Origin: Clostridiales bacterium
GTDB taxonomy: Bacteria > Bacillota > Clostridia > Christensenellales > QALW01
NCBI GenBank assembly: GCA_015069575.1
Contig: SVIH01000012.1
Location: 1 to 64,000 of the forward strand
DNA: 64,000 nt
Direction: 5' to 3'
A model generated the notes under the pieces. That model searched no databases and was not told the DNA's origin. It was given only the letters and a program-made list of their open reading frames with translations. The stretch's first letter is position 1; the number at the start of each line of letters is the position of its first letter. Positions 1 to 64,000 of the stretch are shown one piece after another. Both the position numbers and the translations under genes were made by a program.

Positions 1-315
1 TGTATGTCCGATAGTTACAGGCACAATATCGTGTTTAGGCTTAAAAGTTTTTTCTGTCCAGCCAACACCAAAAAACGCACCGTCATAATTTGTACGCTTG
101 CCGTTTTCCTGATATTCGTCCCAGAACCTATCGTGTTCAGCCTTTTTTCCGTCTTCAAAGCCTTCATTATACGAGCCATCATCACCGCCACCCGATATAC
201 CCATAATCTTTTCAGCCATTTCACCCGATTTTATTAAATCGTTTGTGCCTGTTTTCTCCCTGATAGCATCGCAAGCGTTCTGATAATCAGTTAATGGCAT
301 TATTGCTTGTTTCAT
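1..315 (-). CDS. Phage tail/host-interaction protein, partial (C-terminus beyond left edge)
   Basis: Read on minus strand: MKQAIMPLTDYQNACDAIREKTGTNDLIKSGEMAEKIMGISGGGDDGSYNEGFEDGKKAEHDRFWDEYQENGKRTNYDG...; start overlaps the upstream gene's stop (ATGA). Not in the ORF track because it is open at the edge. Confidence 0.75.
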   Translation of the reverse strand, partial: MKQAIMPLTDYQNACDAIREKTGTNDLIKSGEMAEKIMGISGGGDDGSYNEGFEDGKKAEHDRFWDEYQENGKRTNYDGAFFGVGWTEKTFKPKHDIVPVTIGHT

Positions 316-944
316 TGTGCCACCTCGCTAACGTCAATAAATTCCTGCTTAACTATATCAGCGATTTCGTTTATATCGGCATCGGTAAGTACATAATTGT
401 TGCCCTGCGGACCTTGCGGACCTTGCGGACCTTGCGGACCTTCGGGGCCTTGTGGTCCCTGAAACTTACCTTCTTCCAAGTCTTTGCGGAGTCTATTTTC
501 CATAGCGGACAGACTTTCAGCAACAACCTTTTCGGATTCTGCGTTTCTTGGTGTAGATTCAAACTCAATCAAAACACTTTGGGATAGCACCGTATTTGAA
601 TTAGCACCGTTTTCATCCGTTGCAGTAACAACAAGAGTCACCGTCATATTTCCGCCGTTACAGGTGAACTTATACGGGATTTCACGCCTTAAATTATCTT
701 CTGTTAAATTTTCTGACGGGTCATATCCACCGGCAGAAGAATTAAAATCTATTCTATACAAAAGATTTGTATTTAGTTCTTTAAGTCTGCTATGATACTC
801 TTCGTCAATAAAAAAAATGATTTCCGTTGCGTTATCTTCATACTGCATACCGCCCCACTGAATTGTATAAGGCGTTTTATCTTCATCTTTCACAACATAT
901 ACGCCTTCGGCCGTTACGGCGTATTGTATTTTTCTTATACTCAT
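312..944 (-). CDS. Phage BppU-like N-terminal protein with collagen-like GPQ repeats
   Basis: GPQGPEGPQGPQGPQGPQG tract; position downstream of virion genes. Confidence 0.7.
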   Translation of the reverse strand: MSIRKIQYAVTAEGVYVVKDEDKTPYTIQWGGMQYEDNATEIIFFIDEEYHSRLKELNTNLLYRIDFNSSAGGYDPSENLTEDNLRREIPYKFTCNGGNMTVTLVVTATDENGANSNTVLSQSVLIEFESTPRNAESEKVVAESLSAMENRLRKDLEEGKFQGPQGPEGPQGPQGPQGPQGNNYVLTDADINEIADIVKQEFIDVSEVAQ

Positions 945-982
945 AAAAAATACCCCCTATATGCATTATGATAATACATATA

Positions 983-1006
983 AAGGGGTATTGAGGTGTA
1001 GAGTTT
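983..1006 (-). promoter_or_regulatory. 24-bp repeated box (copy 1), candidate phage late promoter/activator site
   Basis: Exact aaggggtattgaggtgtagagttt, also at 19186-19209. Confidence 0.45.
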
Positions 1007-4000
1007 AAATCCAACCTAAAACTATTTTTCTTACTGCGGCCGCATCACCATATATTTTTAACGATGCCAATAATGCCCTGATTTGCTTTTTTTCTGTTTC
1101 GTTTTTTTCATTGTAGGCTTCTATATATCGTTCTTTCCAATAAGTTGTGATACCGCTTTTTACAGATGATTCTGCCTTTCTCTGCGCTGTTTTCTCGTTT
1201 TCGCCTTTTTCAACGTATTGAATTGTTTTTAACTCAACAAGTTTGTTTAACGCATATTCGGCGGAACTGGTATTTCCTTCTTCAAGCATTCGGTTAATGT
1301 CAGAAGTATCATACATAGTATTACCTGATACAGAAATATCCATTGTAGATTCTATTGCGCCAATAATTATATCACTTTCAAAATGTCCTTCGCTTTCAAT
1401 TTCTGCAACAATATTTTCGTATGTTTCAAAATCGCCCGATATTCGTGCATTGGCCGCTTCATAAATTCGTGAATCTTCACTTTTTAAACCTTTGCGCAAC
1501 ATTGAACTATACTGTGTTTCGTCCTTATCTCCCCTAAAAGTTTTAATCTGCTTTTTATTTCCGCTTACAACCGCTTCATAAAGCATTGTTGCTTCGTTCT
1601 TTTCGGGAACAAGCCTATCACCGAATGGCAACGCTTCCGATAAACCTTTTCGTATTGCGTTGTTTGCGCCGATAGACGTATTACGCTTAATTGTTGCGCC
1701 TGTGTTATAAAAAGACTCTATATCGCGCCATAAATTTTTCACAGGAATTCCTAACAACGAAGCTACACTGCCAACCATTCCCTTAATCTTTTGATATGGT
1801 GTTGCTTTTTCACTCCACAAACGATTTGTAGCGTTCACCAGGTCGGCCACAAGGTTCATATCTGCGCGCTTTACATCATAGCCCTGGCACAAAGAATAAA
1901 CATCTTTAACTATTGGAATATACGTTGCAGGGTTAAAGCCTTCAATGAGTTCTACGGTTAAGCTTTTTAAATACTTTTCGCCAAAGCTCATTTTTTCGTC
2001 ATCGTCTCGCATAGCATATACAAAAGAAACTAAAACGCTGTTTAATATACTTTGTGTTGCAACCGCTGCTATTAAACGACGTGCTTTTTTTGTATCGCCC
2101 TTTCGCGCTGCATCAACGCCTAACGTTGCCATTCCTACACTTGTTAAAGGTTCGGCAAGGAACGCAGTAGCAGTTTTCATTCCTACGTCTTTACTGCGCA
2201 TAATTGCAGGACGTGATAACACTGAATCATACACCTGTGTATTGATAATTATTTCGTTGAATCTTTCGGCGCTTTGTTTTTTGACTTCTTCAGAGTTAAT
2301 ATCCAGGCCGTTCCGTTTTGCTGTTTCCTGCTTAGTTGCCGCCCATATCAATCCCCAAGTAAACGCATCAGCAGTCGCAGGTAACGAAGCGAGCAAATTA
2401 TCGCCAATTTTTAAACCATCTTTAAGGCGTTCAAGATTGTTTTCATAGTCGGTTATTTGACGTTCGGTTATCCAATCCTGAGTACTTTTGCCAACGGACG
2501 TATCAAAATAGCCCATATCTTTAATGATTGCAACAGGACAATACTGTTTACATTCTTCGTATTCTTTTAACGGATTTTGTGTTGGCTTCACATATTTAGG
2601 GTCAATATATGCGAACGCTCTTGCTATTGAAGAAGGCTGTTGAACAATAACGGATAATGAAGCAAATACCGAACTCTTTTTAAACAAAGATATAAGTTTA
2701 TTAACAACCGAAGCATTGGGGTCTTGCCTTATACCACCGTTTATATCGGTTAATAACGATTCAATGTACTTTGTTACCTGCTCGCCATAGCCTTTTGCTA
2801 ATGTGTTTTTGACTGAAGAATATTCACCGTCAAACTCTGAATAGTTATATACCTTTGTAAAGTTTTCTAATGGTATTGTTAAACCGTGATACATAGCCAT
2901 ATCAACACAATGCTTTGCCCAAACATCCATAAAGCCTTGCAAAACAACAGGATTATTTGCACCGGGTATTGTTGGATTCGTAAAGCTTTTATTGGCAACA
3001 TTAGGGTCTGCCGTTTTTTCCGCATTAAACGCCCTAAAATCACTAGAAGATTTTAACGGAAAATATGCTTTTTCCCCAAATAAATTTATACCGTATAAAG
3101 CATCTGATATTTCGTTGCCTTTCTTTGCCATATCAACAGATAAATACTCTTGCATTTTATCCGCAAATTGCTTTTGTTCCGCAGTAAGCGTGTTAATAAT
3201 ATCCGCCATAATCTGCTTATCAATTTTATAAGTATTCCTATCGTTGATAATAACTTTTTGCTCCACCTTAAATTTATTGCGTTCTTTAACAACAATTTCA
3301 TCGCCAAATACAATACCGCCTATTTCAAGGTGCAGGTCTGCCTGTTCGCGTTTGGAATATGCATAAAGCGCGAGCTTTTCTTCTAAATTTAAAGTAAACT
3401 CTTTACCGTTTTTATCTTTAAATGTTTCTCGTGTTTCTTTATCCCATTTCCAGTATCCGCTTTCCTTAGCGTTTTTCCTAAAAGTTTGTTTTGCTTCTTT
3501 TGCATCAACCGCAACAACGTCTTCGCCTTTGCGCACCTCAAGGAATAATCTGTTTAACATATCAGAGCCAAACAACTGAAAAGCGTGCACAGGTTTTAAA
3601 AGCGTTATACCGTATTTTTCTACAAACTGTTTTAAAGGCGTTGTTTTATTTCCTTTTTCGCTTGTATTTTGGCTAACTTCCTTAATAACTGTTTGCCCTG
3701 CTTGTTCAACGCTTTCCTTAATTGCAGATTCTTTTAGTTTGTTTGCATCCCTAATATGCTTTTCAAGGGCTTTAAACATATTATTTACGGTGTTTAATTG
3801 CTCATAGGTTAAATCCTTTAAGTTCGTACTTGACAAACTGTTTTTAGCTGTTGTAATAAGCCCTTCTATCGTTTCATCGTATCCTTGCTTTACTGCTTCA
3901 TCAGTAGAATTTTTAATATCACGATAAACACTTTCCATTTTTTCAAGCTTATCTTGTAAGCGTAAACCTTGTAATTCAAGCCTATCCCTTGTTTTTTGTA

Positions 4001-7000
4001 ATTCTTCTTTTATCGCAGTATCCGTTTCATTAGCAATAAGCTCATCATACCTTGCAATACGCTTGTCTATTTCCGCAGTATTCATATCAAATATTTCAAG
4101 GAATTCAGCAACAGGCTTTTGCATTGCAGTAGGTATGTGTTTTGCCTTTGTTTCGTTTTTAAGAATATTAGTAAGCTTTTGCGCCCTATCCTTAATCTCG
4201 TTACGTAAAACTGTGCTTTTTTTACCGATATTCTTTTCTTTGAATTTTTCGGTATCCGCACGTTTTTGATTTCTCACTGCGCGATTTTGCAATTTTTGTA
4301 ACGGTGCCAACGCTTCCATCTGCAACAATTTTTTATCATACTTGCCTATCTGCTTTTCAAGTTCTGCTTTTTCTTTATTAAGGTTTTCAAGAGCCTGAGT
4401 ATCTCTTTGTCCGGGCGCAAACAAAATCTGTTTAATATCAGCGTTCACCTGGTCCAACCTTGCCTGCGCCTTATCGATATCCGCTACTGCATTTTTATAA
4501 TCTTCAATAATGCGCATTTCGGATTCGTCTTGTGTTAAAGTGCTTAAAGCATCTGCAAGGGCTGAACGGGTTGAGATATCTTTATCTTCAGAAACGAGAT
4601 ACCTAAGGCTTTGTGTAATCTTTTTATCCTGTTTTCTCGCGCTATTCAATTTTTTTAGCACATCATTCGGCAAAACAGTATTTCCAACATCAAAGTTATT
4701 GACAAACGAAAGAAAATCTGCTACACTAATTAAAGAAGATGTACCGAAACCACTCTTAAGAGTGTAATGCGGGGGCTTTATGCCAACATCTTCTTTTTTT
4801 ATGCCTTCTTTTTGTATCGCTGCCAATTCATTAAATTCCTCTAATTTCCAAGTTTTTTTATTTACAATTAGTCTGACCGCAATATATTTATCCTCAGTCT
4901 CTGCAAGTCCCAAAAGAACAAATGCACCGTTTGTATTTTCACGAGGAATCATTTGATTTACCACAATAGAATTTTTTAATATACCTTCAATATTTTCGCA
5001 TACATAAATGTATGAAGAATCATATCTGGCGGCGCTATGTTTAAAACTTTCTCTTGTTATCAAAATATCTTCATCTAAATCTTTGTTATACAGATATGTT
5101 TGTGTTGGTGTGTTTTTTAAATTACCTGCCTTTCGCACATTATCTTTTATATGTTTAAAAAACATTTTAGGATTTTCTATATAATGCTGTATATCTTTAT
5201 CAGCAATTTTAGGCATCTGTGTTATTTTTATATCTTCTTTTTTTACAAGTTCATCATAAGAATATTGTTGTTCCTTATCTTCAGAAGATATTAAATACCT
5301 GATATCCTTTTTCTTTTCGTTGAAGCGTTCTGATAATGGTATAACGTTACCATTATCGTCATAGGTTACGGCTTCGGCAGACTTAACTTGTGTAGAATCA
5401 AGAGCTATATACGCCTCTGTGCTTCGTCCGAAAGACCCTTTATCTTCCAAAAGAACAATACCGTCATATTTATTTTTCCTTAATACTGCGGTAATTATTT
5501 CTTTTGCCTGTATATCAAGTTCGGTTGCTTTATCTGTCCATTCGTCAACAACTTTTTCTTCTTTTGAAAAAAACTCTTCAAATTCAGGGTCGTTATACGC
5601 TTCTCGCCTTTCAGCAGTTGGATTTTTTCTTCGCCATTCTTCTAACCATTTTCTCCAAGCATTTTTTGCGTTATCAAACTTTTCTTGATATTCTTTATCA
5701 AGATTGTTTATTTTTTCTTTAATATTTTTATATTCTGGACTAATTTTTTCAAGTTCAAAAACTAATGCTTCCCGATTATTTACTTTCAAAGGATTATTTA
5801 TTTTAGCAAATAATTGCATTTGTTTTTTTCCTTTAATACCAATATCAGCATCTGTTTTTTTCATAAAAATGCCAAAAGGAGTTTCATTATCTCGTGTTCC
5901 TGCACCTTTATGGCGGACATTAAATTCAAAAAAATCGTTTTCTGTCTGATGATAAAGTCTTTCCCCGTATCCTGCCTCTTTTGCCGCTTCATCAACAAGC
6001 CTCTGCGCAGTTTCCATATCACCATTTTCAACCGCAGTAAGATATTCCGTATCGGTTTTCGAAACATTTTCCTTGACATTTTTTGTTGGATTGTTTATAC
6101 TATCATTAGAAGACCTTTTGTTAACAATTGCCAACCACTTACACAGTTGGGGATTAACTTGCATAAGGTCTTCTTTTTCATATTCTACCTTTACCCCATT
6201 GTCAACAATGTTATTTTTTGTGTGGTTGTCATTGGCTGAATAAATAGTAATAACCAAATTATATTTATCAAATTTGTTATTTATATCTTTTACAGAATTT
6301 AACTCAATAGATAAAATACCATTTTCGCCTTTTGCCGTTTTTATTTGGGTAAACAAATTCAGCCTACCATTGTTCATTCTGACAATAGCTTGTGGGTTTG
6401 CTATATATTCAGGAAGATTTTTGACTAAATCACCCAAATTATGATAATGTCCTTTTAATACGCCGCTTTTTCGTGCTGCTAAATACAAAGAGTAAAAACT
6501 TATTATTACCTCAAGGTTTTCAGCATCTTTTACATTGTCAGTAATTATGTGAGGAGTTTCGTTCAAGATACGGATAAAATTACCTTCCTTTGCATTTAAC
6601 AGAGCCTCCTCATCATTCATAGACAAAATTGCATCTACATTACTTTCAAATGTGTTACGATTCATTAAAGAAAATTTTATAACATCACCCTTATCGGTGG
6701 TGCTTTTTTCATTTTTGGCGGTTTCTTTAAGCATTTTAGAAAATTTCTTTTCTAAACTGCGTAAATCTTCTTCAAAGGAATTATCAACGCCTTTAATCTT
6801 GTTTATAAGCTTGCGGATAACGTCAAGTATTGTCTGCACAAAATCACGCATCGTTTTAGGCTCTAATGATTTTAATAAGCGTTCTAATCCGTCAGCATCG
6901 GTAAAAAGTTTTTCTGCGATAAAATCGGCTAAAAGTTCTTGGTTTGCAAGGGCATTAAGTTCTTCTTGTGTTGCACCCTTCTTTTTAAAGTTGGTATCGC

Positions 7001-9335
7001 CTTTTTTCTTACGGAAGGCAATAGTCTTATTTTGTGCATCAGCAAGGTCCGCGTACCCGTTATTCCTTAACCACGCTTTAAACTCAGCATTATTTAATAC
7101 GCTATCAGAAAATTTAGCATAATCCTTGTTTTCTTCAATGCTATGGGTTAATTCGTGCTTTAAAACTACTTGAATTGGGTTGTTTGCTTCTGCATTTAAT
7201 ACTATTTCGCCTGTTGATTTATCAAAATATCCGTCAATGCTTTCGCCTTTTGCGTTTGTAAGATTTTGCTCAATGCGGATTTTTCTATTTAAAGCCTTGC
7301 CTAATGAGTTAAGCGTTTCTTTGACCTTTGGATTTGTATTATTTTGTTTTAACGTTTCAGGGTCAAACCCGTCTAAAATTGCTTTTTTTGCAGAATAAAC
7401 GTTTCCTAATACAGTTTTATCAAAATCGTTATCCGCATCGCGCATAAGATTGATATAATTCTTTGTTATTTCTGATGCAGTATTTCCGTTAAGTTCTGTG
7501 ACTGCTTTCTTCTCATACTCATAAATAATTCTGCCTAATTCGGTGTTGGATATATCGCTATCGTTTATATTTTTAACAATATCCCTTATGTTCTTATTAG
7601 GTGATTCTTTTGCCATCTGTATAAGCGCGGGAACATTTCCGGTTTCTCTGAACCCTGCACCTGTTTTTGCAAGTTCAGCATCATTTAACCCCTGTTGCAC
7701 TGCGCTAATACTACCAAAGCCTAAACCTAACACGCCACCAACAAGGGCGCTTTCAAGGCTTTCAGCCCACGCTTCATCATAATTCCAATCGCCTGTTATA
7801 AAGCCCTTAAAAGTTGGTTCTAACCACGCCTGCAAAAATTCTTCTAATCCTTCGCCCGCAAAACGTGAACCTAAATTCACCGCAATTTTAAAGCCTGCCT
7901 TATCAACAGTTTTTCCTAACGCTTTCATAACGTCATCAGTCAAAGAACCTGCCGCGTTGCCAATACCGCCTAAAACGGCATTAAGCGCAGCTTCTGATGC
8001 ACCCACAAAAACTGAATATGTACGTGATTCGGCTTCGCTATATCCTAAATTTTTCATTTCACGGTATGCGCTACCTGATGCAGATAAACCCATCGCGGCA
8101 GCCGACAGCCCCGTTCCTACATATGGAACAAATGACAATGCAACCGCAGGAATCATATTTCCGCCTGCAGTTGTTGTGCCAAACGCCACTTGCCCCCAAG
8201 ATTTACCGAACAATTCACTTTGACCGCCGTATTGAGCTAAATCCGCATAGATTTTCTCTTGCAAATATTCGTCTTTTGTTGGTAAAACATAATCGCTTGT
8301 ATCGAAATTCTTTTCAATATTCGAAAAAAACGAACGCGTGCCAATAGGAACACCCTGCAACACATTTACTAGATTTTGTCCTTCAGTTTTTTCGAATTCT
8401 TCCTGTGCTGTGCGCTTATTAATGCGATTTTCAATGGCCGTTATATATTCTTTCGCCTTGCTGTTTTCACCTTTAGCAAGATAATATCCTAACACTTTTA
8501 TTTCTTCATCATTTGCATTATCGAAGAATGTTGTGTACGAACTGCCTAATATTATAGGGGCAATATTTTTAACCAAAAATTTACTTGCGTCAAGTACTGG
8601 ACTGTTGACCGGTGCCAAATATTTACTATAGTCAAAATCATACAGTCGGGTTAAAATCTTTACAAATCCTGACAAATTTTGATTTTTAAAATCATCGTTA
8701 TTCTTTACTTGCTCAAGTTCCTGCGCCTTTTTTTCGAATATAGATTCGTTCCCTGTGCGTTTCAACTGTTGTATTTTAGCGTTTATATCATCATAAATAT
8801 TCCTTTGTTCGTGTGATGCGTATTCTTTACCGTATGCGCTTGCGAACCTATCTTTGTTTTTATCTAAAAAATCGGCCGCTTTTATCTTATCTTCCGCATC
8901 TTCAAAATCTTGTGTCATTATGTACGCGAACGTATGAGCAAAACTATTGTTTTCGTCTGTACTATTTTTGTATTCCGTATAAAGTGCATCAAAATTCTTT
9001 CCGGTTGCGTTTTGTGCAAACTCTGCCCTGTTTTTCGCCTTGTTATATTCATCCGCGTTTGTGAACTGTGCGAAAATTCCCTGTTGAGTGTTTAAGCTGT
9101 CAAGAATATCTTCTATTTCCTTTAATTTTGTTTGTTCAACACCATATTGTTTTAATGCTGACACGTACTGCGACATATAATTTGTTGCATCGTGCATTTT
9201 TTGTGCATCGTTCCAACCTTCGTTTAACGCCTTTAAAGATGCTTCAACCTGTGGCAAAAGAGTGCTTATTTTCCTTTGCATAGCTCTTTCGTGCGTTGCA
9301 CGGTCTATTTTTACGCCAAGATAGTTATTTCCCAT
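1005..9335 (-). CDS. Giant phage polyvalent protein (HELTH metallopeptidase motif, MuF-C-like and ADP-ribosyltransferase-like domains)
   Basis: 2776 aa; VVLKHELTHSIEE; YHQTENDFFEFNVRHKGAGTRDNETPFGIFMKKTDADIG; recurring RYL(I/V)SEDK-type linkers. Confidence 0.75.
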   Translation of the reverse strand: MGNNYLGVKIDRATHERAMQRKISTLLPQVEASLKALNEGWNDAQKMHDATNYMSQYVSALKQYGVEQTKLKEIEDILDSLNTQQGIFAQFTNADEYNKAKNRAEFAQNATGKNFDALYTEYKNSTDENNSFAHTFAYIMTQDFEDAEDKIKAADFLDKNKDRFASAYGKEYASHEQRNIYDDINAKIQQLKRTGNESIFEKKAQELEQVKNNDDFKNQNLSGFVKILTRLYDFDYSKYLAPVNSPVLDASKFLVKNIAPIILGSSYTTFFDNANDEEIKVLGYYLAKGENSKAKEYITAIENRINKRTAQEEFEKTEGQNLVNVLQGVPIGTRSFFSNIEKNFDTSDYVLPTKDEYLQEKIYADLAQYGGQSELFGKSWGQVAFGTTTAGGNMIPAVALSFVPYVGTGLSAAAMGLSASGSAYREMKNLGYSEAESRTYSVFVGASEAALNAVLGGIGNAAGSLTDDVMKALGKTVDKAGFKIAVNLGSRFAGEGLEEFLQAWLEPTFKGFITGDWNYDEAWAESLESALVGGVLGLGFGSISAVQQGLNDAELAKTGAGFRETGNVPALIQMAKESPNKNIRDIVKNINDSDISNTELGRIIYEYEKKAVTELNGNTASEITKNYINLMRDADNDFDKTVLGNVYSAKKAILDGFDPETLKQNNTNPKVKETLNSLGKALNRKIRIEQNLTNAKGESIDGYFDKSTGEIVLNAEANNPIQVVLKHELTHSIEENKDYAKFSDSVLNNAEFKAWLRNNGYADLADAQNKTIAFRKKKGDTNFKKKGATQEELNALANQELLADFIAEKLFTDADGLERLLKSLEPKTMRDFVQTILDVIRKLINKIKGVDNSFEEDLRSLEKKFSKMLKETAKNEKSTTDKGDVIKFSLMNRNTFESNVDAILSMNDEEALLNAKEGNFIRILNETPHIITDNVKDAENLEVIISFYSLYLAARKSGVLKGHYHNLGDLVKNLPEYIANPQAIVRMNNGRLNLFTQIKTAKGENGILSIELNSVKDINNKFDKYNLVITIYSANDNHTKNNIVDNGVKVEYEKEDLMQVNPQLCKWLAIVNKRSSNDSINNPTKNVKENVSKTDTEYLTAVENGDMETAQRLVDEAAKEAGYGERLYHQTENDFFEFNVRHKGAGTRDNETPFGIFMKKTDADIGIKGKKQMQLFAKINNPLKVNNREALVFELEKISPEYKNIKEKINNLDKEYQEKFDNAKNAWRKWLEEWRRKNPTAERREAYNDPEFEEFFSKEEKVVDEWTDKATELDIQAKEIITAVLRKNKYDGIVLLEDKGSFGRSTEAYIALDSTQVKSAEAVTYDDNGNVIPLSERFNEKKKDIRYLISSEDKEQQYSYDELVKKEDIKITQMPKIADKDIQHYIENPKMFFKHIKDNVRKAGNLKNTPTQTYLYNKDLDEDILITRESFKHSAARYDSSYIYVCENIEGILKNSIVVNQMIPRENTNGAFVLLGLAETEDKYIAVRLIVNKKTWKLEEFNELAAIQKEGIKKEDVGIKPPHYTLKSGFGTSSLISVADFLSFVNNFDVGNTVLPNDVLKKLNSARKQDKKITQSLRYLVSEDKDISTRSALADALSTLTQDESEMRIIEDYKNAVADIDKAQARLDQVNADIKQILFAPGQRDTQALENLNKEKAELEKQIGKYDKKLLQMEALAPLQKLQNRAVRNQKRADTEKFKEKNIGKKSTVLRNEIKDRAQKLTNILKNETKAKHIPTAMQKPVAEFLEIFDMNTAEIDKRIARYDELIANETDTAIKEELQKTRDRLELQGLRLQDKLEKMESVYRDIKNSTDEAVKQGYDETIEGLITTAKNSLSSTNLKDLTYEQLNTVNNMFKALEKHIRDANKLKESAIKESVEQAGQTVIKEVSQNTSEKGNKTTPLKQFVEKYGITLLKPVHAFQLFGSDMLNRLFLEVRKGEDVVAVDAKEAKQTFRKNAKESGYWKWDKETRETFKDKNGKEFTLNLEEKLALYAYSKREQADLHLEIGGIVFGDEIVVKERNKFKVEQKVIINDRNTYKIDKQIMADIINTLTAEQKQFADKMQEYLSVDMAKKGNEISDALYGINLFGEKAYFPLKSSSDFRAFNAEKTADPNVANKSFTNPTIPGANNPVVLQGFMDVWAKHCVDMAMYHGLTIPLENFTKVYNYSEFDGEYSSVKNTLAKGYGEQVTKYIESLLTDINGGIRQDPNASVVNKLISLFKKSSVFASLSVIVQQPSSIARAFAYIDPKYVKPTQNPLKEYEECKQYCPVAIIKDMGYFDTSVGKSTQDWITERQITDYENNLERLKDGLKIGDNLLASLPATADAFTWGLIWAATKQETAKRNGLDINSEEVKKQSAERFNEIIINTQVYDSVLSRPAIMRSKDVGMKTATAFLAEPLTSVGMATLGVDAARKGDTKKARRLIAAVATQSILNSVLVSFVYAMRDDDEKMSFGEKYLKSLTVELIEGFNPATYIPIVKDVYSLCQGYDVKRADMNLVADLVNATNRLWSEKATPYQKIKGMVGSVASLLGIPVKNLWRDIESFYNTGATIKRNTSIGANNAIRKGLSEALPFGDRLVPEKNEATMLYEAVVSGNKKQIKTFRGDKDETQYSSMLRKGLKSEDSRIYEAANARISGDFETYENIVAEIESEGHFESDIIIGAIESTMDISVSGNTMYDTSDINRMLEEGNTSSAEYALNKLVELKTIQYVEKGENEKTAQRKAESSVKSGITTYWKERYIEAYNEKNETEKKQIRALLASLKIYGDAAAVRKIVLGWI

Positions 9336-9357
9336 TTAATTACCTCTTTTAACTTTT

Positions 9358-10674
9358 TTATTTTGGGTATATAGAACTGTTCCTTATTTTGTTTGCTTCA
9401 ATAATATGTTCGGCAGCTTTATCCCACCAAGTATTTCTTGTTGTTTGTGCACTTGTTTTTCCTTCGTTCCACGCTTTATATCCGCCGTATTCTGTGTTTT
9501 CAAAGCCTTTTGCCTTGTTTGTGCCGTAAATTTCCAAATAATTTTTTAATACGCTTTCGGATATGCCTTTTTCTTTACCTAACGTCATCAAATCTTTGAT
9601 TTTTTCTTCAGTTCCGTTAATATTAAGCACAACTTGATTTGCCACACCGCCATCTAAATTTAAACCGCCACCCTTAACAACATTGACCTTGTTATCTGCC
9701 GAATTATATAAGGTGCTCTGTGACGTGAAAATTTGCCATAATACCCCGTATTTATCTTCCATAGCCTTGTCCATTTCAACGGTGCTTACTTCCTGTGCTG
9801 CGAGTTGATTCCTTACAGCCCAATAGCTCTTTAATCCGCCACTGTTAAACGCAGTAATTAATTGTGAAATTTGTGCATTGTTTGGCTTTGAACCTACGTC
9901 CGCCGCGCTTGTTGCTACGCCGTGATACACTTTGCCTGTGTCAGTATCTTCATAAAGGGTTCCCGATTTAACGTTGTTGGTTTGTGGCGCGATTGAGTAT
10001 TGATAATAAATATTGCCGTTTGCATCTTCTTTTGCTTTCCATCCGTTTTCAAGCATCCAAGAAGTAAATAAATAGTCTTCAGGATACATTTCAATATAGT
10101 TATCTATTAACATTTGTTTTTGTTGGTCTGTTATTCCTTCAGATGTAATTTTTTCAATTAACTTGGTTTTTGCAGTATTCATACTGTTTAATCGTTCCTG
10201 TTGTGCTTTAATCTGTGCATTATACTGCTCGCCCGCCCACTGCGTTTTGCTTTGGTCGTAAGCAGATTGTGTTTTTATTAAATCCTGTGAAAGTTGAGTT
10301 TTTACCGCGCCGACCTGTTGCTGAACAAGTCTTGCAATCTCGTCAACCTTTTTTTGCCTTTGCAACTGCAACTGTGCCACTGCGTTACTATGGGATAACT
10401 GCACCGCAGTTTGTTGTGTTCTGTTTAATCCTGAATCACTTAAACCTAAGTTTGCCATTGTTTCGGCAATCTTTTTTTCATTTATAAGGCGTTGAACGTT
10501 CTGAGTATTTATTAAACCTTCATAGCTTGCTTCTGTCTCTTTTTTTGCAAGCTCACCTTCTGCCTGCAAATCCGCAATATTTTTGTTTGCATTTTCTTCA
10601 ATCAAATTCTTTTGCGCGTTTAAATTTTTTAAATTATTGTCATCATATATTTTTAAATATGGATTAAGGCTCAT
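9358..10674 (-). CDS. Phage virion-associated coiled-coil protein
   Basis: Ala/Gln-rich helical sequence between the polyvalent protein and the tail protein. Confidence 0.5.
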   Translation of the reverse strand: MSLNPYLKIYDDNNLKNLNAQKNLIEENANKNIADLQAEGELAKKETEASYEGLINTQNVQRLINEKKIAETMANLGLSDSGLNRTQQTAVQLSHSNAVAQLQLQRQKKVDEIARLVQQQVGAVKTQLSQDLIKTQSAYDQSKTQWAGEQYNAQIKAQQERLNSMNTAKTKLIEKITSEGITDQQKQMLIDNYIEMYPEDYLFTSWMLENGWKAKEDANGNIYYQYSIAPQTNNVKSGTLYEDTDTGKVYHGVATSAADVGSKPNNAQISQLITAFNSGGLKSYWAVRNQLAAQEVSTVEMDKAMEDKYGVLWQIFTSQSTLYNSADNKVNVVKGGGLNLDGGVANQVVLNINGTEEKIKDLMTLGKEKGISESVLKNYLEIYGTNKAKGFENTEYGGYKAWNEGKTSAQTTRNTWWDKAAEHIIEANKIRNSSIYPK

Positions 10675-13004
10675 TTTTTACCCCCTGCGATATTGTATTT
10701 AAGGCTGATTGAATCAACCGCCATTATCCCGTTGCATTCAGCCTTTATACCAAACTTTGTACAAAGCCTTGTGTAAGGCAAAATCTGCTTATTTTCAAAA
10801 AATACGGGAGTTCGTTCGTCTGCAACCGTTCTTCCTGTTTTTAGCGTGTTTTTGTCGCTTGTACGGGTGTCGCTTTCAAAGGTTATAGCAACAGGCGCAC
10901 CGCCATTAAAGCCAAGACCGATATTAATCGCGTAAACGTTCTTATATTCGTCTGCTCTGCCAAAATCAAATAGTTTGGTTTTGAACATACTTTCAACGGG
11001 TTTCTCGTAGGTGTTTACTTGCCAAAGAGTTCCGTCATATTCTTCTGCAATATCACCGTTATACTCTAATCCTGATAATTTATCTTTTGCATTTTCTTCA
11101 TTCAATATATGGTGATTTAATAAATATCTTTTAATACCACCTAAGTTGCCCAACCGTTCGTTTGTTAAAATTAACAGTTCTTCGTCATTATTTACAACTT
11201 GGATTATTTCATCTGGGCCAAATGGCATCTGCCATACAAAGAACGGAATAAGCATATTAGCATCTTCGTGTTTGTTATATGAAGCAACGTTAGCGAATCC
11301 GTATGAATTGTAATCCATAACGTAAGCCTTTGCGCTGTTAGGAATAAATAAAATATAATGACCTTTCCAATCAACAGAACGCGCATTGCTTAATTTTTCT
11401 TTCTTGAGGCCGCGTTCAACCATTTCGCCAATCTCAAAAACGTTACGTTCTGAATATTGACTCTGAGCAGTCATTGTATATATTTTGCCGTTTGTATCCG
11501 CCCACACTAAACGATTTCGGCATAACTGAACGGAATCAGGACAATTACATCCTATTGCAGAATGTATCATGACCATTGGGAACGTTGCTAAATGTACAGT
11601 TAAATCAATAGCCTGTTGATTTTCAAGTTCTTCTGCAGTAACGCTACCCTGCGTGTACTGTGTTGAATAAATTTCGCGTTCTTTAAAAATTATAAGGCTT
11701 GCGCTCTGTCTTCCGAAAGCAGTGATTTTTTGCGATTTATCACCAACATAAGCATATGCATTTTCACTAAAATATAATGGATTTTCAAAATCACTCCAAA
11801 CAACAAGTGCTTTTTCATTTTCTAGCGTGCTACCGGCTAAAAACAATCTGCTTCCACCGTTCAATCCCAAAGACGTATTCCCATACCATACTGATTTTGT
11901 CATTGATGTTACTTTTGCAAAATTTGTTTGGTATTCAGTTTCTGTAAAGCAAGGAGCTGTTATTTCAAGGTTGTTTTTTATTTCATGCTTTGACATTGTT
12001 AATGCTGTTGCCCCTCTAATATAATCACCAAACTCTGGATCATATTCGTAAAATCTAAGTGTTTTACCTGATACATGCATTTCGAGACCGTCAGCGGTTT
12101 TTATAACACCTTCTTGTTCTAATGGTATTTCCCATGCTTCGTATTTATTATTCTCTTCATCATATTTTATCGTCGCAGTATGTGTAATTGTAGTGCCATC
12201 TTTTTGTGTTAATTTTGCGGTTATGGTTCTGCCTTCAAACTCGGGATTATTAATATCTTCCATTAAAGCAAAAGCCATAGTGCAATAATCGCTTGGATTT
12301 TCGTAATCGTAGGCAGACATTACTTGTTTATAATCTTTAGCAAGAAGATTGTATCCTTGAACTTGTGTGCCTCGAGGGAATTCGTCCGCCAATGTAATCT
12401 TTGGATAACCGTTTGTTATTAGCAAAGGCACCGTCCCCTCAACTTTTATAGGATTGTCATATTTCCCTTCAGATAAGCGAGCTATTTTATGTATATAATT
12501 TGTATTTTTTCCGTTTTCGTTAATGCTTCCATAAACATATATATCACCATTATGTTGTACCGCAAAACAAGAAAGATTTGAATGCGCATCCGTAAAAGAA
12601 CTATAATAAATAGTTGCTACATCAATTTTGTCAAAAATTCCGTGTTGGTATTTTAATGTTGCATAATGATATCCGTTTTGAGTCGGCATCGAATTTGTTA
12701 CAGTAGTAATTTCTAAAACATATTCTTTTTTATTAATGACGGTCGTGTTTTCAGGATTGACAGTTACGCTTATTTCAAATGTATCGTTGCTAAATGTTGT
12801 CTGTATTTCTTGCATTGCTTTAACATCGTCATTTGTCAACACTCTTGGTCTTGATTTAAGCATTCCGTCCTTATACCACATATTTTTGCAGTCGGTCATT
12901 TGGTTATCGTTTATAAGGCTTAATCCGTCCCTAAAATTTACGCCACCCGCCATATCGGGTATATTCAGCTTATATGTAGCGTTTCTATTTAAAACAGGTA
13001 TCAT
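10671..13004 (-). CDS. Phage tail/stabilization protein (podovirus-type)
   Basis: 777 aa; MAGGVNFRDGLSLINDNQMTDCKNMWYKDGMLKSRP N-terminus typical of this class; located next to the head-tail gene. Confidence 0.6.
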   Translation of the reverse strand: MIPVLNRNATYKLNIPDMAGGVNFRDGLSLINDNQMTDCKNMWYKDGMLKSRPRVLTNDDVKAMQEIQTTFSNDTFEISVTVNPENTTVINKKEYVLEITTVTNSMPTQNGYHYATLKYQHGIFDKIDVATIYYSSFTDAHSNLSCFAVQHNGDIYVYGSINENGKNTNYIHKIARLSEGKYDNPIKVEGTVPLLITNGYPKITLADEFPRGTQVQGYNLLAKDYKQVMSAYDYENPSDYCTMAFALMEDINNPEFEGRTITAKLTQKDGTTITHTATIKYDEENNKYEAWEIPLEQEGVIKTADGLEMHVSGKTLRFYEYDPEFGDYIRGATALTMSKHEIKNNLEITAPCFTETEYQTNFAKVTSMTKSVWYGNTSLGLNGGSRLFLAGSTLENEKALVVWSDFENPLYFSENAYAYVGDKSQKITAFGRQSASLIIFKEREIYSTQYTQGSVTAEELENQQAIDLTVHLATFPMVMIHSAIGCNCPDSVQLCRNRLVWADTNGKIYTMTAQSQYSERNVFEIGEMVERGLKKEKLSNARSVDWKGHYILFIPNSAKAYVMDYNSYGFANVASYNKHEDANMLIPFFVWQMPFGPDEIIQVVNNDEELLILTNERLGNLGGIKRYLLNHHILNEENAKDKLSGLEYNGDIAEEYDGTLWQVNTYEKPVESMFKTKLFDFGRADEYKNVYAINIGLGFNGGAPVAITFESDTRTSDKNTLKTGRTVADERTPVFFENKQILPYTRLCTKFGIKAECNGIMAVDSISLKYNIAGGKK

Positions 13005-13005
13005 A

Positions 13006-13377
13006 TTATGCTCCTTCTATTTCAACTGTTGGAAGCGTGTCAGTTATTGTTGCCTGCGCGCTTACTGATTTCCTTTTTAAGTTATACATTTGCGAATAAA
13101 ACTGTTGATTAACGGTATCTCCCATATTTTGCGCTATGAACGATGCAACACCATAAGGCATAACATCGTTAAGCACACGTTCTTCAAGATTTACGCTATC
13201 ATTTGCGCTTGTAATAGGCTTAAAATCCGTTTTGTTATTAAGATAATATAAATCGCTGTATATGGCGTTTACCGCAGTAATAGACGTTAATTGAAATCTT
13301 GCAGAATCAGTGTTGCCTTCCATATCTGCATATCCCAATAAAGCCATAGCTTTATCAATAATATTTTTTGCTATCAT
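13006..13377 (-). CDS. Phage head-tail adaptor-like protein
   Basis: Small protein between portal and tail genes. Confidence 0.5.
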   Translation of the reverse strand: MIAKNIIDKAMALLGYADMEGNTDSARFQLTSITAVNAIYSDLYYLNNKTDFKPITSANDSVNLEERVLNDVMPYGVASFIAQNMGDTVNQQFYSQMYNLKRKSVSAQATITDTLPTVEIEGA

Positions 13378-15161
13378 TGTATCACTCCTAACTGTTCCCT
13401 TATCTTTGCCTTTTCACTTTCAGGCATCTGTAAATAAGCTTGATACTGGTCAGGATATTGTTGCGCGAATTGTGCAAGTGTTTCCTCTTCTTCGTTCTGT
13501 GTTGCCGTCTGTTGCGCTTTCATTTCGTCAATTAAGCCTGTTACATCAGGTATTAATCCTTTGGGAACTCGTTCAAGGAATTGTGCAGGTGTAATAATTC
13601 CTGCGTTCAAAAGATTGCTTAACGTAGAAATAACAACAGATTCACCCCAAAGTGTTGATGCGCCAACGTCAACCCTTGCATTAACAACAATGTTTTTATA
13701 TCTTTCTGCATCAAAGGGGACATATCGCGTACCGTCTTTATCTTCAACCCTTAATGGTCTGTTACCGTACATGTTGAGCCAAAAGTCCGCCCAAATACGC
13801 GCAATTTCTTCAACGCAAGAATAATAAGTGTTTTGATAAATCTGCATAGGCTGAAGCGCCGCTTCTCGCATTGCTATAATTGCTGAAGCATTATCAGGGC
13901 GAATATTACCAAGTGCGGCATCATTTGCACCCATATCTGACAATGTATTGTTTGCAATATCTGCTACTATGTTTTGTAATTGTCCTGCAAACTGTGGCGG
14001 GTTAATATATGAGATTGCTTTTTGTACGTCATATTCGCCACTTGATGCAAGTTTAATAATTTGCCCGGGGTCATTAGTCACAGGCTCGTGAATTAAATCG
14101 CTATTAACAACCATTTTAGGCATACCCGTTAGCATCGCAGACCAAACGGCCGCAGATAGTGCCCTATTTATTGCTATTTGGTTAGGAATAAGATATGTGA
14201 TTTCACTATCACCGTAACCGCTTGAAAATCTTGGTAACCAAGTGAACTTTGCAAAAGGATATAAGCGTAATTTTAAATCCCATTCATCGCGAATAACGGC
14301 TTTTTCTGTTACCTTAATAGCCTTAATACGATGTTTGCCTGTTTTTTTATCGTATTCCTTCCAAAACTTTGTTAATACGGTTACCCTGTTATTATCTTCG
14401 GGCTCATTCTCGCCCCAATCACCCGCGTTATAGGTTGCTGATTCTGTGTCTGCCGTAATATCCTTTATGGATTTCTTATTGGCTTCAGCTTCGCGTTTAA
14501 CTTCTGATAACGGTTTTCTTTGCGAAACGATAATATAAGGCTGTTTTTGAATTTCTTTACAGTTCGGGTCCCCTAAAATAACATTAACAACGTTTAATAT
14601 TTCACAGTTAATATCGCCCGTAATTGCTGTTGTTTTTGCATCGTCAGCAAATAATCCCGTTTCTACGGATTCATCCCAATAAGTATATAAAAATGCCGTT
14701 CCTGAAATATATGCGCACTTGGTTAATTCGTTAGCAAGCTCGCCAAATTTAACACGTTCCGCCGTTGCTTTGTTGTACGCCGTCAATGTTTCCATAATAA
14801 CGTTTATTTCTTCATCAGTTACCGCGCCTTGCATTATTTCGCCTTGCATTAACTGATTCTGCAAATCTTTTTCAGCATCCTGCATTTCTTTAGTGTTGGG
14901 AATACCTTCAGCAGAATAATTTACCGCCACAGGTGCCGCGCATACTGCGGAAATCTTATACTCACCAATACGCTTGATTATGTTCCTGCGCACTAACGGT
15001 CTTGAATTGCCCGCTTGTACTCCGTGCCATTGGTCGCCTACATAAAAGCGTTCATTCATTTTTGCTTGGTCAGCGATGCCCCTGTTCCCTATGCTTGCTT
15101 TGTATTCATCGCCTTTTTTATATTCATCAAATATTTCGTTAGGTTTCTTCTTTATTTCCAT
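13374..15161 (-). CDS. Phage portal protein
   Basis: 595 aa; ADQAKMNERFYVGDQWHGVQ...RNIIKRIGEYKISAV; position next to capsid gene. Confidence 0.8.
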   Translation of the reverse strand: MEIKKKPNEIFDEYKKGDEYKASIGNRGIADQAKMNERFYVGDQWHGVQAGNSRPLVRRNIIKRIGEYKISAVCAAPVAVNYSAEGIPNTKEMQDAEKDLQNQLMQGEIMQGAVTDEEINVIMETLTAYNKATAERVKFGELANELTKCAYISGTAFLYTYWDESVETGLFADDAKTTAITGDINCEILNVVNVILGDPNCKEIQKQPYIIVSQRKPLSEVKREAEANKKSIKDITADTESATYNAGDWGENEPEDNNRVTVLTKFWKEYDKKTGKHRIKAIKVTEKAVIRDEWDLKLRLYPFAKFTWLPRFSSGYGDSEITYLIPNQIAINRALSAAVWSAMLTGMPKMVVNSDLIHEPVTNDPGQIIKLASSGEYDVQKAISYINPPQFAGQLQNIVADIANNTLSDMGANDAALGNIRPDNASAIIAMREAALQPMQIYQNTYYSCVEEIARIWADFWLNMYGNRPLRVEDKDGTRYVPFDAERYKNIVVNARVDVGASTLWGESVVISTLSNLLNAGIITPAQFLERVPKGLIPDVTGLIDEMKAQQTATQNEEEETLAQFAQQYPDQYQAYLQMPESEKAKIREQLGVIQ

Positions 15162-15285
15162 TTTTACCCACCTTCTTATTTGTTGTTTTCTTAACTTCTG
15201 TAAATCCTAATGTTTTTAAGTATTCAATTTTGCGTTTATCTTCTGTATTTACTACTTCGTTTTTATATCGGCTAATAAGTTTCAT
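15139..15285 (-). CDS. Small phage ORF overlapping the portal start
   Basis: MKLISRYKNEVVNTEDKRKIEYLKTLGFTEVKKTTNKKVGKNGNKEET read on minus strand. Confidence 0.5.
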   Translation of the reverse strand: MKLISRYKNEVVNTEDKRKIEYLKTLGFTEVKKTTNKKVGKNGNKEET

Positions 15286-15349
15286 TTTTTACCCCTTTAT
15301 TTTAAAAAAGGGACACCGAAAGATGCCCCTTTTATTTAGTTTTTATATA

Positions 15350-16258
15350 TTAGATTGCTGATGTTGCAACTGCAATATGTTCAAGACGGCTCTTCTTAAC
15401 AAATACATCATAGTAAAGTCTGTACTGGAAAAGGTAAGCATCTGCATCCTGATTCTGTTCGGGTGTGAAGATACGCATTTTTTCTGTCTTTTTAACAAGA
15501 GATGCACCATCTTTAGCAACCATAAGCATATTGATGTTCTTTGCACCTTCATCAACAGTAAAACCGCCTGTAGTAGTTGTTGTGCCTGCATTAAACTGAT
15601 ATGCAGTTTTCATTCTTTCATCTGCAACAGGAAGAATTGCGATACCGTTGATTGATTTTACCTCTAACTCAATATCACCCTTCTTGAAATCGCTAACGGT
15701 AACCGAGCGTGAGATTTCAGGTGTTGCCATAAGTGCTGCATAAGCAGAAGGATTCATAAAACAAACAAGTTCCTGTTCAAAACCTGCCTTTGCCTGAATA
15801 GCGGTTGCCATTTCAGTAAAGGTTTTGAAAACATTGTCTGCAGTATATGCTTTTTCGTTTCCATTTTCAGTTGCTACGCCTGCTAACTTTGATAAGGTGT
15901 AAGCATCCATTTCAGGAACAACCTGAGTACGAACATATTCCTTTAAGGTCCGACCTGCAAGGTTTGCAATGCCAGTTTCGTCCATATCCATTCTGTCAAG
16001 CTGAAGTTCTCTGCCTCTGTCTTTAGTAAGCATAAAGGAAGAATTTGTAACGGTGATTTTACCTGAAGGGAAACCGTTATCCCTATCGTAGTCGCCTAAG
16101 CCTACAAAATCAAGCTCAGGAATTAAAACTGTTTTTGCACCAACAAACTGTGCTTTTAATACGTTGTCAGCAAAAAAGCCTGTTACTGCGCCCTGCACTA
16201 CTGCTTTATCAAGTGCGCTTGCGAATTTTTGTGCATATTCTAAAGAATTTAATGCCAT
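15350..16258 (-). CDS. Phage major capsid protein
   Basis: 302 aa; position after scaffold gene; MCP-like composition. Confidence 0.8.
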   Translation of the reverse strand: MALNSLEYAQKFASALDKAVVQGAVTGFFADNVLKAQFVGAKTVLIPELDFVGLGDYDRDNGFPSGKITVTNSSFMLTKDRGRELQLDRMDMDETGIANLAGRTLKEYVRTQVVPEMDAYTLSKLAGVATENGNEKAYTADNVFKTFTEMATAIQAKAGFEQELVCFMNPSAYAALMATPEISRSVTVSDFKKGDIELEVKSINGIAILPVADERMKTAYQFNAGTTTTTGGFTVDEGAKNINMLMVAKDGASLVKKTEKMRIFTPEQNQDADAYLFQYRLYYDVFVKKSRLEHIAVATSAI

Positions 16259-16288
16259 AAAAAAATTACCTCGTTTTCTTAAATTTAT

Positions 16289-17041
16289 TTATCGCAGACC
16301 TTTTAAAAATGATTCCATTAGTGAATCGTGTTGTTCTGCATCGCCTGCCATATTGCCCGCGCTTGCAGTTGCGTTTGATTGTGCCGTCTGCCTTGCACTA
16401 TCAATACGTTTGTTCTGTTGATGCTTGTATCTTAATACCGCATCCGTTAAATTTGTTCCCTTTTTTGCCAATTTAAGCACATCCGCTGGGATTTGCGAAA
16501 CATCGGCATATTCGGGGAATTCTTTCTGCAGTTCTATAAACTCGTCAGCTAAACGGCTTTCAAATTTACTTACTGCGCTATCTTCGGCTTGCTTATCAGC
16601 GTTTGCTTTATCGGTTTTGAACTTGTTATACTTTGCTTCGTTCTCTGCCTTGAACTTTTCCATAAAAAGATTGATCACATCTTCATCTTCATATTTTTCT
16701 TCAAGACTTGCCCTATAATCATCTTCAACCGCTTTAATATGTTCGTCAAGCCATTCTTTAGCCCCTTTGCCCTTAATTGATGCCAAATATGATATTTGGT
16801 CAAGCATAGGAGCAACGTCATCAAATTTAAGCCCTTTTTGTGCGTATGCAATCGCTTCTTCTTGGGTTAATTCCCTATCTTCGTGATTATAACGCACTAA
16901 AAAAGAATTTGATGCGCTTGCATCGGCTTCCTTTTGTGCTTCCTCATCTTGTGGTACAGATGTATCAACATCGTTTTCCGCTTCTGCTACCGGTTCATTA
17001 TCCTGTATGGTGTCATTCAAATTTTCGGTATTGTTTTCCAT
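16289..17041 (-). CDS. Phage scaffold protein
   Basis: Acidic, charged coiled-coil 250 aa immediately upstream of the capsid gene. Confidence 0.65.
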   Translation of the reverse strand: MENNTENLNDTIQDNEPVAEAENDVDTSVPQDEEAQKEADASASNSFLVRYNHEDRELTQEEAIAYAQKGLKFDDVAPMLDQISYLASIKGKGAKEWLDEHIKAVEDDYRASLEEKYEDEDVINLFMEKFKAENEAKYNKFKTDKANADKQAEDSAVSKFESRLADEFIELQKEFPEYADVSQIPADVLKLAKKGTNLTDAVLRYKHQQNKRIDSARQTAQSNATASAGNMAGDAEQHDSLMESFLKGLR

Positions 17042-17079
17042 TGTATAATCCTTTCTGCTCTTGGTGCGAGCTTCGCTTA

Positions 17080-17283
17080 TTATCGGCTTTGTTCATCGCC
17101 GTTATAAGTATAAAAATTTAATAATTCGCGTTGTTCTTGTTCTTTTTTACGCTTTTCTTCTTGTGTTATCTGTGGCGGTTTAGGCTTCTTTCTTTTTCCC
17201 ATCAAAAAACCCACCGCAAAACACCCCATACTTAACACTATCCAAAGCGTTAATAATAACAATGCTTCCGCCATTAAAACCAC
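17080..17283 (-). CDS. Small membrane protein
   Basis: N-terminal TM segment then basic tail. Confidence 0.45.
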   Translation of the reverse strand: MVLMAEALLLLTLWIVLSMGCFAVGFLMGKRKKPKPPQITQEEKRKKEQEQRELLNFYTYNGDEQSR

Positions 17284-18644
17284 CCCCCTGTCATATCGTT
17301 TGGTGTTATACTATGCTTCATTTCGTAATATTCATCTGCCGTTGGTCGTTGTCTTTCCTTTGGATTAACCGGCTTAAAAAATCTAACGTCATAAAACGCA
17401 TATCTTAAAGCATCCATCAAGTGATTGTTTGAATCTTCAGGCTCGTTAATGCCGTTTTCCTGCTTGTCTTTCTTGTAACAATACGATGATAATTCGGCTA
17501 TTGTATTCTTGCAGGAAGGATGCACGAACATTTTGTATTCCTGAAGCGCCATAATGCCGTTAATTACGCTATCTTTACCTTTTACCGATGCTTGTAGCCT
17601 TTGAATACCTAAACGCCTTAAATCATCGTTAGATTTTGGCTCTGCGGCATCCGCACGTATTCTTTCTTTCGCGTAACCTTTACGTTTTATCATTTCGGCT
17701 ATATCAGAATTAAGCATTTTATGTCCGTAGTGTTCATCGTAAATATAAAGCTCTTTTGTTATTGGGTTAGCTTTAATGCATATAAATGCCGTTGGATCAT
17801 TAGTGTATCCGTAGTCAAGACCGAAGAATGCATTAAACTGCCACGATTCATCAACCTTTGCCCCGGTATTATCAAAACCTATTCCCAACTCATTATGGTC
17901 AAAGTCTTGTACTACCCAATTTTCATAAATTAAGCCTTCGCTTATGCCCCAGTTACCTAAACCTGCAACGTCATACTTGCGCGGGTTCTCTTGCTTCATT
18001 CGTTCAAATATCATTTTGTCCGTTTCGTCAAGAAACTCATTAACGGTATAGTTGGTTGTATAAGTGTCAACGTTATCGTTAGGCTTATCAAAAAACCGTT
18101 TTTTTAGCCAATGTTCCGCACTCCACGGGTTAAACGTTAATGTTGTTTGTTTAAATAATCCATCAGGCACGTTACCGCGGGGAACAGATAAGTCAAGTTT
18201 ATCAAAATCCGCCTCGCTTTTAATTTCAAAGGCTTCCTCTACCCACACCCAACAAAGATAGCCCTTCGGTACCGTTGTGGATGCGAGCTTCAGAACATCA
18301 TCAAAACCCCTGAATAATATCTTTTGTCCTGTGGGCTTATATGTCATTTCCATCGGTGAAACATTATTCTGCCACAGATGGCTGACATTTAACTTTTCCT
18401 GCGCCCATTTTAACTGTGCATAAGTGGAATCCTTATGAGTATTAAAAACCGCTCTAACGACTAAAAGATTACTTTCAGGATGTTTCATTAACCGGTAAAT
18501 ATAATTTAATGCCGTTGTGGTTGATTTTTTGCTACCTTTACCGCCCTTTAATACCCGGTATCTTTTTTCACTTTTCCAAAAGTGGCCGTAGCCTGCGCCA
18601 ATTATGTCGGGTAAAAAAACTTTAATCTTTGATTTCTGCTTCAC
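17274..18644 (-). CDS. terL: Phage terminase large subunit
   Basis: YRVLKGGKGSKKSTTTAL Walker-A-like; FFGLDYGYTNDPTAF nuclease motif. Confidence 0.9.
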   Translation of the reverse strand: MKQKSKIKVFLPDIIGAGYGHFWKSEKRYRVLKGGKGSKKSTTTALNYIYRLMKHPESNLLVVRAVFNTHKDSTYAQLKWAQEKLNVSHLWQNNVSPMEMTYKPTGQKILFRGFDDVLKLASTTVPKGYLCWVWVEEAFEIKSEADFDKLDLSVPRGNVPDGLFKQTTLTFNPWSAEHWLKKRFFDKPNDNVDTYTTNYTVNEFLDETDKMIFERMKQENPRKYDVAGLGNWGISEGLIYENWVVQDFDHNELGIGFDNTGAKVDESWQFNAFFGLDYGYTNDPTAFICIKANPITKELYIYDEHYGHKMLNSDIAEMIKRKGYAKERIRADAAEPKSNDDLRRLGIQRLQASVKGKDSVINGIMALQEYKMFVHPSCKNTIAELSSYCYKKDKQENGINEPEDSNNHLMDALRYAFYDVRFFKPVNPKERQRPTADEYYEMKHSITPNDMTGGWF

Positions 18645-19001
18645 CGCTTAACACCACCACCGCAGGAGCGCCACCGTGTACGTTTACATTATCAACAAAT
18701 CCACCTGCGGACCTTGCGCGTAGTTCTGACGCCTTTAGCCTATTTGCCGTTGTTTCTTCTTTGTTGTTCATAACCTCTGTCCAAAAGGCATTTATATCTT
18801 CCATAGATGCTATTCTGCTTTTATCAAGTTCCGCATCCCTATCCTTCAAGTACATTTCAAGTTTCTTCAAGTTTTCAAAACCTATTTGTTCAAAGGAATG
18901 TTTACTTGTTGCTTTATAGCCTGCCTTTTCTGCCGCTTCTCTTGGGTTAAGCCCTTGCTTATAATAATCAATCCATGCACGTTGTTTATCTGTTAATCTA
19001 T
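18622..19001 (-). CDS. terS: Phage terminase small subunit (real N-terminus upstream of the ORF-track start)
   Basis: In-frame upstream sequence DRLTDKQRAWIDYYKQGLNPREAAEKAGYKATSKHSFEQIGFENLKKLEMYL... Confidence 0.7.
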
Positions 19002-19185
19002 CTATGTTATTTCACCTGCTCTTTTTTCAACATCCCGCCCACCATCCGCTATTTGATTTAATCTTATAAAACAGCCATTAGCCTAATAAGGCTTGGTGGA
19101 TGCTGTTATGGTACAACATCCGAAACCTATAATAAAAAGAAAAGGAAAGATGATGCCTTGCATCGTATTAAGCGTAACACAGATC

Positions 19186-19209
19186 AAGGGGTATTGAGGT
19201 GTAGAGTTT
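19186..19209 (-). promoter_or_regulatory. 24-bp repeated box (copy 2), candidate late promoter between ArpU-like gene and terS
   Basis: Exact match to 983-1006. Confidence 0.45.
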
Positions 19210-19241
19210 TACAAAAAAAGAAGGTTTTTTAAACCTTCCTT

Positions 19242-19607
19242 TTATAGTTTTAAATTTTTAAGCGCAACACCGTGAACACCTTTCACCCAATCGTATGAAT
19301 ATCCCATCACGTTTGCTATTTGCCAAAGCAACAACCGGTGCCTTTTTCCGTTCTTAATATCACCGATATAGTGCAACCACAGCACGCGTCTTTCGTGCAT
19401 ATTTGTCATATTCATTACTGCTTGTTCTATTTGCACTAATTTTTCAATCAATGTCATTTTTTCAATCTCATACAGTTCCCTCAGAACAGGATTTTCGCAA
19501 ACCGATAACTCTTTTCGCAAATCGTTAACGCGATCTTCCGTTGCTCCAAACTGTTGGAGTATTGCTTTTTTTCTTTTACTGTCCATATTCACCCAGCCCT
19601 TCAACAT
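19242..19607 (-). CDS. ArpU/RinA/sigma-like phage late transcription regulator
   Basis: C-terminal HERRVLWLHYIGD...WQIANVMGYSYDWVKGVHGVALKNLKL sigma-4-like HTH; located just upstream of terminase genes. Confidence 0.65.
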   Translation of the reverse strand: MLKGWVNMDSKRKKAILQQFGATEDRVNDLRKELSVCENPVLRELYEIEKMTLIEKLVQIEQAVMNMTNMHERRVLWLHYIGDIKNGKRHRLLLWQIANVMGYSYDWVKGVHGVALKNLKL

Positions 19608-20130
19608 AACACCAACTCTGAGGCGGTCTTGTTAAATACTTTCTGCCACCTTGACATTGATTGCAAGGCTCGCTTTCGCAAGGTGTATCATAATATCTGC
19701 ACTTTCCGCAATCTTCATTTTCAACAACCATATAAAACTCGCCCAACTTTTTCGGCTTGTCATAGATTTTAAGGTTTGATATGTGCCAAGCGAATATCGG
19801 TTTTCCATTGGCATAACCGCATACTTCATCATACGATAAACACGATTGACTTTGTAAATAGTCTGAAAAAGGAGCAATCCAATAACCGCCTGTTATACTA
19901 TCACATACAAACTCGCCTATGACTTGTCCTTTACCTCTTGCGTATACTGTAGGCAAATCGCCGTCTAAATCAACAATAATTTTGTTTTTGTTTACGGCTT
20001 TTGTTTCGTATATGTAGCACTTAAACGGTACTTCAAGTTTCGGCTTACTCTTGCGTACTTCTATCGTTTTTTTACTGCTTGCAATTAGTTCACACCATTT
20101 AGGATGAATTGATATTAAAACTGATTTCAC
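19576..20130 (-). CDS. ASCH-domain protein
   Basis: MKSVLISIHPKWCELIASSKKTIEVRKSKPK. Confidence 0.75.
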   Translation of the reverse strand: MKSVLISIHPKWCELIASSKKTIEVRKSKPKLEVPFKCYIYETKAVNKNKIIVDLDGDLPTVYARGKGQVIGEFVCDSITGGYWIAPFSDYLQSQSCLSYDEVCGYANGKPIFAWHISNLKIYDKPKKLGEFYMVVENEDCGKCRYYDTPCESEPCNQCQGGRKYLTRPPQSWCYVEGLGEYGQ

Positions 20131-20134
20131 TTAA

Positions 20135-20287
20135 TCACCCCTTTGCCTTCGGTTCATATGCTCTTGTTTTAGAAAAATAGTGTTTGCACCTTTCAAGCCC
20201 CTCTGTGCCTTTATAAAAATCTTGATACGGGCAAACGCACTTATGAATACATTGTCTGCACCTTTGTTTGTTGGTTAACGCTTTCAT
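20135..20287 (-). CDS. Small Cys-rich phage protein
   Basis: MKALTNKQRCRQCIHKCVCPYQDFYKGTEGLERCKHYFSKTRAYEPKAKG read on minus strand; not in ORF track. Confidence 0.55.
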   Translation of the reverse strand: MKALTNKQRCRQCIHKCVCPYQDFYKGTEGLERCKHYFSKTRAYEPKAKG

Positions 20288-20679
20288 TTACTATCACCCA
20301 CCATTTCTTTTAAAAGGTTGTCAATATCGTGCCATATGTAATGTGCATATAAAGTTTCATAGGCTTCATATTTTGCATATTTTTCTTTCAGTTTTTCCGC
20401 AAACTCTTTCACCGCTTCGGCTGATATATCACCAATCAGCTTGTCATAATCATCAAGCGACCTTGCATACACAAGACAATTATTGCCCACATCTACTGTG
20501 CAAGGGTATTTTTTATTTAAGCTTCCAATCTCGCCTTGCAACCTCTCAATCTCTGCTTTCTGTCGGTTGAAATACTCACATAAACCTATGGCGGTTTCTT
20601 TGCTTATTGTAATAGTATTTTTATAGGCTGTTGCACAATGTATGTTGTATAAAGCCTTAAAAATTTCGTTGTCGGTCAT
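20284..20679 (-). CDS. Hypothetical phage protein
   Basis: ORF in compact operon. Confidence 0.5.
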   Translation of the reverse strand: MTDNEIFKALYNIHCATAYKNTITISKETAIGLCEYFNRQKAEIERLQGEIGSLNKKYPCTVDVGNNCLVYARSLDDYDKLIGDISAEAVKEFAEKLKEKYAKYEAYETLYAHYIWHDIDNLLKEMVGDSK

Positions 20680-20683
20680 AAAA

Positions 20684-20995
20684 TCACTCCTTTACCATTT
20701 CAACAATATCGTCTTTTATAAGTTGAAATAATAATTCCAAGCACTCTTTCCTTACAAAACTATCCCAATCAAATCCACTCATCCAAGCATCGTAAAAGAT
20801 ATGCTTAAACCAATATTGCTTTTTACAAGCAACAACACTAAATGTAAAATGTTTTTCCCTTTTATCAATTTCAATTTTGCGACAATAAGAAACAATTTTT
20901 CCTGTATCAATATCATATTTAGGCTTAAAGCCATAGTTCAAAAGAATTTCAGCACCAACATTTTCTTTCAGTTTTAAATTTAAACCATAACTCAT
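20684..20995 (-). CDS. Hypothetical phage protein
   Basis: ORF in compact operon. Confidence 0.45.
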   Translation of the reverse strand: MSYGLNLKLKENVGAEILLNYGFKPKYDIDTGKIVSYCRKIEIDKREKHFTFSVVACKKQYWFKHIFYDAWMSGFDWDSFVRKECLELLFQLIKDDIVEMVKE

Positions 20996-21215
20996 TCTTC
21001 CTCACTCCAATCTAAAGCCTGTCCGCAATATCTACAATAAGGGCTTGAGCCTACCAAAGTGCGACAAGTCGGGCATACTATTTCACGCCTTGTTTTTGCA
21101 GGCTTTTCGGTATCTGCTTTTCAAGGGCAATATCAATTAACTTGTGTAATTCTTCGTTATCAACATCTGCCATTGTTGGATTTTCTCTTATTTTTTTAAC
21201 TTCTTCAAAGGTCAT
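20992..21215 (-). pseudogene. Zinc-ribbon phage protein interrupted by a -1 frameshift at an A-run
   Basis: Frame 1 MTFEEVKKIRENPTMADVDNEELHKLIDIALEKQIPK; frame 2 KPAKTRREIVCPTCRTLVGSSPYCRYCGQALDWSEE. Confidence 0.6.
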
Positions 21216-21664
21216 TCTTCACCGCCTCCTAACAGTTCAGGATTATCGTGTATGTTGCCGATAACTGTTTGATAATCGCCTTTAAACCTGTGCATTGTTA
21301 GGTTCATATACTTTGCACCTTTTAAACCGAAATCAGCAGACCTTTCATCATAGCAAACAACACCGATAAATATTTCTCGTTCTTTTTTGTTTTCACCGTG
21401 CCAAAAATCACGCTCTACCTTTACAATATCCCCCTCAAAAATCTTCGTGCCGTTCTTGTCGGTTAAGCCTGTGTACTGTCCTATACTTGCTTGTTCAACA
21501 AAATAATCCTTATTGTTTGCACAAATACAATAGCAGTTTGGACTTTGGCTCAAAAATTCTTCTTCGTTTCCACAATCATAGTTTGGGTGAAATGTTTTCA
21601 TAATTCCACCAATCACCCACTCGCCGTTGCTAAATCTTTTTCCCCTAAACAAAATCTCTCTCAT
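21212..21664 (-). CDS. YopX family protein
   Basis: MREILFRGKRFSNGEWVIGG...YTGLTDKNGTKIFEGDIV. Confidence 0.9.
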   Translation of the reverse strand: MREILFRGKRFSNGEWVIGGIMKTFHPNYDCGNEEEFLSQSPNCYCICANNKDYFVEQASIGQYTGLTDKNGTKIFEGDIVKVERDFWHGENKKEREIFIGVVCYDERSADFGLKGAKYMNLTMHRFKGDYQTVIGNIHDNPELLGGGEE

Positions 21665-21858
21665 TCTTCCGTTACCTCGCTTTCAAGCCATTGTTTAATA
21701 GCATCGATCCAAGTTATACCTCTACCTGTTATGTTATTTATTGCTTTTTCATATATTTGATTTAACTGTCGTGGCGCACAATAATGGTCTGTATGGTTTG
21801 CAAAAAATTTTGTCAATTCGTCAACACTCATATTCTTTATGCGTTCATAGTTCGTCAT
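21661..21858 (-). CDS. Small phage protein
   Basis: MTNYERIKNMSVDELTKFFA...WIDAIKQWLESEV. Confidence 0.6.
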   Translation of the reverse strand: MTNYERIKNMSVDELTKFFANHTDHYCAPRQLNQIYEKAINNITGRGITWIDAIKQWLESEVTEE

Positions 21859-22022
21859 CTTCTCTTCCCCCTTGTATATTCATATCTTTGTTTATCATAA
21901 AGTTTTGAAACGTATCCGCCTTTATGAACTAACCTAAAGCCGTTCTGTTTAATGTCTATTTTTTCTATATCGTGGTAAATGGTATTACATTCAGCTTCGC
22001 GGTCCCGTACTGTTACCGTCAT

Positions 22023-23297
22023 TTATGCCACCTTCCTTTTCTTATTTTTCTTTACCCATTTTTCTAAAAATTCTTGCACGTTTTCAGGCGGACGAGAATT
22101 ATTCATTCCATAGGCCTGCAATATTTTATGGCTTTTAGGGTCGTATTCAACCGTTATGAACGGTGTATCAGGATGTTTTGCCTGCCTTACAAACATTATC
22201 CAGCTTCGGCCTTCTGCCATTTTTACATCATAACCCATCTTGCCAACACAATGCCTTAACGCGTTGCCTTCCTTTTTGAGTTCTGATATATCCTTTGCAG
22301 AAACTATAACCAATTCACCCTGCGCAATTTCAAAAGCTGAGGCTTTTATTCCTTCTTTTGCAAAAGCTTCATATACTTTCTTCCGCTTTTTACGATCTAT
22401 TACCATCTTTTGCGCTTCGTACTCATCAATTCTTAAATCGTGCATCCGCTTAAAGTTTTTAGGATATATGTTTTTCGTATCTTCTAAATTAAGTTTAAGT
22501 TCTTTTATCGCTTTAAAATAATCGTTATACAGCGTATAGCTAATATTCTTCTTATTGCACCATTCAACGATTTTTATCGGGTTAACGCTTGTCTTTGATA
22601 AAGCCGGTATGTATTTATACGCTTGCTTTCTTTTGTATAAAGTTTCTGAAGCCTCACCAATATCAACGTGATTATTAAATGCATATACCGTTGCTTGCGC
22701 GCCATATCTGACAACCTGTTCCCTATTTTTACAAAGATAACGTTGAAAACTTTTATCTTTTTCCGCCTTTTTTATAAGGCTTATTTGAATAGGCAAATTA
22801 AGTTTGCCAAACATTTCAAGGCTTTTATGCTCTTTATAAATTTTTAAATACTCTATTAGGTCCCCGCCTTTGAATCCGCAGTATGTGTATTCTTCTACAG
22901 TTTTAAGTATTTCGGGGTTAATAACGTCGTACCACAAATTGCAACTATCTGCTTCATACCATTTATCGTAATCGTCTTTATCAAAAACTATAAAACTATA
23001 TCCGCGCGAAGAACAACGTTTTATTTTATTTTCATATACAGGAGTTTTTCCCCACATACTAAAAGTTAAATTTTTAACGTAAACTTTTTCTGTTCCCGTT
23101 GTCCTACGTCTAACCTCTGTATATTTCTTCTGACCGTTTTTATACTCTCTGCAAGCAAACGTACGCTCTAATATCTCGCCATCAACAACTGTAAGATAAG
23201 CGCAATATTGATGTCTGTTCGTAATATTTGTGCAGTTTGTATCTATCCATTCAAGAACAGGTTGCGGAAAATCCAAAGGTATTTTTAATATATCCAT
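22023..23297 (-). CDS. PcfJ-like protein
   Basis: ALRHCVGKMGYDVKMAEGRSWIMFVRQAKHPDTPFITVEYDP. Confidence 0.8.
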   Translation of the reverse strand: MDILKIPLDFPQPVLEWIDTNCTNITNRHQYCAYLTVVDGEILERTFACREYKNGQKKYTEVRRRTTGTEKVYVKNLTFSMWGKTPVYENKIKRCSSRGYSFIVFDKDDYDKWYEADSCNLWYDVINPEILKTVEEYTYCGFKGGDLIEYLKIYKEHKSLEMFGKLNLPIQISLIKKAEKDKSFQRYLCKNREQVVRYGAQATVYAFNNHVDIGEASETLYKRKQAYKYIPALSKTSVNPIKIVEWCNKKNISYTLYNDYFKAIKELKLNLEDTKNIYPKNFKRMHDLRIDEYEAQKMVIDRKKRKKVYEAFAKEGIKASAFEIAQGELVIVSAKDISELKKEGNALRHCVGKMGYDVKMAEGRSWIMFVRQAKHPDTPFITVEYDPKSHKILQAYGMNNSRPPENVQEFLEKWVKKNKKRKVA

Positions 23298-23302
23298 AGC
23301 CG

Positions 23303-23674
23303 CTACCCCAACAAATCAAACAGATTAAGTTGTTCAAACTCTTGTTTAATTTCTTTCTTGGGTTTTTCCTTTGGCTTTGGAGCATCTGCTTTAACGGTTT
23401 TTACAAGCGGAGCTTCTTTAATCTTATCACCCTTAATACTGTCTTCTTCAAAAAAATGTATCGCCCATCCAAACACCGTTTTATCTTCTATGCAGGCGCA
23501 TCCGTTTATCGCAAGCTTTTTAGCTTCGTTTGTTATGTATTTCCAACATTGCTCTAATGTTTTTTTGCCTTCGTTTATTTTGTTTGCAAGAACGTCGCTG
23601 ACGTTCTGCTCTAAGTAGCCAAGTATTATTTTTTCGTTTGGCGTTTTTGCAGTTAAATTCAATCCTTTTCCCAT
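23303..23674 (-). CDS. PcfK-like / AcrIIA9-family-like protein
   Basis: EKIILGYLEQNVSDVLANKINEGKKTLEQCWKYITNEAKKLAINGCACIEDKTVFGWAIHFFEEDSIKG. Confidence 0.65.
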   Translation of the reverse strand: MGKGLNLTAKTPNEKIILGYLEQNVSDVLANKINEGKKTLEQCWKYITNEAKKLAINGCACIEDKTVFGWAIHFFEEDSIKGDKIKEAPLVKTVKADAPKPKEKPKKEIKQEFEQLNLFDLLG

Positions 23675-23679
23675 TCTTT

Positions 23680-23883
23680 TTATTTTCCTTTTCTTAAAAT
23701 TTCTTCATATTCCGCGTAACGATGCGATCTTATCGGTCTAACGTACGGATAAGTGTTGAAATATAGTAACAAGCACTCACCGATGTTTTTATAATCATTA
23801 ACAAACTCAAAACCTATAAGCTCGCCATTTTTAATCCTTTGCTTTATCTTGTTATGATATGGATATATCGTTCTCACCCTCAA
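23680..23883 (-). CDS. Hypothetical phage protein
   Basis: ORF in operon. Confidence 0.45.
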   Translation of the reverse strand: MRVRTIYPYHNKIKQRIKNGELIGFEFVNDYKNIGECLLLYFNTYPYVRPIRSHRYAEYEEILRKGK

Positions 23884-24427
23884 TAAATTCCAAAAGTTTG
23901 TTTAACGCCTTTTCCTGTATTTTGTTCGGCTTATTGCTTTTAATTCGCACGTTAAGGTGTTTCATCCATTTGATTACATCCCTTTGCGCGTTTTTATATC
24001 CTTGCTTTAAACCGTCATAATAGCCCTTTGGTGCTTTTGAATTATCAAGCCCTGTCTTACCCTGGCCCTGTCCGCCAACGGTCTTATTTCGCATCTGATA
24101 TCCTTTGTCAGCGTAAAGTTTTATGTAATACTGTTCTTGCGCATCTAAATCGCTATCAAACCGCATAAAATCAATCTTCCATCCTGTTGGATTCTCAGCG
24201 GAATATAAGCCGTGCTTTTTTAATGACAAGTCTATATGCTGATATCCGTTTAAATGATCTGCCAATCTACCAAGTATGTTTTTAGCCTGTCCTACATAGC
24301 CATATTTGAATCCGTTTTCTTCTCGGGTAAGCATATATATTCCGCTTCGTTCCGGGCAACCAGGACAAGCCATAAGAATGCGTTTTTGATTTTGTTGCTT
24401 AATGGCGTAAATCTGTTTATAGTTCAT
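23852..24427 (-). CDS. GIY-YIG nuclease-domain protein
   Basis: GIYMLTREENGFKYGYVGQAKNILGRLADHL. Confidence 0.8.
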   Translation of the reverse strand: MNYKQIYAIKQQNQKRILMACPGCPERSGIYMLTREENGFKYGYVGQAKNILGRLADHLNGYQHIDLSLKKHGLYSAENPTGWKIDFMRFDSDLDAQEQYYIKLYADKGYQMRNKTVGGQGQGKTGLDNSKAPKGYYDGLKQGYKNAQRDVIKWMKHLNVRIKSNKPNKIQEKALNKLLEFIEGENDISIS

Positions 24428-25190
24428 TTGATGTTCTCCTTAACGGGAATATTTTTTTCATTTCTTCTTGAAACTGCGGATTCATTTCAAAGTACGCATT
24501 ATACAATAGCGTTCTCAAATATGGCTTGGTTTTAACAACGTTAGTGGAAATACTTTTACACTTTTCAACCGCATACTGAAACACAAAAAAATCAATTTTG
24601 TTAAAAACGTCCTTAACGAACTGTGCTTTAATCCGATTCCCGCCGATGATAATTGTTTCATCATCTTTCATTGATTCTACCTCGTCAATAATTAAGCACA
24701 AAGAATCAGCGTAATTTTTATCTTCCGTTTCTAAAAACGAATCCGCGCACACGCGCTGTCTTGTCATGTCTTGTCTTGTCTTGTTAATAATATTTATATT
24801 ATCAACATCAACATCAACATCATTATCAACATCATTATCAATATAGGTATGTTTCGTATCGTTTCGTATCGTTTCGTATACGTTCGTATTCGTTCGTATT
24901 TTTTCTTCCCATCTTTTTTCTATATTTTGTTTATTTTTTTCGCATTTTGCTTTGTATTTTTGTTTATCTGCTTCTAATTGCGATTTTATAAAGCTAAATG
25001 CTATTTGCAAGGTTTTAGGAAGCGGGATTTCCTTTCCTGACATATCGTATTCACACATCGCTCTGAAGATTTTTCCTAACTCGGCATCTTTAAAATCTTT
25101 TAGTGTTTCGTATGTTGTGTAATAAACGATAAAACTTTTCCTTTCTTTGCTCATTGTTTTACAAACTCCCTTGCTGCTTTTAACGACCAA
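24417..25190 (-). CDS. DUF6291-like phage replication-region protein
   Basis: SFIVYYTTYETLKDFKDAELGKIFRAMCEYDMSGKE. Confidence 0.65.
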   Translation of the reverse strand: MVVKSSKGVCKTMSKERKSFIVYYTTYETLKDFKDAELGKIFRAMCEYDMSGKEIPLPKTLQIAFSFIKSQLEADKQKYKAKCEKNKQNIEKRWEEKIRTNTNVYETIRNDTKHTYIDNDVDNDVDVDVDNINIINKTRQDMTRQRVCADSFLETEDKNYADSLCLIIDEVESMKDDETIIIGGNRIKAQFVKDVFNKIDFFVFQYAVEKCKSISTNVVKTKPYLRTLLYNAYFEMNPQFQEEMKKIFPLRRTSNEL

Positions 25191-25426
25191 CCAACAGATT
25201 TAAGCCTGGCAGTTTCTTGCTTTACATATCTTTCAACAAGATGCTTTTCTTCTTCGGTCGGCTTAAAATATCCTTTTCCGTCCTGTAAGTTTAATATAGG
25301 CGTTTTCCTTCGTTCTTCCGCAATAATCTTACGAATTTTACGTCTGTTAATACCCGTAAGCTCGCTTAACCGCGTGCCTGTAACGGCGTTATTTTGTCCG
25401 TAAGGTATGTAATCTAAAATACACAT
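25151..25426 (-). CDS. HTH phage protein
   Basis: GTRLSELTGINRRKIRKIIAEERRK. Confidence 0.5.
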   Translation of the reverse strand: MCILDYIPYGQNNAVTGTRLSELTGINRRKIRKIIAEERRKTPILNLQDGKGYFKPTEEEKHLVERYVKQETARLKSVGWSLKAAREFVKQ

Positions 25427-25438
25427 ATTTTTACTCCT

Positions 25439-25840
25439 TTAAAACGGTATTTCTTCATCGTCAACAGGTTCTTTACCTGTTCTAAATTCGTCTTGGTTTG
25501 ATTTAAGGGCATTTTCCCCGTTGTTTGTGCTTCGGCTGATAAATTCCACTCTGTTAGCAATAATTTCAGTTATATACACCTTGTTTCCGTTTTTATCATC
25601 ATAGCTCCTTGTTTGGATTCTGCCATCAATCGCTACTTGGCTTCCTTTGCTCAAATATTTACCGCAGTTATCAGCTGATGCACCCCAAACAACAACGGGA
25701 AGAAAATCGGCTTCAGGTTGTCCGTCTGCCTTAATTTCTCTGTTTACCGCCACCGTAAACGTCGCAACACTTTTTCCGCTTTGTGTTGCTTTTAATTCAG
25801 GATCTTTTGTTAATCTTCCTATAATTACGCATTTATTCAT
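25439..25840 (-). CDS. ssb: Single-stranded DNA-binding protein
   Basis: MNKCVIIGRLTKDPELKATQSGKSVATFTVAVNR; acidic DDEEIPF tail. Confidence 0.95.
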   Translation of the reverse strand: MNKCVIIGRLTKDPELKATQSGKSVATFTVAVNREIKADGQPEADFLPVVVWGASADNCGKYLSKGSQVAIDGRIQTRSYDDKNGNKVYITEIIANRVEFISRSTNNGENALKSNQDEFRTGKEPVDDEEIPF

Positions 25841-25841
25841 A

Positions 25842-26156
25842 TCAATTACTCCATTTCTTATAAACTAAATCTTTTTCGCTTAAATTGGGATAATGTCCTA
25901 AAAGGTATTCTTTAATGGTAAAACGTATTGTTTGGTGCATCGTGCCACTACTTTCATCATATTCCCTGTGGCAATCGTTACACAACGTAACTATGTTTTG
26001 TTCAATACCTAAACCGCCTTTTTGTCGGCTTATAAAATGACACCACGGATTACCGGGACGACCGCAAAGAATACAACAACCGTTATCACGTTCATAAACC
26101 TTTTCTTTTACCTTTTTAGGTATATCCGTTGCCCTGCTTCGTGCTGATTTATACAA
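25842..26156 (-). CDS. HNH endonuclease
   Basis: CCILCGRPGNPWCHFISRQKGGLGIEQNIVTLCNDCHREYD. Confidence 0.85.
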   Translation of the reverse strand: MYKSARSRATDIPKKVKEKVYERDNGCCILCGRPGNPWCHFISRQKGGLGIEQNIVTLCNDCHREYDESSGTMHQTIRFTIKEYLLGHYPNLSEKDLVYKKWSN

Positions 26157-26952
26157 TAAATCTCACCTGCCTTATTTCATCAAGCATTGTCCATCTAAAA
26201 GTCCTGTCCGCAGGAACTATGCCTTGTTCTTCCTGCTCAAATCTTCGGTCATAATCGTGAACTGTATGTCCATCTGCTTTAAATGTTATAGGACTATCTG
26301 CATCCCATTTTAGCAACAGTTTCCAAAGTTGCGGATGTTTCCTGCGGAGCATTCGCAGTTGATTTACTCCTTGATTATGGCAGAACCAACACCCATCTCT
26401 ATAACTGTCCTCATAAGTTGGAGATAGTATGTTTTCATATTGGCAATGCAGTCCGCACATATCCTCATCAATACCAAACATAACCAATGGAGCAACTTTT
26501 GTTTCACTTATAATTTTATGTCGCTTTCTTTCATCGTAAGCAATGCCAATATATTCAATATCTCCTGTGTTTATTGCTCCCACTCTTGCACCCATTTTAA
26601 GCCTTGAATTACACCAAGCAACTCTTTGGAAAGGAAAGCCATATATCCTGCCCTTGTTTTTTCCGCTTTCAAATACTCTATAAAACCAACTTTCATATGT
26701 TACCTTATTTCCGTTTTCATCTTTAGCATACAGATGCTCTACCTCAATGCCATACTTCTCTTTTATATAGACATCCATTTTCTTTTTAAACTCTGTTACT
26801 TCGGGAAACTCCGCAAGAATGGTATCTGTTGCCCACACATCAAAGGTTATTATTCGGTCAAGTGGTAAGCCTCTTGTCTTGATTACATCAAGCATTTTTA
26901 AACTGTCTTTACCATAACTAATACAAGCAACATAACTCATTGTGTTCCCCAC
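26149..26952 (-). CDS. Phage PAPS-reductase / DndC-like PP-loop family protein
   Basis: YVACISYGKDSLKMLDVI...CWFCHNQGVNQLRMLRRKHPQLW. Confidence 0.75.
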   Translation of the reverse strand: MGNTMSYVACISYGKDSLKMLDVIKTRGLPLDRIITFDVWATDTILAEFPEVTEFKKKMDVYIKEKYGIEVEHLYAKDENGNKVTYESWFYRVFESGKNKGRIYGFPFQRVAWCNSRLKMGARVGAINTGDIEYIGIAYDERKRHKIISETKVAPLVMFGIDEDMCGLHCQYENILSPTYEDSYRDGCWFCHNQGVNQLRMLRRKHPQLWKLLLKWDADSPITFKADGHTVHDYDRRFEQEEQGIVPADRTFRWTMLDEIRQVRFIV

Positions 26953-27476
26953 AAATCAATCAACCGTGCAATCTGTTCCGGTGTTCTTGTTTCTATATCA
27001 AACTCTTTACATTCGTAGATGATATTATCAATAAGCATCTGCATCTGTTTCTTATTAAACTGCGAGCTTCCTTTAAACCTATCAATCCAAACATACCCTT
27101 TATGCTCGGTTGATTCACCTACAATATCGGCATACCAACCTAAACCATTTTTAGACCACGTTTTGATTTCGTCTTCCACATCAGATGCCTTTACAAGCAC
27201 CCTTGAAGGCTTTTGCGGAATATCCCTTATCTGTTCCCTGTAAATGATTTCTTTCGGTTCGCCGATGGCTTCTGCAAGCTTTGTAAGCAGTACCCAACAA
27301 TAACTATTAGCATCGTTTGTACGCTTTTCGTAAAACTTTTCAAATTCAACTGAATCCGCTTTGCTTTCAGATATTTTTCTTAATGCTTTATGTATTGTGG
27401 TTATATCTTTTAATTTAAGCATTAACCACGAACCATCCGTACCTGCCATATATTTGGCTTCTTCAAATTTAAACAT
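26937..27476 (-). CDS. Phage recombination/NinB-like protein
   Basis: YEKRTNDANSYCWVLLTKLAEAIG typical of this small phage family. Confidence 0.5.
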   Translation of the reverse strand: MFKFEEAKYMAGTDGSWLMLKLKDITTIHKALRKISESKADSVEFEKFYEKRTNDANSYCWVLLTKLAEAIGEPKEIIYREQIRDIPQKPSRVLVKASDVEDEIKTWSKNGLGWYADIVGESTEHKGYVWIDRFKGSSQFNKKQMQMLIDNIIYECKEFDIETRTPEQIARLIDLWGTQ

Positions 27477-28135
27477 TATGCATTCTCAATTTCTTTCAAT
27501 ACATTAGGTAAATATATCTGTAGCAAAGAAAGTGAATCATTGGCGCCATATTTTTTTAAGATTTCAGAACATCTTTCCGCCGCTTCGTGTCCCCACTTTG
27601 CTTTTGAAACAGATACAATCTTTTTTGCCTCTTCTTTAGTTATTGTTTTTTTGAACAAATCTTCTGCAAAATCATCTGTTTGATATTTGCCGTTATCTTC
27701 GCCCATATAAATATCGGCGCTAAATCCTAACTTTTTACACGCATTACTTAAAGCATCCGTTTCAGCTTTTTTAGTGCAATCATCATCTGTAAAAGGTGAA
27801 TAGTTTTCGTTTGCTACCAACGTTGCGCCACCTTTACCGCTGATACCCTTGCTCCATCCTTCTTCTGTTTTAACGTAAAGCAAAATATCCATTAAAAGCA
27901 CCTTTTCTGTGCTTATAAGACCGTCTTTATATGCCTTTGTTCCACCATCAACAATCTGTGTGTTTACTGTCTCGGTGTACCAACCAACACCGCAGGGCCC
28001 GAATATTTCGGTAAGCTTTTTAATGCGCCACATCGGGTTAATATCCGTAAAACCTTTTAACCTACCTGCCGTAATTTCTTTTGTAACATCCTTAGGCGTT
28101 TGCCATACTTGGTTATATATCTCCATATTTTTCAT
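27476..28135 (-). CDS. Single-strand annealing protein (Rad52/DUF1071-like)
   Basis: GPCGVGWYTETVNTQ...KKAETDALSNACKKLGFSADIYMG. Confidence 0.65.
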   Translation of the reverse strand: MKNMEIYNQVWQTPKDVTKEITAGRLKGFTDINPMWRIKKLTEIFGPCGVGWYTETVNTQIVDGGTKAYKDGLISTEKVLLMDILLYVKTEEGWSKGISGKGGATLVANENYSPFTDDDCTKKAETDALSNACKKLGFSADIYMGEDNGKYQTDDFAEDLFKKTITKEEAKKIVSVSKAKWGHEAAERCSEILKKYGANDSLSLLQIYLPNVLKEIENA

Positions 28136-28148
28136 AAACTTCCCCCCC

Positions 28149-28439
28149 TTAAATATCCGTTAAATAATCAATAATAATTTCCTGTTCTTCGGCATCAAAC
28201 TGTTTGATAAAATCAAGTGCTTTTAACTGTAATTCGTTTACACATTTAAGGCATCTGCCGTTAGTTTCTATCTCGGCCACGTATTTACCGCATTTAGCAC
28301 ATTTAACCGCTTCTTTAATTTCTTCGCTATTACATAAAGGACACACATGTTTAAATCCCTGATGCCATATTTCAGGATCTTCACATCTGATTAACTTTGT
28401 TTCTTCAACGAAGTTGTCGCAATCTTCACAATAAAACAT
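28149..28439 (-). CDS. Zinc-ribbon protein
   Basis: CEDCDNFVEE...CPLCNSEEIKEAVKCAKCGKYV. Confidence 0.65.
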   Translation of the reverse strand: MFYCEDCDNFVEETKLIRCEDPEIWHQGFKHVCPLCNSEEIKEAVKCAKCGKYVAEIETNGRCLKCVNELQLKALDFIKQFDAEEQEIIIDYLTDI

Positions 28440-28450
28440 AATATTTCCTC

Positions 28451-29260
28451 TTATAAAAATTTTTCTTGCATACCGTCAAAATTAAGCATCTTATTTTTTG
28501 CTTCATAGTAGAATTTTGTATTAACCTCAAACCCATAACTATTACGCCCGCACTCATAAGCAGCCCTTAACGTTGTACCGCTTCCGGCGCAGGGGTCAAT
28601 AACAACATCGCCTGCATCTGTAAAAATCTCAATTAACTGTTTCAAAACGTTTACAGGCTTTTGTGTGGGGTGTATTTTGGGATATTGCTTTGAATTATCC
28701 CTGCGCCATTCAAACCAGTTAAAAATCATCTTGCCTGAACCTTTGATAATGTTTCCATTCTCGTCATACTGTCTGCCGTTGTTGAATTTAGGAAGCTTGT
28801 CCCGATACAAAACAAGGGCATATTCCGTAGCACCTACAATCTTCATATTTGCCTTTAAAACTTGCGCTGAATAATTCTTGATAAACACAAGCGGAAACGA
28901 ATGCTGAAAGCCGTATTTTTCGCCGTACTGTTTAACTGATTCTAACTGTTCAAAGGCACAGAAAACAATCATTGCAGGGGCTTTTCCTTTGTCTTTAGGT
29001 TCTTTGATTAAAAGCCTGTTGCAAAAGTGAAAGTATTCCGCTATCTTAAACTGACCATCACCGTTAAAAAATGCTTTCCCGGCAAGCTTGCTTTCACCAT
29101 TACTGTTATCCCCCCCGTTATACCAAGACGGATTTGAAGCGTAAGCATTAACGCCTAAATTGTAGGGTATATCAGTTATAACTAACTGCGCCCTGGGTAT
29201 GTTGTAACATTTGAAATTTTGAAAATTATCGTGATATAATTCAGTTTTTATCTTGTTCAC
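28451..29260 (-). CDS. Orphan phage DNA methyltransferase (N6/N4)
   Basis: TDIPYNLG (DPPY-like); DPCAGSGTTLRAAYECGRNSYGFEV; HPTQKP. Confidence 0.9.
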   Translation of the reverse strand: MNKIKTELYHDNFQNFKCYNIPRAQLVITDIPYNLGVNAYASNPSWYNGGDNSNGESKLAGKAFFNGDGQFKIAEYFHFCNRLLIKEPKDKGKAPAMIVFCAFEQLESVKQYGEKYGFQHSFPLVFIKNYSAQVLKANMKIVGATEYALVLYRDKLPKFNNGRQYDENGNIIKGSGKMIFNWFEWRRDNSKQYPKIHPTQKPVNVLKQLIEIFTDAGDVVIDPCAGSGTTLRAAYECGRNSYGFEVNTKFYYEAKNKMLNFDGMQEKFL

Positions 29261-29272
29261 AGTCTTCCCCCC

Positions 29273-29458
29273 CTAACATCCCAAAGCATCAGCTAAAAGC
29301 AAAGCCACAAGATATGGTGCGACTGCAAAAGCAAAAAGAAAAAGCACCTGTAAAACCTTAATTATGTACCAAGCAATACTACCCGCTTTAATTGTGTTGT
29401 AATAACCTTCTGTGTTTAATTGGATATCTTCAGACAACCATTCAATATTTTTAAACAT
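29273..29458 (-). CDS. Small membrane protein
   Basis: C-terminal hydrophobic segments. Confidence 0.4.
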   Translation of the reverse strand: MFKNIEWLSEDIQLNTEGYYNTIKAGSIAWYIIKVLQVLFLFAFAVAPYLVALLLADALGC

Positions 29459-29476
29459 TTCCTTTTTCTTCTTTCT

Positions 29477-29836
29477 TTAAATTTTATGGAACTTTCGCTT
29501 TTTGCCATCAATAGCCATAAGATTTATTCCTTTTTCTTTTGCTCGTTCTATAACCTGTTCTGTATCCATACGGCATACTGTTCCGTATGAACAGCCAAAC
29601 AACTTTTGCAATTCTTCCACTTTTACCACCCTTGTCCGTTTTTCTTTTTCTTGAATGTTATCACCTTCAAATAATGGACAAGCTCTTATTTCATAAGAGT
29701 CAATTTCTGTAAAAGGTGTTGTGCTATTTTTAATTTTTGTAGGCGTAGCATCCCAGCCCTTAACCGCTTTACCAAGCGCACTCCAAGAACACTTACCCGT
29801 AGCCTTTTTACAGTTCCAGCATAGTTGCTCACTCAT
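29477..29836 (-). CDS. Hypothetical phage protein
   Basis: CWNCKKATGKCSWS... Confidence 0.55.
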   Translation of the reverse strand: MSEQLCWNCKKATGKCSWSALGKAVKGWDATPTKIKNSTTPFTEIDSYEIRACPLFEGDNIQEKEKRTRVVKVEELQKLFGCSYGTVCRMDTEQVIERAKEKGINLMAIDGKKRKFHKI

Positions 29837-30033
29837 AACAATCCATCCGCTATTTGATATACAGTTTTATTTAAACCCTTCTTTTTTCCGTAGCGATTTT
29901 CAAAATCGTAGCGGGTCATATTCAACGTGCGCTGCCATCCTACGTCGCTATCGCTAATTTTGCCGCCGTTAATGCTTAATAAATGTTCAATAACTTCTCG
30001 GTAATGTTGTTTTTCTCTTGCCATATCACACAC
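29833..30033 (-). CDS. Hypothetical phage protein
   Basis: ORF in operon. Confidence 0.45.
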   Translation of the reverse strand: MCDMAREKQHYREVIEHLLSINGGKISDSDVGWQRTLNMTRYDFENRYGKKKGLNKTVYQIADGLL

Positions 30034-30934
30034 TCCTTAATTCCCAGCCACCGCTTTGGTATATAACTTTTGCTTTGTTATCTTTAAACGTTGCATTTTC
30101 AGAAAGTATTAATCCGCTTTGTTTGTCCCACGTGCTATAAGGCGAATTTGCAATAATAGCCTGTCCTTTTGCTTCGCTGATAGATGCGCTACCGCACACT
30201 TTGCTGATAGATGCGCTATCGCACACTTTGCTGATAGATGCGCTATCGCACACATAGCTGATAGATGCGCTACCGTACACTTTGCTGATAGATGCGCTAT
30301 CGCACACATAGCTGATAGATGCGCTACCGCACACTTCGCTGATAGATGCGCTATCGCACACTTTGCTGATAGATGCGCTACCGTACACTTCGCTGATAGA
30401 TGCGCTATCGCACACTTTGCTGATAGATGCGCTACCGCACACTTTGCTGATAGATGCGCTACCGTACACTTCGCTGATAGATGCGCTACCGCACACTTCG
30501 CTGATAGATGCGCTATCGCACACTTTGCTGATAGATGCGCTACCGTACACATAGCTGATAGATGCGCTACCGCACACTTCAACATTCTTACAGTCTTTAA
30601 TATAGTGGTTCTTGCCACTATCAATTTTTAATCCGTCAATGCCAATATGTATATGCTCTTTCGCCCATTCCTTAACAGCAGTAATCATTCTGCTTTTTTC
30701 GTATTCTTCCACAAACCAATCGGGGCGAATATCCTGGTCTACCTTAAACGTCCATCCGTCAATATCTGAAAACGCATCATCATTTTTCGGGTATAATTCC
30801 GCACGAACAAAAAGCCTTTCGGCATTTGTTCTGTTGTCCTCTATGCCTAACTCGTTTAACATATCGGTATGACTGTCATAATCGGGTATAAATACCCTGT
30901 CCTTTAAAATAATTGCTGATTTGAATTTACACAT
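30026..30934 (-). CDS. Phage repeat protein with nonapeptide SASIS-x-V-[CY]-[GD] repeats (beta-helix-like)
   Basis: 15 contiguous 9-aa repeats flanked by unique N- and C-terminal sequence. Confidence 0.8.
   Translation of the reverse strand: MCKFKSAIILKDRVFIPDYDSHTDMLNELGIEDNRTNAERLFVRAELYPKNDDAFSDIDGWTFKVDQDIRPDWFVEEYEKSRMITAVKEWAKEHIHIGIDGLKIDSGKNHYIKDCKNVEVCGSASISYVYGSASISKVCDSASISEVCGSASISEVYGSASISKVCGSASISKVCDSASISEVYGSASISKVCDSASISEVCGSASISYVCDSASISKVYGSASISYVCDSASISKVCDSASISKVCGSASISEAKGQAIIANSPYSTWDKQSGLILSENATFKDNKAKVIYQSGGWELRSV
30176..30580 (-). repeat. 27-bp in-frame tandem repeat x15
   Basis: gatagatgcgctaccgcacacttcgct-type units, no spacers. Confidence 0.9.
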
Positions 30935-30968
30935 TTTCTTTCCTTTTCCTTTAAATTTTCATTTTTTT

Positions 30969-31373
30969 CGCAAGCATACCCGAACCCACCGCTTGAATTA
31001 TTAAAAGTTTTCTGATATAATGTTTTTGCCGAATGGCACAAGAAAGGTTGATGACATATTGTCAGAATTTTTGAATGTGCCCGTTCCTGAAGGTAACAAA
31101 TGATGCTATCGGCACTTAAACATCTGCAGTCCCGTTCTGCATAAGTGATTTTGCTTAAAAAGAAGCAAGAGGGAGGATTCCTTTTGTGAGAAACGGGATA
31201 TAATGTTCTCACCATAGAACCACTTATATTCCTTATCTCTGCATTAAGTTTCAGGTAAACAAAAACGGGAGATAATGTCCGTAAACCTCTACGGGCATTT
31301 TTCTTTTGCATCAAAATTTCTTCGTGATAATAGATACAGTAGTTCAAGTAAAATGGGCTCGGGTATGCTTGCG
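30969..31373 (-). ncRNA. Candidate structured RNA closed by a 20-bp terminal helix
   Basis: 30969-30988 CGCAAGCATACCCGAACCCA vs inverted 31354-31373 TGGGCTCGGGTATGCTTGCG; further inverted 30992-30997/31343-31348; internal hairpins and complementary loops. Confidence 0.6.
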
Positions 31374-31379
31374 GTGATT

Positions 31380-31396
31380 GTTGACACTTTGTCAAC
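31380..31396. promoter_or_regulatory. Putative repressor operator GTTGACACTTTGTCAAC
   Basis: Palindrome matching GTTGAC-N-GTCAAC at 31632-31650. Confidence 0.55.
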
Positions 31397-31604
31397 CTCT
31401 TGTGCAAAAAAAACACTTTATTACTTCGCCTTTCGGGATTTTTAAGACAGTGCATAGCTTCTCTATTTCAGAAACAGTCCAATCATTTTTGCCATTTATT
31501 TTTGAATTAAACGACGTTAGCGAAATGCCCATAATTCTTGCACATTTTGATTGTGTTAATCCATTTTGAACAAGTCTTTTCTTTATTTCCGTTGTATTTG
31601 TCAA
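31392..31604 (-). CDS. Cro-like HTH regulator
   Basis: KKRLVQNGLTQSKCARIMGISLTSFNSKINGKNDWTVSEIEKLC. Confidence 0.8.
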   Translation of the reverse strand: MTNTTEIKKRLVQNGLTQSKCARIMGISLTSFNSKINGKNDWTVSEIEKLCTVLKIPKGEVIKCFFCTRG

Positions 31605-31631
31605 TTATATCACCTCTCTTTTTATATATTT

Positions 31632-31650
31632 GGTTGACTTTCTGTCAACC
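31632..31650. promoter_or_regulatory. Putative repressor operator GGTTGACTTTCTGTCAACC
   Basis: 7-bp-arm palindrome in cro/CI intergenic region; half sites near 31681 and 31725. Confidence 0.65.
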
Positions 31651-31763
31651 ACACCACCAATAATAGCATAGCGTTTCCTTGTTGTCAACTCTTTTTTTAA
31701 AAAAATGAAAAAATTTTTTAAAAAGTTGACAAAACAGAAATTTAGTGATATATTTTTTATGAG

Positions 31764-32399
31764 GTGATTGTATTGTCAATCTATAACAGAATAAAGCAAA
31801 AACGAATTGAATTAGGAATGACTCAACAAGACCTTGCTGAAAAGGTTGGCTTAAAGACAAAAGGTGCTATAAGCCGAATTGAATCAGGCGATAGAGATAT
31901 AAACCAAAGGCAAGTAATTGATTTTGCAAAAGCTTTGCACACGACTCCTGCATATTTAATGGGATGGGAAGAAGAGGCAAATTCAATTGGTGTATTTTTA
32001 AATTATCCTATATATAAAGCCCCGTTATACGAATCTGTATCCGCAGGTTTTGGCGCATATGCTAATGATTTAATTGTTGATTATATACCCATATTTGTAG
32101 GTTGTGAAAACGAAGCAAAAAAAACTTTGTGCATTCGCGTATCTGGTGACAGTATGTTTCCAAAGATTGAAGAAGGCGATATTATTCAGGTCAATACAGA
32201 CGAAGAGGTTAAAAACGGAGACATCGCCGTATTACTAATAGATAATGAAGAAGGCGTTGTTAAAAAAATTATTATTGGTAATAACTTTATTGAACTGCAC
32301 TCTTTCAATCCAATGTATCCGGTACGAAAATTTATAGGTACAGAGATATCAAGATTAAAAATTGTCGGAAAAGTTAAAAAGGTTATAAAAAGCTTTTGA
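31764..32399 (+). CDS. CI/LexA-like repressor (HTH + S24 peptidase)
   Basis: MTQQDLAEKVGLKTKGAISRIESGDRDI; SGDSMFPKIEEGDIIQVN. Confidence 0.9.
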   Translation: MIVLSIYNRIKQKRIELGMTQQDLAEKVGLKTKGAISRIESGDRDINQRQVIDFAKALHTTPAYLMGWEEEANSIGVFLNYPIYKAPLYESVSAGFGAYANDLIVDYIPIFVGCENEAKKTLCIRVSGDSMFPKIEEGDIIQVNTDEEVKNGDIAVLLIDNEEGVVKKIIIGNNFIELHSFNPMYPVRKFIGTEISRLKIVGKVKKVIKSF

Positions 32400-33049
32400 T
32401 TTTCAAAAGGCAGGTATTGATTATGAAAGTATATGAATATGATAAATGTTCTGTTTTAGTTTCTGACGAAGATTACAAGTTTCTAATAGGTTTAGACGAA
32501 TCACTAAAAAGAGCAAGACACGGTGTTGAGATTTACGAGAACGACCCTACGCTTACAAATTACAGGGAGCAATTATTGTCTTTGCTATGGCAAAAACAAA
32601 TTTCAAAAATTAAATATAATAGTGAATTAAAGAAAATACCAAATCGCATTGCATTTATACAAAACAACTATAATTCTTTTAAAAACATAATTTCTCGCAA
32701 CGAGGAAGAAAAAGAACTTATCCTAAACAAATACAAAAAAGGTTCGTTTTTATATTGGGATTCCGGGCTTCTTTCTCGGTTCAGAGTTAGTTATGATGAT
32801 TTATTAAGACTAAGAGAAATTGATATAGAATTAGAAAAAGCTCGCAAATTAGACAACTCGGCATATGAAATTGCCGCTTTAAACGACGAAAAACAAAGAA
32901 TATACAAAAAGCTATTACCAAAAGGGAAATCCTTACACCATTATGATGCAGGGGAAACGCAGCTTGACCATTTGCATGTATTTTTAATAGCTTTTGGTTG
33001 TTTCTTTTTATTTGTGTTGCTTTTGATATGGGCCGCTGGGGCTAACTAA
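32396..33049 (+). CDS. Hypothetical lysogeny-module protein with C-terminal TM
   Basis: Charged coiled region then LDHLHVFLIAFGCFFLFVLLLIWAAG. Confidence 0.6.
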   Translation: MIFKRQVLIMKVYEYDKCSVLVSDEDYKFLIGLDESLKRARHGVEIYENDPTLTNYREQLLSLLWQKQISKIKYNSELKKIPNRIAFIQNNYNSFKNIISRNEEEKELILNKYKKGSFLYWDSGLLSRFRVSYDDLLRLREIDIELEKARKLDNSAYEIAALNDEKQRIYKKLLPKGKSLHHYDAGETQLDHLHVFLIAFGCFFLFVLLLIWAAGAN

Positions 33050-33159
33050 ATAAAAACATACAAATTCACAAAACAAATAACCACTAACGTTAAACATTTC
33101 TATGTTTGTACGGTTGAGTTAGGTTTTAAAAACAATTTTATAAAAAGGAAATAGTAATT

Positions 33160-33339
33160 ATGGAAAAATTTTTTGTTATTATAAAAGCTTTTTCGCCCGG
33201 ATTAGCAGCATTTTTTATTTCTTATTATATTATGAGTACGCCAATGCATTGGATTCTAAAAGGAATAATTGTGTTTGGTATAATAGCTGTTTTTTTAATA
33301 TATACTTTTCATCCTGATAGACCGCACGATGAAGAATAA
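33160..33339 (+). CDS. Small two-TM membrane protein
   Basis: MEKFFVIIKAFSPGLAAFFISYYIMSTPMHWILKGIIVFGIIAVFLIYTFHPDRPHDEE; RBS aaaaggaaat. Confidence 0.5.
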   Translation: MEKFFVIIKAFSPGLAAFFISYYIMSTPMHWILKGIIVFGIIAVFLIYTFHPDRPHDEE

Positions 33340-33384
33340 AAAAGCGCGAATATGTAGCGAAAAATAATAAAAGGGATTGATATT

Positions 33385-33573
33385 ATGAAAAAAGTTTTAA
33401 GAATTATTGGTATTATACTTATTGCATTACAAGTTCTTTCTTTGTTTGGCGCAGGTGCATCAATTACAGAATATTTTTCTGCAGGCTTGTTTGGTTTAAT
33501 GTTTTTGTTTGGATATTTTTTGCCCGGTATTATTGGAGTATTACTTATTATATTTTCTCGCAATAAAAAATAA
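33385..33573 (+). CDS. Small membrane protein
   Basis: Hydrophobic 62-aa ORF with RBS. Confidence 0.6.
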   Translation: MKKVLRIIGIILIALQVLSLFGAGASITEYFSAGLFGLMFLFGYFLPGIIGVLLIIFSRNKK

Positions 33574-33575
33574 TA

Positions 33576-34592
33576 ATGAAAACATATAAATATACAAAAC
33601 AAATAACCATAAACGGCAAGCGCAAGGTGTTCCGTGCCGATAGTCAAAGGGAACTAAATAAAAAAATACTCGCTTATCAGGGCGAGCAGGAAAAAGGAAA
33701 AATCTTCTCAGACGTTGCGGAAGAATGGAAAGAAGAACATTGGAAGCACCTTGCTTTTAATTCTACAAAAAATTATAACGGCGCCTTTAAACGAATTATC
33801 AATGAATTTTCAAACAAGCTTATAAAAGATATAGAGCCTTTGGATATTGACCGTTATTTGAAAAAGATGGCATCGCAACAGTTCGCAAAAAAAACCATAA
33901 GCAATACGAGATGTGTTTTGAATATGATATTCACGCACGCAGTAATTCAAGGCTATATTAAATTTAATCCTTGCACGTGTATATCCGTAACACAAGGCAA
34001 ACCAACGGAACGAAGACGAGCATTAACACAACAAGAAATTGACGCCATTATTGCAAACAAGGATATTGAGTTCGGCTTATACCCGTATTTTTTGCTTTTA
34101 ACCGGGATGCGCCCAAGTGAGCCTTTGGCATTAACAGGTGCGGATATTGATTTAAAGAAAATGACCATAACCGTTAACAAAAGCGTTTATTGGGATAATC
34201 ATTCGCAACCACAAGTAAAAAAGCCAAAGACGGAAGCGGGTAATCGCAAATGTTTAATACTTGCACCGTTAAAACCGTATCTTGATATTAAGAACAGTGA
34301 TTTATTGTTTGGCATTGACGGTAAGATAATGACAAAAACACAGTACGATACCCTATGGGATGCTTACCGCAAACAAACAGGGCTTGGGATTACCCCATAT
34401 CAATTAAGGCATACATATTCAACAATTTGCAAAAAAGCAGGAATTGGTGTTAAGGATGCGCAACACTTAATGGGACACGCAAATTATGCCACTACAATGG
34501 ATATTTACACGCATTACGATGACGAAGCATTTGCATCAAACAAAACTCTCTTGGAGCAGTATATACACGAAAAATACACACCCAACGATTAA
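33576..34592 (+). CDS. int: Phage tyrosine integrase
   Basis: LTGMRPSEPLALTGADID; YQLRHTYSTICKKAGIGVKDAQHLMGHANYATTMDIYTH. Confidence 0.95.
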   Translation: MKTYKYTKQITINGKRKVFRADSQRELNKKILAYQGEQEKGKIFSDVAEEWKEEHWKHLAFNSTKNYNGAFKRIINEFSNKLIKDIEPLDIDRYLKKMASQQFAKKTISNTRCVLNMIFTHAVIQGYIKFNPCTCISVTQGKPTERRRALTQQEIDAIIANKDIEFGLYPYFLLLTGMRPSEPLALTGADIDLKKMTITVNKSVYWDNHSQPQVKKPKTEAGNRKCLILAPLKPYLDIKNSDLLFGIDGKIMTKTQYDTLWDAYRKQTGLGITPYQLRHTYSTICKKAGIGVKDAQHLMGHANYATTMDIYTHYDDEAFASNKTLLEQYIHEKYTPND

Positions 34593-34618
34593 AATGCCGA
34601 TAAATTCTGACTTTTTAT

Positions 34619-34647
34619 AGAGTTCAAATCTCTCTGTCTCCGCCAAA
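34619..34647 (+). other. Prophage attachment site (attR): tRNA(Ser)-like 3' tail
   Basis: agagttcaaatctctctgtctccgcca = T-arm/acceptor/CCA end, no 5' half present, adjacent to int. Confidence 0.6.
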
Positions 34648-34880
34648 CAAAAAGACACTGCTTTTGCAGTGTTTTTTTGTTTTACAGGGTATTGTGTGTT
34701 TTGAACACGAGCGCCGGTTCCGGCGGGAGTGAAAACTCAGAGCGCACCCAGTGGGTGATGAAGCGATGAGTTTTCAGTGCAGTGGTCAAAATCTGCAACG
34801 ACCGTTTACGTGAGTGCCCGCAGATTTTGGGTACCACAAGGGAGCGACATAGTCGGGAAAATCTCTCTGTCTCCGCCAAA
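34648..34880 (+). repeat. tRNA-tail-associated structured repeat, copy A (233-bp period, tail duplicated at far end)
   Basis: aaatctctctgtctccgccaaa at 34626-34647 and 34859-34880; internal inverted repeats. Confidence 0.75.
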
Positions 34881-34954
34881 GAATAACCGTAATCTTGATA
34901 CAAGGTTGCGGTTATTTTCTTTTTATGGTACAATGGAGAAAAGGCGGTGATTAG

Positions 34955-35329
34955 ATGAGTTTGGTGCAAGAATATTTTGTGTTAGTAAATGAAGTGGTTT
35001 CTTATAGGGAAACTGTATATGATGGTGCCACCGCAGAAGTACACAATCGCAAAGTAAAAAGAATGAGTGCAATTGCGTCGGAAATTGAACATAAATTTCC
35101 CGAACTAAAAAACGAATTTTATGAATTGCTAGCAAATGAAAACAAAGAAATCCGCCTTTGGGTTGCACACCATATTCTTGAGCATATGAACTATGAGCGT
35201 TCTTTTAGAAAAACCGCATTAAAGGAAATCCGTAGTATGGCGCGGACGGATAAAACGGCGTATGGCTTTGGTGAAAAAGTATGGTTAAAGGAGTGGTATA
35301 AATCCCATCCGAAGGACAGATGGATCTAA
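34955..35329 (+). CDS. Small HEAT-like / DUF2019-like protein
   Basis: ANENKEIRLWVAHHILEHM. Confidence 0.55.
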   Translation: MSLVQEYFVLVNEVVSYRETVYDGATAEVHNRKVKRMSAIASEIEHKFPELKNEFYELLANENKEIRLWVAHHILEHMNYERSFRKTALKEIRSMARTDKTAYGFGEKVWLKEWYKSHPKDRWI

Positions 35330-35335
35330 ATGCCC

Positions 35336-35427
35336 CCCCCTTAAACCCAATTTGCACCCCCTTGACAAGAAATGCACCCCCTAAAATGATTTTGCACCCC
35401 CTAACTTCAAAAGGGGGTGCATTTGTA
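35336..35427. repeat. TGCACCCCCT repeat cluster (direct copies plus one inverted)
   Basis: tttgcacccccttgacaagaaatgcaccccctaaaatgattttgcaccccctaacttcaaaagggggtgcattt. Confidence 0.7.
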
Positions 35428-35451
35428 TTAAAATTAGGGTGAGTCTTCAAA

Positions 35452-35545
35452 CAAAAAGACACTGCTTTTGCAGTGTTTTTTTGTTTTACAGGGTATTGTG
35501 TGTTTTGAATACGAGCGCCGGTTCCGGCGGGAGTGAAAACTCAGA
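35452..35545 (+). repeat. tRNA-tail-associated structured repeat, copy B (3'-truncated)
   Basis: acaaaaagacactgcttttgcagtg...ggcgggagtgaaaactcaga matches copies A and C, then diverges. Confidence 0.8.
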
Positions 35546-35756
35546 ACTAAAGACACTATTGAAATCTAAACCCTCAAGTTCAGGCTCAATGGTTTTTTTA
35601 TCATAAAACCCAGTATATTTTCAAGACATTTTCTTCTTCCTTTTGTCCGGGAGTTTTGTATGATAAAAACTCTGGCTGCATGAAGATTTTTCTCTACGGC
35701 TATTATGTTTTGAAAAGTGGTAGAAAAAGTCACAATTATATGCTATAATATCTTTG

Positions 35757-35868
35757 TAGAAAATTTCCCGGTGCGGTTACAGGAAGCATCAGCCCACCCG
35801 AGAATTGAACACGGACGAGGATGAAAGCCTATAACTTGCAAAAAAGTTATGGGCTTTTGCGTTTTTTA
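35757..35868 (+). ncRNA. Candidate small structured RNA, copy 1
   Basis: Extended -10 tgctataat at 35741-35749; conserved TTTCCCGGTGCGGTTACAGG..CCCACCCGAGAAT; terminator hairpin gcctataactt..aagttatgggctttt. Confidence 0.65.
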
Positions 35869-35901
35869 TAAGGAATTACAGCGTGCTCAATCGTATAATA
35901 A

Positions 35902-36495
35902 TTGAAGGGGTCAGGCGTGACCCAGAATTTAGGAGGAAAATCTATGGATTACGGTGCAAGTAGCTACCGCCGTTTCCTTGATGGTGATGAAAGCGCCTTT
36001 GACGAGATTATGAAGGACTTGTTTCGCGGACTTGTCTTCTTCATTGATCGCTATGTGCACGATACCCACGCAGCCGAGGATATTGCGATCGATACCTTTT
36101 CAGATTTGGTCGTTCATAGACATCGGTATAACTTCAAGGTGACGCTAAAAACCTATCTGTATATGGTCGGTAGGTCCCGTGCCCTCGACTACATAAAGCA
36201 CCGCAAAGTCATCGACATTGTAGAGCTTTCTGAGGCGCAGAATCTTTCCAATGATGGCCAAACCCTTGAGGAAATGGTCCTTGCAGACCAACGCAAACGA
36301 GCGGTGAATACTGCCATTGCAAAGCTGCCGGAGGATATGCGTGTAGCGGTGCACCTCATATATTTTGAAGAAATGACATATGAGGAAGCCGCCAAGGTTA
36401 TGAAGAAAAACCGTAAGCAAGTGGATAATCTTTTGTATCGTGCTAAAAAGGAACTTTGCATTATTCTTGGAAAGGATGATGAGCTGTTATTATGA
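35902..36495 (+). CDS. ECF RNA polymerase sigma factor
   Basis: DTHAAEDIAIDTFSDLVVHRHRYNFKVTLKTYLYMVGRSRALDYIKHRK; sigma-4 HTH MTYEEAAKVMKKNRKQVDNLLYRAKKEL. Confidence 0.9.
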   Translation: MKGSGVTQNLGGKSMDYGASSYRRFLDGDESAFDEIMKDLFRGLVFFIDRYVHDTHAAEDIAIDTFSDLVVHRHRYNFKVTLKTYLYMVGRSRALDYIKHRKVIDIVELSEAQNLSNDGQTLEEMVLADQRKRAVNTAIAKLPEDMRVAVHLIYFEEMTYEEAAKVMKKNRKQVDNLLYRAKKELCIILGKDDELLL

Positions 36496-37172
36496 GAGAA
36501 TTAAACGAATGTAAGGCGGAAGTATTTCGCCGCAGTAACAATAGAATAAAGGAACGTAGAAGAAAATTCAACCGTGTCCTTGCACTCTGTGTCCCGTTGT
36601 GTCTGATACTAACCGTTTTCTCGGTTGCGATTCTCCCGGCAATGATGCCGGCAGGTGCAGGAGAAAAAGGTTATTATATGTACGGCACTGAGCATGACGG
36701 TAACGGTAATCGCAGTGACATGAATGGTGCGGTCAATACCGACATGCCGGATAACCTATCTTTTTCTCTAACGTGGAACATCTATGGCATCAGCTCCTAC
36801 GACAGTGCTACCGGTAGGTTGGTAAAAACTACAAATGCGACCAACCCTGAAGACTATGTAACCACGCTTCATCTCGATGGTGCGCAGCTGTTTGAGATTT
36901 GGGAGCTTCTTTTGGAGTTGGATATTAAGACCTATCCGGATGAATACGATCCTCATGGGGATCTTACTTCTTTACCGTCTATGACTTTGATCCTCACACT
37001 TCGAGACGGTGATCATGTTAAGACTGTTCGAGCGGAGGATATTGCACTATCCTATAAATCTAATGATCCTAAGGGACAAAAGTTCCTTGATACCTGTAAA
37101 GGCATTCAGGATATTCTGACCGCAACTGAGCAATGGAAGGCACTTCCCGCATATGAATTCTTCTACTATTAA
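36492..37172 (+). CDS. Single-TM protein, probable anti-sigma/regulatory partner
   Basis: Overlaps the sigma factor stop (ATGA); TM after a basic N-terminus; extracytoplasmic domain. Confidence 0.55.
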   Translation: MRELNECKAEVFRRSNNRIKERRRKFNRVLALCVPLCLILTVFSVAILPAMMPAGAGEKGYYMYGTEHDGNGNRSDMNGAVNTDMPDNLSFSLTWNIYGISSYDSATGRLVKTTNATNPEDYVTTLHLDGAQLFEIWELLLELDIKTYPDEYDPHGDLTSLPSMTLILTLRDGDHVKTVRAEDIALSYKSNDPKGQKFLDTCKGIQDILTATEQWKALPAYEFFYY

Positions 37173-37180
37173 GAGGAGAA

Positions 37181-38440
37181 ATGACAATGAAAAAGACACA
37201 CATTAGTTTAATAATTGTAAGTTTGCTTCTTGTTTGTACAATGGCTGTTAACTTGACCGGTTGCACGATGGAGGTACAAGCAAAGGACCTGATGGAAGGC
37301 ATCACGCCTAATAATGTGAATGCTCTGGATGATCTCAGTTCGCAAAACGCAAATGTTACCGATTTTGCGATCCGCTTGTTCAAGACAAGTGCGGAAAGTG
37401 GCAAGAACACGTTGATTTCTCCCTTGTCGGTACTGTGTGCTTTGGCAATGACCGCAAATGGAGCAGAAGAGGAAACTTTAGCACAGATGGAAGAAGTTCT
37501 CGGTATGACCACCGAAAAACTTAATCTGTATCTGTACAGTTATATGAAGAATTTGCCCCGGAGTGATAAGTATAAGCTGAGTGTTGCCAATTCCATTTGG
37601 TTTGCCGAGGATAAACGCTTCACGGTCAATCAGGATTTTCTGCAGACCAATGCCGATTACTACGGTGCAGATATTTACAAAGCACCGTTTAATAAGCAGA
37701 CTTTAAGGGATATCAATAATTGGGTGAAGCAGAATACCGACGGAATGATTCCGGATATCCTGGATGAGATCCCTGAAGATGCGATCATGTATTTGGTAAA
37801 TGCTCTGGCTTTTGAAGCTGAATGGCAAGAGATCTACGAGAAAAATCAGGTGCGCGAGGGCAAGTTCACTAAGGAGAACGGCACAAAACAGAACGTTGAG
37901 TTTATGTATAGTACAGATGCTACCTATCTTGCGGATGAAAAGGCTACCGGCTTTATGAAAAAGTATAATGGCGGTAAGTACGCATTTGTTGCTATGCTTC
38001 CCAATGGAGAAATTACGGTTTCCGAGTATATTGAATCCCTGAACGGCGAATCCCTGAATGCTCTGCTTACTAATCCCCAGTATGCAACGGTTCATACCTC
38101 CATTCCAAAGTTTGAAACAGAGTATGACGTAGAGATGTCCGAGATTCTGAAATCTATGGGAATGACGGACGCATTTGACGTAGAAAGTGCGAATTTCTCC
38201 GAATTGGGAACTTACGAGGACATGAATATCTTTATTGGCCACGTTCTCCATAAGACCTTCATTTCCGTTGGAGAAAAGGGAACAAAGGCCGGTGCAGCTA
38301 CCGTTGTTGAAATGAAGTGCGGCAGCGCCATGCCCATAGATCCAAAGCAAGTATATCTTGACAGACCGTTTGTATATATGCTCGTGGACTGTGAGAACAA
38401 TATTCCGTTCTTTATCGGAACGATGATGGATGTAAATTAA
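37181..38440 (+). CDS. Serpin-family lipoprotein
   Basis: Lipobox VNLTGC; serpin core LISPLSVLCALAMTANGAEEETLAQM; hinge GEKGTKAGAATVVEM; YLDRPFVYMLVD. Confidence 0.95.
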   Translation: MTMKKTHISLIIVSLLLVCTMAVNLTGCTMEVQAKDLMEGITPNNVNALDDLSSQNANVTDFAIRLFKTSAESGKNTLISPLSVLCALAMTANGAEEETLAQMEEVLGMTTEKLNLYLYSYMKNLPRSDKYKLSVANSIWFAEDKRFTVNQDFLQTNADYYGADIYKAPFNKQTLRDINNWVKQNTDGMIPDILDEIPEDAIMYLVNALAFEAEWQEIYEKNQVREGKFTKENGTKQNVEFMYSTDATYLADEKATGFMKKYNGGKYAFVAMLPNGEITVSEYIESLNGESLNALLTNPQYATVHTSIPKFETEYDVEMSEILKSMGMTDAFDVESANFSELGTYEDMNIFIGHVLHKTFISVGEKGTKAGAATVVEMKCGSAMPIDPKQVYLDRPFVYMLVDCENNIPFFIGTMMDVN

Positions 38441-38485
38441 CATTTTTACATTGAATTATACAAAAAATTCTGCTATAATGTTCTC

Positions 38486-38600
38486 GTAAATTAGATTTCC
38501 CGGTGTGGTTATAGGATATCGACCCACCCGAGAATAATATTGAGGATTATATTGATACGCCCATAGCTTTTATGGAAGTTATGGGCGTATTTTGCTTTTT
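38486..38600 (+). ncRNA. Candidate small structured RNA, copy 2
   Basis: Promoter TTGAAT-N17-TATAAT (38451-38479); TTTCCCGGTGTGGTTATAGG..CCCACCCGAGAAT; terminator tacgcccatagctt..aagttatgggcgtatttt. Confidence 0.7.
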
Positions 38601-38852
38601 GATATTGTGAATGTATCTGGGTTTGCAGCCGCAGCATCCTTTATTCCGCTGATGTTTAGATTTGATTGCGTGACGGTAATCGATGTTATTATTACCTTAC
38701 TTCTATCAGGGATTTTGGAATTTGCTTTGTTAAAAACAGGAGAATCTGAGAGATTAAGTGCTGATACAGATTGAGTTGAAAAAGAAATAATATAATTGTG
38801 AGGGTTCGAATTCATATGCAAAAGTGACGAAAATATCTTTTTTGTAGCCCAT

Positions 38853-39081
38853 AGACAAACAAAGAAACACTGCTTTTGCAGTGTTTTTTTGTTTTACAGG
38901 GTATTGTGTGTTTTGAACACGAGCGCCGGTTCCGGCGGGAGTAAAAACTCAGAGCGCACCCAGTGGGTGATGAAGCGATGAGTTTTTAGTGCAGTGGTCA
39001 AAATCTGCAACAAACATTTATGTGAGTGCCCGCAGATTTTGGGTACCACAAGGGAGCAACGTAGTTGTGAAAATCTCTCTG
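38853..39081 (+). repeat. tRNA-tail-associated structured repeat, copy C
   Basis: Near-identical to copy A with paired substitutions; ends aaatctctctgtc. Confidence 0.85.
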
Positions 39082-39212
39082 TCAGATTTTTATCTTGCCT
39101 TTTTGCTTCGGTAATGCTATAATAAACCATAATGTTGGTAATATTTGCTATTTTATATTGAGTGTATTTTAACCAAAGTTATTTTGATTAGCAGAAACAC
39201 GAGGAGCCTTTT

Positions 39213-39515
39213 ATGAATAAACTTATTTCTACGATTAAACAAATGAGTCTTTTTCAAAAAATCCAGTTTTTAAGTGCATTTGTACCGCGACTATCAATTA
39301 TATTTGTTTTTACAACAACTTATATTGTTTGCTGCAAAAACAAATTGGGATATCTTCTGTTTACGCTTTGCTCTTTCTCTTATTTTATTTTGTTTTTTAT
39401 CTTTTCAAGTATTAATATTTTGCCACTGTTTAAATACTTAATTTGCGTACTCATATCATTAATTGGAAATTTTTTTATGATTCTTATTCAACGCAGTAAA
39501 ACGCAAACCTTCTAA
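39213..39515 (+). CDS. Small membrane protein
   Basis: Hydrophobic 100-aa ORF with RBS cgaggag. Confidence 0.5.
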   Translation: MNKLISTIKQMSLFQKIQFLSAFVPRLSIIFVFTTTYIVCCKNKLGYLLFTLCSFSYFILFFIFSSINILPLFKYLICVLISLIGNFFMILIQRSKTQTF

Positions 39516-39550
39516 AAAAAACACTTGCTTTACGCAAGTGTTTTTGTTTT

Positions 39551-40174
39551 TTATTCAGCTATCGGTTCTGCCTGTGCTTCAACTTCTTCGTTCTGAGGTT
39601 TCAAGCTTAAATATGCATTAGTGAAAGTTGCCTGCATATAAGGAACAACCCATATAGCAGCAAGACCGAATGTAATTGCAACTAACAGTGCCCAACCTAT
39701 AAATGAAAGTTCTAACACAAAGAGGTCCATTTTGTGACCTTCAGTCATTTTCTTTGATGCCTCAATGCATTCTAGCGCAGCCTTGCCTTTGTTTTCAGCA
39801 AGCACGAACATTGACATTGAATATGAAATTCCTTTAATAATGCCAGGAATAACAAAAAGCAATGACCACAAGAATGTAAATAAACCTACAAGGAATGTAA
39901 CCTTAAATGCACTCCAGAAATCATCAAAACCGCTGAACGCATCACTTGCCTTTGGATTTTCGCCTTTAGTTAATGAAAGATATACCCTAACCATACTAAG
40001 TGAAAAAGCAGGCGTAATAATTATCGAAGCAATAATGCTACCACCGGGAATTAAATTAAGTAACGCACCTGCAACTGCTGAAATTACAGCAATAATAAGT
40101 GCAATTACAAATAAAACTCCTATTTTACCTTTAATCTGTTGTTTGGCTTTTTCTTTTAATTCTACTCTGTTCAT
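39551..40174 (-). CDS. DUF975 family membrane protein
   Basis: MNRVELKEKAKQQIKGKIGVLFVIALI. Confidence 0.85.
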   Translation of the reverse strand: MNRVELKEKAKQQIKGKIGVLFVIALIIAVISAVAGALLNLIPGGSIIASIIITPAFSLSMVRVYLSLTKGENPKASDAFSGFDDFWSAFKVTFLVGLFTFLWSLLFVIPGIIKGISYSMSMFVLAENKGKAALECIEASKKMTEGHKMDLFVLELSFIGWALLVAITFGLAAIWVVPYMQATFTNAYLSLKPQNEEVEAQAEPIAE

Positions 40175-40310
40175 AAATTTTCTCCTTTTCTCTCATTTGA
40201 ATTAATTTTATCATACAACAAATGAAATTTCAATAGTTTTTTTGTTGCTTTTTACACAATAAAATGCTATAATCACAAAAAATATTACATTAAAGATAAA
40301 GGAGATTATT

Positions 40311-41333
40311 ATGCCTCAATTGCTATTACCTCTCATAATGCTTATAATCGGTTTTGTTTTGTTAATAAAAGGTGGAGACTGGTTTGTTGACGGCGCATCA
40401 GGAATTGCAAGAAGATTTCATTTGCCTGAAATTTTAATTGGTGCAACAGTTGTTTCAATTGGAACTACTTTGCCTGAGGTTATGGTTTCGGCAGGAGCTG
40501 CATTACAGGGAAGTGGCTCTATTGCTTATGGAAATGCCATTGGTTCGATTATTTGTAACACTTCATTGATTGCAGCAATTACCATCGCTGTTAAACCTGG
40601 TCTTGCAGCAAGAAAAAGTCTTTTTGTTCCCGTACTATTCTTTTTGGGCGCAACATTAATTTATTGCGTAAGCGCATACATTTTTAACCGTTTTTCACTT
40701 TTAATCGGTATTGTTTTACTTTTAACCTTTTTTACCTATATGATTACAACGGTTTTGCGTATGAAAAACAGCGCCACCACAAAGGATATTTCAGAAGAAG
40801 CTCTTGAAGCCATAAGCGGAGAAGACCATGTTGTTGAATCAGAAAAAGAAGGCACGAAGGATTCTCTTTTAAAAGATATTGTTTTGCTTATTCTTGGTGC
40901 AATCTTAATTGCTTTCGGCGCTGATTTCCTTGTTGATAACGCTATTATTGTTGCACAGCACTTTGGTGTTTCCGAAAAAGTTATCGGCCTTACCATTGTT
41001 GCCCTTGGCACTTCTTTGCCCGAGTTTGTAACCGCCATTACATCTTTAATAAAGGGTCACGGTTCACTTTCATTAGGCAATATAATTGGTGCAAACATAT
41101 TTAACCTTGTGCTTGTAAGTGGCGTTGCTGTTACAATCAGCCCATTTGACCTGCCTGTTTCATCTTTAATCAACGGTATAAATTCCTCACTTATTATTGA
41201 TATTCCCATAATGGTTTTAGTAATGCTTATTTTAACCGTGCCAACTTTAATAAAAGAAAAACTTTCACGTTGGCAAGGAATTTTACTGTTGGTTATTTAC
41301 GCCGGTTTTTGCGCCGTGCAATTTGCAATATAA
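40311..41333 (+). CDS. CaCA family Na+/Ca2+ antiporter
   Basis: Duplicated GATVVSIGTTLPEV / GLTIVALGTSLPEFVTA alpha repeats. Confidence 0.95.
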   Translation: MPQLLLPLIMLIIGFVLLIKGGDWFVDGASGIARRFHLPEILIGATVVSIGTTLPEVMVSAGAALQGSGSIAYGNAIGSIICNTSLIAAITIAVKPGLAARKSLFVPVLFFLGATLIYCVSAYIFNRFSLLIGIVLLLTFFTYMITTVLRMKNSATTKDISEEALEAISGEDHVVESEKEGTKDSLLKDIVLLILGAILIAFGADFLVDNAIIVAQHFGVSEKVIGLTIVALGTSLPEFVTAITSLIKGHGSLSLGNIIGANIFNLVLVSGVAVTISPFDLPVSSLINGINSSLIIDIPIMVLVMLILTVPTLIKEKLSRWQGILLLVIYAGFCAVQFAI

Positions 41334-41398
41334 TTAAAAGCACCCACTTGGGAGACACTTTGCAAAGAAGTTTCTCCCAATTTCTTTTTTTTATTAAA

Positions 41399-41683
41399 AA
41401 TGACACTTTCGCTTTGAAAGTGTCATAGTGGGTTACATACTTTGAAATTATACCTATCTCAAAAATAAAAAGATTAGTGATATTGTGAGACAGGTCTCAC
41501 AGTGATATTTTGCCTTGCGGCAAAGTGATATTGAAACTTACTGTTTCAGTGATATTATATTCGCCCTTAAAACTCGCGAAGCGAATATAACTTGGGCTTT
41601 AGCCCAAATATAACTGCGTAGCAATATAACTCGCCACCCGCGAATATAACAGAGGCACACTTCCTTACGGAGTGTGCCTCTTT
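41399..41683. repeat. Bipartite palindrome array 1
   Basis: Hairpins separated by AGTGATATT x4 then AATATAAC(T/A) x4. Confidence 0.8.
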
Positions 41684-41693
41684 TGGTGTTTTT

Positions 41694-41990
41694 TTATTTT
41701 AATAAATCGTCATACTGACCTTTATCTTTATTCCTTTTATAAAGCACAAATCGTGTGCCGATTACCTGTACGCTTTCGCTATCCGTATCTTCTGCTAACT
41801 GGAAAGCAGCTTCCCGGGCAGTTACAGGTGAAGTTTCAAGCACCCTTAATTTTATAAGTTCGCGTGCAGATAGAGCTTCAATAACCTGGCGAACAAGATT
41901 ATGGTTAATCCCATCCTTGCCAACTTGAAGTATTGTATCCATTTTATTTGCGCATCCGCGAAGGCGGGCACGTTGTTTACTTGTAAGCAT
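41694..41990 (-). CDS. yhbY: YhbY family RNA-binding protein
   Basis: LTSKQRARLRGCANKMDTILQVGKDGINHNLVRQVIEALSARELIKLRV. Confidence 0.9.
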   Translation of the reverse strand: MLTSKQRARLRGCANKMDTILQVGKDGINHNLVRQVIEALSARELIKLRVLETSPVTAREAAFQLAEDTDSESVQVIGTRFVLYKRNKDKGQYDDLLK

Positions 41991-42116
41991 ATTAATCTTC
42001 CTTTTTTTATTTTTTATTCATTTTACACTTTTTTTATTTTAAGGTCAATATAATTATTTGAAATTTTTAAATATTACAAAAATATTACATTGACATTTAT
42101 TTTTTGATGTTATATA

Positions 42117-42692
42117 ATGTATTTACAGAAAAACATTAATATTTTATGGAGGGCTGTATTTATGAAAAAATTTTTTGCTGATTTTTTATCAGATCCCGTT
42201 TCCCGTGCTATTTCCACAGTAATTGCAGGCATTTTAATAACTGTTTTTCATTCTGTTGCCCTTGATATAGTTTGCATTGCTCTTGGTTGTATTCTTACTG
42301 TTATAGGTTTTATAAACATTATTAAATATTTTCGCAAACCTATGGACACAAATTTTAATTTATTAACAGGTCTTATTTTTGCAGCGCTTGGAATTACCGT
42401 TATTATTGATCCTTCATCATTAATCGGTCTTGTAGCTGTTGCATTTGGAATCATAATACTTTATCACGGAATCGTGAATCTTCAAAGTGCGCTTCAGTTA
42501 AAAAAATTAAATTATAAGTTCTGGTATATTGCACTTGTTTTTGCATTGCTTACGGTTTTTGCAGGCGTATTGTTAATTACCCTTAAAAACCTGATGCTTG
42601 ATGCCATTGCTCTTACCGCAGGCTTAATCCTTATAGTTGAAGGTGCGCTTAATACTTGGACTGCAGTAAAGGTAAAAAAGACAAATGGTTAA
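42117..42692 (+). CDS. DUF308/HdeD-like membrane protein (start probably 42162)
   Basis: Multi-TM; MKKFFADFLSDPVSRAISTVIAG. Confidence 0.75.
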   Translation: MYLQKNINILWRAVFMKKFFADFLSDPVSRAISTVIAGILITVFHSVALDIVCIALGCILTVIGFINIIKYFRKPMDTNFNLLTGLIFAALGITVIIDPSSLIGLVAVAFGIIILYHGIVNLQSALQLKKLNYKFWYIALVFALLTVFAGVLLITLKNLMLDAIALTAGLILIVEGALNTWTAVKVKKTNG

Positions 42693-43800
42693 TTTAAAAA
42701 GAATTCTTGCCTGTATAATATGCGTATTTTTATTATTGAATACAGGCTGCAAAAAAAATGATCCTGATGTACCAACAGGTATTCAACAAAACATAAAAAA
42801 GCTGGCATTGATAACATCTGATATTGAAATTGAGCTTGACTATAATTACGCTGCTATATGGGAAGGCGTTTTATCTTGTTGTCAAACCAACAACATAAAC
42901 TATAGTTTTTATATGCCTGACGATATGTCTGAGCAAGCCCTTAGCCAGCAATTTGAATATGCAGTAGGCGATGGTGCATCTACTATCATGTGCATGGGTG
43001 ATGAATTTGCACCTGTTATCAAAGTTATGCAGGATAAATACCCTGATGTAAACTTTGTTGCCATTGATGTTCCTGCTGACAGTATCGGTGAATTAAAAAA
43101 GAACACACATTGTGTAATGTTCCGCCAAGAACAAGGCGGTTACATTGTAGGATACGCTTCTGTTAAAGACGGGTTTACAAAATTAGCTTATATGGGCGAC
43201 CATAAATCAGCAACATATGAAGCATATGTTAATGGTTTTATCAAAGGTATTAACGATGCAGCAGTGCAAAGTAATATTCCTGTTTCTATAGAAATTGCTT
43301 ATATCAGTGATTTTGACAGTCCTGATTTTGCCTTTGACCATGTTGGTTCGTGGTTCAGCGGCGGCACCGAACTGTTAATGATATGTGCTGATGATTACTT
43401 TACAGAATCTTGCGCGCAACACGCAGTAAATAATATGGGTTATATGATTGGCACAGATAACGATAAATCCCATTTAGGTGCAAACCTGGACTACAATCCA
43501 TTTATTACCAGCGCGCAAAAAGGATTAAGAGAAGTTGTTGATACTACTTTAGAAATGGTTATTTCAGGCCAATGGGACGATTCTTTAGGCGGAAAAACTC
43601 TTTATTACGGCTTGCAGAACGGTAATTACATTTACTTGCCCGATCATGAAGCCACCTGGCTTTTTTCAGGATTTTCTTTGGAAGATTACCAAACCTTAAA
43701 AAACAGCATCGCAACAGGTTCAACGCTTATTGACGGAAGTAAAATGCCAACCGTAAATGAAGACCTTGTAAAAATAAATATCAAAACTGCAGAAGATTAA
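42685..43800 (+). CDS. BMP-family ABC transporter substrate-binding lipoprotein
   Basis: Lipobox LLNTGC; QEQGGYIVGYASVKDGFTKLAYMG. Confidence 0.85.
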   Translation: MVNLKRILACIICVFLLLNTGCKKNDPDVPTGIQQNIKKLALITSDIEIELDYNYAAIWEGVLSCCQTNNINYSFYMPDDMSEQALSQQFEYAVGDGASTIMCMGDEFAPVIKVMQDKYPDVNFVAIDVPADSIGELKKNTHCVMFRQEQGGYIVGYASVKDGFTKLAYMGDHKSATYEAYVNGFIKGINDAAVQSNIPVSIEIAYISDFDSPDFAFDHVGSWFSGGTELLMICADDYFTESCAQHAVNNMGYMIGTDNDKSHLGANLDYNPFITSAQKGLREVVDTTLEMVISGQWDDSLGGKTLYYGLQNGNYIYLPDHEATWLFSGFSLEDYQTLKNSIATGSTLIDGSKMPTVNEDLVKINIKTAED

Positions 43801-43850
43801 AAAAACAAAAAGCCTTGATAAAATCAAGGCTTTTATTTTTTATGTAAAAA

Positions 43851-44417
43851 TTATTTTACGATATATCCTTCTTTAACGCCGAATGCTGCATTTGCTTCAT
43901 CAGTATCAATATGCATAGCAAGTGCAAACTTTTCGCTTACGCGAACAACAACATCACCAAAGATACAGCTTCTCTCTGCGCTTTCAGCTTTAACTGAAAC
44001 GATTTCCTTATCTTTAACGCCAAGTTTTTCAGCATCAGCGGGAGTCATATGAATATGCCTTTTTGCAACGATAACGCCTTCTGCAATTTCAATTTCACCA
44101 CAAGGACCAACGAGTTTGCAACCGGGTGTGCCCTTAATATCGCCTGATTCTTTAATAGCAATGCCAACACCGATAGAACGGGCATCTGTTGCTGAAAGTT
44201 CAACCTGAGTATCAGGGCGAACAGGACCTAAAATACTTACGCCTGCAAGTTCTTTTTTAGGGCCAACAACTGTAACGCGTTCTTCGCATGCATACTGACC
44301 GGGCTGTGAAAGATCCTTTTTAGCGGTTAACTGATAGCCTGCGCCAAACAAAGTTTCTAAAGCTTCCTGTGAAACGTGAACATGGCGGGCACTTGTTTCA
44401 ATAATAAATTTATCCAT
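43851..44417 (-). CDS. pduL: PduL phosphotransacylase
   Basis: SARHVHVSQEALETLFG...GPVRPDTQVELSATDARSIGV...AKRHIHMTPADAEKLGV. Confidence 0.95.
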   Translation of the reverse strand: MDKFIIETSARHVHVSQEALETLFGAGYQLTAKKDLSQPGQYACEERVTVVGPKKELAGVSILGPVRPDTQVELSATDARSIGVGIAIKESGDIKGTPGCKLVGPCGEIEIAEGVIVAKRHIHMTPADAEKLGVKDKEIVSVKAESAERSCIFGDVVVRVSEKFALAMHIDTDEANAAFGVKEGYIVK

Positions 44418-44496
44418 TTTAAAAATCTTCCTTTCAAAATTACTGGCTATATTCTACAACATATACTGTTTTTTTGCAAATGTTTTTTAAATATAA

Positions 44497-45144
44497 CTAT
44501 GTTACATTTACAAATTTAATAGATGATATCTGTTGGTCAATAATGGGGCGGTCGCTTAGATTAGTTTTTGTTGTTGCAATTTTATCTAAAACATCAAAAC
44601 CTGCAATTAATTCACCAAACGCCGCGTACTTTCCATCAAGGGAAGATCTGCAATCACCATGGCAGATAAAAAACTGCGAAGACGCTGAATCAGGATTATC
44701 AGTTCTTGCCATTGATAAGACTCCTTTTTTGTGGCTTAAATTATTATTAAAACCGTTTATGCCAAACTCCCCTTTAATTTTATCCTTGCTTCCGCCTGTA
44801 CCTAATCCCGTTGGATCCCCTGTCTGAATAACAAAATCTTTAATTACTCTGTGAAAAGTTAATCCGTTATAAAAATTTTCTGAAACAAGTTTTTTAAAAT
44901 TTGAAACCGTTATAGGCGCTGTTTCAGGATAAAGGCGGGCTATCATTATTCCCCCGTCCATCATTTCAATTTTAACATAATCAGTTTGCTCGTCTGTTTC
45001 AACAAAAGAAATGTTTTCCTTTTCCCCTTCTTTTGTATCTTCGTGAGTGTTTAACTGACCATTATTACAGCCCGCAAACAAAAATATAATCAAAAACAAA
45101 GAAACTAATTTAATCAAGTTCTTTAACGCCTGTGTAGAGTTCAT
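44497..45144 (-). CDS. Cyclophilin-type peptidyl-prolyl isomerase lipoprotein
   Basis: Lipobox LFAGC; FHRVIKDFVIQTGDPTGLGTGG. Confidence 0.95.
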   Translation of the reverse strand: MNSTQALKNLIKLVSLFLIIFLFAGCNNGQLNTHEDTKEGEKENISFVETDEQTDYVKIEMMDGGIMIARLYPETAPITVSNFKKLVSENFYNGLTFHRVIKDFVIQTGDPTGLGTGGSKDKIKGEFGINGFNNNLSHKKGVLSMARTDNPDSASSQFFICHGDCRSSLDGKYAAFGELIAGFDVLDKIATTKTNLSDRPIIDQQISSIKFVNVT

Positions 45145-46975
45145 AATATCTTCCTTTCAGTTTCAAAAGGTCTTCATGATTACCGCGTTCAATAATTTCG
45201 CCGTTTTCCAAAACCATAATAGCGTTGGCGTTGCGCACAGTTGAAAGCCTGTGTGCAATAACAAAAGTAGTGCGGTTTTTCATTAACCTTTCCATACCGT
45301 GTTCAATATGCCTTTCCGTTCTTGTATCAACTGAACTTGTTGCTTCATCAAGAACAAGAATCGGCGCTTTAGAAAGCGCTGCACGGGCAATATTTAAAAG
45401 CTGTTTTTGCCCCTGTGAAAGATTTGCGCCATCACCGGTTATCATAGTGTTATAGCCCTGGCTTAAACGCATAATAAACGAGTGGGCACTTGCTGTTTTT
45501 GCCGCTTCAATAACTTCTTCATCTGTTGCATCTAATCTACCATAACGAATATTTTCCATAACCGTTCCTGTAAAAAGATGCGTATCCTGTAAAACCATTG
45601 CGATATTCTGCCTTAAAACATCTCGTTTTATATCCTTAATATTAATACCATCAATGGTGATTTTACCTTCTTCAATATCATAAAAACGATTTAAAAGGTT
45701 TGTTACAGTAGTTTTTCCTGCACCCGTTGAACCAACAAATGCAATTTTTTGTCCCGCTTTTGCATACAAAGAAATATTTTTTAACACAGTTGTTTGCGGA
45801 ACATACCCAAATGTAACATTTTCAAGCACAACTTCACCTTTTAAAACAGGTGTTTGCGCATCTGATTTATCCGGTGTTTCAGGAGGCATATCCATAACGG
45901 CAAAAACCCGTTCTGCACCTGCCAAAGCAGCAAAAATGGTGCTCATTTGTTGTGAAATCATATTTATGGGCATTGAAAAACTACGGGAAAGCCCACAGAA
46001 CAAGCCAACGCTACCAACATCGCACACACCTGCCAGGCACAAAAGACCGCCAATGCCTGCAGTTAAGCCGTAACTGATCTGGCTGAAATTATGCATTATC
46101 GGACCCATTATTCCGCCAAAGAACTGGGCTTTAAACAATTTATCACGCATATCACCGTTTAAAAGATCAAACTCTTCCTGGCAAACATCTTCGTGATTGA
46201 ATACTTTTACAACTTTAACACCGTTAACGGTTTCTTCAATATATCCGTTCATCGCGCCAAGCGCCGCCTGTTGCTGTTTATAATATTTACCTGAATGTTT
46301 GGCAATTAATCCACCGCCAAAGGTAAATATAGGAATAAACGCAACGGTTATCAAAGTAAGCCATATGTTTGAAGTAACCATTAAAACAAAGGTTGCAATA
46401 AGTTGCACTAACCCTGAAAAAGTACTTGTAAGGGTTTGGGTTATCATTATATCAATATTATCAACATCGTTGGTAAAACGGCTCATAACTTCACCGGTTG
46501 TATTTTTATCAAAGTAACTTGTAGGAAGCATCTGTATTTTATCAAACAGGTCATTCCTTAACTTTTCAATAGAACGCTGTGAAATTTTAAGCATCATTTT
46601 TGCCTGAAGATAGTTTGAACAAATACCTACAAGGTAAACACCCCCTAAAAGCATAAGGGTCTGGGCAAGATAACCTATTCTTTCTAACGCAGTTTTATCT
46701 TTTTCAACAAGTTCGTTAATAATAGGGCGCAAAAGACCTGTTGCAAAAACGCTTGTAACACTTGTAACAAGAATAAGCAAAAATACAACTAAAAGCAGAT
46801 ACTTATATTTTGCAATATAAGAAAACATCCTTGTAATTACACTTTTTATATTTTTAGGTTTGCCCGTCATTCTTGGTGCGCCCGGTCCGCCCCTGCGTCC
46901 GCCAGGACCACGCCTTGCACTTTCATTTACTGCGCGTGCGTATTGTTTTTGGAGGTCAGCTAAAGTTCTTTTCAT
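45110..46975 (-). CDS. ABC exporter, ATP-binding/permease
   Basis: GSTGAGKTTVTNLL; LSQGQKQLLNIARA. Confidence 0.95.
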   Translation of the reverse strand: MKRTLADLQKQYARAVNESARRGPGGRRGGPGAPRMTGKPKNIKSVITRMFSYIAKYKYLLLVVFLLILVTSVTSVFATGLLRPIINELVEKDKTALERIGYLAQTLMLLGGVYLVGICSNYLQAKMMLKISQRSIEKLRNDLFDKIQMLPTSYFDKNTTGEVMSRFTNDVDNIDIMITQTLTSTFSGLVQLIATFVLMVTSNIWLTLITVAFIPIFTFGGGLIAKHSGKYYKQQQAALGAMNGYIEETVNGVKVVKVFNHEDVCQEEFDLLNGDMRDKLFKAQFFGGIMGPIMHNFSQISYGLTAGIGGLLCLAGVCDVGSVGLFCGLSRSFSMPINMISQQMSTIFAALAGAERVFAVMDMPPETPDKSDAQTPVLKGEVVLENVTFGYVPQTTVLKNISLYAKAGQKIAFVGSTGAGKTTVTNLLNRFYDIEEGKITIDGINIKDIKRDVLRQNIAMVLQDTHLFTGTVMENIRYGRLDATDEEVIEAAKTASAHSFIMRLSQGYNTMITGDGANLSQGQKQLLNIARAALSKAPILVLDEATSSVDTRTERHIEHGMERLMKNRTTFVIAHRLSTVRNANAIMVLENGEIIERGNHEDLLKLKGRYYELYTGVKELD

Positions 46976-46976
46976 A

Positions 46977-48776
46977 TTATGCTTCCTCCTTATCTATCTG
47001 AGAATAGTATATTTCCTGATATTCCTTATTATTTTTAATAAGTTCATCATGTGTGCCTACGCCTGTAATTTTGCCTTCATCCATAACAACTATCATGTCA
47101 GCATCAATAACAGAAGAAATGCGCTGGGCAATAATTATTTTTGTAGTTTCTTTAAGTTCATTTTTAAAGGTTTCCCTTATCTGTTTTTCTGTAGCAGTAT
47201 CTACCGCGCTTGTAGAATCATCAAAAATAATTATCTTTGGCTTTTTTAAAAGAGCGCGGGCAATACAAAGCCTTTGTTTCTGTCCGCCAGAAACATTCGT
47301 TCCGCCCTGTGAAAGATCAGTTTTATAGCCATCTTTAAATGTTGTTATAAATTTATCCGCCTGTGCATTTTTTGATGCGGCAATAATTTCTTCTTCCGTT
47401 GCATTTTCGTTGCCCCATCTTAAATTATCTTCAATACTGCCCGAAAACAGCACGTTCTTTTGCAGTACCATCGCAACGCCATCGCGGAGATTTTTAATAG
47501 AATAATCCTTTACATCTACCCCATCAACAAGTACCTGACCTTCATCTGCATCATAAAGGCGGGGTATCATTGAAACTAAAGTACTTTTGCCACAACCTGT
47601 TGAACCGATAATACCTACCGTTGCTTTTGCAGGTATTGTAAGATCAATATTATCAAGCACTTTTTCTTCGCTGTTTTTATAATAGCGGAAAGAAAGCTCC
47701 TTAAATTGAATACTTCCCTTTTCAACCATTAAATCAGGGTGCTTTGCATTTTCATCGGTTATATCAATTTTTTCATCAAGCACTTCACCGATACGCTTAC
47801 CTGATGCAAGTGCACGGGACATATTCATAAACATCATGGTTATCATCATCAAAGATGAAAGTATCTGCGTAATATACGTAATAAATGCAGTAAGATCGCC
47901 GGCTGTCATTGTTGAATTAATAACCATATTACCGCCAAACCAATAAACTGCAATAGTGGTTATATTCATAAAGAAAGTAACTAACGGTGAAAGCAAAATC
48001 ATAATATTCATTGCTTCATAGCCCGCCTGTTTAAGCTGACCGTTGGCTTTGCGGAATTTTTCACCTTCAAATTCCTGCCTTACAAAACTTTTAACTACGC
48101 GTACATTTGTGATGTTTTCCTGTACAGTTGAGTTAAGCCCATCGATCTTTTCCTGCATACATGAAAATTTAGGATAACTTTTTTTAATTATAAAGAATAT
48201 ACACACAAGCATTAATGGCATTACCACCGCCAGAACTAAGGTAAGGCTTGGATTTAATACTATTGCCATAATCAAAGCGCCAATAAGCATACCCGGTGAA
48301 CGAAGCGCCATTCTTAAAAGCATATTCACAAAGTTCTGCAACTGGGTAATATCATTTGTAAGCCTTGTTACAAGTGAGCCTGTTTGAAAACGATCAATAT
48401 TCTTAAAAGAAAATTTTTGCACCTGCTTATACACATCACGACGAACATCTGTTGCAAAATTTACCGATGCCTTTGCGCCAAACCAAGCGCCGCCTACACC
48501 GCCTATCATCATTAAAATAGCCGTTAAAATCATACCCGTCATCACAGCAACGATAAAGCCGTCACCTGTACCGAAAACAGTATATAACCATTTTACAATC
48601 TTAGGGGCTTCTTCACCTGAAACACCATAATCAATAATACTTGCCATAAGTTTAGGCAAAACCATTTCGCCTGCAACTTCAACAAGCATACAAATCGGCC
48701 CTAGAATAAAAGCAGGTAAATAGGGTTTTACATATTTAAACCATCGTTTCATCTTTTTTAACCTCTTCCTGTTCAA
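46977..48776 (-). CDS. ABC exporter, ATP-binding/permease
   Basis: GSTGCGKSTLVSMI; VSGGQKQRLCIARAL. Confidence 0.95.
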   Translation of the reverse strand: MNRKRLKKMKRWFKYVKPYLPAFILGPICMLVEVAGEMVLPKLMASIIDYGVSGEEAPKIVKWLYTVFGTGDGFIVAVMTGMILTAILMMIGGVGGAWFGAKASVNFATDVRRDVYKQVQKFSFKNIDRFQTGSLVTRLTNDITQLQNFVNMLLRMALRSPGMLIGALIMAIVLNPSLTLVLAVVMPLMLVCIFFIIKKSYPKFSCMQEKIDGLNSTVQENITNVRVVKSFVRQEFEGEKFRKANGQLKQAGYEAMNIMILLSPLVTFFMNITTIAVYWFGGNMVINSTMTAGDLTAFITYITQILSSLMMITMMFMNMSRALASGKRIGEVLDEKIDITDENAKHPDLMVEKGSIQFKELSFRYYKNSEEKVLDNIDLTIPAKATVGIIGSTGCGKSTLVSMIPRLYDADEGQVLVDGVDVKDYSIKNLRDGVAMVLQKNVLFSGSIEDNLRWGNENATEEEIIAASKNAQADKFITTFKDGYKTDLSQGGTNVSGGQKQRLCIARALLKKPKIIIFDDSTSAVDTATEKQIRETFKNELKETTKIIIAQRISSVIDADMIVVMDEGKITGVGTHDELIKNNKEYQEIYYSQIDKEEA

Positions 48777-49230
48777 AATCGTTTAAATTCTTTTGCATTT
48801 TTTCAAGGCAATTGTAAAACAGCAACAGTTCTTTTTCAGAAAAATCCTTGAACATATGGGTATCAACCTCATCTACAAGGGCTTTTGTTTTAAAAAGAAT
48901 TTCTTTGCCTTTATCGGTTACGGTGATTTTATTAAAACGCATATCATCTTTTAATGCTTCGCGCTTTATATATCCGCCTTTTTCTAGTTTTTTAACCGAA
49001 ACCGCTATTGCCGCAGGGCTGACTTCAAAAAAAGACGCTAACTCTTTTTGAGAAAGCGGTTCTTCACTTTTATAAATGTGTAATAAAAGCCTGTGCTGTG
49101 TGCGGTGCAGGCTACCTTTTGCAACTTGCTTTTCTATTAAAGTGCGATGCAATCTATCAGCACTGATAAACTTGTGTATAACTGTATTGATATCCACTTT
49201 TTTATACTCCTTTTTAAAAACAGTTAACAT
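48736..49230 (-). CDS. MarR family regulator
   Basis: PLSQKELASFFEVSPAAIAVSVKKLEKGGYIKRE. Confidence 0.9.
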   Translation of the reverse strand: MLTVFKKEYKKVDINTVIHKFISADRLHRTLIEKQVAKGSLHRTQHRLLLHIYKSEEPLSQKELASFFEVSPAAIAVSVKKLEKGGYIKREALKDDMRFNKITVTDKGKEILFKTKALVDEVDTHMFKDFSEKELLLFYNCLEKMQKNLNDFEQEEVKKDETMV

Positions 49231-49326
49231 ATTAACTATTATATATGTTTTTATTGAATTGTCAACCTGAACAATGTGAAAATAAAATGAAAAAGCATTT
49301 CTGAACGAAATGCTTTTTTAGTTATT

Positions 49327-51648
49327 TTAAGTTGTTGCCGGAGTTTCCGTTGGTGCCTCCGTAGGCGCTTCTGTAGGAGCTTGTGTTGGCGCTTCTGCAG
49401 GCGTTTCTGTTGGTGCCTGTGTTATTTCAGGCGTTTGTGTATTTTCAGGAACAAGTGTATTTTCAGGTGTTGCCGTTAACTGTGGGCTAACACTTGGGGC
49501 AACAGTCTGATTAGGTGTAGGTGCTCCGCTTGGAATAACTGTTGGTGAAGGAGTTGATACGGGTGAAGAACTTACAAAAGGCATCAAACTTGCTATAGGC
49601 GGTTCAGTAGGTATCGGCGTTGGTGTTGGATAAGCAGTTTTTGTTCTGCTGGCAAGAATTATTTCTCTGAACCCTTTTTCTGCATCAAAATCAACCACTG
49701 ACCATAGTCCGTCTTTTGTAAGACGCTGTTTTTTCAAACTGTAAACATTTATTCTTGTAAGTGTATTTCCGTTATCTACAGGCGTGTAATAATACAGCCA
49801 TCCGCCTTGGAAAGTAAGGTTCTGGCAAAGTGTATCGCCCGTAACCTTTACAATTTCCGCTTTATCATTAAATTTTATATAAATGGAATTTGCATCATTT
49901 TCGTTTGTGAAAAGCAGATACCTTGTACCTGGCTGAACCTGATTATATGCCTGTGGAATCAACACCGTTGCATTGGATTCATCAGTATTATTAAGGGGAA
50001 CCTGAAGACAATTTTTATCACTGTAATATCTTCTGTAACAAAGATTTCCCTTGTAAACAAATGGCCTGTCCACACGGGACTGAATCATCTGCGTCTGTTC
50101 AAGAGTGTTTAAATCGAGCCTGTATATTCTTTCTGAATTTATACGGGCATTTTGCGTGTAATATATAGCGTTATCATAGTAGAAAATGTGTGAAACATCT
50201 CTGTCTGCTATTTCCGTTCTTTCAGAGCCATCATGCTTTATCCTGAATATAGAATCTTTATCCAAAGCATTTGCAAAATATATCCATTCATCCTGAACAA
50301 GCACAAAGGTGCGGGTATCAACCTCAGTAATTTTTACTGTTTCACTGCCATCAGCTAAAGTTTTTGTTAAATGTCCCGCTGAAGAAAGATCGCTGTAATA
50401 AAGCCAACCTTCATAGTAATTAAGATTTGCGCAAGGCTTATCTACCAACAACTGAACATTTGTTCCATCAGGCCTTGCTTTATATATTTTGTTTTCGTTA
50501 TTTTTATCAATATAGTACAGCCACTGGCCAACAAGCACTACAGAAGAATTATTCTGCCCATCAAAACCTGTAGCTTTAACTTTTGAAAAAGAACTGAATC
50601 CATCTTGTTTAAGTTGATTAAGATTAAACATATCTGCCAAAATAAGCGGATCGTAATTGCTCATTCTGGTATATGCAATTTCTTTTGAAAAACTTTTAAA
50701 TCTTTCAGCATTTCCATGGCGCACTTCTATATGAATATGAGTGTCCCCTGCAGGTTCGCCTGCACCACCGCCATATCCTAAAAGGTCGCCTTTTTTAACT
50801 TTTCCACCGTTTTCATATATCTTTTTTGCAGGAGTAATATCGTTGGCGTGAAGTATAATAACCGAAAGATCTTTTTCTTCAACATAAATGATTATCATAT
50901 TGTAATCATCTGTTGCTGCTGCATAAGTTATTTTGCCATCAACAACACTGTAAAACGGCTGATTATTGTATATGGTAAAATCTGTGCCTGTATGGTAATA
51001 TCCTTCTAAAATTCCGCCAACATAATTGTACTTTGACAAAAACCCTTGAATAATACTGCCGTATTCACTTTCATAATATGAGTTTTTACTGCTTTTAAAA
51101 AGATTAGATGCAAGCCTTATTGCCCGATCGTCTTCAAGGGCAGGATTTTCCGCATTAAACAAAAGCGCATCATCATATTGATTAGGGTTAGAATACCCAT
51201 ATATTACACCCGGAACATAATCAAAATGAACCTTTTCTTTTACAATTCCGTTTTTATCAGTTGAAACAACCGTTATGTTACGGCAATCGGTTCCTTTGAT
51301 TACTTGCTCGTTTTTAATGCTTGTCCACGATGAAGCATCAAAGCCTTTTTCAACTGATTCAACATTTCCATCTTTGCCGTAAATCTTGTATTTATAATTG
51401 CCTTCAAACCTTGAATAAAAAACAATATCCCCCACCTGATAAGGTGCCTGACTTGTGCCAAAAAGATATATACCCGCTGCGCGCTGCGAACCATCATCAA
51501 GTGAAAGTTCTTCAGGTTTTTTAAATCTATCCCAAGGCAAAACTGCAGCAGTAATTGCAAGAAGCACAACAACTGCAACAATAGCTATTACGGTGTGAAA
51601 ATATTTTTTAAGCATAAAAAACTCTCCCAGTATAAAGAATACATACAA
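49327..51648 (-). CDS. Membrane-anchored M23 peptidase + DUF5050-like propeller + Pro/Thr-rich tail
   Basis: HTGTDFTIYNNQPFYSVVDGKITYA...HIHIEVRHG; WLYYIDKNNENKIYKARPDG repeats; TEAPTEAPTETPATT. Confidence 0.85.
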   Translation of the reverse strand: MYVFFILGEFFMLKKYFHTVIAIVAVVVLLAITAAVLPWDRFKKPEELSLDDGSQRAAGIYLFGTSQAPYQVGDIVFYSRFEGNYKYKIYGKDGNVESVEKGFDASSWTSIKNEQVIKGTDCRNITVVSTDKNGIVKEKVHFDYVPGVIYGYSNPNQYDDALLFNAENPALEDDRAIRLASNLFKSSKNSYYESEYGSIIQGFLSKYNYVGGILEGYYHTGTDFTIYNNQPFYSVVDGKITYAAATDDYNMIIIYVEEKDLSVIILHANDITPAKKIYENGGKVKKGDLLGYGGGAGEPAGDTHIHIEVRHGNAERFKSFSKEIAYTRMSNYDPLILADMFNLNQLKQDGFSSFSKVKATGFDGQNNSSVVLVGQWLYYIDKNNENKIYKARPDGTNVQLLVDKPCANLNYYEGWLYYSDLSSAGHLTKTLADGSETVKITEVDTRTFVLVQDEWIYFANALDKDSIFRIKHDGSERTEIADRDVSHIFYYDNAIYYTQNARINSERIYRLDLNTLEQTQMIQSRVDRPFVYKGNLCYRRYYSDKNCLQVPLNNTDESNATVLIPQAYNQVQPGTRYLLFTNENDANSIYIKFNDKAEIVKVTGDTLCQNLTFQGGWLYYYTPVDNGNTLTRINVYSLKKQRLTKDGLWSVVDFDAEKGFREIILASRTKTAYPTPTPIPTEPPIASLMPFVSSSPVSTPSPTVIPSGAPTPNQTVAPSVSPQLTATPENTLVPENTQTPEITQAPTETPAEAPTQAPTEAPTEAPTETPATT

Positions 51649-51715
51649 GTATTATATACCATTTTTCATATTTTTACAATAGCAAAAAACAGGATACATA
51701 AGTACCCTGTTTTTA

Positions 51716-53419
51716 TTACATTTTTTCAGGTGCTTCAATGCCTAAAAGACCTAAAGCAGTTTTTAAACAATCGCGGGTGCATTTTGTTAAAACAAGCCTT
51801 GCTTGCATTACAGGTTCTTCTTCACCTAAAATGCGGTTTTCAAAATAGAAACGATTATAACTTTGAGCAAGATTTGCCGCAAACCTTGTTATAATTGAAG
51901 GTTCGTATTTTTCTGCAGCATCAAGTACAACTTGCGGGAACATTTCAATGCGTGAAACAAGGTCCATTGATGCCTCATCATTAAGCGCATTAAAGTCTGC
52001 TTTTACAAAATTAATTTCAGGCGCTTTTTTAAGTACTGAGCAGCAACGGGTGTGGGCATACTGAACATAAGGACCTGTTTCGCCTTCAAAGTTAAGCGCC
52101 CTATCCCACCAGAAATCAACATCTTTAATTCTGTTTGAGAATAAATCATAGAAAACTACCGCACCGATACCAACCTGTTTTGCAACTGTTTCTTTGTTTT
52201 CTAAATCTGGATTCTTCTCGTTTATAATATCAAGAGCCTTTATAATGGCGCGATCTAAAACCTCATCAAGATAAACAACGTGGCCCTTTCTTGTTGAAAG
52301 AGTTTGTCCTTCATAACTTACCATACCAAAGGGAACATGCACTAGGCTGTCTGCCCAATCATAGCCCATCTGTTCAACAACTTTAAATACCTGTTGAAAG
52401 TGTAAGTTCTGCTGATATGCAACAACATAAAGGCATTTATCAAAATCGTAAGTCTTTTTGCGGTAAAATATTGCCGCAAGATCCCTTGTTGCATAGATGG
52501 TTGCGCCATCTGATTTTAATAAAATGCAAGGTGGCATTTGGTATTGGTCAAGTTTTACTACATATGCACCTTCAGAAAGTTCAAGCAGATTCTTTTCTTT
52601 TAATTCTTCAACAACTGCGGGGCATTTATCCTTATAAAAACTTTCGCCTGCGTAAGAATCAAACTTAATTCCTAAAAGATCGTATATCCTTTGAACATCT
52701 TTTAAAGTAATATCTTTAAACCAATTAAAAAGTTCTATTGCTTCCGCGTCATCGTCTTCAATTTTTTTAAACCAGGCGCGTGCCTCGGTTTGCATATCTT
52801 CGTCAGCATCTTTTTCAAATCGAACATAAAGTTCAATTAAGGCGTTTACGCCTTTTTCTTCAACATCTTTTTTATTACCCCAATGTTTAAATGCACAAAG
52901 CATTTTACCAAACTGTGTACCCCAGTCACCTAAATGGTTAATAGAAACAACATTGTATCCTAAAAAACGGTGGATTTTTGCCAAGGAATTACCTAAAACT
53001 GTTGTGGTAAGATGACCAATATGGCATCTTTTTGCAATATTAATTGAAGAATAGTCAATACAAACTGTTTTATCCTTGCCAATTTCAGATGCGCCATAGT
53101 TTTCGCCTTTTTCGTAGGCACTTTTAAGCACACTTTCTGCGCGTTTTTTTGTATCAAGAAAGAAATTAAGATATCCGCCTTCAACTTGCGCTTGCTTTAT
53201 AAATGCGGGCAAAACAAGTGTATCCTTAAGTTCCTGTGCAATAACAGGCGGTGCTTTACGCATTACACGGGCAAGTTTAAAGCAAGGAAAAGCAAGGTCG
53301 CCCATTTCCTTTTTTGGCGGAACTTCAATAAAAGAAGCACATTCCTCTTTTGAAATTCCTGCTTTTTCTGCTATTAATGATGCAATTTCAAGTTTAAAAT
53401 CCATGAAAACTCTCTCCAA
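51716..53419 (-). CDS. argS: Arginyl-tRNA synthetase
   Basis: SSINIAKRCHIGHLTTTVLGNSLAKIHRFLGYNV; ends LGLLGIEAPEKM. Confidence 0.97.
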   Translation of the reverse strand: MERVFMDFKLEIASLIAEKAGISKEECASFIEVPPKKEMGDLAFPCFKLARVMRKAPPVIAQELKDTLVLPAFIKQAQVEGGYLNFFLDTKKRAESVLKSAYEKGENYGASEIGKDKTVCIDYSSINIAKRCHIGHLTTTVLGNSLAKIHRFLGYNVVSINHLGDWGTQFGKMLCAFKHWGNKKDVEEKGVNALIELYVRFEKDADEDMQTEARAWFKKIEDDDAEAIELFNWFKDITLKDVQRIYDLLGIKFDSYAGESFYKDKCPAVVEELKEKNLLELSEGAYVVKLDQYQMPPCILLKSDGATIYATRDLAAIFYRKKTYDFDKCLYVVAYQQNLHFQQVFKVVEQMGYDWADSLVHVPFGMVSYEGQTLSTRKGHVVYLDEVLDRAIIKALDIINEKNPDLENKETVAKQVGIGAVVFYDLFSNRIKDVDFWWDRALNFEGETGPYVQYAHTRCCSVLKKAPEINFVKADFNALNDEASMDLVSRIEMFPQVVLDAAEKYEPSIITRFAANLAQSYNRFYFENRILGEEEPVMQARLVLTKCTRDCLKTALGLLGIEAPEKM

Positions 53420-53510
53420 TTAATTAAATCAACCTATTATACTATTTTTATTAAGTAAAGTCAAATTCATATTTATTTTTTAGTTTTAGAAAGCTCCGCA
53501 CTTAATCCTG

Positions 53511-53539
53511 TTGACAAGAAATTTATCCCGTGATATAAT
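53511..53539 (+). promoter_or_regulatory. tRNA-Glu promoter
   Basis: TTGACA-N17-TATAAT. Confidence 0.9.
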
Positions 53540-53560
53540 TCCACTGTAAAATTTAGATAT

Positions 53561-53636
53561 GCCTCCATGGTCTAGTGGCCTAGGACACTGCCCTCTCACG
53601 GCAGCAACAGGGGTTCGAATCCCCTTGGGGGTGCCA
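53561..53636 (+). tRNA. tRNA-Glu (CTC)
   Basis: Cloverleaf; anticodon stem CTGCC-CTCTCAC-GGCAG; CCA encoded. Confidence 0.95.
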
Positions 53637-53897
53637 AATAAGAAACCGCTAATAATAGCGGTTTTTTTATTACGGTATTTTGCAAGGGGATTCGAAGCCT
53701 GTGAGGGAACAAGGCGTAAAGAAAACAGTTTAGTAAACTGTTTTTAGCCTTGTTGTGCGAAACGGGTACTGTTGCAAAGCAACGGTCGTTGAGCAATTAA
53801 GGCGCGCAGCGACTGTATCCCCTTGGGGGTGCCAAATAAGAAACCGCTAATAATAGCGGTTTTTTTATTTCGATATTTTGCAAGGGGATTCGAAGCC
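53619..53897 (+). repeat. tRNA-Glu tail + terminator direct repeat (81 bp, period 198 bp)
   Basis: 53619-53699 and 53817-53897: atccccttgggggtgccaaataagaaaccgctaataatagcggttttttta...ggggattcgaagcc. Confidence 0.9.
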
Positions 53898-53931
53898 AAA
53901 GTGGGAACAAGTACGAAAGCAACTATTTCGT

Positions 53932-54108
53932 TTGTGCAAAGCACAACATCATTGATGCGAAGCATCACATCATTTGCGACTTGTCGCAACATCATTTGAG
54001 GCAACGCCTCAACCTCGTTCATTTGTGCCGCGGGCGACAATGATGTTGACCTAACGGTCAAATGATGTTGCGTGTACCACGAAAACGATGTTGTGCCTTA
54101 CGGCACAA
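53932..54108. repeat. Bipartite palindrome array 2
   Basis: Hairpins separated by CATCAT (left) then ATGATG-type spacers (right). Confidence 0.85.
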
Positions 54109-54113
54109 ATGAA

Positions 54114-54143
54114 AAAATCCAAGTCTTTCGACTTGGATTTTTT
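54114..54143 (-). terminator. Bidirectional-looking terminator after tRNA-Gln
   Basis: aaaaaatccaagtctttcgacttggatttttt. Confidence 0.8.
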
Positions 54144-54216
54144 GGCTGCGGAACAAGGATTCGAACCTTGACAATACGAGTCAGAGTCGTAGGTGCTGCC
54201 GTTACACAATTCCGCA
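54143..54216 (-). tRNA. tRNA-Gln (CTG)
   Basis: TGCGGAATTGTGTAACGGCAGCACCTACGACTCTGACTCGTA...TTCCGCAGCCA. Confidence 0.95.
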
Positions 54217-54295
54217 ATGAATTAACTTTTATCGTGGCTATTATATTTTATTGTATGTACTTTGTCAAGCATTTTTTAAAATTTTGTGTGATTTG

Positions 54296-54508
54296 TTAAA
54301 AAAAGTCCAAAATGCCGTCTGCACCACTTATAACACCCGTCTCTCGACAGGTGGGTACGCCGAAAAAACGCATCTGCCTTCCACTGACATAGCCTTATAA
54401 GACCGGAGGCCTGACATAGCTTTTTTTACTGTTTCATAGCCATCGCTAAGCGTTCCCTATTTAATACTGTGGGTATTAATCAATGGTGCAAAACGCACAT
54501 TTCAGACA
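54296..54508 (-). ncRNA. Possible 6S RNA
   Basis: Promoter TTGTAT-N17-TATACT upstream; long closing stem GTCTGAAATGT/GCATTTTGGAC and TTGCACCATT/AGTGGTGCA; about 200 nt; U-tail. Confidence 0.5.
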
Positions 54509-54608
54509 TTAAATAGTATACCACATTCTAATAAAATATACAACAAAATTACGCTGTTATATTTTATATTTACTGTATTCTTTTACCTGTTGACATTTAC
54601 ATATATTT

Positions 54609-57128
54609 ATGTTAAAGTTTGTTTGCAGACCATATAAACAGGAGGTTTTTATGACAACCAAGCGATTACTTGCAATATTTCTTGTGTTTACAATGCTTTT
54701 TGCGGTTGTAGGATGCAAGAAAACCCCAGACACTGTGGAATCAACGGCTACGCCCGGCAATACCGGAAGCACTTCTACTGCCACAGACCAATTAACTGCC
54801 ACAAATACCCCCGATTCATCAGAAGAATCTCTTACCACCACTACGCCTAGTAATACAGATTCTGCTAAACCAACACCAACCCCTGACAGTGACTTTATTT
54901 TTAACGATATTTCCCCTGAAAAAGTATCTACTTTTGATGATATAAAATCTGTTAGCCAGTCAGGTTGGAAAAGTTATCTTGCAGGCAACATTACCCTTTC
55001 AAAAAACGGTGGTGTTGGCGGTTCACAATGTTTAAGATATGTTGGACCTTCAAGGGAAGGTAGCGATAAATATACATATTGTTGCCCATATACAAACCTT
55101 TATGACATTATGAAAAAAGCAGGAACATATCAGGTATCATATATGGTTCTTATTGGCGGTGAAGATGCTGACAGCGTTGGTGCACCGGGATTTTCTGTTA
55201 TAATTCGTGGAAACGGTGCAGGGGATGCAAACTCATTTATTGCCCCTGATAAAAACAATAAAAACTACCGTTATGTTCCCAGCGCAACCATTGATGGTGA
55301 ACTTGGTGACTGGATGACTGTTGAATTTGAACTTACCGTGCTTGAAAGCGACCTTGACGGTGGTTCACATTCATGGAAACTTTGCATGCATGGTATTGAT
55401 GAGTATGCAACTGAATTTTATATAGATAATTTTCAGGTGCTTTACGCTGAATCTGTTGCCGAAACAGAAAAACTTATAACAAAAACTGAAACATGGATCG
55501 CAAACGAAATGACTTTTATTGCAAAAAACACCGTTAGTGATCCGGTTAACACAAGAACTTTTGATGTTGAATTTACCAACGGAAACCAAACCATAAAAAT
55601 GCCTGGTTTCTGGGATGGTCAGAATATCTGGCGTGTTCGTTTTGCACTTCCTAAAGAAGGTACCTGGACATATAAAACAATATTCAGCGATGCTTCTGAT
55701 AGCGGTGTTCATAACAAAAAGGGTACTATTACCGTTAAAAAATATTCAGGAAATCTTGATATTTATAAACACGGTTTTGTAACAACAAAAGCAAATACAA
55801 AATATTTTGTTTATGCTGACGGTACACCTTTCTTCTATTTAGGTGATACACACTGGGATTTCTTAACAGAAGAATTTGACAGGGCAGGTTCAAAAGCAGC
55901 AGGCATACAGACTAATTCTCATTTTAAATACATTATAAATAAGCGTATTTCACAAGGTTTTACAGTTTATCAAAGCCAACCCAACAATGCACCTTTTAAT
56001 TTTACGGACGGTATCTCTTTAAATGATATTGCAGGGTTAAGGGTGGCTGATAAATACTTTGAATACATTGCAGATCAAGGTCTTGTGCACGCAAATGCCC
56101 AGTTCTTCTTTGCTTCTACTATGAACAACACAATTATGAAGAACTATTCACAGGCCGAATATGAGAAATTACTTGATACCCTTTCAAGATACTGGATTGC
56201 ACGCTTTGGCGCATATCCCGTTATGTATACTTTAGCGCAAGAAATTGACAACGACTATTATTATAAGGAAAACGGTGGCACAAACACCAATATGAACTCA
56301 ACAAGCAATCCTTGGAAATTCGTTTGTGAATCATTGTATAAATACGATCCTTACAAAAACCCGATTTCCGGACATCAGGAAGGTTCATACACTACATCAA
56401 ATTACACAACTGCTTCAAACTCCGCATTTCGCAACACAAAAGGGCACACATGGTGGGCAACACAATGGAAGCCTGTTCTTAACACCAAAACTGATTTTTC
56501 AGCTGCAATAGATTTCTGGAACAACGGACAAGGCAAGCCAGCCATTATGTACGAAGGCAGATATGACGGACTTTGGACCAACGAATACGGTGCCCGCGCA
56601 CAAGGTTGGTTATCATTCCTTAACGGTATGTACGGCCACGGTTACGGCGCAGTTGACATATGGCTTTACAGTAGCGCATATGATCTTGATAAGAACACTG
56701 TCCGCGATGGCATTACGATTACCGTTGAAACAAAGAAAACCCCTTGGGGAAAATCCATTGAGTTTGCTTCAGGCTATCAGATGGGCTATATGAAAACACT
56801 TCTTCAAAAATATCAGTGGTGGAATTTAGTTCCTGCATTTGATAACAAAAATATCTTTGTTTCTGATACAGGTTATTATTCCGTTGCACACATAGGCACC
56901 GACCTTTATATTGCATATCTTTACGATAACATCAGCAGAGCAGGTTCTACTGCTACAGGAACATTTAAATCTCTTGATGCAAATGCCCAATACACATATC
57001 AGTGGTTTAACCCGCGCACAGCCGCTTTAACTAATCCCACAAAAGCAAATAAGAACGGTTCAGAATTCAGTATTGGACAGCGTCCTTCCGCTGAAGACTG
57101 GGTATTGATTTTGCAAAAGACAAAATGA
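54609..57128 (+). CDS. Secreted lipoprotein glycosidase (CBM-like + DUF5060 + DUF4038)
   Basis: Lipobox FAVVGC (start probably 54651); KYFVYADGTPFFYLGDTHWDFLTEEFD; HTWWATQWKP. Confidence 0.85.
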   Translation: MLKFVCRPYKQEVFMTTKRLLAIFLVFTMLFAVVGCKKTPDTVESTATPGNTGSTSTATDQLTATNTPDSSEESLTTTTPSNTDSAKPTPTPDSDFIFNDISPEKVSTFDDIKSVSQSGWKSYLAGNITLSKNGGVGGSQCLRYVGPSREGSDKYTYCCPYTNLYDIMKKAGTYQVSYMVLIGGEDADSVGAPGFSVIIRGNGAGDANSFIAPDKNNKNYRYVPSATIDGELGDWMTVEFELTVLESDLDGGSHSWKLCMHGIDEYATEFYIDNFQVLYAESVAETEKLITKTETWIANEMTFIAKNTVSDPVNTRTFDVEFTNGNQTIKMPGFWDGQNIWRVRFALPKEGTWTYKTIFSDASDSGVHNKKGTITVKKYSGNLDIYKHGFVTTKANTKYFVYADGTPFFYLGDTHWDFLTEEFDRAGSKAAGIQTNSHFKYIINKRISQGFTVYQSQPNNAPFNFTDGISLNDIAGLRVADKYFEYIADQGLVHANAQFFFASTMNNTIMKNYSQAEYEKLLDTLSRYWIARFGAYPVMYTLAQEIDNDYYYKENGGTNTNMNSTSNPWKFVCESLYKYDPYKNPISGHQEGSYTTSNYTTASNSAFRNTKGHTWWATQWKPVLNTKTDFSAAIDFWNNGQGKPAIMYEGRYDGLWTNEYGARAQGWLSFLNGMYGHGYGAVDIWLYSSAYDLDKNTVRDGITITVETKKTPWGKSIEFASGYQMGYMKTLLQKYQWWNLVPAFDNKNIFVSDTGYYSVAHIGTDLYIAYLYDNISRAGSTATGTFKSLDANAQYTYQWFNPRTAALTNPTKANKNGSEFSIGQRPSAEDWVLILQKTK

Positions 57129-57252
57129 TTTTAAAGAGCGAAAATCTTTTCGCTCTTTTTTGTAAATAATTTATGTACATTGCATTATTTTATTGACCAT
57201 TAACTAAATATATGATAGAATTTATTTGATAGTAATTGACAGGAGGTAATTT

Positions 57253-59700
57253 ATGATTAATAAACGATTACTTGCATTAGCACTTATACTTGTGATGCTT
57301 TTCTCTTTTATAGGTTGTAAGGATAAACCCGTTGAACCAGGAGTGACTCCTACACCTGAAGCTACAGCAACTAATAAACCCGCTAACAGTTTGCTTAGCA
57401 AAGCGACCCCTGCACCACAAAATATGAAGCCTGTTACACAGGACAAAACACAAAATGATACCGAAGAACTTACTTTTACAAGTATTTTATCGGAAGAAAA
57501 GTCAAATTTTGACGCTTTAAATATTGCTGCTCAGTCAGGATGGTCAAAATTCCTTGGCGGTTCTCTTGAACTTTCTAAAGATGGCGGTGTTGATGGTTCA
57601 CAGTGCATCAGATACATCGGCCCTGAAAGAGATGATACTCTCAAACATACTTATTACAGCCCCTCATATGACCTTTATAAAGTTATAAAAAATCCCGGAA
57701 CATATAAAATTTCTTTTAAAGTTCTTATTGGCGGCGAAGATGCTGACAGCGTTGGTGCTCCCGGATTTGCCGTAATGGTTCGCGGAAGCAGTTCAAAGGA
57801 CGCAAACTCATTTATTGCCCCTGATAAAAACAATAAAAACTACCGTTATCTTCCCAGTGTAACCATTGATGGCGAACTTGGTGACTGGATGACTATTGAA
57901 TTCCAGGTTGTTGTTCTTGCGAGCGACCTTGACGGTGGTTCACACAAATGGAACATTTGTTTATATAACATCGACGAATATGCTACTGAATTCTTTATAG
58001 ATGATATGCAGATACTTTGGGCTGCACCTAAAAAAGAAACAGAAAAACTTATAACAAGCACTGAAACCTGGATTGCAAATGAAATGACTTTCCTTGCAAA
58101 AAATCCTGTTACAGATCCTTCAAACACACATACACTTGATGTTGAATTTACTAACGGAAACCAAACTATAAAAATGCCTGGTTTCTGGGATGGTGACAAT
58201 ATCTGGCGTGTTCGTTTTGCACTGCCTAAAGAAGGCACCTGGACATACAAAACAATATTCAGCGATGCTTCTGACAGCGGTGTTCATAACAAAAAAGGTT
58301 CTATTACAGTTGCAAAATATTCAGGTGAACATGAAATTTACAAACGCGGTTTTGTAACAACTGACCCTGCTAAAAAATACTTTGTTTACGCAGACGGAAC
58401 ACCCTTCTTCTATTTAGGCGATACACACTGGGCTATGTTAGCAGAAGAATACGATAAGGGCGGTTCAAAGGCCGGAAAAACAGAAACTTCTTCACACTTT
58501 AAATATATTGTAAATAAGCGTGTATCACAGGGCTTTACTGTTTATCAGAGTGAACCTATCGGCGCTTCCTTCGATTTCTCTGACGGACTTTCCGTAAATG
58601 ACCTTGCAGGCTTACAAGCAGCCGATAAGTACTTTAAATATATTGCAGATCAGGGCCTTGTACATGCAAACTCACAGTTCTTCTATTCTTCTGTAATGAC
58701 TAAAACTGTTATGGAAAAATATTCACAGGCTGAATATGAGAAGATGCTTGATATTCTTTCAAGAAACTGGATCGCACGCTTTGGCGCATACCCTGTTATG
58801 TATACTTTAGCACAGGAAATTGATAACGATTTCTATTTCCAGGAAAACGGCAAAACCAACATCACAATGAACGCAGCAAACAACCCATGGAAATTTGTTT
58901 GCAAATCATTATATAAATACGATCCTTATAAGAACCCCATTTCCGGACATCAGGAAGGTGCTTACTCAATTGCAAACTATACAACTGCATTTAACTCCGC
59001 ATTCCGTGATATTGAAGGCCACACATGGTGGGCAAACCAGTGGAAGCCAAAACTTAATGAAGCAACTGATTTCTCTGCTGCATTAGACTATTGGCAGAAC
59101 GGACAGGGCAAACCTGCAATTATGTACGAAGGCAGATATGACGGACTTTGGACCAACGAGTACGGTGCACGCGCACAAGGTTGGTTAGCATTCCTTAACG
59201 GTATGTACGGTCATGGCTACGGCGCTGTTGACATCTGGTATTACAACAGTACAGATAACAAAAACAAAACTGTTCGTGACGATGTTACTATTTCAGTTGA
59301 AACAAAGAACACACCTTGGAGTAAATCTGTTGAATATGCTTCAGGCTATCAGATGAGCTATATGAAAGCATTCCTTGAAAAATACGAATGGTGGAATCTT
59401 GTTCCTGCATTTAATGACAAGAAGATATTTGTTTCTGATACAGGTTTCTATTCCGTTGCGCATATCGGCACTGACCTTTATATTGCATATCTTTACGACA
59501 ACATAAGCAAGAAAGGTAAAACTGATACAGGAACTTTCACAGGCCTTGATGCAAACGCCGAATACACATATCAATGGTTTAATCCCAGAACCTCTGCTAC
59601 AAGCGAACCTGTTAAAGTAAATAAAAACGGTTCAGAATTTAGCATCGGCGATCGTCCTTCTGCTGAAGACTGGGTATTAGTTGTACAAAAAGTTAAATAA
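57253..59700 (+). CDS. Secreted lipoprotein glycosidase, paralogue 2
   Basis: Lipobox FSFIGC; same domain order as the previous gene. Confidence 0.85.
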   Translation: MINKRLLALALILVMLFSFIGCKDKPVEPGVTPTPEATATNKPANSLLSKATPAPQNMKPVTQDKTQNDTEELTFTSILSEEKSNFDALNIAAQSGWSKFLGGSLELSKDGGVDGSQCIRYIGPERDDTLKHTYYSPSYDLYKVIKNPGTYKISFKVLIGGEDADSVGAPGFAVMVRGSSSKDANSFIAPDKNNKNYRYLPSVTIDGELGDWMTIEFQVVVLASDLDGGSHKWNICLYNIDEYATEFFIDDMQILWAAPKKETEKLITSTETWIANEMTFLAKNPVTDPSNTHTLDVEFTNGNQTIKMPGFWDGDNIWRVRFALPKEGTWTYKTIFSDASDSGVHNKKGSITVAKYSGEHEIYKRGFVTTDPAKKYFVYADGTPFFYLGDTHWAMLAEEYDKGGSKAGKTETSSHFKYIVNKRVSQGFTVYQSEPIGASFDFSDGLSVNDLAGLQAADKYFKYIADQGLVHANSQFFYSSVMTKTVMEKYSQAEYEKMLDILSRNWIARFGAYPVMYTLAQEIDNDFYFQENGKTNITMNAANNPWKFVCKSLYKYDPYKNPISGHQEGAYSIANYTTAFNSAFRDIEGHTWWANQWKPKLNEATDFSAALDYWQNGQGKPAIMYEGRYDGLWTNEYGARAQGWLAFLNGMYGHGYGAVDIWYYNSTDNKNKTVRDDVTISVETKNTPWSKSVEYASGYQMSYMKAFLEKYEWWNLVPAFNDKKIFVSDTGFYSVAHIGTDLYIAYLYDNISKKGKTDTGTFTGLDANAEYTYQWFNPRTSATSEPVKVNKNGSEFSIGDRPSAEDWVLVVQKVK

Positions 59701-59760
59701 TTTTTAAGGGCGAAAATCAATTCGCCCTTTTTTAAAAACCTTATACATAAGGAGTTTATT

Positions 59761-61416
59761 ATGGAAAGATTTATAAGAACAGAAACATGGTTAGCTACAG
59801 AAATAACTCTTTTTGCTACAAAAGAATATGAAAATCCCGTTAGAAATGTTATTCTTGATATGGAAATATCCAACGGCACAAGAACATTAACTGTTCCTGC
59901 TTTCTGGAACGGAAAAAACGAATGGTGCTTCAGATTTGCTTTACCAGAAGAAGGTGTTTGGATTTACAAAACAATCTGTAACGTGCCTGACGAAAACCTT
60001 AACAATATCTATGGTGTTGTGCATTGTACAAAATATTCCGGTGATCTTGAGATTTTCAAACGCGGGTTTGTTACAACGCATCCTGATAAAAAGTATCTTG
60101 TTTATGCTGACGGAACACCTTTCTTCTATTTAGGTGATACACACTGGAACTTTTTAACAGAAGAATTCGATTCCCCCGGTGAAAACGCCTGCGGTATTGA
60201 ATGTGATTCTCACTTTAAGTACATTATTCAAAGAAGACTTGAACAGGGATATACTGTTTATCAGACAGAGGCTATCGGCCTTGAATTTGGTATTGCTGAC
60301 GGTATTGATGAAAACGACCTTGAAATTTTTAAGCATGCTGACAAATACTTTAAGTACATTGCCGATGTTGGTCTTTTACACGCTAACGCACAGTTCTTCT
60401 TCCCAAGCGAAATGATTGAATTAATGGAAAAAATGCCTCCTGAAGAATATGAACCTATTCTTGAAGATGCATCGCGTTACTGGGTTGCAAGATTTGGTGC
60501 ATTCCCTTGTTTGTGGACTTTAGGTCAGGAAATTGATAACGATTTTTACTATGGCGAAAGCTTTTCACAAAACAAAACAATGACCGCCGAAAACAACCCT
60601 TACAAAAAGGTTTGCCAGTGGATGTATAAATACGATCCTTTAAAACAGCCTATTTCTGCACATCAGGAAGGTTCATACTACATTGGCAAATACACTTCTG
60701 CCATTAATTCTGCTTTTTATAATATTGAAGGACACACTTGGTGGGCAAACCAATGGAAGCCCGTTTTAAACTATCCTCTTGATTTTACCGCAGCTATTGA
60801 TTTCTGGTACAACGGTCAGAACAAACCTATTATAAATTACGAGGCACGCTATGAACTTTTGTGGACAAATTCATTAGGCGCAAGAATTCAGGGCTGGATA
60901 GCATTTTTAAACGGTATGTTTGGCCATGGTTACGGTGCTGTTGATATGTGGCTTTACAAAAGCCATTACGATATCGAAAACCCCACATACCGCGACGGTT
61001 TAGTTATGAGCGTTGAAGATAAATTAATGCCTTGGGGTAAAGCCATTAACCTTTCAGGCGGAATTGAAACAGCATATGTTAAGAAATTCTTTGAAAAACT
61101 TGAATGGTGGAAAATGGAGCCTTGCTTTAACTTAAATGAAGATTTTATTGCTGATGGCGGATATTATTCTGCTTCCCATATAGGAAAAGATATTTACATT
61201 GCTTATTTTTACGATAAGGTTGATGAAGGCTTTACAAAAACAACAGGTTCTTTTATCGGTCTTGATGATAATGCAAAGTATGTTTATCAGTGGTATAATC
61301 CTGTAACAAATACTTATCTTGAAGAAAAACCTGCAACAATTAAAGACGGTTGCTTCAAAATAGAAGAAAGGCCTACTCTTCAGGATTGGGTTATTACACT
61401 TAAAAAGATTAAATAA
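59761..61416 (+). CDS. DUF5060/DUF4038 glycosidase without signal peptide, paralogue 3
   Basis: Starts directly at MERFIRTETWLATEITL, equivalent to the DUF5060 start of the other two. Confidence 0.85.
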   Translation: MERFIRTETWLATEITLFATKEYENPVRNVILDMEISNGTRTLTVPAFWNGKNEWCFRFALPEEGVWIYKTICNVPDENLNNIYGVVHCTKYSGDLEIFKRGFVTTHPDKKYLVYADGTPFFYLGDTHWNFLTEEFDSPGENACGIECDSHFKYIIQRRLEQGYTVYQTEAIGLEFGIADGIDENDLEIFKHADKYFKYIADVGLLHANAQFFFPSEMIELMEKMPPEEYEPILEDASRYWVARFGAFPCLWTLGQEIDNDFYYGESFSQNKTMTAENNPYKKVCQWMYKYDPLKQPISAHQEGSYYIGKYTSAINSAFYNIEGHTWWANQWKPVLNYPLDFTAAIDFWYNGQNKPIINYEARYELLWTNSLGARIQGWIAFLNGMFGHGYGAVDMWLYKSHYDIENPTYRDGLVMSVEDKLMPWGKAINLSGGIETAYVKKFFEKLEWWKMEPCFNLNEDFIADGGYYSASHIGKDIYIAYFYDKVDEGFTKTTGSFIGLDDNAKYVYQWYNPVTNTYLEEKPATIKDGCFKIEERPTLQDWVITLKKIK

Positions 61417-61471
61417 AAAGTTGCATAAAAAAGCGGAGTGAAAATTCACTCCGCTTTTTATGTATTTTAAA

Positions 61472-61930
61472 TTAATCAAGCTGTGATGTACAATGTGGGC
61501 AACGGGTTGCTTCAATTGAAATTTCACTGCAACAGTAAGGGCATATTTTTGTTGTTGGTTCGGGAATTGGTGCGGGTTCTTCCTTCTTTTTAGCAAGGTT
61601 TGCTAAAGTATTAACACCCTTAACAATTAAAAATACTACAAATGCCATAATTAAGAAATTAATAACACCTGTAATAAAAGCGCCGTACCTGATTTCAAGT
61701 GCAGGTTCAAGTTCTTCTAAAGTTATAGGATCAACAACTGCATCTTTAACCTTAATAACAAGATCCTTAAAATCTGCTTTAAACACAAGACCAATAACAG
61801 GTGAAATCAAATCGTTTACAAGTGAATTAACGATATCCTTGAACGCACCACCGATGATAACACCTACTGCCAAATCAAGAACGTTGCCACGGCTGATAAA
61901 TTCTTTAAATTCTTTAAAAAACTTTTTCAT
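61472..61930 (-). CDS. mscL: Large-conductance mechanosensitive channel with C-terminal zinc ribbon
   Basis: FKEFISRGNVLDLAVGVIIGGAFKDIVNSLVNDLISPVIG; CPYCCSEISIEATRCPHC. Confidence 0.95.
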   Translation of the reverse strand: MKKFFKEFKEFISRGNVLDLAVGVIIGGAFKDIVNSLVNDLISPVIGLVFKADFKDLVIKVKDAVVDPITLEELEPALEIRYGAFITGVINFLIMAFVVFLIVKGVNTLANLAKKKEEPAPIPEPTTKICPYCCSEISIEATRCPHCTSQLD

Positions 61931-61996
61931 AAAAAATCTCCTTTTTTATATTTTCATTAGTAAAATATTACTACAAAATAGCCTTAAAATCAAGAT

Positions 61997-63658
61997 TTAT
62001 TTTGAAATTTCTTCAAAAATGCGCATATTTATTTCTTTTAACCTATAATCAAACTTTTTTACTTTGCGGTCATAAGTAACAAGACCGTTAATTTCATCTT
62101 CAACATCAGAAACCTGTGTGTAAACGCTTGCGCAAACACCCTGTTTAACCAATGGTAAAAGTTGATTTTCAAATAAATCCAAAAGATTTAAATTGAATTC
62201 TTCCTTATCCTTTAAGGTTTTATAACCGTATTCCTTACTATCGTTAAAAATATGGTTTTCTATCTTTAAAACGTAACCGCCAAATTCAGAAATAATAATA
62301 GGCTTGTTAGTTTTTACGGTCTTTAACTTTTTAAAGTAAACGTGCAAACTTTCAACATCAGTCTTTTTGCCCCTGAACCAGCCTGACGTTGAATCAATAA
62401 ACCTTGTTGAATCTATCTTTTTAAGAGTATCGTACATTCTTGCCGAATCAAACTGACCCCAGCCCTCATTAAAAATAGTCCAATAAACTATTGATGGGTG
62501 ATTCTTTAAGGAATTAACCGTTTGGACCATTTCTTTTTCAAAATTTCTTCTGGATTTTTTATTTAAGTGCAAAATTTTATCAGGGAATTTTTGCATAAAA
62601 ACCGTAGGCAACGCAGTATCAAAGAAAAAGGAATATCTTCCGTTATTAACCATATCCTGAAAAACTGCCATTCCCAGACGGTCACAGTGATAATAGAAGA
62701 GTTCGCCTTCAATTTTAATATGCTTTCTTAGCATATTAAAGCCTGCTTCTTTCATTAAAAGAATATCTTCAACATAACTTTCTTCGCTTGCAGGTGTTAA
62801 AATGCCATCAGAATAATACCCCTGATCTAAAACGCCGTTAAAAAAGTAGGGTTTACCGTTCAATAAAAGGCGGGGGATATCATTAATTTGTTTAATTTCT
62901 AATTTTCTAAAAGCCAGATAACTTTCAATTTTATCCTGTTCAGTTTCAATGGTGAAATAATATAATTTAGGATTTTCAGGGCTCCAAAGTTCTTTGTTTC
63001 CGGGTGTATATTCAATTACAGAATTATCAAACTCTACCCTTTTATCTTCAAAAATCGCAACGCCTTTTTTAATTCCTTCAACGATAATTATGGCTTTTTC
63101 ATCATCGGCTTGAATATCAAGTGATTTTATATAGTTTTCATTAACACTTTCAATCCATACAGTTTGCCATATTCCCGTAGTTTTTGTATACCACATTCCT
63201 CCGCGCTTTTTCGTCTGCTTACCGTAGGGTAAAGTTTTATCAAGGTTATCCGTAACCTTAACAATTATTTCGTTATTTTCCTTTAAATGCGCAGTTATAT
63301 CAAAGGAAAAATGCTCATATCCGCCGATATGCTCGCCAACAAATTCACCGTTTAAATAAACATGGGCAATCTGGTCAACGGCGCCAAAGTGCAGAAATAC
63401 TTTATCCTTAACAAAACCTTCAGGCAAAGAAAATTCCCTTTTATAAATACATTCTTCGCAAGTTTCTTGAATCTGCGAAAGCAAACTTTCAGGCGCAAAG
63501 GGCACAAGAATTTTTGCATTTTTATCATTAAAATAAAAATCCCACTCACCGTTTAAGCAAAAAAACGAATCTCTTTTTAACTGTGGGCGTGGATACACAT
63601 TCCAAGGAATTTTTGATAAGTTTTCGCCTTGTTTTGTTAGCATATGATTTAATTTCAT
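61997..63658 (-). CDS. Glycoside hydrolase family 2 enzyme
   Basis: NGEWDFYFNDK; KHPSIVYWTIFNEGWGQFD; ISEFGGY. Confidence 0.9.
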   Translation of the reverse strand: MKLNHMLTKQGENLSKIPWNVYPRPQLKRDSFFCLNGEWDFYFNDKNAKILVPFAPESLLSQIQETCEECIYKREFSLPEGFVKDKVFLHFGAVDQIAHVYLNGEFVGEHIGGYEHFSFDITAHLKENNEIIVKVTDNLDKTLPYGKQTKKRGGMWYTKTTGIWQTVWIESVNENYIKSLDIQADDEKAIIIVEGIKKGVAIFEDKRVEFDNSVIEYTPGNKELWSPENPKLYYFTIETEQDKIESYLAFRKLEIKQINDIPRLLLNGKPYFFNGVLDQGYYSDGILTPASEESYVEDILLMKEAGFNMLRKHIKIEGELFYYHCDRLGMAVFQDMVNNGRYSFFFDTALPTVFMQKFPDKILHLNKKSRRNFEKEMVQTVNSLKNHPSIVYWTIFNEGWGQFDSARMYDTLKKIDSTRFIDSTSGWFRGKKTDVESLHVYFKKLKTVKTNKPIIISEFGGYVLKIENHIFNDSKEYGYKTLKDKEEFNLNLLDLFENQLLPLVKQGVCASVYTQVSDVEDEINGLVTYDRKVKKFDYRLKEINMRIFEEISK

Positions 63659-63704
63659 TTATTTCACCTTTAAAATTACCCCGCATTGCTACGGGGTAAA
63701 TTTT

Positions 63705-64000
63705 TTAAATAAAATCTATATCATCTTGAGAGAAAGTAGTTTCATTTTTAACTGCTTCTTCCTCATCAATATTTATATCGTATGGATCTTCAAAACCCCA
63801 TTGACGCTTAGGTGCTTCCTGCTTTTTCATTTTTTTGTTTTTTGCAAGCATTACAATAATTACAACAATTATCGCAACAAGTATAATAGCGCAAACAATA
63901 ATCGCAACAAGCATCCAATCAATCTTTAAGTTATCAAAGAAATTGCCTGCAGGCTTAGGTGTAATCTCAATGTTTGTACCTGTCTGCTCAGTTTCAAGCG
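63705..64000 (-). CDS. C-terminus of a single-TM protein continuing past the right edge
   Basis: ...LETEQTGTNIEITPKPAGNFFDNLKIDWMLVAIIVCAIILVAIIVVIIVMLAKNKK; open at edge. Confidence 0.65.
   Translation of the reverse strand, partial: LETEQTGTNIEITPKPAGNFFDNLKIDWMLVAIIVCAIILVAIIVVIIVMLAKNKKMKKQEAPKRQWGFEDPYDINIDEEEAVKNETTFSQDDIDFI

What the first reader, a model, noticed from the sequence alone, without database searches (positions are those of the whole stretch)
30969..31373. 405-nt candidate structured RNA in the prophage switch region, with a 20-bp closing helix and two complementary loop pairs
Seen: the ends are inverted repeats (30969-30988 vs 31354-31373). The only imperfection is A/C when read on plus but G.U when read on minus, so a minus-strand RNA (same direction as the early genes) forms an uninterrupted 20-bp helix. 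It is followed inward by CTTGAA/TTCAAG. Inside are hairpins GTGAGAA..TTCTCAC (31186-31212) and TGCAG..CTGCA (31125-31141) whose loops are complementary: AACGGGA 31192-31198 with TCCCGTT 31130-31136. A second set, AACGGG 31264-31269 with CCCGTT 31080-31085, is also complementary. A TGACA-ATA-TGTCA hairpin sits inside another stem. The motif ACATTAT(A/C)TC recurs three times on the minus strand. No convincing ORF. A repressor-operator-like palindrome lies 7 bp upstream of the RNA 5' end. Inference: a kissing-loop-rich phage RNA. I do not recognise it as GOLLD, ROOL, OLE, HEARO or raiA, but could not search.
Basis: partly seen in the sequence, partly recalled or inferred. Interest (0 to 1): 0.78.

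Follow-up and report, generated by a model that had tools for sequence, protein, structure and literature searches.

The report
FuFi-1 RNA opposing a prophage switch
The sequence holds a real structured RNA from a known but functionally unexplained family (FuFi-1), and comparison with about 35 relatives shows that it sits in the on/off switch of dormant viruses, faces the promoter that starts virus growth, is longer than its database entry, and probably begins with a tiny translated peptide.

Summary
Rfam's FuFi-1 (RF02986, function unknown) matches 31101-31304 on the PLUS strand (75.4 bits, cut-off 59.6). A plus-strand promoter (30993-31021) and terminator (31274-31299) predict a ~276-nt RNA. 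About 35 relatives show that FuFi-1 is longer than Rfam's model: a 5' domain carries a Shine-Dalgarno site and an 11-39-codon ORF in every member tested. Eight helices, three of them pseudoknot or loop contacts, are supported by own-versus-swapped pairing (p<=0.0004). Context is uniform: FuFi-1 reads toward the cI-like repressor and faces the early promoter head-on, so it lies antisense in the early transcript. Best reading: a phage lysogeny-switch RNA opposing early transcription, with a translated, switch-like 5' domain. Identity is near certain; mechanism is inferred.

The parts
30993..31021 (+). Promoter of the RNA: TTGAAT, 17 nt, extended -10 TGATATAAT; start expected near 31028
   Evidence: same promoter type 19-32 nt upstream of the SD in the 31 members tested, 29 of them scoring >=9
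31028..31303 (+). Predicted full FuFi-1 transcript, about 276 nt (ends inferred from promoter and terminator)
31101..31304 (+). Part covered by Rfam model FuFi-1 (RF02986)
   Evidence: 75.4 bits, E=3.3e-14, model 1-175; alignment
31024..31088 (+). Conserved 5' domain not in the Rfam model: P1 31035-31040 / 31076-31081 enclosing hairpin A 31052-31056 / 31060-31064
   Evidence: profile R1 built without the window, E=1.2e-4; swap test P1 z -6.1, hairpin A z -4.6
31043..31047 (+). Shine-Dalgarno-like AAAGG
   Evidence: position conserved in 31 of 31 anchored members
31059..31103 (+). Leader ORF, TTG start, (M)SEFLNVPVPEGNK, 14 aa plus stop
   Evidence: ORF at this place in 31 of 31 anchored members and in L002, L003; translation inferred
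31125..31141 (+). P3 hairpin UGCAG-UCCCGUU-CUGCA; its loop is one side of pseudoknot PK1
31264..31270 (+). AACGGGA, partner of the P3 loop (PK1), directly after conserved GGTAAACAAA 31254-31263
   Evidence: swap test z -9.2; window own -10.9, swapped -2.3 kcal/mol
31168..31172 (+). AGAGG, possible partner of the terminator loop CCUCU 31286-31290 (family-level support; not above swapped partners for the window itself)
   Evidence: z -9.1 for the family
31274..31299 (+). Intrinsic terminator hairpin followed by TTTCTTTT
30969..30988 (.). Left arm of the 20-bp inverted repeat, just upstream of the -35 box
31354..31373 (.). Right arm of the inverted repeat, between the terminator and the cro-like stop codon
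31392..31604 (-). Cro-like 70-aa HTH protein gene
   Evidence: DUF739 and HTH_26 above cut-off; PHROG repressor families
31660..31688 (-). Early promoter TTGACA-17-TATTAT facing the FuFi-1 promoter
31773..32399 (+). cI-like repressor gene (HTH_3 plus Peptidase S24)

Best explanation
This is a plus-strand FuFi-1 RNA in the lysogeny switch of a prophage. SHOWN by sequence comparison: it is a FuFi-1 member; it has its own promoter-like and terminator sites; the family has a 5' domain with a ribosome-binding site and short ORF, a conserved fold with three loop or pseudoknot contacts, and a fixed position, pointing toward the cI-like repressor and facing the early promoter, so that it is complementary to the early part of the lytic transcript. 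INFERRED: it is made on the lysogenic side of the switch and lowers early-gene expression of the resident or an incoming phage by convergent transcription and antisense pairing with the early mRNA (it would work like a large OOP-type antisense RNA). Its conserved unpaired nucleotides and ribosome-loading site suggest a second, trans-acting part: ribosomes on the leader ORF would open P1, hairpin A and the competing helix Px and so set the fold. Identity and context are about 0.95; the opposition mechanism about 0.35-0.4.
For: Rfam match over cut-off; promoter and terminator; 5' domain found by a model built without the window and by a 5'-only pattern whose four hits all carry FuFi-1; eight helices with own pairing better than swapped, p<=0.0004; leader ORF in 31 of 31 anchored members and in L002, L003; same-strand HTH repressor downstream in 30 of 36 loci and none upstream on that strand; facing near-consensus early promoter in 24 of 30 loci against 2.6% of shuffles; cI and cro assignments.
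Against: No expression data. Nucleotides conserved across unrelated phages are not needed for self-antisense pairing, so antisense action cannot be the whole function. Two related phages lack it, so it is not essential. Peptide conservation cannot be separated from structural constraint on the same bases. G-U counts favour plus for P1 and terminator but not for PK1 or P4.
Confidence: 0.4

Rival explanations
1. FuFi-1 is mainly a translation-responsive attenuator, the leader of a lysogeny-establishment transcript in the position of lambda P_RE: leader translation decides P1 versus Px, which decides pseudoknot formation and termination; readthrough makes antisense-cro and cI-sense RNA.
For: Always points to cI; leader ORF and mutually exclusive P1/Px; terminator loop in a conserved contact; in some loci FuFi-1 lies directly upstream of cI (L009, L036, L032, L037, L089, L002).
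Against: cI has its own good promoter in the gap in most loci examined; in most loci the cro-like gene lies between on the other strand.
Confidence: 0.25
2. FuFi-1 is a stand-alone trans-acting RNA, an accessory (moron) cassette that acts on host or competing phages, and its place in the switch only gives it expression in lysogens.
For: Own promoter and terminator; conserved unpaired motifs; replaced by an unrelated 280-aa gene in a close relative and almost fully lost in Funu2; a prophage ncRNA causing superinfection exclusion is known (PMC7067206).
Against: Fixed orientation toward cI and against the early promoter in distant phages would be unnecessary; no target known.
Confidence: 0.25
3. 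The cassette is a mobile or invertible element bounded by terminal inverted repeats.
For: Inverted repeats bracket the whole transcription unit in 13 of 33 loci; loss and replacement in relatives.
Against: Arms differ in sequence at every locus and can include part of the cro-like gene (L055, L061) or the promoter (L014, L065, L034), so they are not transposon ends; orientation toward cI never varies; no recombinase specific to the cassette seen.
Confidence: 0.05
4. The minus-strand RNA, closed by the 20-bp helix, is the functional structured RNA.
For: Fold z -7.2 on minus; the single repeat mismatch is G.U on minus; both arms lie within the early transcript.
Against: Rfam model, promoter and terminator are on plus; arms are not conserved in the family; P1 has 21 G-U pairs on plus against 1 on minus; arm mismatches split evenly between strands.
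Confidence: 0.05

Closest known systems
FuFi-1 RNA (Rfam RF02986)
   Same: Match over the whole 175-position model above the gathering score; same hairpins, GGUAAACAAA motif and terminator.
   Different: Low score for the family (75 against up to 151 bits) with a window-specific insertion in the P5 region; the real RNA extends about 75 nt 5' of the model start, with a domain Rfam does not model.
Lambda OOP RNA
   Same: Small RNA with its own promoter, antisense to the early operon of a temperate phage, reading toward the repressor side (OOP role: PMC12197685, PMC7067206).
   Different: No sequence relation tested or claimed; FuFi-1 is larger, ornate, has a leader ORF, and lies at the start of the early transcript rather than over cII.
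STnc6030 of prophage BTP1
   Same: Prophage antisense RNA expressed in lysogens; that one gives superinfection exclusion (PMC7067206).
   Different: STnc6030 is antisense to late tailspike genes and not described as a conserved ornate fold.
Lambda P_RE establishment transcript (own knowledge)
   Same: Start site beyond cro, reading antisense through cro toward cI.
   Different: FuFi-1 has a strong consensus-like promoter and a terminator before cro; no CII homologue was looked for.
RNAI / CopA-type plasmid antisense RNAs (own knowledge)
   Same: Hairpin-rich cis-antisense RNAs that can pair through loops.
   Different: Those drift freely in sequence; FuFi-1 keeps primary-sequence motifs across distant phages.

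Membership tests
FuFi-1 (RF02986) | Covariance-model score at or above the gathering threshold | tested here: met
   75.4 against 59.6 bits, full model 1-175
FuFi-1 (RF02986) | Core hairpin P3, AAGUG, GGUAAACAAA and terminal hairpin in order | tested here: met
FuFi-1 (RF02986) | Shared 5' domain and leader ORF (found here, not part of the Rfam definition) | tested here: met
   E=1.2e-4 with a model built without the window; ORF
GOLLD, ROOL, OLE, HEARO, raiA | Rfam match | tested here: not met
   no such match in the window
Lambda OOP-type antisense RNA | Antisense position in the early operon with its own promoter and terminator | tested here: met
Lambda OOP-type antisense RNA | Pairs with and lowers early mRNA, RNase III-dependent | not testable with these tools
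   needs experiment
cis leader / attenuator of cI | Terminator readthrough changed by leader translation | not testable with these tools
   needs transcription assay; architecture compatible
Transposon-like element with terminal inverted repeats | The same terminal repeats at different copies | tested here: not met
   arms differ at every locus; one FuFi-1 copy in the window's genome

The most novel reading that the evidence does not exclude
FuFi-1 is a large, translated riboregulator dedicated to the temperate-phage decision: head-on to the early promoter, with a leader peptide that toggles P1 versus Px and thereby a pseudoknot-tied terminator, and with locus-specific inverted repeats that fold the antisense cassette out of the early mRNA. 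This would be a kind of lysogeny control not known to me from other phages.
Probability: 0.25. Interest if true: 0.85.

Novelty: new member of a known kind. Interest (0 to 1): 0.6.

Why it matters
FuFi-1 is an orphan family: no held open-access paper names it. Tying it to one fixed place in temperate-phage switches, extending it by a 5' domain with a likely peptide, and naming its pseudoknots turns an unexplained motif into a testable regulator of the lysis-lysogeny choice in phages of Firmicutes and relatives.

Tried and rejected
Minus-strand RNA closed by the 20-bp helix: rejected as the main product (Rfam, promoter, terminator). ctRNA_p42d match (18.8 bits, E 0.45): chance. Transposon ends: arms not conserved. 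blastn of the window RNA against phages gave only a 30-nt chance match; L009 and L024 RNAs gave none in phages or, for L009, plasmids. Pattern hits L010, L012, L013 and L022 were scanned and are not FuFi-1; L011, L015 and L017-L021 were not scanned (other phyla). MAFFT misaligned P1 in the 5' domain, so helices were tested with anchored windows and a swap test rather than on that alignment; the 5'-domain model R1 is sequence-only. Local hairpins P0 and hpB and an SD x GNTCC helix were not supported by the swap test. A genome search with R1 gave two known members and mostly weak hits just under E=0.001 that were not followed. The 2017 paper I remember as defining FuFi-1 is not held, so whether it already noted phage context could not be checked.

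Full report
OBSERVATION. The 405-nt stretch folds far better than dinucleotide shuffles on both strands (plus -136.8 kcal/mol, z -7.8; minus -124.5, z -7.2), so folding alone cannot choose a strand.

IDENTITY. cmscan of the whole window finds FuFi-1 (RF02986; typed 'Gene; sRNA') at 31101-31304 on the plus strand, 75.4 bits against a gathering score of 59.6, E=3.3e-14 (alignment). A plus-strand promoter with an extended -10 (30993-31021) and an intrinsic terminator (31274-31299) bracket it. The transcript should start near 31028 and end near 31303. The window's genome has one copy.

RELATIVES. Pattern and family searches gave about 35 further members, mostly in IMG/VR contigs, some in genomes of the same phylum and class, and one in a named but unannotated human-gut phage record, MT835537.

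A LARGER RNA. Upstream of the Rfam core the members have a conserved domain: stem P1 (GGCAA/UUGCC type; window GGCACA 31035-31040 / UGUGCC 31076-31081) enclosing hairpin A (window UGACA-UAU-UGUCA; others UGGUC/GACCA, GUCA/UGAC, GGA/UCC). One Rfam hit (L031) lacks a recognisable 5' domain. The domain is tied to FuFi-1 in three ways: a pattern of this domain alone hit four viral contigs and all four carry FuFi-1; in a looser scan the hits with an SD at the right spacing and the core motifs downstream gave five further members by eye; and a profile built without the window finds it at 31024-31088, directly upstream of the core. A sigma-A-type promoter lies 19-32 nt upstream of the SD in the 31 members tested; 29 of 31 score >=9, against 21% of shuffles.

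FOLD. I tested each helix by comparing a sequence's own two strands with strands swapped between sequences (29-30 members, 5000 permutations): P1 z -6.1, hairpin A -4.6, Px (5'-domain GCC with core GGC) -5.2, P2 -9.0, P3 -6.9, PK1 (P3 loop with the strand after GGUAAACAAA) -9.2, P4 -8.3, P5 region with terminator loop -9.1; all p<=0.0004. In the window PK1 is UCCCGUU 31130-31136 with AACGGGA 31264-31270 (-10.9 kcal/mol own, -2.3 swapped). For Px, P2 and the terminator-loop contact the window itself is not better than swapped partners, so these rest on the family. P1 and Px use the same GCC strand and exclude each other. G-U pairs favour plus for P1 (21 to 1) and the terminator (65 to 21) but not for PK1 or P4. 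Related sequences inflate such tests; the z-scores are not independent probabilities, and the windows were placed by me after seeing the sequences.

LEADER ORF. All 31 anchored members have an SD-like site, a start codon 12-17 nt after the start of the SD, and an ORF of 11-32 residues, typically M[TS][KQE][LF]L.[LMV]P. In L014 and L036 the nucleotides and the frame relative to the GCC anchor change, yet the peptides keep KL[TS]CPVP. Two distant members, L002 and L003, lack most of the nucleotide consensus but keep SD, start and an ORF with SLP (39 and 20 residues). In the window it is 31059-31103, (M)SEFLNVPVPEGNK. Because the same bases are structurally constrained, this does not prove translation; I rate it likely (about 0.75).

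CONTEXT. In the window the order is early genes (minus), FuFi-1 (plus), cro-like gene (minus, DUF739/HTH_26), early promoter (minus), cI-like gene (plus, HTH_3 + Peptidase S24). Across 36 loci a same-strand HTH repressor lies downstream in 30 and none lies upstream on that strand. Five of the six others have under 1.1 kb of downstream flank; one (L034) shows none within 2.5 kb. FuFi-1 sits after a cro-like gene or directly in the cro-cI interval. In 24 of 30 loci a near-consensus promoter between FuFi-1 and the repressor reads back into FuFi-1 (2.6% of shuffles). So the RNA is convergent with the early promoter and complementary to the early transcript. Of ten small downstream proteins scanned against Pfam, nine have HTH matches.

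DISPENSABLE. A phage with a 92%-identical cro-like protein (L084) has a 280-aa gene in FuFi-1's place and orientation, without a recognised domain. Fusobacterium phage Funu2, related to L042 around this region, keeps only about the last 50 nt with the terminator.

INVERTED REPEATS. Comparable repeats (alignment score >=26) bracket the unit in 13 of 33 loci, against 0.25 expected from cross-locus pairs (a direct-repeat control gave 4). Their sequences differ at every locus. Some arms contain promoter elements (L014, L034, L065), some a piece of the cro-like gene (L055, L061; and reading). Mismatches in the 11 significant loci are 29 transitions and 6 transversions, evenly split between plus- and minus-type wobbles. 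In the related pair L034/L028 only L034 has the downstream arm. Both arms should always lie within the early transcript, so a helix that folds out the antisense cassette is possible, but a scar of DNA template switching is as likely. This is unexplained.

MECHANISM. Shown by comparison: membership, strand, architecture, fold, position. Inferred: opposition to early transcription by convergence and antisense pairing, with a ribosome-dependent 5' switch. Conserved unpaired nucleotides argue that antisense pairing is not the whole story. The comparison with OOP, STnc6030 (PMC12197685, PMC7067206) and P_RE concerns how it may work, not descent.

NOVELTY. The window RNA is a new member of a known family. 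What may be new is the 5' domain, the likely peptide, the loop contacts and the fixed head-on position; the defining paper could not be read here, and no held paper names FuFi-1.

Noticed in passing
window 30109-30640: Tandem ~27-bp repeats inside the 302-aa gene 30026-30934 (minus) give a protein with repeated SASIS-VCG/VYG units and long ORFs in three further frames; only weak matches to PHROG families of unknown function.
   Followed up: partly
window 31380-31397, 31633-31650 and about 31674-31740: Operator-like palindromes GTTGACnnnnnnGTCAACC: one at the end of the cro-like gene, others around the divergent early and cI promoters, suggesting a remote repressor site near the FuFi-1 terminator.
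   Followed up: partly
L084 2311-3153 minus: A 280-aa protein with a possible membrane segment occupies the FuFi-1 slot in a close relative of L035; no recognised Pfam or PADLOC domain above cut-off.
   Followed up: partly
L042 flanks of FuFi-1: A direct repeat of about 55 bp (TTTTTTAATATTTTTATTTTCAA...GGACTAGCCTTAGAT) lies upstream of the FuFi-1 unit and again directly after its terminator.
   Followed up: no
L088 (Fusobacterium phage Funu2) 3001-3063: Remnant of FuFi-1: only the terminator end is left, next to a 54-codon gene that corresponds to the one beside FuFi-1 in L042.
   Followed up: partly
control genome Bacillus subtilis: A FuFi-1 match below the family cut-off appears in two of the genome searches; its place is not shown.
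   Followed up: no
L009, L014, L016, L029, L036, L037, L040, L041, L051, L055, L061: Between 5' domain and core these members share a further domain of about 130 nt (GTCGCAA..GTGG.ACCA...CACTT.AAACTGG...) that the window lacks.
   Followed up: no
L035 10083-10163; L084 127-204; L030 1551-1601: Other Rfam sRNA motifs (DUF3800-VII, skipping-rope, 6A) occur in the same phage regions.
   Followed up: no
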